Positions 1 to 29,124 of a DNA stretch of 29,124 nucleotides are shown here, one piece after another. How positions within the stretch are numbered: position 1 is the first letter of the stretch; every line of letters starts with the position of its first letter. The stretch spans positions 1 through 29,124 of the IMG/VR virus record IMGVR_UViG_3300030098_002844; one strand, 5' to 3'. This DNA is from a virus. The position numbers and the translations under genes were made by a program. Below the pieces are notes generated by a model. The model made no database searches. It was not told the DNA's origin and saw nothing but the letters and a program-made list of their open reading frames with translations.

Positions 1-350
1 ATAACTGTTTCTACCAAACTGAATGGCTGACCCTCGTTTACTATTTTCCATCTTGGGACACCTTCCAGATTAGGACTTGTGTATGAAAAATTAATACCAT
101 TAACTGTTTGAGTAGATTCTGCTGTAGGGATTGAATTGATATAGCCATTAATGTCATTACTTTCAATATTATGCCCAGAAACACTTACTGAATAACCTGT
201 GCGGTATTGATAGCTGGTAATATTTTCTGTCACTACAGATTGGCTTTGAGAATTTGTGCTTGAAGATCCCGTACGAAACGTTGGTATAACTGGATTTGCA
301 AGTGTTTGTAAAGGAAATATAAATAAAAATAGCAGCCAAAATTTAGTCAA
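1..350 (-). CDS. Secreted/virion-type protein, 3' end missing at window edge
   Basis: The frame is open from a TTG start to the window edge, about 116 residues, so the C-terminus is unseen. The first residues form a signal peptide: Lys at position 3, a Trp/Leu/Phe/Ile-rich core, then L-Q-T-L-A-N with likely cleavage after Ala. The mature part is Ser/Thr/Asn-rich and low in charge, like beta-rich extracellular or virion proteins. The TTG overlaps the stop of the upstream gene by 8 bases (ATTGACTAA), so translation is probably coupled. I recall similar secreted proteins of unknown function in marine cyanophages but cannot name a family. The signal peptide is clear and the function unknown. Confidence 0.7.
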   Translation of the reverse strand, partial: MTKFWLLFLFIFPLQTLANPVIPTFRTGSSSTNSQSQSVVTENITSYQYRTGYSVSVSGHNIESNDINGYINSIPTAESTQTVNGINFSYTSPNLEGVPRWKIVNEGQPFSLVETV

Positions 351-858
351 TGGTGATCGTTACAGTTGTTTGACCAATACAGCTAGTACCACTACCTCCT
401 GCCGTGCAGGTATGCACTCCGCTACTTAAACTCGTCATGCCGAGAGATCCTGCTGTACCACCTGATCCCACTGTTGTCTGCCCTCCAAGATGAGGCAAAG
501 CAGATATGCCTGATGATGGTGTTATAGCAGAAGGAGTAGCATCGCCTACTGTTAGTGATTCTGTTAATGAAAATGCAGACCCAGCACTTGTAATAGCCTT
601 ATCAGTCTGTATCAAAGCTGGTACTGAATCGGTCAGCGATCCAACATTCAAGCCCCCGATAGCTCCAGAGGTTGTAGATCCTCCAGAAGTTACAGATGGA
701 GTAATATTATTACCTGACAATGAATAAGTCGTACCAAGTTTATTCGTAACGCTGTATGGCATATCTACAGTGATCTGTGCAGATGTTGTAAATTTCTGAG
801 TTATATCTGCAAAGGTTGCATTAGGCAATAATAAAAGAAGTGGTAATAATTTTTTCAT
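343..858 (-). CDS. Secreted Ser/Gly/Thr-rich protein, possible virion protein
   Basis: A 171-residue protein. Its N-terminus is a textbook signal peptide: M-K-K, a poly-Leu core, then N-A-T-F-A-D with cleavage expected after Ala. The mature chain is rich in Ser, Gly, Thr and Val, with hydrophobic/Thr alternation typical of beta-structure. It has two Cys near the C-terminus (H-T-C and T-S-C) that could form a disulfide after export. It lies between the holin-like gene upstream (ATGA-type overlap) and a second signal-peptide protein downstream, so all three probably form one unit. An exported product from a phage suggests a cell-surface or virion-surface role. No catalytic motif is visible and I cannot assign a function. 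Confidence 0.7.
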   Translation of the reverse strand: MKKLLPLLLLLPNATFADITQKFTTSAQITVDMPYSVTNKLGTTYSLSGNNITPSVTSGGSTTSGAIGGLNVGSLTDSVPALIQTDKAITSAGSAFSLTESLTVGDATPSAITPSSGISALPHLGGQTTVGSGGTAGSLGMTSLSSGVHTCTAGGSGTSCIGQTTVTITID

Positions 859-1109
859 TTAATACCTACATTATTGTTCTTATTATCTACTATAACGTCT
901 TTTTGTTTGTTGTTTCTATTACCTTTAATTGATAAACCTAGTGAGGCAGTGGACGCTGAAAAAATACTTGCAATAAATGTCGGGTCAAAATCTACAATTT
1001 TTTTACCGCTTGGCGGCTCGTAATATGAAAGAGATAGCAGTGTTGCACTCCAAATTAAAATACAGATTTTGACAATAGTTTCTACTTTACTTGGTTCTTG
1101 ATCTTCCAT
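855..1109 (-). CDS. Small two-helix membrane protein, holin-like
   Basis: An 84-residue protein. A charged N-terminus (M-E-D-Q-E-P-S-K) precedes a hydrophobic helix at about 12-29. A short loop with P-P-S-G-K-K follows, then a second apolar segment at about 41-60 (F-D-P-T-F-I-A-S-I-F-S) and a basic/Asn-rich tail. Size, two predicted membrane spans and a charged C-terminus fit class II holins, but no holin family signature or endolysin is visible here, so the role is inferred. It is the first gene of the leftward three-gene unit. Its start faces the inverted repeat in the divergent intergenic region. Confidence 0.55.
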   Translation of the reverse strand: MEDQEPSKVETIVKICILIWSATLLSLSYYEPPSGKKIVDFDPTFIASIFSASTASLGLSIKGNRNNKQKDVIVDNKNNNVGIK

Positions 1110-1115
1110 ATAAGG

Positions 1116-1168
1116 TAACTACCTAAATGTGTGAGGAGATAGCGTTTTAAAGCTAATATAGGTAGTTA
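1116..1168. promoter_or_regulatory. Inverted repeat in a divergent intergenic region
   Basis: TAACTACCTA at 1116-1125 and TAGGTAGTTA at 1159-1168 are perfect 10-bp inverted arms, with 33 bases between them. A smaller TAGC/GCTA hairpin lies inside. The element sits between the leftward holin-like operon and the rightward pair of small genes, so it could be a shared operator or an RNA hairpin in one leader. No clear -10/-35 pair can be called on either strand. Confidence 0.5.
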
Positions 1169-1215
1169 GCCAAAAATAGCAAATATTGGTATGTTTGGAA
1201 AGTAACACAAAAATT

Positions 1216-1377
1216 ATGTCTAAATTTTTTATTGGCTTATTTATCAAGTTTGGTAAATCTGAATCCTTACGTAAAGCTGCCTTATCTCTTTTAAAAGATT
1301 TGGTTTCTAAATCAGATAATGATATAGATGATGCAATCGTAAAAATGATTGAAGAAAAATTATTTCCAGTAAAATGA
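1216..1377 (+). CDS. Small hypothetical protein (53 aa)
   Basis: I start at the ATG giving M-S-K-F-F-I-G-L-F-I. The frame extends 30 bases further upstream, but that extension looks like leader sequence. The N-terminus is a short hydrophobic stretch (F-F-I-G-L-F-I-K-F), followed by an amphipathic helix with K-A-A-L-S-L-L-K-D-L and an acidic/basic C-terminal helix. It could be a membrane-associated peptide. The stop overlaps the next start (ATGA), so the two genes are probably co-translated. No family recognised. Confidence 0.5.
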   Translation: MSKFFIGLFIKFGKSESLRKAALSLLKDLVSKSDNDIDDAIVKMIEEKLFPVK

Positions 1378-1652
1378 ATAGTAAATTTTTAAACATTGAA
1401 ATAGAAGAGGCACCAGCAGAGTTACAACTTTCTGTTGAAATGCGTTGCAGAGATGTAATGGCTAGTAATGATATTGATAATGTAAAAAAATACTGTACAC
1501 ATTTAATAAGACATCAAATGAAACAAGATGTTTTTCTTGCTTCTGTTCTTGGTCATTTAGTTGAACTTGAAGCTATGGTTGCAGTTGCAGAGATAAGAAA
1601 AATGAAAAAACCAAGTTTTTTTAAAAAAGTACAAAAAAGATTTTTTAGATAA
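1374..1652 (+). CDS. Small hypothetical helical protein (92 aa)
   Basis: A mostly helical soluble protein with two Cys in the middle third, both next to His or Arg-rich turns (R-C-R-D and K-Y-C-T-H-L-I-R-H). It has a conspicuous basic tail (K-K-P-S-F-F-K-K-V-Q-K-R-F-F-R). It is coupled to the preceding 53-residue gene by an ATGA overlap. Its 3' end overlaps the 3' end of a 39-residue minus-strand gene by 8 bases, so the two transcription units converge here. I see no terminator between them. Function unknown; the basic tail could bind nucleic acid or membrane. Confidence 0.6.
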   Translation: MNSKFLNIEIEEAPAELQLSVEMRCRDVMASNDIDNVKKYCTHLIRHQMKQDVFLASVLGHLVELEAMVAVAEIRKMKKPSFFKKVQKRFFR

Positions 1653-1764
1653 TTTGATACTGTCTTTGTTTTTCAATAGTTTTTTTCATCGACCAATATT
1701 TAATTAATATTTCTAATTCATTTATACGTTTTTTTGCAGCAACTATTTGATCTTTTGTATTCAT
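1645..1764 (-). CDS. Tiny coiled-coil protein (39 aa)
   Basis: An ATG-started frame of 39 codons with a TAA stop. It begins M-N-T-K-D-Q-I-V-A-A-K-K-R-I-N-E-L-E-I-L and has heptad-like Leu/Ile spacing, so one amphipathic or coiled-coil helix is expected. It starts three bases after the stop of the upstream gene and is the last gene of the leftward early unit. Its 3' end overlaps the convergent plus-strand gene. It is too short for family assignment; support comes from spacing and protein-like composition. Confidence 0.45.
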   Translation of the reverse strand: MNTKDQIVAAKKRINELEILIKYWSMKKTIEKQRQYQII

Positions 1765-1767
1765 AAA

Positions 1768-2061
1768 TTAATTTTCATATTGTTTACAGTATGCCTCTAA
1801 TTCTTCTTTTTTAAAGTCTCTTATCATCATTTTTTTTGTTTTATCAACAAAATAATTATATTTTGCCATTTCTTTTAAAATATTTTCACTTATCCATTTG
1901 CCATCTTTATAAACAAGTTGCGCTTTATTATTTTCATCAATAAAAACATAATGATCTTGACCTTTTAATGTAATATCTAAAAGTTTTTTTTCTAATTCTT
2001 TAAGTCTATTTTCTTTAAGTCTTTTTAGTTTAAGTGCTGATTTTGGGTGATGTTTACTCAT
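1768..2061 (-). CDS. Hypothetical basic protein (97 aa)
   Basis: A Lys/Glu-rich protein. The N-terminal third is a long basic helix (K-L-K-R-L-K-E-N-R-L-K-E-L-E-K-K). The middle is probably beta-structure (H-Y-V-F-I-D-E-N-N-K-A-Q-L-V-Y-K-D-G-K-W). It starts two bases after the stop of the 208-residue gene, inside the tightly packed leftward early unit, which suggests a takeover or recombination-accessory role. No family recognised. Confidence 0.55.
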   Translation of the reverse strand: MSKHHPKSALKLKRLKENRLKELEKKLLDITLKGQDHYVFIDENNKAQLVYKDGKWISENILKEMAKYNYFVDKTKKMMIRDFKKEELEAYCKQYEN

Positions 2062-2063
2062 TA

Positions 2064-2690
2064 TTAAAACCCTTTTGCTTTTACTATTTTTTTATTTTTA
2101 AATAAGTTTATTTTAGAACATTTGCCATTCATAGTTGCAGTTTTCAAAGCCTTTTCTGTTGCATTTACAGAATTTTCTATATATCTTTTTTCCTCTAAAA
2201 GTTCATTTTTTAAACTACTTATTGATCTAGTAATTCCATATAAAATATGTTCACTATTTGTTTCATGGTCTTTAATATGTTTTAAACCTTCATTTAATCT
2301 TTCTATTTTTTGTTTTGGTGTTGTTTGTTTATATTCCTCATTATATAAATCAATAAAACTTTCTACATTCCATAGGTCAGATGGCATTTTAATTGTGTAG
2401 TCAATCGAGCCATTTTTTCTCATGTATGTTCGTACAATACCTACACCGCCAACTTTGTTGTATAGCTTTATTGGTTGTGGTTCAATTGTATTTTTATCAC
2501 CACTTAACCAAAAATGATCTAAGTAAAAACCACCTTTTTTTTCTACAATTTTCTGTATTGCAGCATTTCTATCCCATTGGATTACATAAGCTTTAGAAAT
2601 ACAAATCCATGTTCTGTTATGTCTTTGACTTGTTTCCCAACCATGCCAAGCGACAAGCTTACCTCTTAAGTCTTTTAAACTTTCTCTCAT
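2064..2690 (-). CDS. Hypothetical protein (208 aa)
   Basis: The first half is rich in aromatics and looks folded as beta-structure: L-V-A-W-H-G-W-E-T-S, W-I-C-I-S-K-A-Y-V-I-Q-W and F-Y-L-D-H-F-W-L-S-G. The second half is a long charged helical region (about 115-195) ending in a Lys-rich tail. The His/Trp cluster near the start could be a ligand site, but no catalytic motif can be named. It lies in the leftward early unit downstream of the recombination genes. Function unknown. Confidence 0.6.
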   Translation of the reverse strand: MRESLKDLRGKLVAWHGWETSQRHNRTWICISKAYVIQWDRNAAIQKIVEKKGGFYLDHFWLSGDKNTIEPQPIKLYNKVGGVGIVRTYMRKNGSIDYTIKMPSDLWNVESFIDLYNEEYKQTTPKQKIERLNEGLKHIKDHETNSEHILYGITRSISSLKNELLEEKRYIENSVNATEKALKTATMNGKCSKINLFKNKKIVKAKGF

Positions 2691-2703
2691 AATTATTTCT
2701 CAC

Positions 2704-3066
2704 CTAGTTATCACAACAAGGGCATTCAAAATATAATGGCTCTTGCATAACCATTGCCGATAAAACTAAAAAAGCCATTTTTGTAGGAGGTTGTTCATTC
2801 GTAAAAGGCATTAACTTTTCATTAGGAAAATGTAATCCTTTATTTGAAACAATAATTACATGATTTGCTGCACAAGAATCTGTATGATTTTTATCTAATT
2901 GCGAGAAAAGAATACCAACACCATGTTCTTTATTTTCGCAAGTATGTGGTCTAAAATCAAACCAATCTAATTCAAAGCACTCAAGACCAAGAGAAAGATG
3001 GTCTTGAAATACTGCTACATTATGAGGAAGTTTTGGATTTGATACTTTTTTAAGAACTTTTGTCAT
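2704..3066 (-). CDS. Hypothetical protein with C-terminal Cys cluster (120 aa)
   Basis: The protein carries seven Cys, including a C-terminal E-C-P-C-C-D-N and a central H-T-C-E-N-K-E-H and C-A-A-N-H. This pattern suggests a structural zinc site. The N-terminal half contains F-Q-D-H-L-S-L-G-L-E-C-F-E-L-D-W. The stop of the upstream gene directly abuts its start, so the two are co-transcribed. I recognise no named family; a small zinc-binding accessory protein is the most that can be said. Confidence 0.55.
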   Translation of the reverse strand: MTKVLKKVSNPKLPHNVAVFQDHLSLGLECFELDWFDFRPHTCENKEHGVGILFSQLDKNHTDSCAANHVIIVSNKGLHFPNEKLMPFTNEQPPTKMAFLVLSAMVMQEPLYFECPCCDN

Positions 3067-3381
3067 TTATTCAACGTCCTCATTTTGATATTTATATTCT
3101 TTGTTGTAGTGCTTTTTATGATTCTTAAATTGTTCTTCAGATAACACTCGAAACAAGTCAAATATATCTTCTGATTGAATTAACTCTTCTGCATGATCCT
3201 GATCTTTATGTTTATCACAGTCAATACCAAGATTATTTTTAAAAAGACACCAGTGGCCATTTTCATCATGAAATAATTGATAAACAGCAAGTAAACTTAA
3301 AGTTGATTTTCTGTTAGATGTTGATTCATCATAAGCATCAAAAAATTTAGCTTGAATAAATTCTGATTCAGTTCTTTTCAT
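3067..3381 (-). CDS. Hypothetical acidic protein (104 aa)
   Basis: A Glu/Asp/His-rich soluble protein starting M-K-R-T-E-S-E-F-I-Q-A-K-F-F. It contains two Cys (W-C-L-F and I-D-C-D-K-H-K-D-Q-D-H) and an acidic C-terminal end. It sits between the SSB-like small gene (3-base gap) and the Cys-cluster gene (no gap). No motif gives a function. Confidence 0.55.
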   Translation of the reverse strand: MKRTESEFIQAKFFDAYDESTSNRKSTLSLLAVYQLFHDENGHWCLFKNNLGIDCDKHKDQDHAEELIQSEDIFDLFRVLSEEQFKNHKKHYNKEYKYQNEDVE

Positions 3382-3384
3382 AAC

Positions 3385-3669
3385 TTAAAAAGGTAATTCT
3401 TCTGCAACAGGTTTTGCTACTGATATTTGCCCTGATATAAAGCCAGTACCTTTTTTTGATTCTCTATGCCAAGCACTTACAGGAATTTTTATAACTGTAT
3501 CGCCAGCATAATTTTCCTCACCTGGTTGTCCTGTAATCCACTCCGCAAAAGCCATAGCATTTGACAAGGTAAATTCAACAGTTCCACTCATATCGGGTGA
3601 TTTTTCTGATTTTTTTTCAGAATTATTAAAAAGAACTAAACGTCCAGAGAATAGATTTTCGTAAGCCAT
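3385..3669 (-). CDS. Small protein with SSB-like C-terminal tip
   Basis: A 94-residue protein. The body is predicted beta-rich (S-G-R-L-V-L-F-N-N, G-T-V-E-F-T-L-S-N, D-T-V-I-K-I-P-V-S-A-W, G-F-I-S-G-Q-I-S-V-A). The last residues are A-E-E-L-P-F, close to the acidic D-D-I-P-F tip by which bacterial SSB recruits partners. It lies three bases downstream of the HTH gene and close to the ERF annealing protein and exonuclease. This context fits a small ssDNA-binding protein of the phage recombination module. The fold assignment is inference, as I cannot see a definite OB-fold signature. Confidence 0.6.
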   Translation of the reverse strand: MAYENLFSGRLVLFNNSEKKSEKSPDMSGTVEFTLSNAMAFAEWITGQPGEENYAGDTVIKIPVSAWHRESKKGTGFISGQISVAKPVAEELPF

Positions 3670-3672
3670 AAT

Positions 3673-3912
3673 TTAAAAAGATTTAATTGGTGTAATTGAA
3701 TTTGTTTCTTCCCACGCTAAAACTTGTGGGAGGGCATAACGTATAAGCGGTTGCCCTAAAGCAGTTGCTTGTCGTGGTACGTCATACCATTGTGGACCTT
3801 CTGCTTTACCTCGCCTAGTATTAGTTCGCCATTTTTTTATGGTTCTTTGTGTGATGCCGTAGCGTTCAGCAAGGTCTTTGGTAGATAAATATGGTTGGTC
3901 TTGTTCTATCAT
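3673..3912 (-). CDS. Helix-turn-helix DNA-binding protein (MerR/Xis-like)
   Basis: A 79-residue protein. Residues 9-32 (L-S-T-K-D-L-A-E-R-Y-G-I-T-Q-R-T-I-K-K-W-R) form a clear winged-helix/helix-turn-helix of the MerR or excisionase type. A basic wing (T-N-T-R-R-G-K-A-E-G-P) and a strand region follow (P-L-I-R-Y-A-L-P-Q-V-L-A-W-E-E). Size and layout match phage excisionase-like or small repressor proteins. It overlaps the stop of the ERF gene by four bases (ATGA). No integrase is present, so directionality factor is not the obvious role. It may instead regulate early genes; which site it binds is not visible. Confidence 0.75.
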   Translation of the reverse strand: MIEQDQPYLSTKDLAERYGITQRTIKKWRTNTRRGKAEGPQWYDVPRQATALGQPLIRYALPQVLAWEETNSITPIKSF

Positions 3913-4589
3913 TTAAGCACCTTTAATTTGTTAACAATAAGAGTTTCTAGTTGTTCTTTTTGTGTAAGAGTAAGTTTACCTTGTGCAAATCTAGTTGCAA
4001 TATTTTTTTGATGATCTGTAAGTTGTTCTTTGCTTTTTGCATTTAGTATTGCATTTTTAGCAAGACCAAAAGTAACATCTGTATCTGATTTATTAGATGT
4101 TTTTGCTTTTACTTGCTCTCGTAAAGTTTCTATTACTTCACCGTTATTTACATTTTTTTCTTGTACTTTTTCTTCTTCTTCCATATTAAAATCCATATCA
4201 GTCTCAAGACCTAAGATAAGTTTTATACTGTATCTTCTTTGATATGTAACAGCACCACCCCAATTATGGGTTTGGTTTTTCTTAGGGTTTGCCATATCTC
4301 TTTCAGATAAAAATATTGGCAGTTCGCTTTTTATAAAAGCACCATTTTTATGTAAAAGTCTTGTAACTATAAGTGTTTGTCCTGTAGAGCTACAGCCAAA
4401 TCCTTGAGAAAGACAAAGACCATGTTTAAGAAGAACAGGTGTTACCAAAGAAAGCATTTGCTCAAGTGGTAAATAGCTATAACCAAAAGAACCTACACCA
4501 ACTTGTTTAGTCTTACCCATTGATGGAAATTCTTTTTGCGCTTTTTGCAAAGCTTCTGCTAATGCAGCAATAGGTGTTGTTTCTGTCAT
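3909..4589 (-). CDS. erf: ERF-family single-strand annealing protein
   Basis: Predicted recombinase that anneals complementary ssDNA, working with the upstream exonuclease in RecET/Red-style recombination and concatemer formation. I start at M-T-E-T-T-P-I-A-A-L-A-E-A-L, giving 226 residues. The frame runs 28 codons further upstream but would overlap the exonuclease, and this ATG sits four bases after its stop. Residues 6-135 match the ERF core: a helical start with Q-K-E-F-P, then G-Y-S-Y-L-P-L-E-Q-M-L, then P-V-L-L-K-H-G-L-C-L-S-Q, G-Q-T-L-I-V-T-R-L-L-H, and A-V-T-Y-Q-R-R-Y-S-I-K-L-I-L-G-L, with D-M-D-F closing the core. The C-terminal part is charged and linker-like. Confidence 0.9.
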   Translation of the reverse strand: MTETTPIAALAEALQKAQKEFPSMGKTKQVGVGSFGYSYLPLEQMLSLVTPVLLKHGLCLSQGFGCSSTGQTLIVTRLLHKNGAFIKSELPIFLSERDMANPKKNQTHNWGGAVTYQRRYSIKLILGLETDMDFNMEEEEKVQEKNVNNGEVIETLREQVKAKTSNKSDTDVTFGLAKNAILNAKSKEQLTDHQKNIATRFAQGKLTLTQKEQLETLIVNKLKVLK

Positions 4590-4593
4590 AGTT

Positions 4594-5394
4594 TTAGTTT
4601 TGTTTGTAAGCCCATTTTGGTAGGCTGAGTTTGTGAATTTTTTCTGAATAGCCACGCCAATATGCATCAGCATGACAGTCTTGAATAAGTCGTAATGCTT
4701 CTTGTCTTAGCTTTTTACCTTCAGCCAGAGCATCTTCATCTAGCTCGGTAATGCTTATGGCATATGGATAGACTTTTTCAACTGCTATAAATACAAATCG
4801 CTTTGCACCAATAGTTTCTAAGTAATGAGCAGCTTGTAGGTGATAAAGAAAGTTTGCTATTGATTTAATAAACTTGTCGGGATTACTATTACCCTCGCCA
4901 GTTGTTTTAAGGTCGATAATTGTATCGCCATTTAGAAAGTCGCATCTTGCTTTACAAGTAAGACCAGTTTCTTTATCTTCTTTCCAAAAGCTTTGTTCTG
5001 CAAAACCATTTGCAAGAAGTTTCTTTGCGATTGGGTGATCTCTGACAGCATTAGCAACATTACTAGCAAGTTCATACTCTTGTGCAGTAATTGGTTCTAT
5101 GCCCTTTGCTGCCATTTCTTCTGCTTGTGCCTTACCAGCTTTAGTTGATCTGCTAAGACAAACACCATACGCTTTTTTAGCCCTATCTGGTTCTAAAGTA
5201 AATGCGTGGCATAGCTCACCAGTTCTAAATGCTTTTTTTAAAGCTGGTTCGTGTTCTAACTTTTTTTGTTCGTATTTACTTTGATAAAATACTTGTGGAC
5301 AAGTGCTTGTAATAAGCTTCAGATCACTAGCAGAATAAGCTGGATCTGCATGATATACCTCTGCTGGTATGTATTCTGGTTTAGTTTTTGGCAT
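4594..5394 (-). CDS. RecE-type PD-(D/E)XK exonuclease
   Basis: A 266-residue phage exonuclease of the RecE/Cas4-like fold (DUF3799-type). It is expected to resect dsDNA 5' ends and hand ssDNA to the annealing protein. The N-terminus has Y-H-A-D-P-A-Y-S-A-S-D-L-K (the S-x-S-x-L-K motif of the family) and F-R-T-G-E-L-C-H-A. The active site is C-K-A-R-C-D-F, then T-I-I-D-L-K-T-T (the D-x-K pair), then Y-H-L-Q-A-A-H-Y, supplying the conserved Gln and Tyr. All key residues are present. It overlaps the 3' end of the coiled-coil gene by 14 bases and is followed after four bases by erf. Confidence 0.9.
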   Translation of the reverse strand: MPKTKPEYIPAEVYHADPAYSASDLKLITSTCPQVFYQSKYEQKKLEHEPALKKAFRTGELCHAFTLEPDRAKKAYGVCLSRSTKAGKAQAEEMAAKGIEPITAQEYELASNVANAVRDHPIAKKLLANGFAEQSFWKEDKETGLTCKARCDFLNGDTIIDLKTTGEGNSNPDKFIKSIANFLYHLQAAHYLETIGAKRFVFIAVEKVYPYAISITELDEDALAEGKKLRQEALRLIQDCHADAYWRGYSEKIHKLSLPKWAYKQN

Positions 5395-5644
5395 TAAGTT
5401 TATCCTCTAATTGAATAATTTTAATTTGTAGTTCTGTTGTCTTTTCAGCTTGTTCAATAATAAATTCTTTGATAATATCTATTTTTTTATCAAGAGCCAT
5501 CATACATTCAGTGGTATTTTCACTAAAATCTTTTACCATGTTTGTAAGTTCTATACAACCATGAACGATTTCAAGCTTGCTTGTATTTTGTTTTTTCTCT
5601 TGTTCTTGTAAAGTTTCAAGAATCTTTTGTATGTCTCTTACCAT
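5381..5644 (-). CDS. Coiled-coil protein (87 aa)
   Basis: Almost entirely helical and charged, with heptad-like Leu/Ile/Met spacing (I-L-E-T-L-Q-E-Q-E-K-K and L-Q-I-K-I-I-Q-L-E-D-K-L). It has two isolated Cys in the middle. Its ATG lies inside the stop region of the 44-residue gene (AAATGGTAA). It overlaps the exonuclease start by 14 bases, so translation of these genes is probably coupled. An accessory to the nuclease is plausible from position, but no family is recognised. Confidence 0.6.
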   Translation of the reverse strand: MVRDIQKILETLQEQEKKQNTSKLEIVHGCIELTNMVKDFSENTTECMMALDKKIDIIKEFIIEQAEKTTELQIKIIQLEDKLNAKN

Positions 5645-5772
5645 TTAGCTACCTCTGTACAGGCTGCTTGTACACCAGCAAGACAATCTGCTTTGGTCAT
5701 GTCTTGTAGTGAAGAAGTAAAAGCGGTATAAAAAATACCACCGACTGCTAGGTATAAAAAAAAGTTTCTCAT
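5638..5772 (-). CDS. Tiny exported or membrane protein (44 aa)
   Basis: A 44-codon ATG frame. It begins M-R-N-F-F-L-Y-L-A-V-G-G-I-F-Y-T-A-F, a signal-anchor-like segment, followed by a short polar tail with two Cys (A-D-C-L-A-G-V-Q-A-A-C). The ATG overlaps the stop of the 58-residue gene (ATGA), and its own stop overlaps the next start. Both junctions are typical of real genes here. The two Cys ten residues apart could pair in the periplasm. Function unknown. Confidence 0.6.
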   Translation of the reverse strand: MRNFFLYLAVGGIFYTAFTSSLQDMTKADCLAGVQAACTEVAKW

Positions 5773-5945
5773 GCGTTTGCCCTCTGTCTTAGTAAGAATG
5801 AAAGTTGCTTTCTGTATTTAGCAACATTTTTTTTGTGCTTGCTTAGTTCTGTAAAATCACCAGTAGCGCAACAGAAAGCGTAGCCGTTTTGTGCTTCTTG
5901 AAATTTGACCTTTACTTGGTCTATCTCTTGTTGTAGTTGATTCAT
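5769..5945 (-). CDS. Small helical protein, first gene of the leftward early unit (58 aa)
   Basis: A 58-codon ATG frame: M-N-Q-L-Q-Q-E-I-D-Q-V-K-V-K-F-Q, then F-C-C-A-T-G-D-F-T-E-L, then a basic helix ending R-Q-R-A-N-A. It starts about 30 bases after the predicted transcription start of the TATAAT promoter upstream and ends in an ATGA overlap with the 44-residue gene. It is probably the first gene of the unit that continues through the exonuclease and erf. No family recognised. Confidence 0.6.
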   Translation of the reverse strand: MNQLQQEIDQVKVKFQEAQNGYAFCCATGDFTELSKHKKNVAKYRKQLSFLLRQRANA

Positions 5946-5981
5946 TGTTTTGAGGTTTGTAGGCTCTCGCCCTATACTTCA

Positions 5982-6039
5982 ATTATAGACAGGGTTTTCC
6001 CTATTGGCTACCCTTCCATGTTCGGTTTGTTTATTGGTG
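5982..6039 (-). promoter_or_regulatory. Promoter A with upstream box, drives leftward early unit
   Basis: Read on the minus strand, a box CACCA-N8-ACCGAACA (6039 down to 6019) is followed after 31 bases by TATAAT (5987 down to 5982), then six bases, then ATAGGG, the likely start of transcription. The -35 hexamer is poor, which suggests an activator at the box. The same box-to-TATAAT spacing recurs at 7545-7601, 7581-7638 and 8169-8225. Confidence 0.7.
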
Positions 6040-6045
6040 TAACAT

Positions 6046-6561
6046 TTAAGGGTTATAAAATTTTCCATACAACTCTTTACCTTTTTTGTCTCTTGCTTTT
6101 ATTGCCATTTCTAATGTAGAAAATGAACCAACATAATGACTTTTATTTTGTTGATGTATGCAAACTACATATGGATTTAAAGTTTGATGATTTAGATAAG
6201 TAATTGATTTATGGCCAGAGGTATTATTAATACCTTTTAATCTGTTAGAGCTATTTTGTTGTATGGTTGCTTTTCTTAAATTTTTAAAAGTATTATCACT
6301 TTTGTTATGGTTAATGTGGTCAATTTCAAAAGGCCATGGGTCTTTCTTAGTTACTAATAACCAAGCAACTCTATGTGCTGCACATTCTTGTTTATTTATT
6401 GAAATATAAATGTAACCAGTTTTTTTTAAATAGCCTGCTTTTGAACCAGCTTTTTTATTTGCTTTATTAATTTTCCAATTAAATACACCAGTAAAGATGT
6501 TGTAAGTAAGAAGTTCATTTACAACATCAAATGGTGGCAGTTTTTTCGCCTTACAATACAT
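6046..6561 (-). CDS. HNH homing endonuclease with AP2 DNA-binding domain
   Basis: A 171-residue free-standing homing endonuclease. The N-terminal half has a small beta-region (F-N-W-K-I-N-K-A-N) and the HNH site: A-A-H-R-V-A-W-L-L, then F-E-I-D-H-I-N-H-N-K-S-D-N-T-F-K-N-L-R. The C-terminal part is an AP2-like domain (Y-V-V-C-I-H-Q-Q-N-K-S-H-Y-V-G-S-F-S-T, then A-I-K-A-R-D-K-K-G-K-E-L-Y-G). Such enzymes nick recognition sites in related phages and spread by repair. Its ATG directly follows the stop of the DUF2958 gene. It is last in its unit, just upstream of promoter A, a common insertion position for mobile HNH genes. Confidence 0.9.
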   Translation of the reverse strand: MYCKAKKLPPFDVVNELLTYNIFTGVFNWKINKANKKAGSKAGYLKKTGYIYISINKQECAAHRVAWLLVTKKDPWPFEIDHINHNKSDNTFKNLRKATIQQNSSNRLKGINNTSGHKSITYLNHQTLNPYVVCIHQQNKSHYVGSFSTLEMAIKARDKKGKELYGKFYNP

Positions 6562-6888
6562 CTAATCTGTACCGTTAGAAATTTTCAATAAAAGTTCTTT
6601 TTCTTTTATAGGTTCAAAGCAGATGTCTCTTTCAACTGGTAAACCAAAAGGACCTCTTAGTTCTTTTATTTCTTTCATATCGAAAGAACCAAACTCTTGT
6701 TCGTGGCCTTTTACCAAACCCCAAGCAATTTCTGTCTCTGGGTCGTATTCAGCAATGAACCAAGTCCAGTTGCTGTCGGGTGTGAATAGCTTTACATAAA
6801 AGACCATTTCTTGTGATAGGTCATCATGTGCTGGTTGGCTGTAAAGCTTTGGAAGTTTTTTAAGGATTTCTTTTGTAAGTAGTTTCAT
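6562..6888 (-). CDS. DUF2958-family protein
   Basis: I start at M-K-L-L-T-K-E-I-L-K-K-L-P, giving 108 residues. The frame extends 42 codons upstream, but that part overlaps the neighbouring gene out of frame and does not look like protein. The domain signature is complete: L-P-K-L-Y-S-Q, M-V-F-Y-V-K-L-F-T-P-D-S-N-W-T-W-F, G-L-V-K-G-H-E-Q-E-F-G-S-F and L-R-G-P-F-G-L-P-V-E-R-D. DUF2958 proteins are common on plasmids and phages beside anti-restriction or replication genes. Their biochemical role is unknown. It begins four bases after the 66-residue gene. Confidence 0.85.
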   Translation of the reverse strand: MKLLTKEILKKLPKLYSQPAHDDLSQEMVFYVKLFTPDSNWTWFIAEYDPETEIAWGLVKGHEQEFGSFDMKEIKELRGPFGLPVERDICFEPIKEKELLLKISNGTD

Positions 6889-6892
6889 TTTT

Positions 6893-7093
6893 TTAAAAAG
6901 GGTGACTCCAATTGTTGTACTGGTTAGTTGATATAAGACCATCTTTGCAAAGGGCATCTGTGTAATCGTTCCACTCGGTACGCTTTGCGACTTCGTCGCC
7001 TTTTCTGTAGCCAAGTTGTATGGCTTTGATTTTGTAGATGTGTCTGAAAAGTTTAACTGCTTCTGCTTTAGTCATTCGTTTAGAGGTAGTCAT
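6893..7093 (-). CDS. Small hypothetical protein (66 aa)
   Basis: A basic N-terminal helix (M-T-K-A-E-A-V-K-L-F-R-H-I-Y-K) is followed by Y-R-K-G-D-E-V-A-K-R-T-E-W-N-D-Y-T-D-A-L and a Trp/Asn-rich tail. The conserved-looking W-N-D-Y-T-D motif resembles small phage early proteins of unknown role. The start overlaps the stop of the 145-residue gene (ATGA), so it belongs to the promoter B unit. Confidence 0.6.
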   Translation of the reverse strand: MTTSKRMTKAEAVKLFRHIYKIKAIQLGYRKGDEVAKRTEWNDYTDALCKDGLISTNQYNNWSHPF

Positions 7094-7527
7094 GCAACCA
7101 CCTCTTGTATTTTTACACCTTCTTTCTGATGGTTGGCTATTGCTTTATCCATATAAAGATACCCACCGAATGGATCTAAGTTTGGTAATAATGCTCTAAG
7201 GCTTATCTGATTTATAAGGTTATATCTAACACCTTTTGCTGGCTTTTTATATGTGGCAGCCATAAAAACATTTCCATTGGTTTTATCTATAAAAGCATGA
7301 ACACTTCTGCTGCCATTTTCACCACGAAGAACTTTGAAGTACTTACGACCAGTTTCAATAATGTGGTTTTCATTAGATTTTCTTTGATAGCCTTGCTTGT
7401 TATACCAATTTTCTAAATTTTGGTCTAGCAAGTCTCTGTAAAGCTTTACTTGCTTTTCAATTAACTGCTTTTGGTTAAGAACTGTTAGTGTTTGGTTGCT
7501 CATTAGTTTTTTTGAGGTTGGGAGCAT
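7090..7527 (-). CDS. Hypothetical early protein, first gene of promoter B unit (145 aa)
   Basis: The N-terminal half is helical (Q-L-I-E-K-Q-V-K-L-Y-R-D-L-L-D-Q). The second half has R-K-Y-F-K-V-L-R, S-R-S-V-H-A-F-I-D-K-T-N-G-N-V-F-M-A-A and G-V-R-Y-N-L, a pattern I associate with small marine-phage proteins without known function. Two starts are possible: the first ATG, used here, or the ATG eight codons later (M-S-N-Q-T-L). Neither has a good ribosome site, and the leader from promoter B would be only about ten bases with the first. Confidence 0.6.
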   Translation of the reverse strand: MLPTSKKLMSNQTLTVLNQKQLIEKQVKLYRDLLDQNLENWYNKQGYQRKSNENHIIETGRKYFKVLRGENGSRSVHAFIDKTNGNVFMAATYKKPAKGVRYNLINQISLRALLPNLDPFGGYLYMDKAIANHQKEGVKIQEVVA

Positions 7528-7544
7528 CTCTGCCCTATGTATCC

Positions 7545-7601
7545 ACTATAACTCTCCCTAAAGTGTATGTACAGACAAAATGTTCGGTTTATGAACTGGT
7601 G
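7545..7601 (-). promoter_or_regulatory. Promoter B with upstream box (leftward)
   Basis: On the minus strand the box CACCA-N8-ACCGAACA (7601 down to 7581) lies 30 bases upstream of TATAGT (7550 down to 7545). Six bases then ATAGGG follow. A weak TGTACA sits 17 bases before the -10. The single box also serves the opposite-facing promoter D, so this is a divergent control point. Confidence 0.7.
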
Positions 7602-7638
7602 CATCTAGGGTAGAAATAGGGGAACAGTATGGTATAAT
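7581..7638 (+). promoter_or_regulatory. Promoter D, rightward, sharing the box of promoter B
   Basis: TATAAT at 7633-7638 lies 31 bases to the right of the box at 7581-7601. It is followed by six bases and AAGGG, similar to the ATAGGG starts of promoters A, B and C. No consensus -35 is visible. It would drive the 148-residue gene starting at 7689, with a leader of about 45 bases. Here the box is in the opposite orientation relative to transcription. Confidence 0.6.
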
Positions 7639-7688
7639 GGTAGTAAGGGCAAGAGATTGTCCTTATTGAACCTCGATATTTTAAGATT

Positions 7689-8135
7689 ATGACAAGCTTC
7701 CATTTCAATGATGGTGGTAGAGCAGAAGCCGGCTACAAAGGTAGAACCGGTGACTGCGTTACAAGAGCGGTGGCAATAGCCGCTTCCCTCCCTTACCAAG
7801 AAGTTTATGACAGACTTGCTGAAGGTAACGCTACTCAAAGGATTACCAAAAGGTCAACAAAGAGTGATGGAAAGAAAACAGCAAGGCGTGGCATAAGTAC
7901 TAAGCGAAAATGGTTTAAGGATTACATGAAATCTTTAGGCTTTAGTTGGGTATCAACAATGGGTATAGGAACAGGTTGTAAGGTTCACTTAACAGCAGAA
8001 GAATTACCAAAAGGTACAATTATCTGTGTAGTAAGTAGGCACTATACAACAGTCATAGATGGAGTTATAAACGACACCTATGATTGTTCCAGAGGTGGCC
8101 AAAGATGCGTCTATGGTTACTGGAAAAAAGATTAA
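7689..8135 (+). CDS. Predicted papain-like-fold cysteine protein
   Basis: A 148-residue protein beginning M-T-S-F-H-F-N-D-G-G-R. The N-terminal G-D-C-V-T-R-A-V-A-I-A places a Cys at the start of a helix. A later S-R-H-Y-T-T-V-I-D-G-V-I-N-D-T-Y-D supplies His and Asn/Asp on strands. This Cys...His...Asp order is that of papain-like or C39-like peptidase folds, and related phage proteins share the R-x-G-D-C-x-x-R-A motif. The target is unknown: protease, transglutaminase-like and inactive variants are all possible. It is monocistronic, between promoter D and a hairpin terminator. Confidence 0.65.
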   Translation: MTSFHFNDGGRAEAGYKGRTGDCVTRAVAIAASLPYQEVYDRLAEGNATQRITKRSTKSDGKKTARRGISTKRKWFKDYMKSLGFSWVSTMGIGTGCKVHLTAEELPKGTIICVVSRHYTTVIDGVINDTYDCSRGGQRCVYGYWKKD

Positions 8136-8139
8136 ATAC

Positions 8140-8168
8140 AAGCTGCTCTTAATCGGGCAGCTTTCTTG
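8140..8168 (+). terminator. Probable rho-independent terminator
   Basis: AAGCTGC (8140-8146) pairs with GCAGCTT (8157-8163) around a 10-base loop, starting five bases after the stop of the 148-residue gene. The following U tract is short (TCTT), so termination may be partial. The box of promoter C starts immediately after. Confidence 0.6.
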
Positions 8169-8225
8169 CACCAATTAAAATACCGAACACTATATGGTAC
8201 ATCTTAGGGAAACTTTAATTATAAT
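8169..8225 (+). promoter_or_regulatory. Promoter C with upstream box (rightward)
   Basis: Box CACCA-N8-ACCGAACA at 8169-8189, then 30 bases to TATAAT at 8220-8225, then six bases and ATAGGG. TAGGGA falls 15 bases after the box, as in promoter A. It would drive the 112-residue gene at 8265. Confidence 0.75.
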
Positions 8226-8264
8226 ATAGTCATAGGGAGAGATCCCACAACCCCCAAACAAACA

Positions 8265-8603
8265 ATGACTAACACTTTCGATCTAACTGAAAAAGAACTT
8301 AAACTAGCTGAATGTGGTGATATTAAGTTTGAATACTTTTTTGAAGAAACTGGCTATGAAAATGTAGATGGCGACCCTGCTCTTACTTGTTTCACATTAA
8401 GAGATGCTTTAAAAACAACAGACTTTACAAAGCACCAGATAGCTGGTTTAATCAGTAGCTTAGAAGCCAAAGGCGTTTTATTTATAGAGTACAGAGATCA
8501 CGTTTATGAAGGTCCAGACCTTTACACTCTTACAGAAAGCTTTATCAACTTTATAGCTAGAAAAAACATTGCAGCCGGTACTGGCCGATATGTTTACGCC
8601 TAA
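8265..8603 (+). CDS. Hypothetical protein, possible winged-helix regulator (112 aa)
   Basis: An acidic N-terminus (F-D-L-T-E-K-E-L-K-L-A-E-C-G) is followed by T-C-F-T-L-R-D-A-L-K and by F-T-K-H-Q-I-A-G-L-I-S-S-L-E-A-K-G-V-L-F. The last stretch reads like the recognition helix and wing of a winged helix-turn-helix. A Tyr-rich C-terminal part follows. It is monocistronic, from promoter C to a strong terminator, as expected for a small regulator. The winged-helix reading is inference from pattern only. Confidence 0.6.
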   Translation: MTNTFDLTEKELKLAECGDIKFEYFFEETGYENVDGDPALTCFTLRDALKTTDFTKHQIAGLISSLEAKGVLFIEYRDHVYEGPDLYTLTESFINFIARKNIAAGTGRYVYA

Positions 8604-8612
8604 GAAACACAA

Positions 8613-8642
8613 AGGTTGCCCTTTACAGGGCAGCTTTTTTTT
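8613..8642 (+). terminator. Strong rho-independent terminator
   Basis: GTTGCCCT (8615-8622) pairs with AGGGCAGC (8627-8634) around loop TTAC, followed by eight Ts. It lies 10 bases after the stop of the 112-residue gene. Confidence 0.9.
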
Positions 8643-8661
8643 GTATAAAGTGTACAATAAA

Positions 8662-8759
8662 AATAGTCAGGGAGCCTGATGCCCATTGCAACACGAGGGC
8701 TGAAAGCTGTAATGGCAGGGCAGTCTCGGCGAGGTTGACTGATCTATCCCCTGATTATT
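8662..8759 (+). ncRNA. Candidate multibranched structured RNA
   Basis: The interval just after the terminator folds on paper into a closed junction. P1 pairs 8662-8672 with 8749-8759 (11 pairs, one G-U). P2 pairs 8680-8690 with 8708-8717 (ten pairs, one G-U, one bulged C). P3 pairs CAGTC 8721-8725 with GACTG 8737-8741. Both G-U pairs would be C-A mismatches on the other strand, so the plus-strand RNA is favoured. A weak -10 (TACAAT, 8653-8658) lies at the right distance. The 3' limb overlaps the end of the convergent rusA-like gene. No known RNA class recognised. Confidence 0.45.
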
Positions 8760-9183
8760 CTTCCAATGCTACGACTAATATATCTGCACCTACTTGTTCT
8801 CCTTCTTCACAATATCTCTTTTTCGCTGTAAGAATTGTTACTTGAGAATCATCTAAAAAAGTAATTCCGCTTAAAGCGTCTAAACTAGACCTTACAAGTT
8901 TATCCAAGTCATTTCTTCGAATCGTAACATTTCTAGGTGACCCTGTACGGAGACTGCCATTTGAGTAATAATGAGCCTTCGGACGTTTAAACCGAAAAGT
9001 GGCCTCTACATAACAAGCTTTAGTTATAGCTGGTTGCTTAATTTTTATAGCCTCTCTTTTAACCGCCTCTCGCCATGGTTTTACTCTTTTACTTACCTCA
9101 ATCATTCTTCCATTACCTATATACTTTTTACTGCCCTGCGGAGCAGCTTCAATGCCGTTTACAGAGAATTTAAAAGATGTCAT
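8755..9183 (-). CDS. rusA: RusA-like Holliday junction resolvase
   Basis: A 142-residue endonuclease of the RusA family, predicted to cut four-way junctions made by the phage recombination system or replication forks. It begins with the typical F-S-V-N-G strand and a P-Q-G-S-K-K loop. The catalytic region is present: R-R-N-D-L-D-K-L-V-R-S-S-L-D-A-L, then G-I-T-F-L-D-D-S-Q-V, supplying the conserved Asp residues and the Lys of D-L-D-K. The first ATG is only one base from the opposite-strand ATG of the initiator gene, so the two genes overlap head-to-head by 7 bp. Confidence 0.9.
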   Translation of the reverse strand: MTSFKFSVNGIEAAPQGSKKYIGNGRMIEVSKRVKPWREAVKREAIKIKQPAITKACYVEATFRFKRPKAHYYSNGSLRTGSPRNVTIRRNDLDKLVRSSLDALSGITFLDDSQVTILTAKKRYCEEGEQVGADILVVALEE

Positions 9184-9992
9184 TTAATCCACAGGGGTAT
9201 CAATTTACTGCTTTACCAACAAATCTTAGAGGTAAAATACAACCAAATCAACTAGCGGTACTTTGGGTAATACAGAGTTATGCAAATAAAAACGATCAAC
9301 AATGTTGGCCAGCTTTAAAGACTATCGCAGAAAATGCTTGTATTTCTAAAAGAACAGCACAGAAAGTTGTTAACCAACTTGTTTCTTTAGGATATTTAGA
9401 AAGAACACATCAAAAGGGTCGTAATGGGGAACAGGGTAGCAATTTATATAAAGTGACTGTTTGGCATTTAGCTAATGTACCAGAACCTAGTATTAATAGG
9501 CGTGGCAAATCCTGCACCCCTGCAGCAAATGCTATGCCCCCATGGCAGAATATGCCATGCCCCATAGCAGCAGATGCCACCAAACTAGATACAACTAAAC
9601 TAGATACAAAAGAACTAGATAAAAAATATAATAAAAAAGATTATTCTGATGACTTTCTTTTATTTTGGGAAACTTACCTTGCTATAAAAAAAAGAGCTAG
9701 TGGCCAAAATAAACCAAAGGCATGGGCAGAGTATCAGAGAATTTTGAAAAAAAAGACAGCACCATATCTACAAAACTGTTTAGAATTAGCAATTATTCAA
9801 CAAAAACAGACAGAGAAAAAAGGTGGGTTTGCTGTTTGTTTTCCTAATTGCTTTAGATGGTTAAGAGATGAAAGCTATGAAGGATATGTAAAAAATAAAA
9901 CAGAAGCCCTGTACAAACAAAGAAAGTCTGATACAACTAATAAAAAGCCATGGGAAAAAGATAAACCTAATGGCCAAGACGTACCCTTTTAA
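9177..9992 (+). CDS. Winged-helix replication initiator/organizer
   Basis: A 271-residue protein with the architecture of phage O/DnaD-type replication proteins. Residues about 20-95 form a winged helix (L-A-V-L-W-V-I-Q-S-Y-A, then C-W-P-A-L-K-T-I-A-E-N-A-C-I-S-K-R-T-A-Q-K-V-V-N-Q-L). A low-complexity linker with T-K-L-D-T repeats covers about 130-160. The C-terminal domain has F-W-E-T-Y-L-A-I-K-K-R and K-P-K-A-W-A-E-Y-Q-R-I-L. With no phage polymerase here, it probably recruits the host replisome. The linker DNA carries three 15-bp-spaced repeats and an AT-rich stretch, as in lambda O/ori. No alternative downstream start fits the domain. Confidence 0.75.
   Translation: MSFNPQGYQFTALPTNLRGKIQPNQLAVLWVIQSYANKNDQQCWPALKTIAENACISKRTAQKVVNQLVSLGYLERTHQKGRNGEQGSNLYKVTVWHLANVPEPSINRRGKSCTPAANAMPPWQNMPCPIAADATKLDTTKLDTKELDKKYNKKDYSDDFLLFWETYLAIKKRASGQNKPKAWAEYQRILKKKTAPYLQNCLELAIIQQKQTEKKGGFAVCFPNCFRWLRDESYEGYVKNKTEALYKQRKSDTTNKKPWEKDKPNGQDVPF
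9531..9660 (+). other. Candidate replication origin inside the initiator gene
   Basis: Three elements in a row. First, an inverted repeat: GCTATG (9531-9536) and CATGGCA (9541-9547) facing TGCCATG (9553-9559) and CATAGC (9563-9568). Second, three repeats of AAACTAGATACA type at 9582, 9597 and 9612, exactly 15 bp apart (third copy GAACTAGATAAA). Third, an A/T run from about 9620 to 9650 that could unwind. Iterons plus an AT-rich region inside the initiator gene is the lambda arrangement. The repeats also encode T-K-L-D-T repeats, so a protein-level cause is possible. Confidence 0.5.
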
Positions 9993-9998
9993 CCTCCA

Positions 9999-10547
9999 AT
10001 GACAGTTAACTACAGAAGAACCGCATTAGATAAAGACACTACATTTTATATTCCAAAAGTAGAATGTTTTGCTTGTTATGACTCTGGTTTAGTATCTAAT
10101 TCAGATGGTTTTGTAAATAGATTTATTCCAGACTATGACAGAGATAAAAAAGGAAATATTTGCGGTGGACAAGATTTAGCAATTATTTGTCATTGTAAAG
10201 CTGCTTATGAAAAAGAAACTGATGAAGATAAAACCAAAAAAGGTTTTAGAGATAACCATGGAAATATAAATACTGTTTTATCTATTAGAGGAGAACCACA
10301 ACCTGTTGGTTTTTCTATGGAAAAAGAAAAGATAAGGCAAATACATACAGAGAGAAAACAAAACTGGGAAAAAACTGCAAAAGATGTAAACCAACTACGA
10401 AATAAAAGAGCAAATGGAGAGAAAGTTGAAACACCTTACTACATAGAAGTTGTAAAAGAAAACTTAACTAAGGTTGATGGCTTGTTTTCTTTTCCTTCAG
10501 AAAAAGCTATCGTAAAATCAATGCAAAAAACTAATGACAAAAATTAA
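9999..10547 (+). CDS. Hypothetical replication-region protein with Cys cluster (182 aa)
   Basis: The N-terminal part has C-F-A-C-Y-D-S-G-L (CxxC) and, about 45 residues later, I-C-G-G and I-I-C-H-C-K-A (CxC), enough ligands for one structural zinc site. The rest is charged and helical (K-E-K-I-R-Q-I-H-T-E-R-K-Q-N-W). The C-x-x-C-x-x-x-G start resembles Zn modules in phage helicase loaders and primase-associated proteins. It starts seven bases after the initiator, so a loader or initiator partner is reasonable but unproven. No Walker motif is present, so it is not a DnaC-type ATPase. The 3' end overlaps the ParB-like gene by 14 bases. Confidence 0.6.
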   Translation: MTVNYRRTALDKDTTFYIPKVECFACYDSGLVSNSDGFVNRFIPDYDRDKKGNICGGQDLAIICHCKAAYEKETDEDKTKKGFRDNHGNINTVLSIRGEPQPVGFSMEKEKIRQIHTERKQNWEKTAKDVNQLRNKRANGEKVETPYYIEVVKENLTKVDGLFSFPSEKAIVKSMQKTNDKN

Positions 10548-11037
10548 CGAACTTAAGTCTGACCATAAAAACGCTAGAAAAAGAACAGACCGCTCTGCGT
10601 CTTTAATACAAGAATCATTAGAAAGATATGGTGCAGCAAGATCAATAGTTATTGATGAAGATGGCCGTATATTAGCTGGCAATGGAACTGTAGAAGGTGC
10701 GAAAGCTGCTGGCTTAGAAAATGTTCGTGTTATTGAATCAGATGGCAAAGAGATTATTGCAATAAAACGTACTGGACTTACAGAAGATCAAAAAGTTGGT
10801 CTTGCTCTTGCAGATAACAGAACATCTGACTTGTCCGATTGGGACGCTTCAATGCTTCATCATTTATCAATGGAACATGAAATAGACCCATGGTTTGAAC
10901 CAGAAGATTTAACAGAACTAATGGACGATAGGACAGATGCAGAAGCACCCGAAGATTTTAAAGATGTTGATGAAGATATAGAAACTGAACACAGATGTCC
11001 TTCTTGTGGCTATGAGTGGAGTGGAAAAGCAAAATAA
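10534..11037 (+). CDS. ParB/Srx-fold protein with C-terminal CxxC
   Basis: A 167-residue protein. Residues about 12-95 form a ParB/sulfiredoxin-like domain: L-I-Q-E-S-L-E-R-Y-G-A-A-R-S-I-V-I-D, then the nucleotide-site motif G-R-I-L-A-G-N-G-T-V-E-G-A, then L-T-E-D-Q-K-V-G-L-A-L-A-D-N-R. An acidic linker leads to R-C-P-S-C-G-Y-E-W, half a zinc ribbon. Phage members of this fold often neighbour DNA methyltransferases or PP-loop proteins (compare IbrB with IbrA), and relatives include kinases and nucleases. Here it opens the modification cassette and overlaps the PP-loop gene by 26 bases. A specificity or small-molecule-activating role is inference. Confidence 0.85.
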   Translation: MTKINELKSDHKNARKRTDRSASLIQESLERYGAARSIVIDEDGRILAGNGTVEGAKAAGLENVRVIESDGKEIIAIKRTGLTEDQKVGLALADNRTSDLSDWDASMLHHLSMEHEIDPWFEPEDLTELMDDRTDAEAPEDFKDVDEDIETEHRCPSCGYEWSGKAK

Positions 11038-11839
11038 TATAAGAACTCTTTTACAAGAAATAATAAAACCATTACCAAAAGAAATTTGTGTTGCAACATC
11101 TGGTGGTATTGACTCTTCTTCTGTTGTTTTATCTGCTCTTGATGTAGAAAAAAAAGTACGAATATATTCATTTACTTTTGGAAAAGAAAAATTTTCATCT
11201 GACTTTGAAGCAGCAAGAAAACTTGCATATAAATTTAGCCTTACATTTGTACCTGTTTTTTTACCTGACAAACAAGATGAGATTGTTGAGACTGTAAAAT
11301 ATCTTATAAAAAAAGTAGGTTGTAGGAAAAAAACTGCCATAGAGTGTCTTTTTCCTTTTTACTATTTAATAAAAATAATGAAAGAATTTAAAGATGAGAC
11401 ACTTGTGACAGGTGTTGCTGCTGATGGCCACTTTGGGCTTTCTAAAAAAGCAATGATACATTATTCAAAAGATGAGTTAAAATTTAAAAAATTTAGACAA
11501 GATTATTTTGCAGACCTAGAATCTGCTGGCACTAAACGATTAATGAAACTCTGTGAGTTAAATAAAATACAACTTTGTAATCCATACTTTTATCCTTCTG
11601 TTTTTTCTTTATGGATAAATAAAAATTGGCAAGAATTAAATAAACCAAGACAAAAAGAAGTTATACGCAAGCATTATCCAGAATTAGATTGTTTAAAAAT
11701 AAAACCACATACAAACTTACAACTTGGTGACAGCAAGATTGCAGAAACAGTTGGAAATGCGGTAATTTCTAAGTATAAACCTAATTCAAAATCACCAATT
11801 GGTATCTATAACAGAATCGCAAAAGGCATCTATGCCTAA
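11012..11839 (+). CDS. Asparagine-synthetase-type PP-loop ATPase (lone synthetase domain)
   Basis: A 275-residue protein matching the C-terminal AMP-forming domain of AsnB-like enzymes. The PP-loop is T-S-G-G-I-D-S-S at 29-36. A second motif, T-G-V-A-A-D-G-H-F-G, corresponds to the G-E-G-A-D-E-L-F-G segment. A later L-C-N-P-Y-F matches the region before the last helices. The N-terminal class II glutaminase domain is absent, so the amine donor would be free ammonia or another amine. Such enzymes activate a carboxylate with ATP and form an amide. I start at the ATG; a GTG two codons upstream is possible. It overlaps the DNA methyltransferase start by 8 bases. Confidence 0.8.
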   Translation: MSGVEKQNNIRTLLQEIIKPLPKEICVATSGGIDSSSVVLSALDVEKKVRIYSFTFGKEKFSSDFEAARKLAYKFSLTFVPVFLPDKQDEIVETVKYLIKKVGCRKKTAIECLFPFYYLIKIMKEFKDETLVTGVAADGHFGLSKKAMIHYSKDELKFKKFRQDYFADLESAGTKRLMKLCELNKIQLCNPYFYPSVFSLWINKNWQELNKPRQKEVIRKHYPELDCLKIKPHTNLQLGDSKIAETVGNAVISKYKPNSKSPIGIYNRIAKGIYA

Positions 11840-12890
11840 ACCAGAATACAAAATACCTTCTATGAAAGAAATACAAGCAACACCATGGAATGGTTTTAAA
11901 GTTGCTTCAACATTTTCTGGCTGCGGTGGTTCTTGTCTTGGTTATCGTATTGCTGGATATAAAGTTGTATATGCAAACGAATTTATAGAATCAGCAAGAC
12001 AAACTTATAAAGCTAACCACCCAAACAGTTTTCTTGATCCAAGCGATATAAGAAAAATTACTGCAGATGATATTTTAGATAAAATTAATTTAAAAAAAGG
12101 CGAGCTTGATCTATTTGATGGTAGTCCGCCTTGCGCTGCTTTTTCTATCGGTGGTAAACGTGAAGCTGGTTGGGGTAAGGAAAAAAAATATAGTGAAACA
12201 ACCCAAAGAGTTGATGATTTATTTTTTGAATATGCTCGAATATTAAATGGTTTACAACCAAAAGTTTTTGTAGCAGAAAATGTTGCTGGTCTTGTACAAG
12301 GTACAGCTAAAGGTTATTTCAAACGCATTCTTTCTAAACTGCGTGATTGTGGTTACAACGTAAAATGTAAGGTCTTAGATGCTCAATGGCTGGGTGTTCC
12401 ACAGATGAGAAAGAGAACAATTTTTGTAGGAGTTAGAAATGATTTAAATATAGAACCAGTACACCCAAAACCAATTAAATATCAATATTCTGTAGGCGAA
12501 GCACTTATCGGTGTTGAAGAATCTAACGAATATAAACACATTGATCCAAATACAGAAACTTATCGTTTATGGAAACTAACAAAACCCGGCGATCAATTTT
12601 ATAAAGCAGCATTAAAGCTTACTGGTCAAAATAAATTTTTTTCTCATGTAAAGCAATCTCCATTTCGTGTTGCTAATACTGTTGTACAAGGAACTATGGA
12701 TAAATATCATTGGTCAGAACCTCGCTTGTTTACAATTCAAGAATTAAAACGAATCAGCAGTTTTCCTGACGATTTTATTTTGCATGGTAATCTGTACCAA
12801 AAGTGGGAAAGAGTCGGTAGGGCTGTACCACCACTTATGATGGCCAAAGTTGCTGAAACTATTGCCAAAAATATTTTAGAGAAATGTTAA
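11832..12890 (+). CDS. C5-cytosine DNA methyltransferase with variant motif X (Asn to Arg)
   Basis: A 352-residue enzyme starting M-P-K-P-E-Y-K-I-P. All core motifs are present: I, T-F-S-G-C-G-G-S at 27-34; IV, G-S-P-P-C at 97-101 with the nucleophile Cys101; VI, E-N-V at 149-151; VIII, Q-M-R-K-R at 191-195; X near the C-terminus. Motif X reads V-G-R-A-V-P-P, with Arg330 where nearly all family members have Asn. That Asn lines the cofactor pocket (N304 in M.HhaI). The engineered M.MpeI change at this place gives carboxy-SAM use. With a CmoA-like gene nearby, I suspect a carboxymethyltransferase. A plain m5C enzyme is the alternative. No restriction partner is seen. Confidence 0.92.
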   Translation: MPKPEYKIPSMKEIQATPWNGFKVASTFSGCGGSCLGYRIAGYKVVYANEFIESARQTYKANHPNSFLDPSDIRKITADDILDKINLKKGELDLFDGSPPCAAFSIGGKREAGWGKEKKYSETTQRVDDLFFEYARILNGLQPKVFVAENVAGLVQGTAKGYFKRILSKLRDCGYNVKCKVLDAQWLGVPQMRKRTIFVGVRNDLNIEPVHPKPIKYQYSVGEALIGVEESNEYKHIDPNTETYRLWKLTKPGDQFYKAALKLTGQNKFFSHVKQSPFRVANTVVQGTMDKYHWSEPRLFTIQELKRISSFPDDFILHGNLYQKWERVGRAVPPLMMAKVAETIAKNILEKC

Positions 12891-13042
12891 AAATTAAATT
12901 TCCTTCAGATCCTTACCACGGTATGATTTTTTACTCAACATACGATAAAAGAACCTATGAATTTTTAAAAGATTTTGATGGTTATGATAAATGGTATGAC
13001 ATCACAAATGAAGACCTAGATCCTCTTACTGGATTACATTAA
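12884..13042 (+). CDS. Small hypothetical protein inside the modification cassette (52 aa)
   Basis: A complete ATG-started frame of 52 codons between the two methyltransferase-fold genes. It overlaps the end of the first by seven bases, and its TAA directly precedes the ATG of the second. Composition is Asp/Tyr-rich (F-P-S-D-P-Y-H-G-M-I-F-Y-S-T-Y-D-K-R-T-Y-E, then D-G-Y-D-K-W-Y-D-I-T-N-E-D). Strands with alternating aromatics suggest a small beta-hairpin or SH3-like fold. The tight spacing argues that it is a real gene. Function unknown; it may be a specificity or adaptor subunit. Confidence 0.65.
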   Translation: MLKIKFPSDPYHGMIFYSTYDKRTYEFLKDFDGYDKWYDITNEDLDPLTGLH

Positions 13043-13696
13043 ATGGACATACCTACAAACTGGTCTTTTGAAACTTCTAATGTTGCAAGAGGTTTTGATC
13101 GTCATGTACGAGAACAACTTCCTTGGTATGACTTAGCTACAAATGCAATTCTTCATGTAGCAAGACATTATATTCCTCAAGATGGTCTTGTTTATGATTT
13201 TGGTGCATCTACTGGTAACATTGGCAGAGCATTAGCACCAATTTTAAAAGAAAGAAATGCACATTTTATTGGCATAGAACCAAGTCAAGAAATGATAAAA
13301 CTGTATAAAGCACCGGGCGAAATAATATGCAGCAAAGCAGAAACATTTATTGCAAAAGATTTTGATTTATCTGTTTTATTTTTATGTTTAATGTTTATTC
13401 CACCAGCCAAAAGATTTAATCTTATGCTAAGACTAAGGGAGAAATGTAAACCCGGAGGAGCAATTATTGTCTTTGACAAGTTAGAACCAATTGGTGGCTA
13501 CGCTTCAACTGTTTTCTATCGTCTTACACTAGCTGGCAAAAAAGCATCTGGTACAAATTCAGATGAGATAATTGAAAAAGAATTATCTTTGTCAGGTGTA
13601 CAAAGACCTATTACAGAAGATCAACTTGCTGGCGATTTCATAAACTGGTTTAAATTTGGCGATTTCTCCGGATACCTTATTGAAAAAACAGCATAA
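13043..13696 (+). CDS. CmoA-like SAM-binding protein, possible carboxy-SAM synthase
   Basis: A 217-residue Rossmann-fold protein. The N-terminus has W7-S-F, G17-F-D-R-H-V and L26-P-W-Y, matching the CmoA lead-in (W-T-F-D, then S-V-P-G-Y). Motif I is V-Y-D-F-G-A-S-T-G at 50-58 and the ribose-binding acid is in I-G-I-E79-P-S-Q-E-M. L-C-L-M-F-I-P-P and K-P-G-G-A-I-I-V-F-D-K follow. The C-terminal E-L-S-L-S-G-V-Q-R-P-I-T aligns with CmoA's L-E-N-V segment, but the Arg of CmoA Q-K-R-S is not kept. CmoA converts SAM and prephenate to carboxy-SAM for tRNA cmo5U. No CmoB is seen here. An ordinary methyltransferase is the main alternative. Confidence 0.75.
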   Translation: MDIPTNWSFETSNVARGFDRHVREQLPWYDLATNAILHVARHYIPQDGLVYDFGASTGNIGRALAPILKERNAHFIGIEPSQEMIKLYKAPGEIICSKAETFIAKDFDLSVLFLCLMFIPPAKRFNLMLRLREKCKPGGAIIVFDKLEPIGGYASTVFYRLTLAGKKASGTNSDEIIEKELSLSGVQRPITEDQLAGDFINWFKFGDFSGYLIEKTA

Positions 13697-14019
13697 TGGC
13701 AGCTTCAGGCACAACCCAAGCAGAAACAGAATTGCGTATTGCAAGATGCGCAAGAATTATTGCCAGTGGTGGTAGAAGGTCTGATTGTCTTCAATACGCT
13801 GCAAAAAATTGGGGGGTCAGTAAGAGGACAGTTGATAATTATTTAAAAGAAGCAAGAACACAACTTAGAGCAGATTGGGATATAGAAAGACCACAGATGA
13901 TTGCTGATTTATTAGCTCAGTGCAGTACTTTACAGATGGAAGCAAGACGTTCTGGACAACTTAATATAGCTCTTGGTGCAATAAATACAGCAGCCAAGTT
14001 AGCGGATCTTTGTTCATGA
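13696..14019 (+). CDS. terS: Terminase small subunit
   Basis: A 107-residue protein. A helix-turn-helix lies at about 15-50 (R-I-A-R-C-A-R-I-I-A-S-G-G-R-R-S-D-C, then W-G-V-S-K-R-T-V-D-N-Y-L). A helical oligomerization region follows. Size, HTH and position directly upstream of the large subunit identify it as the DNA-recognition part of the packaging motor. Its start overlaps the stop of the CmoA-like gene by one base (TAATG), and its stop overlaps terL (ATGA). The modification cassette is therefore in the same run of genes as packaging. Confidence 0.85.
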   Translation: MAASGTTQAETELRIARCARIIASGGRRSDCLQYAAKNWGVSKRTVDNYLKEARTQLRADWDIERPQMIADLLAQCSTLQMEARRSGQLNIALGAINTAAKLADLCS

Positions 14020-15356
14020 GTATCCTTGAAACAGTTAAAAAAGGCCATGTGTTATTTGGTGATGGTCTTTTTGATATACCTTCTACAAAAAAAGTTCAAG
14101 ATAGAATTAAATCAAATTTACTTCCACATCAAGAAAAGTTTTGCGCAGATACAGAACATAGAAAGTTAGCTCTTGTTTGTGGTTTTGGTGCTGGTAAAAC
14201 TTATGCACTTGTAAGTAAATCAATATTGTTGGCATCTATGAATGTTGGTCATATCTCAGCAATTTTTGAACCTACCGCACCTATGTTAAGAGACATACTT
14301 ATGAGAACTATGAATGATTTATTAGATGAATGGCAGATACCATATACATTTAGAGCTAGCCCATTACCAGAATACCAACTGCAATTTAAAGAAGGCATAC
14401 ATACTATCTTGTTAAGAACTATATTGACCTACCAAAGATTGCGTGGACAAAACTTATGTGCTGTTGGTTTTGATGAAGCAGATACGGTAAACAAGAGAGA
14501 TGCAGAACAAGCAATGAATATGGCACTTGCTAGACTGCGGTCAGGTAATGTACAGCAGTTTTATGCGACTACAACACCAGAGGGTCATGCATGGGCGTTT
14601 GATACCTTCGAAAAAAACGCCAAAGAAGATACTCGGTTGATAAAAGCAAGAACAGCAGATAATCCTTACCTTCCAGAGGGATTTATTGATTCATTACTCG
14701 AAAACTACCCACCACAACTAATACAGGCTTACCTAAACGGAAATTTCTGCAACTTAGCCACAGGGCAAGTCTATGATAAGTTTGATCGTAAAATTCATGT
14801 TTTAAATAATCACCCCTTTGTAGATGATAATGAACCATTAAGAATTGGAATTGACTTTAACATTGGCAACATGAATGCAGTGATTGGTGTGGCAGTTGGT
14901 AATAAATTTATGGTCATAGATGAAATATCAAAAAGCCACGATACTGACAGCATTGCAAAGGAAATCAAAACAAGATACCCTTTCAACAAAATATATATCT
15001 ATCCTGATGCGTCAGGTGGAAACAGAAGTACAAATGCTACAAAGACCGATATCCAAATACTAGAAAGTTATGGCTTTGTAAATCAATCTGCTTTGTCTAA
15101 TCCACCAGTAAGAGACAGAGTAAACTCTGTTCAAGGTTTGTTGTTAAATGGTAAAGGTGAAACAAGATTAATGATTTCAAAAAAAGCTGTTAAATTAATT
15201 GAATGTTTAGAATTGCAAAGTTATAACGAAAGAGGTGAACCAGACAAAGATGCAGGGTACGATCATATGAATGATGCGCTTGGTTACATAACTTGGCGGT
15301 TGTTCAATCCCTTACATATGTCTGCTGGCCGCAAAACTGGCATTAGGCTTTATTAA
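14016..15356 (+). CDS. terL: Terminase large subunit
   Basis: A 446-residue packaging ATPase/nuclease. Walker A is G-F-G-A-G-K-T at about 56-62. Walker B and the catalytic acid are C-A-V-G-F-D-E-A-D. The coupling motif T-T-T-P-E-G-H-A-W follows. The nuclease domain shows R-I-G-I-D-F-N-I-G-N, Y-P-D-A-S-G-G and D-H-M-N-D-A-L-G-Y, giving the three acidic metal ligands. I use the ATG in the ATGA overlap with terS rather than a TTG six bases earlier. It is full length for the family. Packaging strategy (pac or cos) cannot be told from sequence alone. Confidence 0.95.
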   Translation: MSILETVKKGHVLFGDGLFDIPSTKKVQDRIKSNLLPHQEKFCADTEHRKLALVCGFGAGKTYALVSKSILLASMNVGHISAIFEPTAPMLRDILMRTMNDLLDEWQIPYTFRASPLPEYQLQFKEGIHTILLRTILTYQRLRGQNLCAVGFDEADTVNKRDAEQAMNMALARLRSGNVQQFYATTTPEGHAWAFDTFEKNAKEDTRLIKARTADNPYLPEGFIDSLLENYPPQLIQAYLNGNFCNLATGQVYDKFDRKIHVLNNHPFVDDNEPLRIGIDFNIGNMNAVIGVAVGNKFMVIDEISKSHDTDSIAKEIKTRYPFNKIYIYPDASGGNRSTNATKTDIQILESYGFVNQSALSNPPVRDRVNSVQGLLLNGKGETRLMISKKAVKLIECLELQSYNERGEPDKDAGYDHMNDALGYITWRLFNPLHMSAGRKTGIRLY

Positions 15357-15396
15357 GATTATTGTTTAAACTAAAAACAAACAACGGAGTTGAATT

Positions 15397-16812
15397 GTGT
15401 ATTCTGGTTACAGCAACTTAAATAAACAGATAACTAATAGAGGAACAGAAATAAATGATCCTAATAATACTTGGTACCAACAAGAACCACATTGGACATT
15501 AATTGAAGATTTACTTGGTGGCACATATCAAATGCGGTCTAAACATAGAAAATATTTAATGCAAGAACCGAGAGAACTTGATGAAAGTTATGACAATAGA
15601 TTATCAAGGTCTGTCTGCCCACCTTATTTTTTAAGATTAGAAAGAATGTTGGCTGGTATGCTTACTCGTAAACCAGTTAGGTTAAGCGATACAGCAGATG
15701 ATATTCGAGAACATTTATTCAATGTAGATTTACAAGGTAATGATCTTAACGTATGGACTTATGAAACTGCAAGAAAAATGATTCGTTATGGTCATGTTGG
15801 TGTACTGGTAGATGCGCCAGCAACAGGACAAAATGCAAGACCATATTGGGTTACATATACACCAAGAGATATTTTAGGTTGGCGAACAGAAATGATAGAA
15901 GGTGCTTTGCAGTTTACACAATTAAGACTTCTTGAAAAAGTATCAGAACCAGATGGTTTATATGGAGAGAAAATTGTTGAGCAAGTAAGGTTGCTTACAC
16001 CCGGCAACTTTGAAATTCATAGAAAAAATAAAACTGGAAAATATACAAAGATAGAAGAAGGAACAATGCCATTAGATAAAATACCTTTTTCTGTTGCATA
16101 CTCAAACAGAGTAAATCTTCTTGAATCAAGACCACCAATGGCAGATATTGCTGAATTAAATTTAAAAGCATATCAAATACAATCTGATCTTGATAACCAA
16201 TTACATATCTCTGCTGTACCAATGCTTGCTTTTTATGGCTTTCCGCAAAATGCTGAAGAGGTATCGGCTGGACCCGGCGAAGCAATTGCATTTCCAGCAG
16301 ATGGTCGTGCTGAATATATTGAGCCAGATGGCAAGAGTTATGATGCACAATTTCGTAGGTTAGACAGATTAGAAAGTCAAATAAATGAATTAGGTCTTGC
16401 AGCAGTATTAGGGCAAAAGCTATCGGCAGAAACAGCAGAAGCAAAACGAATAGATAGATCGCAAGGAGATTCAACAATGATGGTAGTAGCTCAACAGATG
16501 CAAGACATGATTGATAACTGTTTAATGTTTCATGGCCAATATTTGAACTCAGAAGCTGGTAGTTGTTTTGTAAATAGAGATTTCTTATCACAAAGACTTG
16601 AGCCACAAGAAATACAAGCACTACTTACTCTTTACACATCTGGCTCTATTACACAAAAAACATTACTTGACCAACTGACTGAAGGCGAGGTTCTTGGTGA
16701 TGAATTTGATGTTGAGGAAGAAATAGAAGCAACACAAACTGGTGGCATGGTTGAAATGGCACAGCCAAAACAAGAAGCAGAACCACAAAAACAAGAGCAA
16801 GATGCAGCTTAA
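15397..16812 (+). CDS. Portal protein (DUF4055 type)
   Basis: A 471-residue portal with a GTG start preceded by CGGAG. The DUF4055-type core is clear: H-W-T-L-I-E-D-L-L-G-G-T-Y-Q-M-R, then Y-D-N-R-L-S-R-S-V-C-P-P-Y-F-L-R-L-E-R-M-L-A-G-M, then V-G-V-L-V-D-A-P and Q-S-D-L-D-N-Q-L-H-I. The C-terminal 40 residues are Gln/Glu-rich. It forms the dodecameric DNA channel at the capsid vertex and docks terminase. It lies between terL and the MuF-type head protein, the usual order. Confidence 0.9.
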   Translation: MYSGYSNLNKQITNRGTEINDPNNTWYQQEPHWTLIEDLLGGTYQMRSKHRKYLMQEPRELDESYDNRLSRSVCPPYFLRLERMLAGMLTRKPVRLSDTADDIREHLFNVDLQGNDLNVWTYETARKMIRYGHVGVLVDAPATGQNARPYWVTYTPRDILGWRTEMIEGALQFTQLRLLEKVSEPDGLYGEKIVEQVRLLTPGNFEIHRKNKTGKYTKIEEGTMPLDKIPFSVAYSNRVNLLESRPPMADIAELNLKAYQIQSDLDNQLHISAVPMLAFYGFPQNAEEVSAGPGEAIAFPADGRAEYIEPDGKSYDAQFRRLDRLESQINELGLAAVLGQKLSAETAEAKRIDRSQGDSTMMVVAQQMQDMIDNCLMFHGQYLNSEAGSCFVNRDFLSQRLEPQEIQALLTLYTSGSITQKTLLDQLTEGEVLGDEFDVEEEIEATQTGGMVEMAQPKQEAEPQKQEQDAA

Positions 16813-16815
16813 TTT

Positions 16816-17994
16816 ATGTCAACACCTGAGACTTTTTACAGAGAGGCGATTGATTTAAACCGCTACAGCAACCAAGTTGCAAGACAGATTATTACGAATT
16901 ACAACAATGTAATTTTAGATTTGACAAATAAATTAGCAACCATAGATGAAGTAACAGCACCAGCTACTGTTGCAAGAATAAGAGCTATGTTGGCACAGAT
17001 GAAAGAAAGTCTTGAAAGTTGGTCAAATGCAAGTTCAGTTTATTTAGCAGACGAACTTCAAGGTCTTGCTGTTTTCCAAACAGAATTTGTAAAAGATCAA
17101 CTTGAAAGAGTTTTACCTAAAGGTGCTGTTGGTGTTAATTCTGTACAAATATCACCAGACTTTGCTCGTAGTATTGTCTTTACTGATCCAACAGAAGTAA
17201 ATATATTGACATTACCAACTGATTTAGAACCAACTGTACAGAGAACATTTAACCTTACTGCAGCCAAAGGTTCTGCAATTACTTTACCAAGTGGTCAAGT
17301 AGCAGAAAAAGCATTTCGTGGAATATCTACAAAGCAAGCAGAATTAATTTCAAGTCAGATTCGTATAGGTATAACAGAAGGAGAATCCATACCAAAAATT
17401 GCAAAAAGACTTAGAGGCAGATTACAGTTTGGTTTAAATCAAGAAATGACAGCAAAAGCACAAAGACTTGCTGGTGGTGATGGTATGAAGTTAGCAAATA
17501 ACCAAGTTATGACTATTGTTCGTACTTCTGTAAACCAAGTACAAAATTCTGTTAATCAAGAAACCTATGCAGCAAATCAAAATGTTACGCAAAGATATGA
17601 ATATGTTGCAACTTTAGATGCAAGAACAAGTGCAATCTGCGGAAGTTTAGATGGAAAAATTTTTAAATACGGAGAAGGACCTATGCCACCACAGCATTTT
17701 AATTGTAGGTCAACTACTGTTCCAATTATAGATGATGAAGATTTGCGCAGACAATTTCCTGATACCAGACCAAGTGCTACTGGTAGAGTGCCACAAGGTA
17801 CTAATTATGCGACTTGGTTAAAAGATAATCCATCAATACAACAAGATGCACTTGGAAATAAAAAAAGATTTTTTAATTATTTAATTGATAAAAAAAGAAA
17901 AAGTCCAAGAGAGGCTTTGCGATTAATTATTAAAGATGATGGAACAGAGCTACCATTAAAAGAGTTAATAAAAAAATATCCAAATGCCACTTAA
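16816..17994 (+). CDS. MuF-like minor head protein (SPP1 gp7 family)
   Basis: A 392-residue minor capsid protein. The N-terminal 200 residues are helical. The diagnostic block is near 260-310: I-V-R-T-S-V-N-Q-V-Q-N, Y-E-Y-V-A-T-L-D-A-R-T-S-A-I-C, L-D-G-K-I-F, G-P-M-P-P-Q-H-F-N-C-R-S. These Cys/His residues are the conserved MuF set. The C-terminal 90 residues are basic. Such proteins bind the portal and are packaged in the head, and some act with ejected DNA. The gene starts three bases after the portal stop and overlaps the next small gene. Confidence 0.9.
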   Translation: MSTPETFYREAIDLNRYSNQVARQIITNYNNVILDLTNKLATIDEVTAPATVARIRAMLAQMKESLESWSNASSVYLADELQGLAVFQTEFVKDQLERVLPKGAVGVNSVQISPDFARSIVFTDPTEVNILTLPTDLEPTVQRTFNLTAAKGSAITLPSGQVAEKAFRGISTKQAELISSQIRIGITEGESIPKIAKRLRGRLQFGLNQEMTAKAQRLAGGDGMKLANNQVMTIVRTSVNQVQNSVNQETYAANQNVTQRYEYVATLDARTSAICGSLDGKIFKYGEGPMPPQHFNCRSTTVPIIDDEDLRRQFPDTRPSATGRVPQGTNYATWLKDNPSIQQDALGNKKRFFNYLIDKKRKSPREALRLIIKDDGTELPLKELIKKYPNAT

Positions 17995-18133
17995 AAAAGG
18001 GAGACAACCAAAGACAATTACAGGCAATATAAGGCAATTAATACAAGATGGTTTCTCAAGAAGCCAAGCTGTTGCTATTGCTTTGTCAAAAGCTGGTAAG
18101 AAAAAGAAAAAATCAAGACGGAAAACAAAATAA
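17984..18133 (+). CDS. Small basic protein (49 aa)
   Basis: A complete ATG frame overlapping the MuF gene by 11 bases. The sequence starts M-P-L-K-K-G-R-Q-P and has N-I-R-Q-L-I-Q-D-G-F-S-R-S-Q-A-V-A-I-A-L, a pattern seen in DUF6496-like small phage proteins. It ends in a Lys/Arg run. It is the first of seven consecutive small basic genes before the scaffold and may bind packaged DNA or head proteins. Confidence 0.65.
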   Translation: MPLKKGRQPKTITGNIRQLIQDGFSRSQAVAIALSKAGKKKKKSRRKTK

Positions 18134-18142
18134 AAGATATGA

Positions 18143-18150
18143 TATAAATA
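18143..18150 (+). promoter_or_regulatory. Possible promoter -10 (TATAAATA)
   Basis: TATAAATA lies 15 bases upstream of the 22-codon gene, in one of the few gaps between head genes. A second copy stands in front of the tail tube gene at 23547. There is no -35. It resembles T4-type late promoters, but no sigma-like factor is visible. Confidence 0.3.
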
Positions 18151-18165
18151 GCTATTTGTATTGCT

Positions 18166-18234
18166 ATGCCCGGTGGAATGTCTTATGGTTCTCCAAAACC
18201 AAAAAAGAAAAAAAAGAAAGGTGGTAAAAAGTAA
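18166..18234 (+). CDS. Tiny Lys/Gly-rich peptide (22 aa)
   Basis: A 22-codon ATG frame: M-P-G-G-M-S-Y-G-S-P-K-P, then a run of six Lys, then G-G-K-K. Similar Gly/Lys peptides occur among marine phage head genes. The stop overlaps the next ATG (TAATG). It is very short, so the call rests on spacing, start/stop overlap and composition shared with its neighbours. Confidence 0.5.
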   Translation: MPGGMSYGSPKPKKKKKKGGKK

Positions 18235-18329
18235 TGAGTAAATCATTAGCTGAAAGATTGTCTGAAGCAAAAAAAGCAAAACAGACTATTAAACCAAAGA
18301 AAGATGCGAAAGCTAAGAAGGGTACCTAA
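18234..18329 (+). CDS. Tiny basic peptide (31 aa)
   Basis: M-S-K-S-L-A-E-R-L-S-E-A-K-K-A-K followed by a Lys-rich tail ending in K-G-T. The start overlaps the previous stop by one base, and its 3' end overlaps the DUF5872-like gene by 26 bases. It is probably one amphipathic helix with a basic tail. Function unknown. Confidence 0.5.
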   Translation: MSKSLAERLSEAKKAKQTIKPKKDAKAKKGT

Positions 18330-18534
18330 AGACAAAAAAACTGGCATTGCAAAAAAGTATTTGTCAGGTTCAAGAAATCCTGCTGCCAAAGCTGCTGAGA
18401 TTAAAAGAACAGCAAAGCTTTACAAATCTGGTGCTTTTATTGATATAAAAGCGGTACAAAAATCAAGAGTTGCCCAAGATGTCACAAAAAGCAAGAAGAA
18501 AACCACTAAGCGCCGCCGTAAAAAAAGCACTTAA
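18304..18534 (+). CDS. DUF5872-like basic protein (76 aa)
   Basis: The signature V-P-K-D-K-K-T-G-I-A-K-K-Y-L-S-G at 7-22 and the I-K-R-T-A-K-L-Y-K-S-G segment match DUF5872-type proteins, frequent in marine phages and viruses of unknown function. The C-terminus is a dense Lys/Arg tail (K-K-K-T-T-K-R-R-R-K-K-S-T). It overlaps genes on both sides. A nucleic-acid-binding virion protein is plausible. Confidence 0.7.
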   Translation: MRKLRRVPKDKKTGIAKKYLSGSRNPAAKAAEIKRTAKLYKSGAFIDIKAVQKSRVAQDVTKSKKKTTKRRRKKST

Positions 18535-18730
18535 GGCAAAAGCTGAAGGTACAAAGTTTAAATATGGCGAACTTGCTGCTGTTTACAGAAAAGGGCAAGG
18601 CGCATATCTTTCTGGTGGATCAAGAAATGTTACTATGCAAGCTTGGTCATTTGGTAGGGTTAATAGTTATATGAGAGGAGATAAAGCAAGAACAGTTGAC
18701 ATGGCAATTTACAAAAGGTACCGAAAATGA
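18479..18730 (+). CDS. DUF5824-like basic protein (83 aa)
   Basis: Starts M-S-Q-K-A-R-R-K-P-L-S-A-A-V-K-K-A-L; the in-frame TTG three codons upstream is less likely. The G-E-L-A-A-V-Y-R-K-G-Q-G-A-Y-L-S-G-G-S-R and W-S-F-G-R-V-N-S-Y segments match small phage proteins grouped as DUF5824. It overlaps the preceding gene by 56 bases in another frame. Very basic and probably DNA-associated. Function unknown. Confidence 0.7.
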   Translation: MSQKARRKPLSAAVKKALKAKAEGTKFKYGELAAVYRKGQGAYLSGGSRNVTMQAWSFGRVNSYMRGDKARTVDMAIYKRYRK

Positions 18731-18876
18731 AACTTACTACAAGACAAAAAAACAAATTAAAAGAACATTCTGTACATCACACAAAAGGTCATATGGATCT
18801 TATGAAAAGACTTATGCGAACAGGTGTAAGTTTTACAAAAGCCCATAGAGAGGCGCAGAAAAGAGTGGGTAAATGA
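18727..18876 (+). CDS. Small basic His-rich protein (49 aa)
   Basis: A complete ATG frame between two recognised genes, with four-base overlaps at both ends. The sequence has H-S-V-H-H-T-K-G-H-M-D-L-M-K-R-L-M-R and ends A-Q-K-R-V-G-K. The H-T-x-x-H-M-x-x-M motif is familiar from marine-phage head regions, but no function is known to me. Confidence 0.65.
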   Translation: MKLTTRQKNKLKEHSVHHTKGHMDLMKRLMRTGVSFTKAHREAQKRVGK

Positions 18877-19154
18877 GTGACCCTAGAATTAAAAGATTTG
18901 GTCTTGAAGGTTTTAATAAACCAAAGAGAACTCCATCACACCCAAAAAAGTCACACGTTGTTTTAGCTAAAGAAGGCGACAGAATAAAACTTATACGTTT
19001 TGGTATGCAAGGTGCAAAAAATAAACCACCTAGACAAGGCGAGTCTGATGCAGACAAAGCAAAACGAAGATCATTTAAAGCTAGACACGCAAAAAATATT
19101 GCAAAAGGTAAGATGAGTGCTGCCTTTTGGGCTAATAAAGTCAAATGGTCATAA
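18873..19154 (+). CDS. DUF6321-like basic protein (93 aa)
   Basis: Begins M-S-D-P-R-I-K-R-F-G-L-E-G-F-N-K-P-K, then H-P-K-K-S-H-V-V, I-R-F-G-M-Q-G and a strongly conserved-looking K-A-R-H-A-K-N-I-A-K-G-K-M-S-A-A-F-W-A-N. The last segment is typical of a small phage family I recall as DUF6321. Function unknown. It ends the basic-protein island and precedes the scaffold. Confidence 0.7.
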   Translation: MSDPRIKRFGLEGFNKPKRTPSHPKKSHVVLAKEGDRIKLIRFGMQGAKNKPPRQGESDADKAKRRSFKARHAKNIAKGKMSAAFWANKVKWS

Positions 19155-19192
19155 ATCTGATATATTAATTTTTAAAGGCTACGCTTTAATTT

Positions 19193-19885
19193 ATGTCTGA
19201 AGAAAACAAAGAGGTGGTTACGCCACCAACTCCAAACAACACAGAAGTTGAACAACTCAAAGAATCAATAAAAAAATTAGAACAAAAAAATTATGAACTT
19301 ATTGGTAAATTAAAAAATCAAAAAGAAGAAAAATCTGTGCCAGATGATTATGAATCTTTGTTAGCATTTAAACAAAAAATAGAGCAAGAAAAGCTTGAGA
19401 GTGAAGGCAAATATACAGAAGCAACACAAGCTTTAGAACAACAATACAGAGATCGTTCAGCAGAAGATAAAAAGAAAATTGAAGAATTAACTGCAAGAAA
19501 CAGAGAGCTTGAGTTAATAGGTCCGTCAATTCAAGCACTTTCTGATATTACACATGATCCAGAGTTGGTTTTAAATAATCTTGTACCAAAAGAACAAATA
19601 CAAATAAAAGATGGATTACCAGTAGTAGTAGATGGTTATGAACAATTACCAGTAGCAGAATATGTTAAAAATAAATTAGAAAAAGAAAAACCTTACTTGT
19701 TAAAAAATAAATCTATAAATGGTGGTGGTGCGCCAATATCAAGACCTTCAAATACAAATTTTTCTGAAGATATGATAAAACCATTTTTAAAAGAAACAGA
19801 AAACTTAGGAGAACAAGGACGTATATATAAAGTACATGGCAAAGAAACATGGCAAAAGTTGAGAGATATCGCAAAAACACGCTAG
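19193..19885 (+). CDS. Capsid scaffolding protein
   Basis: A 230-residue acidic protein, mostly coiled coil from about 18 to 110 (L-K-E-S-I-K-K-L-E-Q-K-N-Y-E-L and A-L-E-Q-Q-Y-R-D-R). A linker and short helical C-terminus follow (W-Q-K-L-R-D-I-A-K-T-R) that could dock to the capsid. Position directly before the major capsid protein, size and coiled coil fit a scaffold. No protease is encoded nearby, so the scaffold is probably released rather than cleaved. Confidence 0.8.
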   Translation: MSEENKEVVTPPTPNNTEVEQLKESIKKLEQKNYELIGKLKNQKEEKSVPDDYESLLAFKQKIEQEKLESEGKYTEATQALEQQYRDRSAEDKKKIEELTARNRELELIGPSIQALSDITHDPELVLNNLVPKEQIQIKDGLPVVVDGYEQLPVAEYVKNKLEKEKPYLLKNKSINGGGAPISRPSNTNFSEDMIKPFLKETENLGEQGRIYKVHGKETWQKLRDIAKTR

Positions 19886-19957
19886 TATAGAACAAAGGCA
19901 AAGCTACGCAGAGCCAGATAGGGTTACGCCCACACCGTTAATTTTACTTTTGAACAC

Positions 19958-20989
19958 ATGGCAGTTCTAAGGAGTGACATTATCATTCCAGAGATATTTA
20001 CGCCTTATGTCATAGAGCAAACAACTGCACGAGATTCTTTTCTCGCAAGCGGTGTGGTTGCACCTATGGCTGAGCTAAATGCTACTGAGGGTGGTGATTT
20101 CGTCAACGTCCCTTTTTTCTCTGCAAATTTAAGTGGAGATTTTGAAGTTTTATCAGATTCAAGTTCATTAACACCCGGTAAAATCACAACTGACAAACAA
20201 GTTGGTGTTATTTTACATAGAGGACGTGCATTTGAATCAAGAGACTTAGCTGCATTGGCAGCAGGCTCAGATCCTATGGCAGCAATAGGCCAGAAGATTG
20301 GTGCATATATAGCAAACCAAAGACAAAAAGATTTACTTGCTTGTCTTGATGGAGTATTTGGTTCTGTTAATTCAACAGATTCTAATGCTGCATTTTTTGC
20401 TTTAACTATTGATGGTGGTTCAAGTGATACACCAACAACATTAAGTCCAAGACACGTTGCAAAAGCAAGATCAATTCTTGGAGATCAGGGCGACAAACTT
20501 ACAGCCGTTTGTATGCATAGCAAAGTTTACTATGATCTTGTTGAGAGAAAAATGGTTGACTATGTTTTAGCTTCAGATGGTAATGGTGGTTCTGCTACTG
20601 CATCTGGTGGTACTATTCAGCCTGCATATGCTGGTGGAAATGATACTGTACCAACTTATTGCGGACTTAGAGTTATTGTTTCTGATGACGTTTCTACAAC
20701 AGGTAGTGGATCTTCAACAGAATACAGTACATATTTCTTTACCGCTGGTGCTGTAGCAAGTGGCGAGCAAGCTGGTCTAACAACAGAGACAGACAGAGAC
20801 ATTCTGGCTAAATCTGATGCTATGGCGATTGATCTTCACTATACATATCACCCTGTTGGTTCAAAATGGGCTGTTACTACAACAAACCCAAACAGAACTC
20901 AACTGGCAACTGTAGGCAATTGGTCGAAAGTCTATGAAACAAAAAACATTGGTATCGTAAGAGCCACTAATGTTTCAACTCAAGACTAG
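19958..20989 (+). CDS. Major capsid protein
   Basis: A 343-residue capsid subunit of the gp13-like type (HK97 fold expected). Family landmarks are I-I-I-P-E-I-F-T-P-Y-V-I-E-Q-T-T at 9-24, V-N-V-P-F-F, V-G-V-I-L-H-R-G-R-A-F-E-S-R-D-L-A, and D-P-M-A-A-I-G-Q-K-I-G-A-Y. It follows the scaffold after a 72-base leader and precedes a small beta-rich protein. The leader and the scaffold leader share G-G-x-T-A-C-G-C and a T-T-A-A-T-T-T element. Confidence 0.92.
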   Translation: MAVLRSDIIIPEIFTPYVIEQTTARDSFLASGVVAPMAELNATEGGDFVNVPFFSANLSGDFEVLSDSSSLTPGKITTDKQVGVILHRGRAFESRDLAALAAGSDPMAAIGQKIGAYIANQRQKDLLACLDGVFGSVNSTDSNAAFFALTIDGGSSDTPTTLSPRHVAKARSILGDQGDKLTAVCMHSKVYYDLVERKMVDYVLASDGNGGSATASGGTIQPAYAGGNDTVPTYCGLRVIVSDDVSTTGSGSSTEYSTYFFTAGAVASGEQAGLTTETDRDILAKSDAMAIDLHYTYHPVGSKWAVTTTNPNRTQLATVGNWSKVYETKNIGIVRATNVSTQD

Positions 20990-21001
20990 AGGTAATTAAT
21001 T

Positions 21002-21367
21002 ATGCCATCACAATTTGAAGTTACTGCTGGTAAGTTAACTGGACCAACAACAGGTGGTACAGTAACCCAAGCAACAAACAAATCCACAGGTGTAACTCTT
21101 AATGCAGAGTCAGGTCAAATCACAATGAATGACGCAGCATTAGCTGCTGCTGCAGAAGTATCATTTACAGTTACTAATGACAAAATTGCTGCAACTGATG
21201 TTGTAGTTGTCAATCATGGTTCTGCTGGCACTGCTGGCAGTTATCTTGTAGCTGCAAACACTATTGCTGCTGGTTCTTTTGCAATCACAGTTTCTAATGT
21301 TTCTGCTGGTTCATTAAGTGAAGCTATTGTTATTAATTTTGTTGCACTTAAGGGTGCCTCAAGTTAA
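21002..21367 (+). CDS. Small capsid-associated protein, probable decoration protein
   Basis: A 121-residue beta-rich, Ala/Thr/Gly/Val-rich protein. Residues 5-50 have K-L-T-G-P-T-T-G-G-T-V-T-Q-A-T-N and K-S-T-G-V-T-L-N-A-E-S-G-Q-I-T-M. The second half has V-S-F-T-V-T-N-D-K-I and S-F-A-I-T-V-S-N-V-S-A. Size, composition and position directly after the capsid gene suggest a head decoration or stabilizing protein. The start is preceded by AGAGG. Inference from context. Confidence 0.65.
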   Translation: MPSQFEVTAGKLTGPTTGGTVTQATNKSTGVTLNAESGQITMNDAALAAAAEVSFTVTNDKIAATDVVVVNHGSAGTAGSYLVAANTIAAGSFAITVSNVSAGSLSEAIVINFVALKGASS

Positions 21368-21510
21368 TGGGAATGTTCGCTTTCAAGCGTATGAGAGAAC
21401 AAGAGGCTGCCAAAATGGTAGCCCCTGTTCTTTTAAAAAAGAAAAAAACAAAAGTAAAACAAAATGGCAATCACGATAGACGCAACAGTAGGAGGAGCAT
21501 CAGCAAATAG
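21367..21510 (+). CDS. Small basic protein (47 aa)
   Basis: An ATG frame starting on the last base of the preceding stop (TAATG): M-G-M-F-A-F-K-R-M-R-E-Q-E-A-A-K, then a Lys-rich run and an Arg/Ser tail. The last 47 bases overlap the start of the head-tail connector gene in another frame. The F-A-F-K-R-x-R-E-x-E-A-A start recalls small head-gene ORFs of other marine phages. Function unknown. Confidence 0.5.
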   Translation: MGMFAFKRMREQEAAKMVAPVLLKKKKTKVKQNGNHDRRNSRRSISK

Positions 21511-22024
21511 CTATCTTACTTTGTCTGATGCCAATTTAATTATTGAAGGTTTAATAGCAGATGATGATATTTCTGCATGGGACGGATCAAGTAATGATAA
21601 TAAAAACAGAGCCTTATTTACTGCTGCTTTAAGAATTGACAGAGAAAGATTTATAGGAGCAAGAGTAACCGATACACAAGCATTACAATGGCCTCGTACA
21701 GGTGTTAGAAAACCAGATACCTACATAAATACATATTCTGTTGGCTTCCCTTTTCGTATATCAACAGATTATTTTACAGATACAGAAATACCAGATCAAG
21801 TTAAAAAAGCACAAGCAATATTAGCTGTTTACTTGAATAATAATCGTGATGGTTTAGGATTAAGTGGTCTTGAAGATTTCAAGAAAGTCAAACTTGGCAG
21901 TCTTGATGTAGAACCTAATTTCTTTGGTTCTGTTGGTGCTGATAGAGTACCGCCACTATTTGAACGGTACTTTACCGGTTTACGAATTAGTGGACCCGGC
22001 AACGTCGCAATTAAAAGGAGCTAA
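21464..22024 (+). CDS. Head-tail connector, adaptor type (DnaT-like annotation family)
   Basis: A 186-residue protein with A-N-S-Y-L-T-L-S-D-A, K-N-R-A-L-F-T-A-A-L-R-I-D and L-Q-W-P-R-T-G-V, followed by I-P-D-Q-V-K-K-A-Q-A-I-L-A. This is the pattern of phage proteins often annotated as putative DnaT-like ssDNA-binding proteins. Their place in head-tail clusters indicates a gp6/gp15-like adaptor ring under the portal. That role fits the position here. Confidence 0.75.
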   Translation: MAITIDATVGGASANSYLTLSDANLIIEGLIADDDISAWDGSSNDNKNRALFTAALRIDRERFIGARVTDTQALQWPRTGVRKPDTYINTYSVGFPFRISTDYFTDTEIPDQVKKAQAILAVYLNNNRDGLGLSGLEDFKKVKLGSLDVEPNFFGSVGADRVPPLFERYFTGLRISGPGNVAIKRS

Positions 22025-22026
22025 CT

Positions 22027-22263
22027 ATGTACAATGCTGATCCAGATTTTTCATTAGGTGCAGAACTTATTACTGATACCGCAGAACATACTGGTAGATT
22101 TAAAAGAATTGATTTTAAAGAATCAACACAAGTTAATACAGCAACATCAAATCTTACTGGTAATTCAATTGATTCTGAAACTTTCCCTGCTGGTTTTGTA
22201 TTATATGGTGTTTTTACAAGTATTACATTATCAAGCGGTGCTTGTGTCGCATATAGAGTCTGA
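22027..22263 (+). CDS. Small structural-region protein (78 aa)
   Basis: Preceded by AAGGAG and located between the adaptor and head-closure genes. The sequence has T-G-R-F-K-R-I-D-F-K-E and a C-terminal hydrophobic beta segment (F-P-A-G-F-V-L-Y-G-V-F-T-S-I-T-L). Marine phages often carry a similar short protein at this locus. It could be a head or neck fibre component. Function unknown. Confidence 0.65.
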   Translation: MYNADPDFSLGAELITDTAEHTGRFKRIDFKESTQVNTATSNLTGNSIDSETFPAGFVLYGVFTSITLSSGACVAYRV

Positions 22264-22619
22264 TGGGTCTTGCTTCTTCTCTTAAAAAAGTTGCATCTAA
22301 AAGCCTTAATAAATTAGGTGGAAATGTAACAATCAGACAGATTACAAATGGTGCATATAATACTGCAACTGGAGAAGTAAGCGAAAGTAATAGTGATACT
22401 GTCGTAAAAGGTTTACTTGAAAATATAAATAATAATGAAGTAAATGATTTAATACAGGCAGAAGATAAAAAACTTACAATATCTGCTGGTGATATTACAT
22501 TTGTACCGACACCAAAAGATAAAGTAATTATTGCATCTATTGTTTATAATATTATTTCTATAACTACTAATCAACAAAATAATATTCCAATTACTTTTGA
22601 AATATTTGTGAGGGCATAA
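22263..22619 (+). CDS. Head closure / stopper-like protein
   Basis: A 118-residue protein. The N-terminal helix (S-S-L-K-K-V-A-S-K-S-L) and beta-rich body with V-T-I-R-Q-I-T-N-G-A-Y, V-V-K-G-L-L-E-N, K-L-T-I-S-A-G-D-I and F-V-P-T-P-K-D-K-V-I fit the gp16-like stopper or Phage_H_T_join-type folds. The gene order adaptor, stopper, gp10-like, tail terminator supports this. It shares single-base TGATG and TAATG overlaps with its neighbours. Confidence 0.65.
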   Translation: MGLASSLKKVASKSLNKLGGNVTIRQITNGAYNTATGEVSESNSDTVVKGLLENINNNEVNDLIQAEDKKLTISAGDITFVPTPKDKVIIASIVYNIISITTNQQNNIPITFEIFVRA

Positions 22620-22975
22620 TGGTACGGCAAATAAGATTAGATCAAATAGATGATCTTATGGGAGAAGCAGTACAAGAGTTAGTACAAAGAACAACATTAC
22701 GTTGGACAGAACTTTCTAAAAACGCAACACCTGTTGGTGAAACTGGTAATTTAAGAAATGATTGGAAAACTGATATAAGAAAATTTAAAGGAACTATTAT
22801 TAATAGAATGGAATATGCAGAACCAGTAATTTATGGAACTTCACTACCACCTAGTTGGAAAGGAAGATACAGAACAAGGCAACAGACCATAAAAGGTTTT
22901 CCAGAATTACAAGCCAAACAACTTACAACTCAATACATACCAAATGAATTAAAAAAAATTATTAGGAGTGTGTAA
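22619..22975 (+). CDS. HK97 gp10-like tail completion protein
   Basis: A 118-residue basic protein. The V-Q-E-L-V-Q-R-T helix, then T-P-V-G-E-T-G-N-L-R-N-D-W, is the classic T-G-x-L-R-x-S/D motif of gp10/minor tail proteins. R-M-E-Y-A-E-P-V-I-Y-G matches the following strand and turn. It acts at the head-tail joint. Overlaps of one base on both sides suggest translational coupling. Confidence 0.8.
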   Translation: MVRQIRLDQIDDLMGEAVQELVQRTTLRWTELSKNATPVGETGNLRNDWKTDIRKFKGTIINRMEYAEPVIYGTSLPPSWKGRYRTRQQTIKGFPELQAKQLTTQYIPNELKKIIRSV

Positions 22976-23394
22976 TGGCAGCAGTAAACCTTAATACAGT
23001 CAGACAAACTATTGAAGCAAGACTAGCCACAGAACTAGCATCAAGCCCTGCAATTCCTGTTGTATTTAATAATATGCCCTTTGATTCTTCTGCTCAAGAT
23101 TCTTTCGTACAATGTACAACAAGTTTTGGTAATGGTTCATATACAACTCAAGGCGATGCAAGTGGTACAAATTTAATTGTTGGTTTGATAGTCTTAGATG
23201 TTTTCACAAATTCTGGTATTGGTAGTGGTGCTAATTTTACTATTTGCAAAAGACTTCGTGACCTATACAATAAGGAAACAGTTTCAAATGTTATTTTTGA
23301 TTCACCTGTTGGTCCTGAAGTTTTATCACAGAGTCCTGAAGGTAAATTTCAAACACAAATTCGTATTACATTTGAAATATATGAGGAACTTTAA
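22975..23394 (+). CDS. Tail terminator protein (DUF4128/gpU-like)
   Basis: A 139-residue protein with an N-terminal helix (N-T-V-R-Q-T-I-E-A-R-L), then V-V-F-N-N-M-P-F-D and V-G-L-I-V-L-D-V-F-T-N. A K-R-L-R-D-L-Y helix and a last strand Q-I-R-I-T-F-E-I-Y follow. This alpha/beta pattern and its place before the tail tube gene fit tail terminators that cap the tube and join it to the head. Confidence 0.75.
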   Translation: MAAVNLNTVRQTIEARLATELASSPAIPVVFNNMPFDSSAQDSFVQCTTSFGNGSYTTQGDASGTNLIVGLIVLDVFTNSGIGSGANFTICKRLRDLYNKETVSNVIFDSPVGPEVLSQSPEGKFQTQIRITFEIYEEL

Positions 23395-23396
23395 AA

Positions 23397-23540
23397 ATGG
23401 AATTTACTGAAGAAATGCTTGATGCTATTGAAGCTGTAAAAGGAAGAAGAGATGCCAAATATTGGGATCCAAGATGTCGAAGATATTATCAAGAACAGAT
23501 TATTGCAAAGAAAGATGTAAAAAAACAAGAAAAGAGTTAA
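23397..23540 (+). CDS. Small hypothetical protein (47 aa)
   Basis: A complete ATG frame two bases after the terminator stop: M-E-F-T-E-E-M-L-D-A-I-E-A-V-K-G-R-R-D, then W-D-P-R-C-R-R-Y-Y and a Lys-rich end. Comparable short Tyr/Arg proteins lie before tail tube genes in related phages. Function unknown. Confidence 0.6.
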   Translation: MEFTEEMLDAIEAVKGRRDAKYWDPRCRRYYQEQIIAKKDVKKQEKS

Positions 23541-23546
23541 TATAAT

Positions 23547-23554
23547 TATAAATA
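23547..23554 (+). promoter_or_regulatory. Possible promoter -10 (TATAAATA) before tail tube gene
   Basis: TATAAATA in the 29-base gap before the tail tube gene, followed by TTTTTGTTGT at 23559-23568. The same 10-mer precedes the tape measure gene (24553-24562). Evidence is only the repetition and the -10 likeness. Confidence 0.3.
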
Positions 23555-23569
23555 TTTCTTTTTGTTGTT

Positions 23570-23989
23570 ATGGCTGCTGTTAAGGGTGATGTAGGAAAAG
23601 TAATGTTTCACAATGCGGCGGGAACAGAAGCCGACATTGCAGGAACAAGATCTTGGTCTTTATCTATTACAAAAGACACATTAGAAACCACAGTACAAAA
23701 CGATACTTCAAAAACTTTTGTAGGCGGTTTGATTTCTGGTGAAGGCTCTGCAGAACTTATATATGATCCTTCTGGTAACTCAGATTATCAATCATTTATT
23801 GATGATGTTTTAACAACAGGTGATGCGGCAGACGCCTTATTTGAACTTTTTCCTGATGGCGGCACAAGTGCAAAGAAAATTAGTTTTTCCGGAATAATTA
23901 CTAATGCAGAATATAGCGCAACATTAGGTGAATTAGAAATTATAAATGTAAGCTTCATTACAAGTGGTGCCATTACTTCAGCAATATAG
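23570..23989 (+). CDS. Major tail tube protein
   Basis: A 139-residue beta-rich protein: G-T-R-S-W-S-L-S-I-T-K-D-T-L-E-T-T, then F-V-G-G-L-I-S-G-E-G-S-A-E-L-I, Y-Q-S-F-I-D-D-V-L and I-S-F-S-G-I-I-T-N-A-E-Y-S. This is the lambda gpV/gp17-like tube fold, polymerizing into the tail shaft around the tape measure. It comes just before the tail chaperone pair, as expected. Confidence 0.85.
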   Translation: MAAVKGDVGKVMFHNAAGTEADIAGTRSWSLSITKDTLETTVQNDTSKTFVGGLISGEGSAELIYDPSGNSDYQSFIDDVLTTGDAADALFELFPDGGTSAKKISFSGIITNAEYSATLGELEIINVSFITSGAITSAI

Positions 23990-24016
23990 TAAATTAGGAT
24001 AATTAAATAATTATTA

Positions 24017-24367
24017 ATGACAACAAAAAGAACAGTAGACATTATCACTGATGCTTTTAGTGATGTTATGTCTGCAAGACGTAAGTATGAATTAAACATA
24101 CCCTCTGGTGAAAAAATAGATATTTATTTTCCACCACTTACTAGATATGACAGACAAAAAGCACAAACATCTGTTGGTACAGATGATGCTTTAATTGTTT
24201 CTACACAGTTACTTTGTCAACTTGCAGAAAAAGAAGATGGATCAAAAATGTTTGCGCTAGCAGATGCACCTAACTTACAAAGAATGTTGCCAGAAAAAGT
24301 TTTGAATGATATTGAATTATTTTTGTTTGAAATACAATTAGATGTTAATACAGCAAAAAAAGATTAA
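24017..24367 (+). CDS. Tail assembly chaperone, short form (gpG-like)
   Basis: A 116-residue product of normal termination. It is mostly helical with Y-E-L-N-I-P-S-G-E-K-I-D-I-Y-F-P-P-L-T-R at about 24-43. Position between tube and tape measure, plus a slippery heptamer right before its stop, identifies it as the gpG-type chaperone that coats the tape measure protein during tail assembly. The last codons are GCA AAA AAA GAT TAA. Confidence 0.85.
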   Translation: MTTKRTVDIITDAFSDVMSARRKYELNIPSGEKIDIYFPPLTRYDRQKAQTSVGTDDALIVSTQLLCQLAEKEDGSKMFALADAPNLQRMLPEKVLNDIELFLFEIQLDVNTAKKD

Positions 24368-24537
24368 GGAGAAATAACTGGCTTAACTTTGAGTTGTTTC
24401 TCGCAACTGAATTAGGTAAAACATTAACAGAATTAAGAAAAAATATTACAGAGGAAGAACTAATATATTGGGCTGCTTATTACGAAAACAAACATGAAAA
24501 TGAACAAAGAATGCATTTAAGAGCAAAAAACAGGTAG
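24017..24537 (+). CDS. Tail assembly chaperone, -1 frameshift fusion (gpGT-like)
   Basis: The heptamer A-AAA-AAA at 24355-24361 stands in the frame needed for simultaneous slippage. A -1 shift there bypasses the TAA and reads on to a TAG at 24535-24537, adding 58 residues to the first 115 (173 in total). The added segment (W-L-N-F-E-L-F-L-A-T-E-L-G-K, then I-Y-W-A-A-Y-Y) is a well-formed domain with no start codon of its own. This is the lambda gpG/gpGT arrangement, in which the fusion recruits the tube protein. Confidence 0.85.
24355..24361 (+). promoter_or_regulatory. Slippery heptamer for -1 ribosomal frameshift
   Basis: A-AAA-AAA, two codons before the zero-frame stop. AAGGAGA (24366-24372) a few bases downstream is not positioned as an upstream Shine-Dalgarno stimulator. 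No strong downstream hairpin is obvious. Confidence 0.8.
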
Positions 24538-24568
24538 TATGTAATTAATAGATTTTTGTTGTATTTAA

Positions 24569-26557
24569 GTGGCAGAAAGTATAGTTACCTTAAGAGTTGA
24601 AGCAAGAAATGCAATATCATCTTTAAATAAAACATCACAAGCCACAAAAAAATTATCAACATCAGCAAAAGGGGCAACAGCTTCTTTAACTGCAGCATCA
24701 ACCGCAGCTAAAGGGTTAGGGGCTTCATTGGCTGCTACACTTGGACCTTTGATAACTGTAGGTGCTGCTGTTGCAACTGTAAGTAATGCAATAGGCACTT
24801 TTACAGCAAGACAAAGAGATGTAGAAATCTTAAGGCAAGGTTTGGTTAATTTAGGTGAAGGTACTTTAGCTTTAAATAATTTACAAGAGGCAGCTAATAA
24901 ATTAGGTAATCAAACTTTATTTAATCAAGAAGAATTTACTAGAGGATTTAATTTACTTACAAGTTTTAGAAATATTGGTGTTGATGCATATGAAAGAGTT
25001 GCTCAAGCTGCTGCAGATATTGCTCAAGTAAACCAAGTTGATGTTAGTACATCATTTATGCAGTTAGCAAAAGCATTACAAGATCCAGAAAGAAATTTAT
25101 CAAACTTAAATCGTTCTGGTATTGCCTTTACTAAAACACAGACAGAAGTAATAAAAGAATTGATGAAAACTAACAAAACGGCTGAAGCACATGCAATGAT
25201 TCTTAGCATTGTAGAAGAATCTTATAATAAACTTTCACAAGCTGCTTCCGAAGGGTTAGCTGGCGATCTTGATGCTTTAGGAGAAACTTTTCGAGATTTT
25301 AGTGAAACTTTAGGAAAAGCACTTGAACCAGCTTTGATTGCTGGTGTTAAAGGTCTTACAAGTTTAATAAAAGCATCAGAAGACCTTATTAAATCTCCAT
25401 TAGGAAAAACGGCTTCATTGTTTACCGCCATTGCTCTTGCCGTAAAAGGTGCAACTGTGGCTTTTATTGGACTAAAAGTTGCTTTAATTGCTGCTGGTGG
25501 TGCTGCTGGCGCTTTGGCAATAGCATTAAACGCTATACCTTTTGTTGCTATAGTTACGGCTGCTGGTCTTTTAACAACAGCATTTTTTAAATTGAATGGT
25601 GAAAAACAAAAATTCAATAAATTAACACAAGAAGGTACAGAAGATGAGGTTACAAAAGCTTTTGAAGAACAAGCAAAAACTGTAGAAGAATTACAGAAAA
25701 AATTTGACGAAGCTTCCGGAAGAAATAAAAAAGCAAATAAAAGAAGATTAGATGAAGCTAAAGCAACAAAAAAATTATTACAAGATAGATTAGATGTTTT
25801 AAAAAAAGAAAATAAAATCGTTGAAGAAAATAAAAAAAATATAAATGAAACTGTAACTGCTTTTGAAAAAATGATTACACCAACGGATCTACTAAATCAA
25901 AATCTTGGTCAAACAAATCTTTTTGTAGGTTCTATAGATAGTAAAACTTTAAAATTATCTGAAAGTTTTGTAAATATTACAAGTGAAGCAGACAAATTAA
26001 AAGAAAAATTTATGGAGATTGGTCAAGCTGTAGAGCAAGGAATTGTCTCTAATCTTACTGATGCTGTAATGGGAACACAGACACTTGCACAGGCAGCAAT
26101 AAATGTATTAAATCAACTTAAAAGAAAACTTGTAGAGGTAGCAATACAAAGGGCTGTTTCTGGAATTGGAAATAGAATTGGAGGATTTTTAGGTGGTTTG
26201 TTTGGTGGCAGAGGTGGCGGTGGTGGTCTTGTTGGTAATAGTGCTTCAAGCTTTTTAGGTGGTGTTGCAAATCCTTTTGCAAGAGCAAAGGGTGGTTCTG
26301 TTTCTGCTGGTGGTGCTTTTGTAGTTGGCGAGAAAGGTCCAGAATTATTACAGATGGGTTCAAGAGGTGGCAATATTATTCCTAATAATCAACTTGGAGG
26401 TAGTACAACTAATATTGTAAACGTATCTGTTGATGCGTCTGGTTCAACTGTATCTGGCAATACACCAGATGCACAGCAACTAGGAAATCTTATAGGAGCA
26501 GCTATTCAAGAAAGATTAATTAAAGAAAAACGATCTGGAGGTTTATTAAGCAGGTAA
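24569..26557 (+). CDS. Tape measure protein
   Basis: A 662-residue protein with a GTG start. The N-terminal region is helical with Ala/Ser/Thr-rich repeats and a hydrophobic segment near 50-75. A second hydrophobic block lies near 285-345 (A-L-A-V-K-G-A-T-V-A-F-I-G-L and following). A charged coiled coil covers about 350-430. The Gly-rich part near 545-560 and a conserved-looking end (E-K-G-P-E-L-L, then A-I-Q-E-R-L) complete it. Its length sets tail length; by the usual 1.5 angstrom per residue, about 100 nm. The hydrophobic blocks may insert in membrane at DNA entry. Confidence 0.9.
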   Translation: MAESIVTLRVEARNAISSLNKTSQATKKLSTSAKGATASLTAASTAAKGLGASLAATLGPLITVGAAVATVSNAIGTFTARQRDVEILRQGLVNLGEGTLALNNLQEAANKLGNQTLFNQEEFTRGFNLLTSFRNIGVDAYERVAQAAADIAQVNQVDVSTSFMQLAKALQDPERNLSNLNRSGIAFTKTQTEVIKELMKTNKTAEAHAMILSIVEESYNKLSQAASEGLAGDLDALGETFRDFSETLGKALEPALIAGVKGLTSLIKASEDLIKSPLGKTASLFTAIALAVKGATVAFIGLKVALIAAGGAAGALAIALNAIPFVAIVTAAGLLTTAFFKLNGEKQKFNKLTQEGTEDEVTKAFEEQAKTVEELQKKFDEASGRNKKANKRRLDEAKATKKLLQDRLDVLKKENKIVEENKKNINETVTAFEKMITPTDLLNQNLGQTNLFVGSIDSKTLKLSESFVNITSEADKLKEKFMEIGQAVEQGIVSNLTDAVMGTQTLAQAAINVLNQLKRKLVEVAIQRAVSGIGNRIGGFLGGLFGGRGGGGGLVGNSASSFLGGVANPFARAKGGSVSAGGAFVVGEKGPELLQMGSRGGNIIPNNQLGGSTTNIVNVSVDASGSTVSGNTPDAQQLGNLIGAAIQERLIKEKRSGGLLSR

Positions 26558-26925
26558 TGGCAACTTTTCCAAGCATCTCACCGACATACGGGACGAGAAA
26601 AAACAGCAATCCTAATACCAAAGTTATAAAACTTGGTGATGGATATGAAAGCAGATTAATCTTTGGATTAAATCAAAATCCTAAAACTATTGATCTTACC
26701 TTTGTAGTATCAAATTCAGATGATTTTAATAGTACAGGAATTTCTAGTGCAGATACCATAGAAAATTTTTTAGATGCTAGAGCTTTAGATAAAGCAAGCT
26801 TTACATTTACGCCACCAGCCGAATCAAGTTCATCACAGTTTGTTTGTGAATCTTGGTCTAAATCAATACCATATAATGAAAGGGCAGTTATAACAACAAC
26901 TTTTAGGGAGGTATTTGAACCCTAA
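26557..26925 (+). CDS. Minor tail protein (lambda gpM-like, distal tail)
   Basis: A 122-residue beta-rich protein: K-V-I-K-L-G-D-G-Y-E-S-R-L-I-F-G-L-N, then K-T-I-D-L-T-F-V-V-S, F-T-P-P-A-E-S and a last strand with R-A-V-I-T-T-T-F-R-E-V-F. The G-D-G-Y-x-x-R motif is the gpM/DUF signature of distal tail proteins. It begins on the last base of the tape measure stop. Confidence 0.85.
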   Translation: MATFPSISPTYGTRKNSNPNTKVIKLGDGYESRLIFGLNQNPKTIDLTFVVSNSDDFNSTGISSADTIENFLDARALDKASFTFTPPAESSSSQFVCESWSKSIPYNERAVITTTFREVFEP

Positions 26926-27506
26926 TGCCAATACCAGTCTCAGAATTACAAAAAATAAATCCAAGTTCTGTTATAGAACTTTTTACTTTGACTCTTGATA
27001 ATACACTTCATGGATCAACTGCTGTTCAACGTTTCCATGCTGGCTCTAACAACTTAAATAATGGAGATGTTATATGGCAAGGTAATACTTACACAAAATT
27101 ACCATGTCAAGCTGAAGGCTTTGAATTTGATGGTGCTGGTGGTGCTATCCCAAGACCAACTTTTACAATATCAAATGTTTTAGGAACTATTACTGCATTG
27201 TTTGCAACAGTTAATTCTGTCACTGCCAATAATGATCTTAATGGTGCAAAGTTTACAAGGATTAGAACACTTGCAAGATTTTTAGACGCTGCAAACTTTA
27301 CTGGCGGCACAAATCCATTCGGGACACCTGACACAACACAAGAACTACCACAGGAAATTTATTTCATTGATAGAAAAGTTTTAGAAAATAGAGAAATTGT
27401 ACAGTTTGAATTAGCGTCTGAACTTGACCTTGTAAATTTACGTTTGCCAAAAAGAGTTGCTACAAGGGATTTGTTCCCACGTATCGGTACATTTATAAAT
27501 CAATGA
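26925..27506 (+). CDS. Minor tail protein (lambda gpL-like), lacks Cys cluster
   Basis: A 193-residue protein: V-I-E-L-F-T-L-T-L-D-N at 16-26, then V-I-W-Q-G-N-T-Y-T-K-L-P, P-R-P-T-F-T-I-S-N-V, Y-F-I-D-R-K-V and V-Q-F-E-L-A-S-E-L-D, followed by L-P-K-R-V-A-T-R-D-L-F-P-R. These match gpL. Lambda gpL continues with a Cys-rich C-terminal part that binds an iron-sulfur cluster. This protein ends about there and holds only one Cys. Confidence 0.85.
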   Translation: MPIPVSELQKINPSSVIELFTLTLDNTLHGSTAVQRFHAGSNNLNNGDVIWQGNTYTKLPCQAEGFEFDGAGGAIPRPTFTISNVLGTITALFATVNSVTANNDLNGAKFTRIRTLARFLDAANFTGGTNPFGTPDTTQELPQEIYFIDRKVLENREIVQFELASELDLVNLRLPKRVATRDLFPRIGTFINQ

Positions 27507-27871
27507 CATGGAAAAAAGATGCTCTTGTTCATGCAGAACAGGAAGCACCAAGAGAATCGTGTGGACTCCTTGTTTATTATCAAAATAAAAATAAATATAT
27601 TCCTTGCAAAAATTTAGCTTTACATAATGATTTACAATTTTTGCTAGATCCTTTGGATTGGGCTGTTACTGAGGATAAATATGGCAGAATTTATGCTGTT
27701 ATACATTCTCATCCAATTGGTACTGAGCATCCTAGTGAAGCAGATGTTATAAGTTGTAAACGATCTAATGTAACTTGGTATATTATTGGACTAAAAACAA
27801 AAAGATGGTTTAAATTTAATCCAACAGATAAAATAGAAACATTACAGAAAGATCCATGCTTAAGACAGTAA
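27503..27871 (+). CDS. JAB/MPN metallopeptidase (gpK N-domain-like) tail protein
   Basis: A 122-residue JAMM domain: E-S-C-G-L-L, then H-S-H-P-I-G-T-E-H-P-S-E-A-D giving the H-x-H-P-x(5)-P-S-x-x-D zinc site with both His and the Asp. The catalytic Glu may be one of those near R-E-S. In lambda gpK the JAB domain is followed by an NlpC/P60 domain; here it stands alone. It probably acts with the gpI-like protein downstream during tail tip assembly or cell-wall entry. Confidence 0.9.
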   Translation: MTWKKDALVHAEQEAPRESCGLLVYYQNKNKYIPCKNLALHNDLQFLLDPLDWAVTEDKYGRIYAVIHSHPIGTEHPSEADVISCKRSNVTWYIIGLKTKRWFKFNPTDKIETLQKDPCLRQ

Positions 27872-28422
27872 AACTATATGGTGATCTGGCTGAGTTTGTA
27901 GGATGGAAAGAACAGAAGGCAGATGTAAAAAATACAAGAGAAGTTATGAAGTTTTTATTGTGTAATCATCCAAAGCTAGAAACATACATGATTGATAAAT
28001 TTTACAAGGTAGATATTGGTGGATATAACGTGACAGAGGAAAATATGCTTGACCCTATAACAGAGGAAATAAAAATAATACCAGTTGTTGAAGGAAAAAT
28101 ATTTGGAATAATAGCTGGTATTGGTTTGTTATTTGGTGGTGCAGCATTACCAACAGCAGGCTTACTTGGTTTTATTGGTACAGCAGCAACAGCTATAGGA
28201 ACTTCTTTAATTATCAATGATGTAACTAATTATTTAACACCAAAGCCTAAAGGTCTGTCATCTTTAGAACCAGAAGATGCCACTGTTAACTTCGCATTTA
28301 GTGGAGTCACAAACGTTAGTCGTGCTGGTGTTGCTTTACCTCTTGTCTATGGAGATATTTTTGTCGGAAGTATAAATGTATCAAATGGAATTGATACAGA
28401 CCAGATTGAGGTTTCTGTCTAA
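27856..28422 (+). CDS. Tail assembly protein (lambda gpI-like, ubiquitin-like fold)
   Basis: A 188-residue protein. The N-terminal 80 residues look like a beta-grasp domain (L-K-T-V-K-L-Y-G-D-L-A-E-F, R-E-V-M-K-F-L-L, I-K-I-I-P-V-V-E-G). A hydrophobic Gly-rich segment follows (I-F-G-I-I-A-G-I-G-L-L-F-G-G), then N-Y-L-T-P-K-P-K-G and a conserved-looking G-V-A-L-P-L-V-Y-G-D-I-F-V-G-S end. The JAB-plus-ubiquitin-like pair is known from lambda-type tails. The start overlaps the JAB gene by 16 bases. Confidence 0.85.
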   Translation: MLKTVKLYGDLAEFVGWKEQKADVKNTREVMKFLLCNHPKLETYMIDKFYKVDIGGYNVTEENMLDPITEEIKIIPVVEGKIFGIIAGIGLLFGGAALPTAGLLGFIGTAATAIGTSLIINDVTNYLTPKPKGLSSLEPEDATVNFAFSGVTNVSRAGVALPLVYGDIFVGSINVSNGIDTDQIEVSV

Positions 28423-29124
28423 TGCCATTTGAAGATGATTTTGGTGGAAGTGTATTTCAATCACATTATTTTGGTGAAATCACAGATCAGCAGTTAGATT
28501 CTTACCTTAAGGAATTTGGTAATAGTTCATTAGGAAATAATGTCGTATTTGATGCTGCTGGAAAGTTAGTTGAAATAGAAGGTATTACTGTTGAAACTGG
28601 CAGTTACAGTCAGTCAGGAACAACAGTAACAATCACACATGATGGTAGTGAAACAATAAATGTAGGTGATGTTTTAAACGTAATACTAAATGTTGGTGCT
28701 GTTGCTACTGAAGTTAGAGAAGAATTAACAGTAGCTTCAGTTACTTCATCAACTGTTTTTACTGTTACTCGTACAACTTCTGCTACAGTTTCAGCCGAAG
28801 TAGTTAGTTTCTATAAGGAAGATGTTCCGCAATCTAGTACTTATTCTCAATCAACAAATACAATTACTGTCACTCACAGTGGTGCAAAAACATTAGCTGT
28901 TGGTGATGTCGTTGACCTAAACGTAACATCTGGTTCTGGTACAACAGAAAATGTAACTGTCACCTCTGTCACCTCCTCAACAGAATTTAAGGTAGAAAGT
29001 AGTACTTCTGTCTCCACATCTGGTAATGCCACTTTTACAAAACAGAATAGTGTAAACATAACAGCAGGTGATGTTGATGGCATACAAACTACTACAGATT
29101 CCTTACTATCCAGTAAGCAATCCA
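28422..29124 (+). CDS. Tail tip or fibre-region protein, 3' end missing
   Basis: An open frame of 234 codons running off the window, starting on the last base of the gpI-like stop (TAATG). The N-terminus is acidic (M-P-F-E-D-D-F-G-G-S-V-F). Two related beta-rich repeats follow, from about residue 63 and about 143, each with S-Q-S-x-x-T-x-T-x-T-H-x-G, V-G-D-V and a V-T-S-S-T-x-F-x-V segment. Position suggests the tip-attachment (gpJ) gene or a protein just before it. The visible N-terminus is not clearly gpJ, so I leave it as a tail tip protein. Confidence 0.7.
   Translation, partial: MPFEDDFGGSVFQSHYFGEITDQQLDSYLKEFGNSSLGNNVVFDAAGKLVEIEGITVETGSYSQSGTTVTITHDGSETINVGDVLNVILNVGAVATEVREELTVASVTSSTVFTVTRTTSATVSAEVVSFYKEDVPQSSTYSQSTNTITVTHSGAKTLAVGDVVDLNVTSGSGTTENVTVTSVTSSTEFKVESSTSVSTSGNATFTKQNSVNITAGDVDGIQTTTDSLLSSKQS

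What the first reader, a model, noticed from the sequence alone, without database searches (positions are those of the whole stretch)
8662..8759. Candidate structured noncoding RNA between a terminator and rusA
A 98-base interval without a gene folds into a closed multibranch junction: an 11-pair closing helix, a 10-pair arm with one bulge, and a 5-pair arm. Wobble pairs in two helices are compatible only with the plus strand. It follows a strong terminator, has a weak own -10, and is antisense to the end of rusA. It matches no RNA family I know.
Basis: seen in the sequence. Interest (0 to 1): 0.7.

Follow-up and report, generated by a model that had tools for sequence, protein, structure and literature searches.

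The report
Structured RNA shared by cyanophages and hosts
A 100-base stretch next to a phage recombination gene encodes a folded RNA of a family I could not find described, present in about a hundred marine cyanobacterial viruses and in some of the cyanobacteria themselves, usually directly after a gene's stop codon; its fold is well supported, its job is not yet known.

Summary
Window 8662-8759 is one member of an RNA family with no Rfam match and no description in the papers searched. The 36-sequence structure-blind alignment keeps 99.2% of cells paired in five helices, with both-sided changes at 10 of 21 pairs. A phylogeny-aware test on 87 sequences supports the hairpin near the 3' end (P5; three pairs E<=0.015). 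G-U exceeds A-C 192 to 35, so the plus strand folds. About 100 viral contigs carry it, including Prochlorococcus phages P-HS2, MED4-184 and MED4-117; 14 of 151 picocyanobacterial genomes carry one to eight copies. In most phages it starts about 6 nt after a stop codon; in hosts it follows a stop codon and often precedes an intrinsic terminator. Orthologous host genes at 36-39% protein identity keep it (3 of 3). The window's clade differs: gene, terminator, conserved -10, RNA, so here it probably forms the 5' end of the rightward transcript. Best guess: a cis-acting mRNA element that blocks RNA decay; that mechanism is inferred, not shown.

The parts
8662..8759 (+). The structured RNA (conserved core about 8666-8755)
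   Evidence: Model R1 88.7 bits in the window; homologues in about 100 viral contigs and in picocyanobacterial genomes
8666..8672 (+). P1 5' strand, pairs with 8749-8755; extended to 8662/8759 in the window
8749..8755 (+). P1 3' strand
8675..8677 (+). Possible P2 (CCY) with RGG at 8718-8720
   Evidence: paired in 85-86 of 87 sequences, UG/UA/CG at one pair, no both-sided change: compatible, not proven
8681..8700 (+). P3 hairpin, stem 8681-8685/8696-8700, variable loop
   Evidence: GC/AU, CG/AU/UA and CG/UA/AU exchanges; best pair E=0.09 in the phylogeny-aware test
8706..8716 (+). P4, stem 8706-8708/8714-8716; in most relatives enlarged by an internal loop and a further hairpin
   Evidence: CG to UA at one pair in 7 of 36 sequences
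8721..8741 (+). P5 hairpin, stem 8721-8725/8737-8741
   Evidence: three pairs E<=0.015 against a tree-simulated null on a structure-blind alignment
8653..8658 (+). -10-like hexamer TACAAT, 7 nt before P1
   Evidence: in 13 distinct spacers of the terminator-preceded relatives 9 have at least 5 of 6 matches at this spot, 2.6 expected (the sequences are related, so the P value is too small); no -35
8611..8638 (+). Intrinsic terminator of the upstream gene
   Evidence: 12 pairs, 4-base loop, T run; conserved in place in relatives
8265..8603 (+). Upstream gene (112 aa, no family); differs between close relatives
8755..9183 (-). rusA-like resolvase gene, convergent, overlaps the RNA by 5 bases
   Evidence: PF05866 E=1.3e-10, phrog_140 E=8.9e-24
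9177..9992 (+). First same-strand gene downstream (replication initiator-like), start of the rightward operon
   Evidence: phrog_270 E=1.3e-24; RNA upstream of TerS/TerL on the same strand in 60 of 62 contigs

Best explanation
SHOWN by sequence: plus-strand RNA fold with covarying helices P1, P3, P4 and P5; strongly conserved unpaired stretches; fixed orientation; a place directly after stop codons in most phages and in hosts, with a terminator next in many host copies; retention with orthologous host genes. In this phage's clade, sequence supports but does not prove that the RNA is cut off from the upstream gene by a terminator and starts at its own -10, so that it would be the 5' end of the rightward transcript. 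INFERRED: the compact fold acts as a barrier to RNases (5'-to-3' RNase J or RNase E entry, or 3'-to-5' exonucleases), stabilising the mRNA or mRNA end it is attached to; phages carry the host's element to protect their own transcripts.
For: Covariation on structure-blind alignments, none for the rival minimum-energy arms. Strand by G-U/A-C. Stop-to-P1 distance mostly 5-7 nt in phages and 6-26 nt in hosts. Host order gene-RNA-terminator: terminator found within 90 nt in 14 of 31 host copies, 0 of 79 phage copies. YbjN-like genes at 36-39% identity, 3 of 3 followed by the RNA; the third was looked for after the first two suggested it and was found, which argues for cis linkage. Upstream neighbours otherwise unrelated (RTX proteins, S8 peptidase-like, small signal-peptide-like proteins in hosts; hypotheticals in phages), as expected for a general mRNA element rather than a metabolite sensor. 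Conserved -10 upstream in the window clade.
Against: No transcript, stability or structure-probing data. The element sits at the 3' end of host mRNAs but probably at the 5' end of the transcript in the window clade, so one protective direction does not fit every context. The conserved unpaired nucleotides could equally bind a protein or a ligand. Most picocyanobacterial genomes searched (137 of 151) show no copy.
Confidence: 0.45

Rival explanations
1. A trans-acting small RNA: released from host 3' UTRs together with the terminator, and made from its own promoter or by processing in phages, where it would mimic or titrate the host RNA.
For: RNA plus terminator makes a unit of roughly 150 nt in many host copies; own -10 in the window clade; neighbours vary; phage and host sequences intermix in part of the tree.
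Against: No terminator follows the RNA in any of 79 phage copies; host copies stay with orthologous genes, which a trans RNA does not need; conserved unpaired bases lie in junctions rather than in one exposed seed (inference).
Confidence: 0.25
2. A ligand- or protein-binding regulatory element (riboswitch-like aptamer).
For: Complex fold with long invariant unpaired segments; a terminator follows in many host copies.
Against: Lies after genes of unrelated families, not before a common pathway; downstream genes vary in distance and strand; no Rfam riboswitch match.
Confidence: 0.12
3. An antitermination leader of the rightward (late) phage operon, like HK022 put RNA.
For: In 60 of 62 contigs it lies on the same strand upstream of TerS/TerL, 0.3-5.4 kb away.
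Against: The 20 kb downstream in the window hold no strong plus-strand terminator and fewer terminator-like sites than shuffled sequence; one lineage (L135, L138) has the RNA on the strand opposite to TerS/TerL; in hosts it sits just before a terminator at the end of the gene.
Confidence: 0.07
4. A DNA-level recombination site or gene-cassette boundary (integron attC-like), conserved as a single-strand fold.
For: In the window clade different genes lie directly left of the terminator-RNA block; several host genes share 5' flank and 3' RNA around unrelated coding sequences.
Against: attC folding uses the bottom strand, here the coding strand folds; the copies are diverged with compensatory changes rather than near-identical; no attC core sequences by eye; no integrase tested.
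Confidence: 0.05
5. Chance structure without function.
For: Single-sequence z-score only -2.07.
Against: All column pairs with E<2 in the phylogeny-aware test fall in the predicted helices; 99.2% of cells paired, 0 of 500 shuffles reach it.
Confidence: 0.01

Closest known systems
Orphan structured RNA motifs of marine bacteria and cyanophages (manA, wcaG, PhotoRC-II; Weinberg et al. 2010, PMC2864571)
   Same: Found in cyanophages and marine picocyanobacteria by covariation; function unknown or inferred
   Different: Those with Rfam entries are in the Rfam copy searched and do not match here; manA and wcaG lie in 5' UTRs of metabolic genes, this one after stop codons
Xrn1-resistant RNAs of flavivirus 3' UTRs (PMC5760640)
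   Same: Proposed way of working: a compact junction fold as a barrier to an exonuclease in a 3' UTR
   Different: No sequence or Rfam match; different hosts and nucleases; resistance not tested
Yfr103 of marine picocyanobacteria (PMC5069720)
   Same: Multi-copy structured RNA of marine Synechococcus and Prochlorococcus
   Different: Reported as 290-328 nt ncRNAs; here about 105 nt attached to genes.
HK022 put RNA
   Same: cis RNA near the start of a phage operon
   Different: Not matched; no downstream terminators to overcome in the window; also present at the ends of host genes

Membership tests
Any Rfam 15 family | Covariance-model match at the gathering score | tested here: not met
   No match for the window, 8 phage loci (only a group I intron elsewhere) or 20 host loci (tRNAs and one glutamine-II away from the RNA)
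Conserved structured RNA (general kind) | Helices supported by covariation beyond phylogeny | tested here: met
Conserved structured RNA (general kind) | A transcript is made | not testable with these tools
   No RNA data; -10 and strand evidence only
tRNA / tmRNA | ARAGORN detection | tested here: not met
   No tRNA or tmRNA in the window
Autonomous small RNA gene | Own promoter and own terminator | tested here: inconclusive
   Own -10 only in the window clade; terminator after 14 of 31 host copies, 0 of 79 phage copies
Riboswitch | Located before genes of one pathway | tested here: not met
   Lies after unrelated genes
Riboswitch | Ligand-dependent folding | not testable with these tools
   -
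put-type antiterminator | Makes RNA polymerase read through downstream terminators | not testable with these tools
   Circumstantial evidence against
Exonuclease-resistant RNA | Stops an exoribonuclease at a defined position | not testable with these tools
   -
Integron attC | Bottom strand folds; integrase present | tested here: inconclusive
   Coding strand folds; integrase not searched
Yfr103 | Sequence identity to Yfr103 | not tested
   Sequence only in supplements, not readable here

The most novel reading that the evidence does not exclude
A structured mRNA element traded between marine cyanobacteria and their viruses that blocks RNA decay without protein help: a bacterial counterpart of viral exonuclease-resistant RNAs, used by the phage to protect its replication and late transcripts while host RNA is degraded.
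Probability: 0.18. Interest if true: 0.9.

Novelty: new variant of a known kind. Interest (0 to 1): 0.7.

Why it matters
Its place directly behind stop codons, in both phage and host, is unusual for a conserved bacterial RNA structure, and the sharing points to exchange of a post-transcriptional control element. Cultured carriers exist (P-HS2, MED4-184, MED4-117 on Prochlorococcus; Prochlorococcus MIT 0701 as host), so the question can be tested directly.

Tried and rejected
Hammerhead-like reading of CUGAUG..GAAA and box C/D kink-turn reading: the required core or closing helix is absent (by eye, from memory, not a formal test). A first count of structure pairs with mistyped columns is void and replaced. 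Alternative P2 registers: CCUG/CAGG is broken in some relatives (L053, L062), CCY/RGG is not; an extension of P5 by GG/UC past a bulged A competes with it and neither covaries on both sides. Stop-codon read-through or frameshifting as the reason for the 6-nt spacing: spacings of 5, 6, 7 and -1 nt and all three stop codons argue against a conserved frame. An antitermination role: no terminators downstream. Cultured Synechococcus phages KBS-S-2A and S-H1, the nearest by terminase apart from the MED4-184 group, lack it. Blast of a consensus against phage and plasmid records: nothing. Four pattern hits (L131, L146, L156, L161) and the Oscillospiraceae contig L188 were chance. Literature searches for an earlier description found none.

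Full report
The 98 bases at 8662-8759 lie between a strong terminator (8611-8638) and the end of a rusA-like gene on the other strand (8755-9183; PF05866, phrog_140). As a single sequence they fold at -35.2 kcal/mol, z -2.07, with 9 of 200 shuffles as good. That alone is weak. No Rfam family reaches its gathering score, and permissive matches are to the terminator or by chance.

HOMOLOGUES. A search with RusA brought 17 close viral relatives with the downstream region. In all but one (L014, where the contig ends too early) the element is present beside rusA. Already by eye the helices co-vary, for example CAGGG/CCCTG to GAGGG/CCCTC and AGTC/GACT to GGAC/GTCC. A weak BLAST hit led to three Prochlorococcus phages, P-HS2, MED4-184 and MED4-117, with a diverged copy beside a rusA-like gene. 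Model R1, built from 36 of them, finds the RNA in 76 of 80 sources in one search and in a further two dozen viral loci in another. Four pattern hits without a model match are chance.

STRUCTURE. On the MAFFT alignment A1, which knows nothing of structure, RNAalifold finds P1, P3, P4 and P5. The named structure P1-P5 keeps 99.2% of cells paired (shuffled 87.9%), with both-sided changes at 10 of 21 pairs and a covariation score of 0.400 against 0.183; sliding the partners destroys it. For relatedness I simulated substitutions along a FastTree tree, in the manner of R-scape, on a structure-blind alignment of 87 sequences. All eight column pairs with E<2 are pairs of P1, P3 or P5; three P5 pairs have E<=0.015; no pair outside the helices appears (similar on the model-fitted alignment). 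P1 and P3 are individually below strict significance (best E 0.33 and 0.09) but are supported by several exchanged pairs each. P2 (CCY/RGG) pairs in nearly all sequences without both-sided change and remains open. G-U pairs outnumber A-C pairs 192 to 35 (P5: 49 to 4), so the plus strand is the folded one.

HOSTS. A strict pattern in GTDB genomes hit Prochlorococcus MIT 0701, a contig binned as Blastopirellula that reads like marine Synechococcus, and one chance contig. Searching MIT 0701 gave four to five copies. In 151 genomes of its family 14 have one to eight copies. In 291 genomes of the class, R2 hits only genomes of 1.7-2.9 Mb and none of the larger cyanobacteria listed.

PLACE. In phages, P1 begins mostly 5-7 nt after a same-strand stop codon; in the P-HS2 group the stop codon touches P1; in the window's clade a terminator lies between. 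In hosts the distance is mostly 6-26 nt, and an intrinsic terminator follows within 90 nt in 14 of 31 copies, in none of 79 phage copies. The upstream host genes are unrelated to each other: several RTX proteins (PF00353), an S8 peptidase-like protein, small proteins with signal-peptide-like starts, a YbjN-like protein. A prospective check: two YbjN-like orthologues (36% identical) both carry the RNA; a third, in a genome not flagged by the first RNA search, was sought by protein (39% identity) and also has the RNA just behind it (E 2e-9 in that small search). So the RNA stays with a gene over long times.

WINDOW CLADE. Several related sublineages share the order gene, terminator, spacer, RNA. 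The spacers carry a -10-like hexamer 6-9 nt before P1 in 9 of 13 distinct cases, 2.6 expected, with perfect TATAAT in two lineages. No -35 is evident and the generic scan finds nothing above chance. So a transcript starting at P1 is supported but unproven. No terminator follows, and transcription would run antisense through rusA into the replication and packaging genes. In 60 of 62 contigs with a recognisable terminase the RNA lies upstream of TerS/TerL on the same strand; one lineage (L135, L138) has the opposite arrangement.

MECHANISM. What is shown ends with a conserved RNA fold in mRNA context. The neighbours argue against a pathway-specific riboswitch; the lack of downstream terminators argues against antitermination; the folded strand argues against an attC-like DNA site; the lack of a terminator in phages and the gene linkage in hosts argue mildly against a free small RNA. 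A general mRNA element that stops RNA decay fits the most observations, but it has not been tested and the two ends of the mRNA are not both explained by one nuclease direction. I give it 0.45, with a trans-acting RNA at 0.25.

NOVELTY. No Rfam family, no description found in the held literature. Yfr103, a multi-copy picocyanobacterial RNA of 290-328 nt (PMC5069720), could not be compared. The kind of thing (an orphan structured RNA) is known; the family and its stop-codon position in both phage and host are new as far as I could check.

Noticed in passing
window 8235-8246: Perfect hairpin GGGAGAGATCCC upstream of gene 8265. Similar small hairpins with a GAGA-type loop follow promoter-like sequences before many genes in related cyanophage contigs (L062, L078, L114, L115) and before RNA-bearing host genes (L212, L221), possibly a second shared mRNA element.
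   Followed up: partly
L200, L211, L212, L213, L220, L228, L229 (host genomes G006, G063, G091): An 85-nt promoter/5'UTR block is 78-94% identical in front of unrelated coding sequences that also carry the RNA behind them: fixed flanks with exchanged cargo genes.
   Followed up: partly
window 8100-8660 and L001-L018: The gene directly left of the terminator-RNA block differs between close phage relatives, a hot spot of gene exchange.
   Followed up: partly
L005, L007, L009-L013, L015, L016 upstream of the RNA: A second conserved noncoding stretch (GGTTGACTAGGTACTATTGTTATCATTAAAGCG...ACCGCCTTACCGCC) with its own terminator, not seen upstream of the RNA in the window; perhaps another small RNA.
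   Followed up: no
L220, L210, L211: CRP-like palindromes (TGTGATCAACATCACA) upstream of RTX-type host genes that carry the RNA.
   Followed up: no
L192 and L193: REP-associated (Y1) transposase-like reading frames within about 1 kb of two RNA copies in Prochlorococcus MIT 0701.
   Followed up: no
L189: A contig binned as Blastopirellula reads like marine Synechococcus (photolyase, FabI, RTX protein), probably mis-binned.
   Followed up: no
L093 962-1204 minus strand: Group I intron in a related phage contig (Rfam 67 bits).
   Followed up: no
window 6046-6561 minus strand: HNH homing-endonuclease-like reading frame among early genes (read by eye).
   Followed up: no

Follow-up and report, generated by a model that had tools for sequence, protein, structure and literature searches.

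A virus record of 29,124 bases (IMG/VR IMGVR_UViG_3300030098_002844; the whole stretch is hereafter the window), which holds portal, terminase, head, and tail genes, very likely (roughly 93% by our estimate) carries a phage DNA hypermodification cassette of the CmoA-CmoX-CmoY kind, with a chemistry that we infer from characterized homologues. The four gene kinds concerned (ParB, ligase, CmoX, and CmoA) have been reported together, and ParBc genes have been reported as companions of CmoX (PMC12783734). The features of the window locus are as follows.

10534..11037, plus strand: ParB-like protein, the usual CmoX companion (phrog_620, 1.2e-29; same place in relatives)
11006..11839, plus strand: predicted CmoY-like ATP-dependent amide ligase (277 amino acids [aa], GTG start; Pfam Asn_synthase, 7.2e-9; phrog_26038, 3.8e-41)
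11832..12890, plus strand: predicted CmoX-like DNA cytosine C5-carboxymethyltransferase (352 aa, ATG start; matches to Pfam DNA_methylase and 8YF3)
12132..12137, plus strand: catalytic Cys101 (TGC), then Ala102 (GCT), where canonical C5-methyltransferases have Gln after Cys
12819..12821, plus strand: Arg330 codon AGG in motif X, equivalent to Asn304 in M.HhaI and Arg350 in SpCmoX
12884..13042, plus strand: small open reading frame (ORF) of about 52 aa between CmoX and CmoA, seen in the sequence; some relatives have this segment and others lack it
13043..13696, plus strand: predicted CmoA-like Cx-SAM synthase (217 aa; phrog_4752, tRNA methyltransferase, 8.8e-46; PDB matches to CmoA)

The methyltransferase homologue and its cassette

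The CmoX ORF contains WERVGRAVPPLMM, is open over 352 codons (an alternative, longer TTG start is possible at 11799), and matches Pfam DNA_methylase (E = 6.9e-61). The C5-methyltransferase fold and the catalytic SPPC motif are both found in it, and motifs I (FSGCGGS), IV (SPPC, with Cys101), VI (ENV), VIII (QxRxR), and X are present. Two hallmarks of canonical C5-methyltransferases are missing: the motif X Asn is Arg330, and the Gln that follows the catalytic Cys elsewhere (PPCQ in HaeIII, Q82 in M.HhaI) is Ala102. The original prediction had located the AGG codon for Arg330 exactly, in what proves to be an intact C5-methyltransferase homologue; its statement that all other motifs are intact is not quite true, for the residue after the catalytic Cys has changed as well. 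It had also judged decay unlikely. The frame is open, and since all close relatives with sequence at this position retain the Arg, sequencing error and decay were both rejected as origins of Arg330.

By sequence, the best PDB match of the window CmoX is 8YF3 (5e-75), which is also the top match of its predicted fold (mean pLDDT, 87.6; Foldseek, 6.6e-32). This entry is the CmoX of Synechococcus phage S-B43 (SpCmoX), a DNA cytosine C5-carboxymethyltransferase with Cx-SAM bound (PMC12783734). SpCmoX uses only Cx-SAM, not SAM, and yields 5-carboxymethylcytosine (5cxmC); its Arg350 replaces Asn304 of HhaI and touches the Cx-SAM carboxylate, and the R350N variant uses neither SAM nor Cx-SAM (Yang et al., Nat Commun, Dec 2025; PMC12783734). 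Full-length identity between the window CmoX and SpCmoX is 40-43%, and Arg330 aligns on Arg350. By analogy with the characterized homologues, the window enzyme would use Cx-SAM, and the group that it transfers to DNA cytosine is very probably carboxymethyl rather than methyl. The pairing of this Arg with the carboxylate of carboxy-SAM, as originally proposed, gains support from the equivalent Arg350 in 8YF3 and from the CmoA-like gene downstream. The proposal is correct in substance but already published for a homologue (PMC12783734), and it had overlooked the neighboring CmoA, ligase, and ParB genes.

The S-B43 system shares with the window the C5-methyltransferase fold, SPPC, Arg at the motif X Asn site, and CmoA and ligase neighbors. 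It differs in that the window has a ParB-like gene directly upstream and the small ORF between CmoX and CmoA, and in the position of CmoA, which lies downstream of CmoX in the window and upstream of the ligase in S-B43. Avoidance of the GC dinucleotide, the SpCmoX target, was sought in the window and not found; GC is over-represented there (observed/expected, 1.35), which says nothing on specificity. As cited in PMC12783734, a basic residue at the motif X Asn likewise lets a C5-methyltransferase use Cx-SAM in engineered M.MpeI N374K; that enzyme is a laboratory mutant for CG sites, whereas the window residue is natural, is Arg, and goes along with a missing Gln after Cys.

Methyltransferase clusters with such gene kinds also occur in phages S-B43, Mcat8, and TurkishDelight. 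Moraxella phage Mcat8 and Streptomyces phage TurkishDelight resemble the window in having ParB, an Arg-type methyltransferase, and CmoA in one cluster, but Mcat8 is without a recognized ligase and the TurkishDelight ligase is of the glutamine amidotransferase type. Separately, Gordonia phage Evaa (L286; genes 1, 2, and 5) carries a CmoA-like gene in the vicinity of a ParB gene and of a ParB_N-methyltransferase fusion (phrog_5475), and the stretch examined contained no recognizable C5-methyltransferase; this locus is possibly another user of Cx-SAM.

CmoA and its association with loss of the motif X asparagine

The window CmoA has its best PDB matches in 1im8, 4gek, and 4iwn (4e-13 with the single sequence, 1.6e-39 with a profile). 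Against TIGR00740 it gives an E value of 2.2e-15 and 57 bits, below the cutoff of 193; the active SpCmoA gives 116 bits. It thus resembles the E. coli and Haemophilus influenzae CmoAs (tRNA cmo5U Cx-SAM synthases; 4gek and 1im8 among the best matches) in fold and overall sequence. In E. coli CmoA, Arg199 binds the Cx-SAM carboxylate (PMC3663124); the window protein has Glu180 at this site, and E. coli CmoA is without the Arg71 that most phage CmoAs have. Since the biochemically active SpCmoA likewise has Glu there, Arg199 does not define phage CmoAs, and it was dropped as a criterion of CmoA function. Among 80 nonredundant CmoAs, Glu at the Arg199 site came with Arg at position 71 in 50 of 50 cases, and Arg at that site came without Arg71 in 16 of 19, a pairing that phylogeny may explain; the window protein has both Arg71 and Glu180.

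Relatives of the window CmoX were gathered from viral contigs and bacterial genomes by methyltransferase alignments alone, and removal of near-copies at 90% left 166 nonredundant relatives. CmoA was in the locus in 93 of the 100 with Arg in motif X and in none of the 66 without it (Fisher p = 9e-39). When all copies were counted, nine Arg loci had no CmoA match; in L199 and six others of these, the contig ends less than 2 kb downstream of the methyltransferase, the usual place of CmoA. L096 has a partial CmoA end at the contig edge, and the genomes of L245 and L199 each hold a CmoA-like gene at another place. On the tree, Arg was clustered, with six changes, and CmoA followed in most pairings; only three independent pairs were well supported, too few for a phylogenetic test of Arg against CmoA to reach significance. 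Arg-type CmoX genes were also seen, mostly with CmoA, on bacterial contigs (L245, a Chloroflexi metagenome-assembled genome, and L192-L223) from Verrucomicrobia, Acidobacteria, Actinobacteria, Cyanobacteria, and others.

A change just after the catalytic Cys accompanies the one in motif X. The residue there was Ala in 67, Ser in 30, Cys in 2, Val in 1, and Gln in none of the 100 Arg-type enzymes, and Gln in 52 of the 66 non-Arg relatives. To make M.HhaI accept larger cofactors, engineers change Q82 and N304 in combination, the two positions concerned within conserved motifs (PMC10666283), and nature appears to have altered the same pair, although the second residue became Arg where engineers use Ala. 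PMC12783734 names SPPC and R350, and a search of its main text turned up nothing on the Gln after Cys. Gene content, residue identities, homology, and this joint occurrence of Arg, Ala or Ser after Cys, and CmoA are direct observations.

A reading of the window enzyme as a common 5mC methyltransferase that still depends on SAM, its Asn having become Arg with no change of cofactor, is highly unlikely. Its overall fold and catalytic motifs are indeed those of a C5-methyltransferase, but SAM is not used by SpCmoX, which also has Arg at this site (PMC12783734), all members of the clade share the Arg, which co-occurs with CmoA, and the Gln after Cys has been lost as well. A role of the CmoA-like gene in tRNA wobble modification (cmo5U), with an incidental place beside the methyltransferase, is barely credible, although its CmoA homology and the phrog name "tRNA methyltransferase" might suggest it: such genes adjoin Arg-type methyltransferases across very diverse phages and were at 0 of 66 non-Arg loci, no CmoB was found among the neighboring genes examined, and the published phage system uses CmoA for DNA (PMC12783734). 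A decayed or silent cassette can be dismissed with similar assurance, as no support for it was found (the CmoY start is GTG, and the overlap with CmoX is short) and each of the four genes keeps an open frame that is conserved across dozens of relatives.

A second lineage has the CmoA association without the Arg. In SPbeta-like staphylococcal phages and vB-SscS-F1, cmoA lies within one or two genes of an HhaI-like C5-methyltransferase (with a ligase between the two in vB-SscS-F1) whose motif X reads VVGGVINQ, that is, Gly-Gly with no Arg, and which keeps the Gln after Cys. Within this HhaI-like lineage, CmoA accompanied 6 of 6 Gly-Gly loci (L283:5989-7685, L284:5986-8504, and L288-L291) and 0 of 13 readable Gly-Asn relatives, although this is a single comparison, the Gly-Gly enzymes being one group and the Gly-Asn relatives distant. 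Loss of the motif X Asn thus goes with CmoA twice, and Arg is not the sole form of that loss. A single SPPC-plus-Arg rule for all CmoA-linked methyltransferases was therefore rejected; a search by SPPC and Arg, as in PMC12783734, would miss the staphylococcal type.

Ligase exchange between sibling phages

The window ligase, which adjoins CmoX, is a synthetase-only (PP-loop), asparagine-synthetase-like protein with no glutaminase domain; asparagine and beta-lactam synthetases are the closest matches of its predicted fold. It is about 35% identical to SpCmoY, an ATP-dependent 5cxmC-glycine ligase (PMC12783734), with which it shares the SGGxDS PP-loop, the KKT..EC, ADG, and SKKA motifs, and the lack of a glutaminase domain. 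It differs from SpCmoY in belonging to a strongly diverged set of alleles swapped at one site.

At this site (window 11006-11839; L008, L009, L013, L020, L024, L025, L043, and L124), alignments demonstrate, at the level of sequence, replacement of the ligase core between sibling phages: cores only about 55-75% identical sit in phages that share 90-99% identity elsewhere, and the borders, close to the ends of the gene, are sharp. Nucleotide identity between the window and L008 is 95% in ParB, 67% in the ligase, 92% in CmoX, and 95% in CmoA. Between L043 and L124, it is 97% before the ligase, 60% in the ligase core, 99% in the last 100 bases of the ligase, and 98% both in CmoX and after it. The L043 ligase shares 75-80% identity with the ligases of the L008 group, though the CmoX of that group is only 72% identical, and the L124 ligase has 76-79% identity to the window type; each CmoX lineage therefore has both ligase types. 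Chimeric assembly is made less likely by the recovery of either type on several contigs from different samples and by samples 3300030060 and 3300030389, each of which gave both. PMC12783734 has no account of such an exchange in its main text, and the literature searched yielded no other CmoX/CmoY paper.

Replacement of the PP-loop Asp by Ser (SGGISS; L008, L024, L043, L049, and L054) was always accompanied by gain of an Asp in the loop that follows (GLCDDG), in 5 of 5 SGGISS ligases versus 0 of 20 others, as if a metal ligand had moved. Other relatives (L016, L027-L030, and L034) have ParB, a CmoX with 74-75% identity, and CmoA, with no ligase between ParB and CmoX; in L016, L028, L029, L030, and L034, none was found elsewhere in the whole records (up to 25 kb). 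Phages without the ligase may stop at 5cxmC.

Proposed chemistry and its meaning

For the window phage, we infer the following chemistry, as well as the target dinucleotide, the amine, and the protective role. CmoA (13043-13696) would convert SAM and prephenate to carboxy-SAM. In CmoX (11832-12890), Cys101 would attack cytosine C6 and the carboxymethyl group would pass to C5, with Arg330, in place of the motif X Asn, holding the carboxylate and Ala102, in place of the bulky Gln, making room; the product would be 5-carboxymethylcytosine in phage DNA. CmoY (11006-11839) would then use ATP to activate the carboxylate and join it to an amine (glycine in one studied case), and the amidated base would mask the phage DNA from host nucleases. 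We propose tentatively, at somewhat less than even odds, that keeping the CmoA-CmoX handle while ligase alleles diverge by about 40% gives different cytosine amides in near-identical phages, and that the amine in the window phage is not glycine.

The CmoX chemistry, the cassette, and the role of the Arg are already known (PMC12783734); the ligase exchange, the missing Gln behind the catalytic Cys, and the staphylococcal type without Arg are new. Raw sequence here supports a chemistry reported only once, and Ala or Ser after the catalytic Cys provides a second database mark by which natural carboxymethyltransferases can be told from methyltransferases. The ligase step is where near-identical phages exchange alleles. 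If it is true that the ligase alleles attach different amines, they would form a natural enzyme series for placing chosen groups on DNA, and the site would be the locus of an arms race, much like the glucosyl variation among T-even phages.
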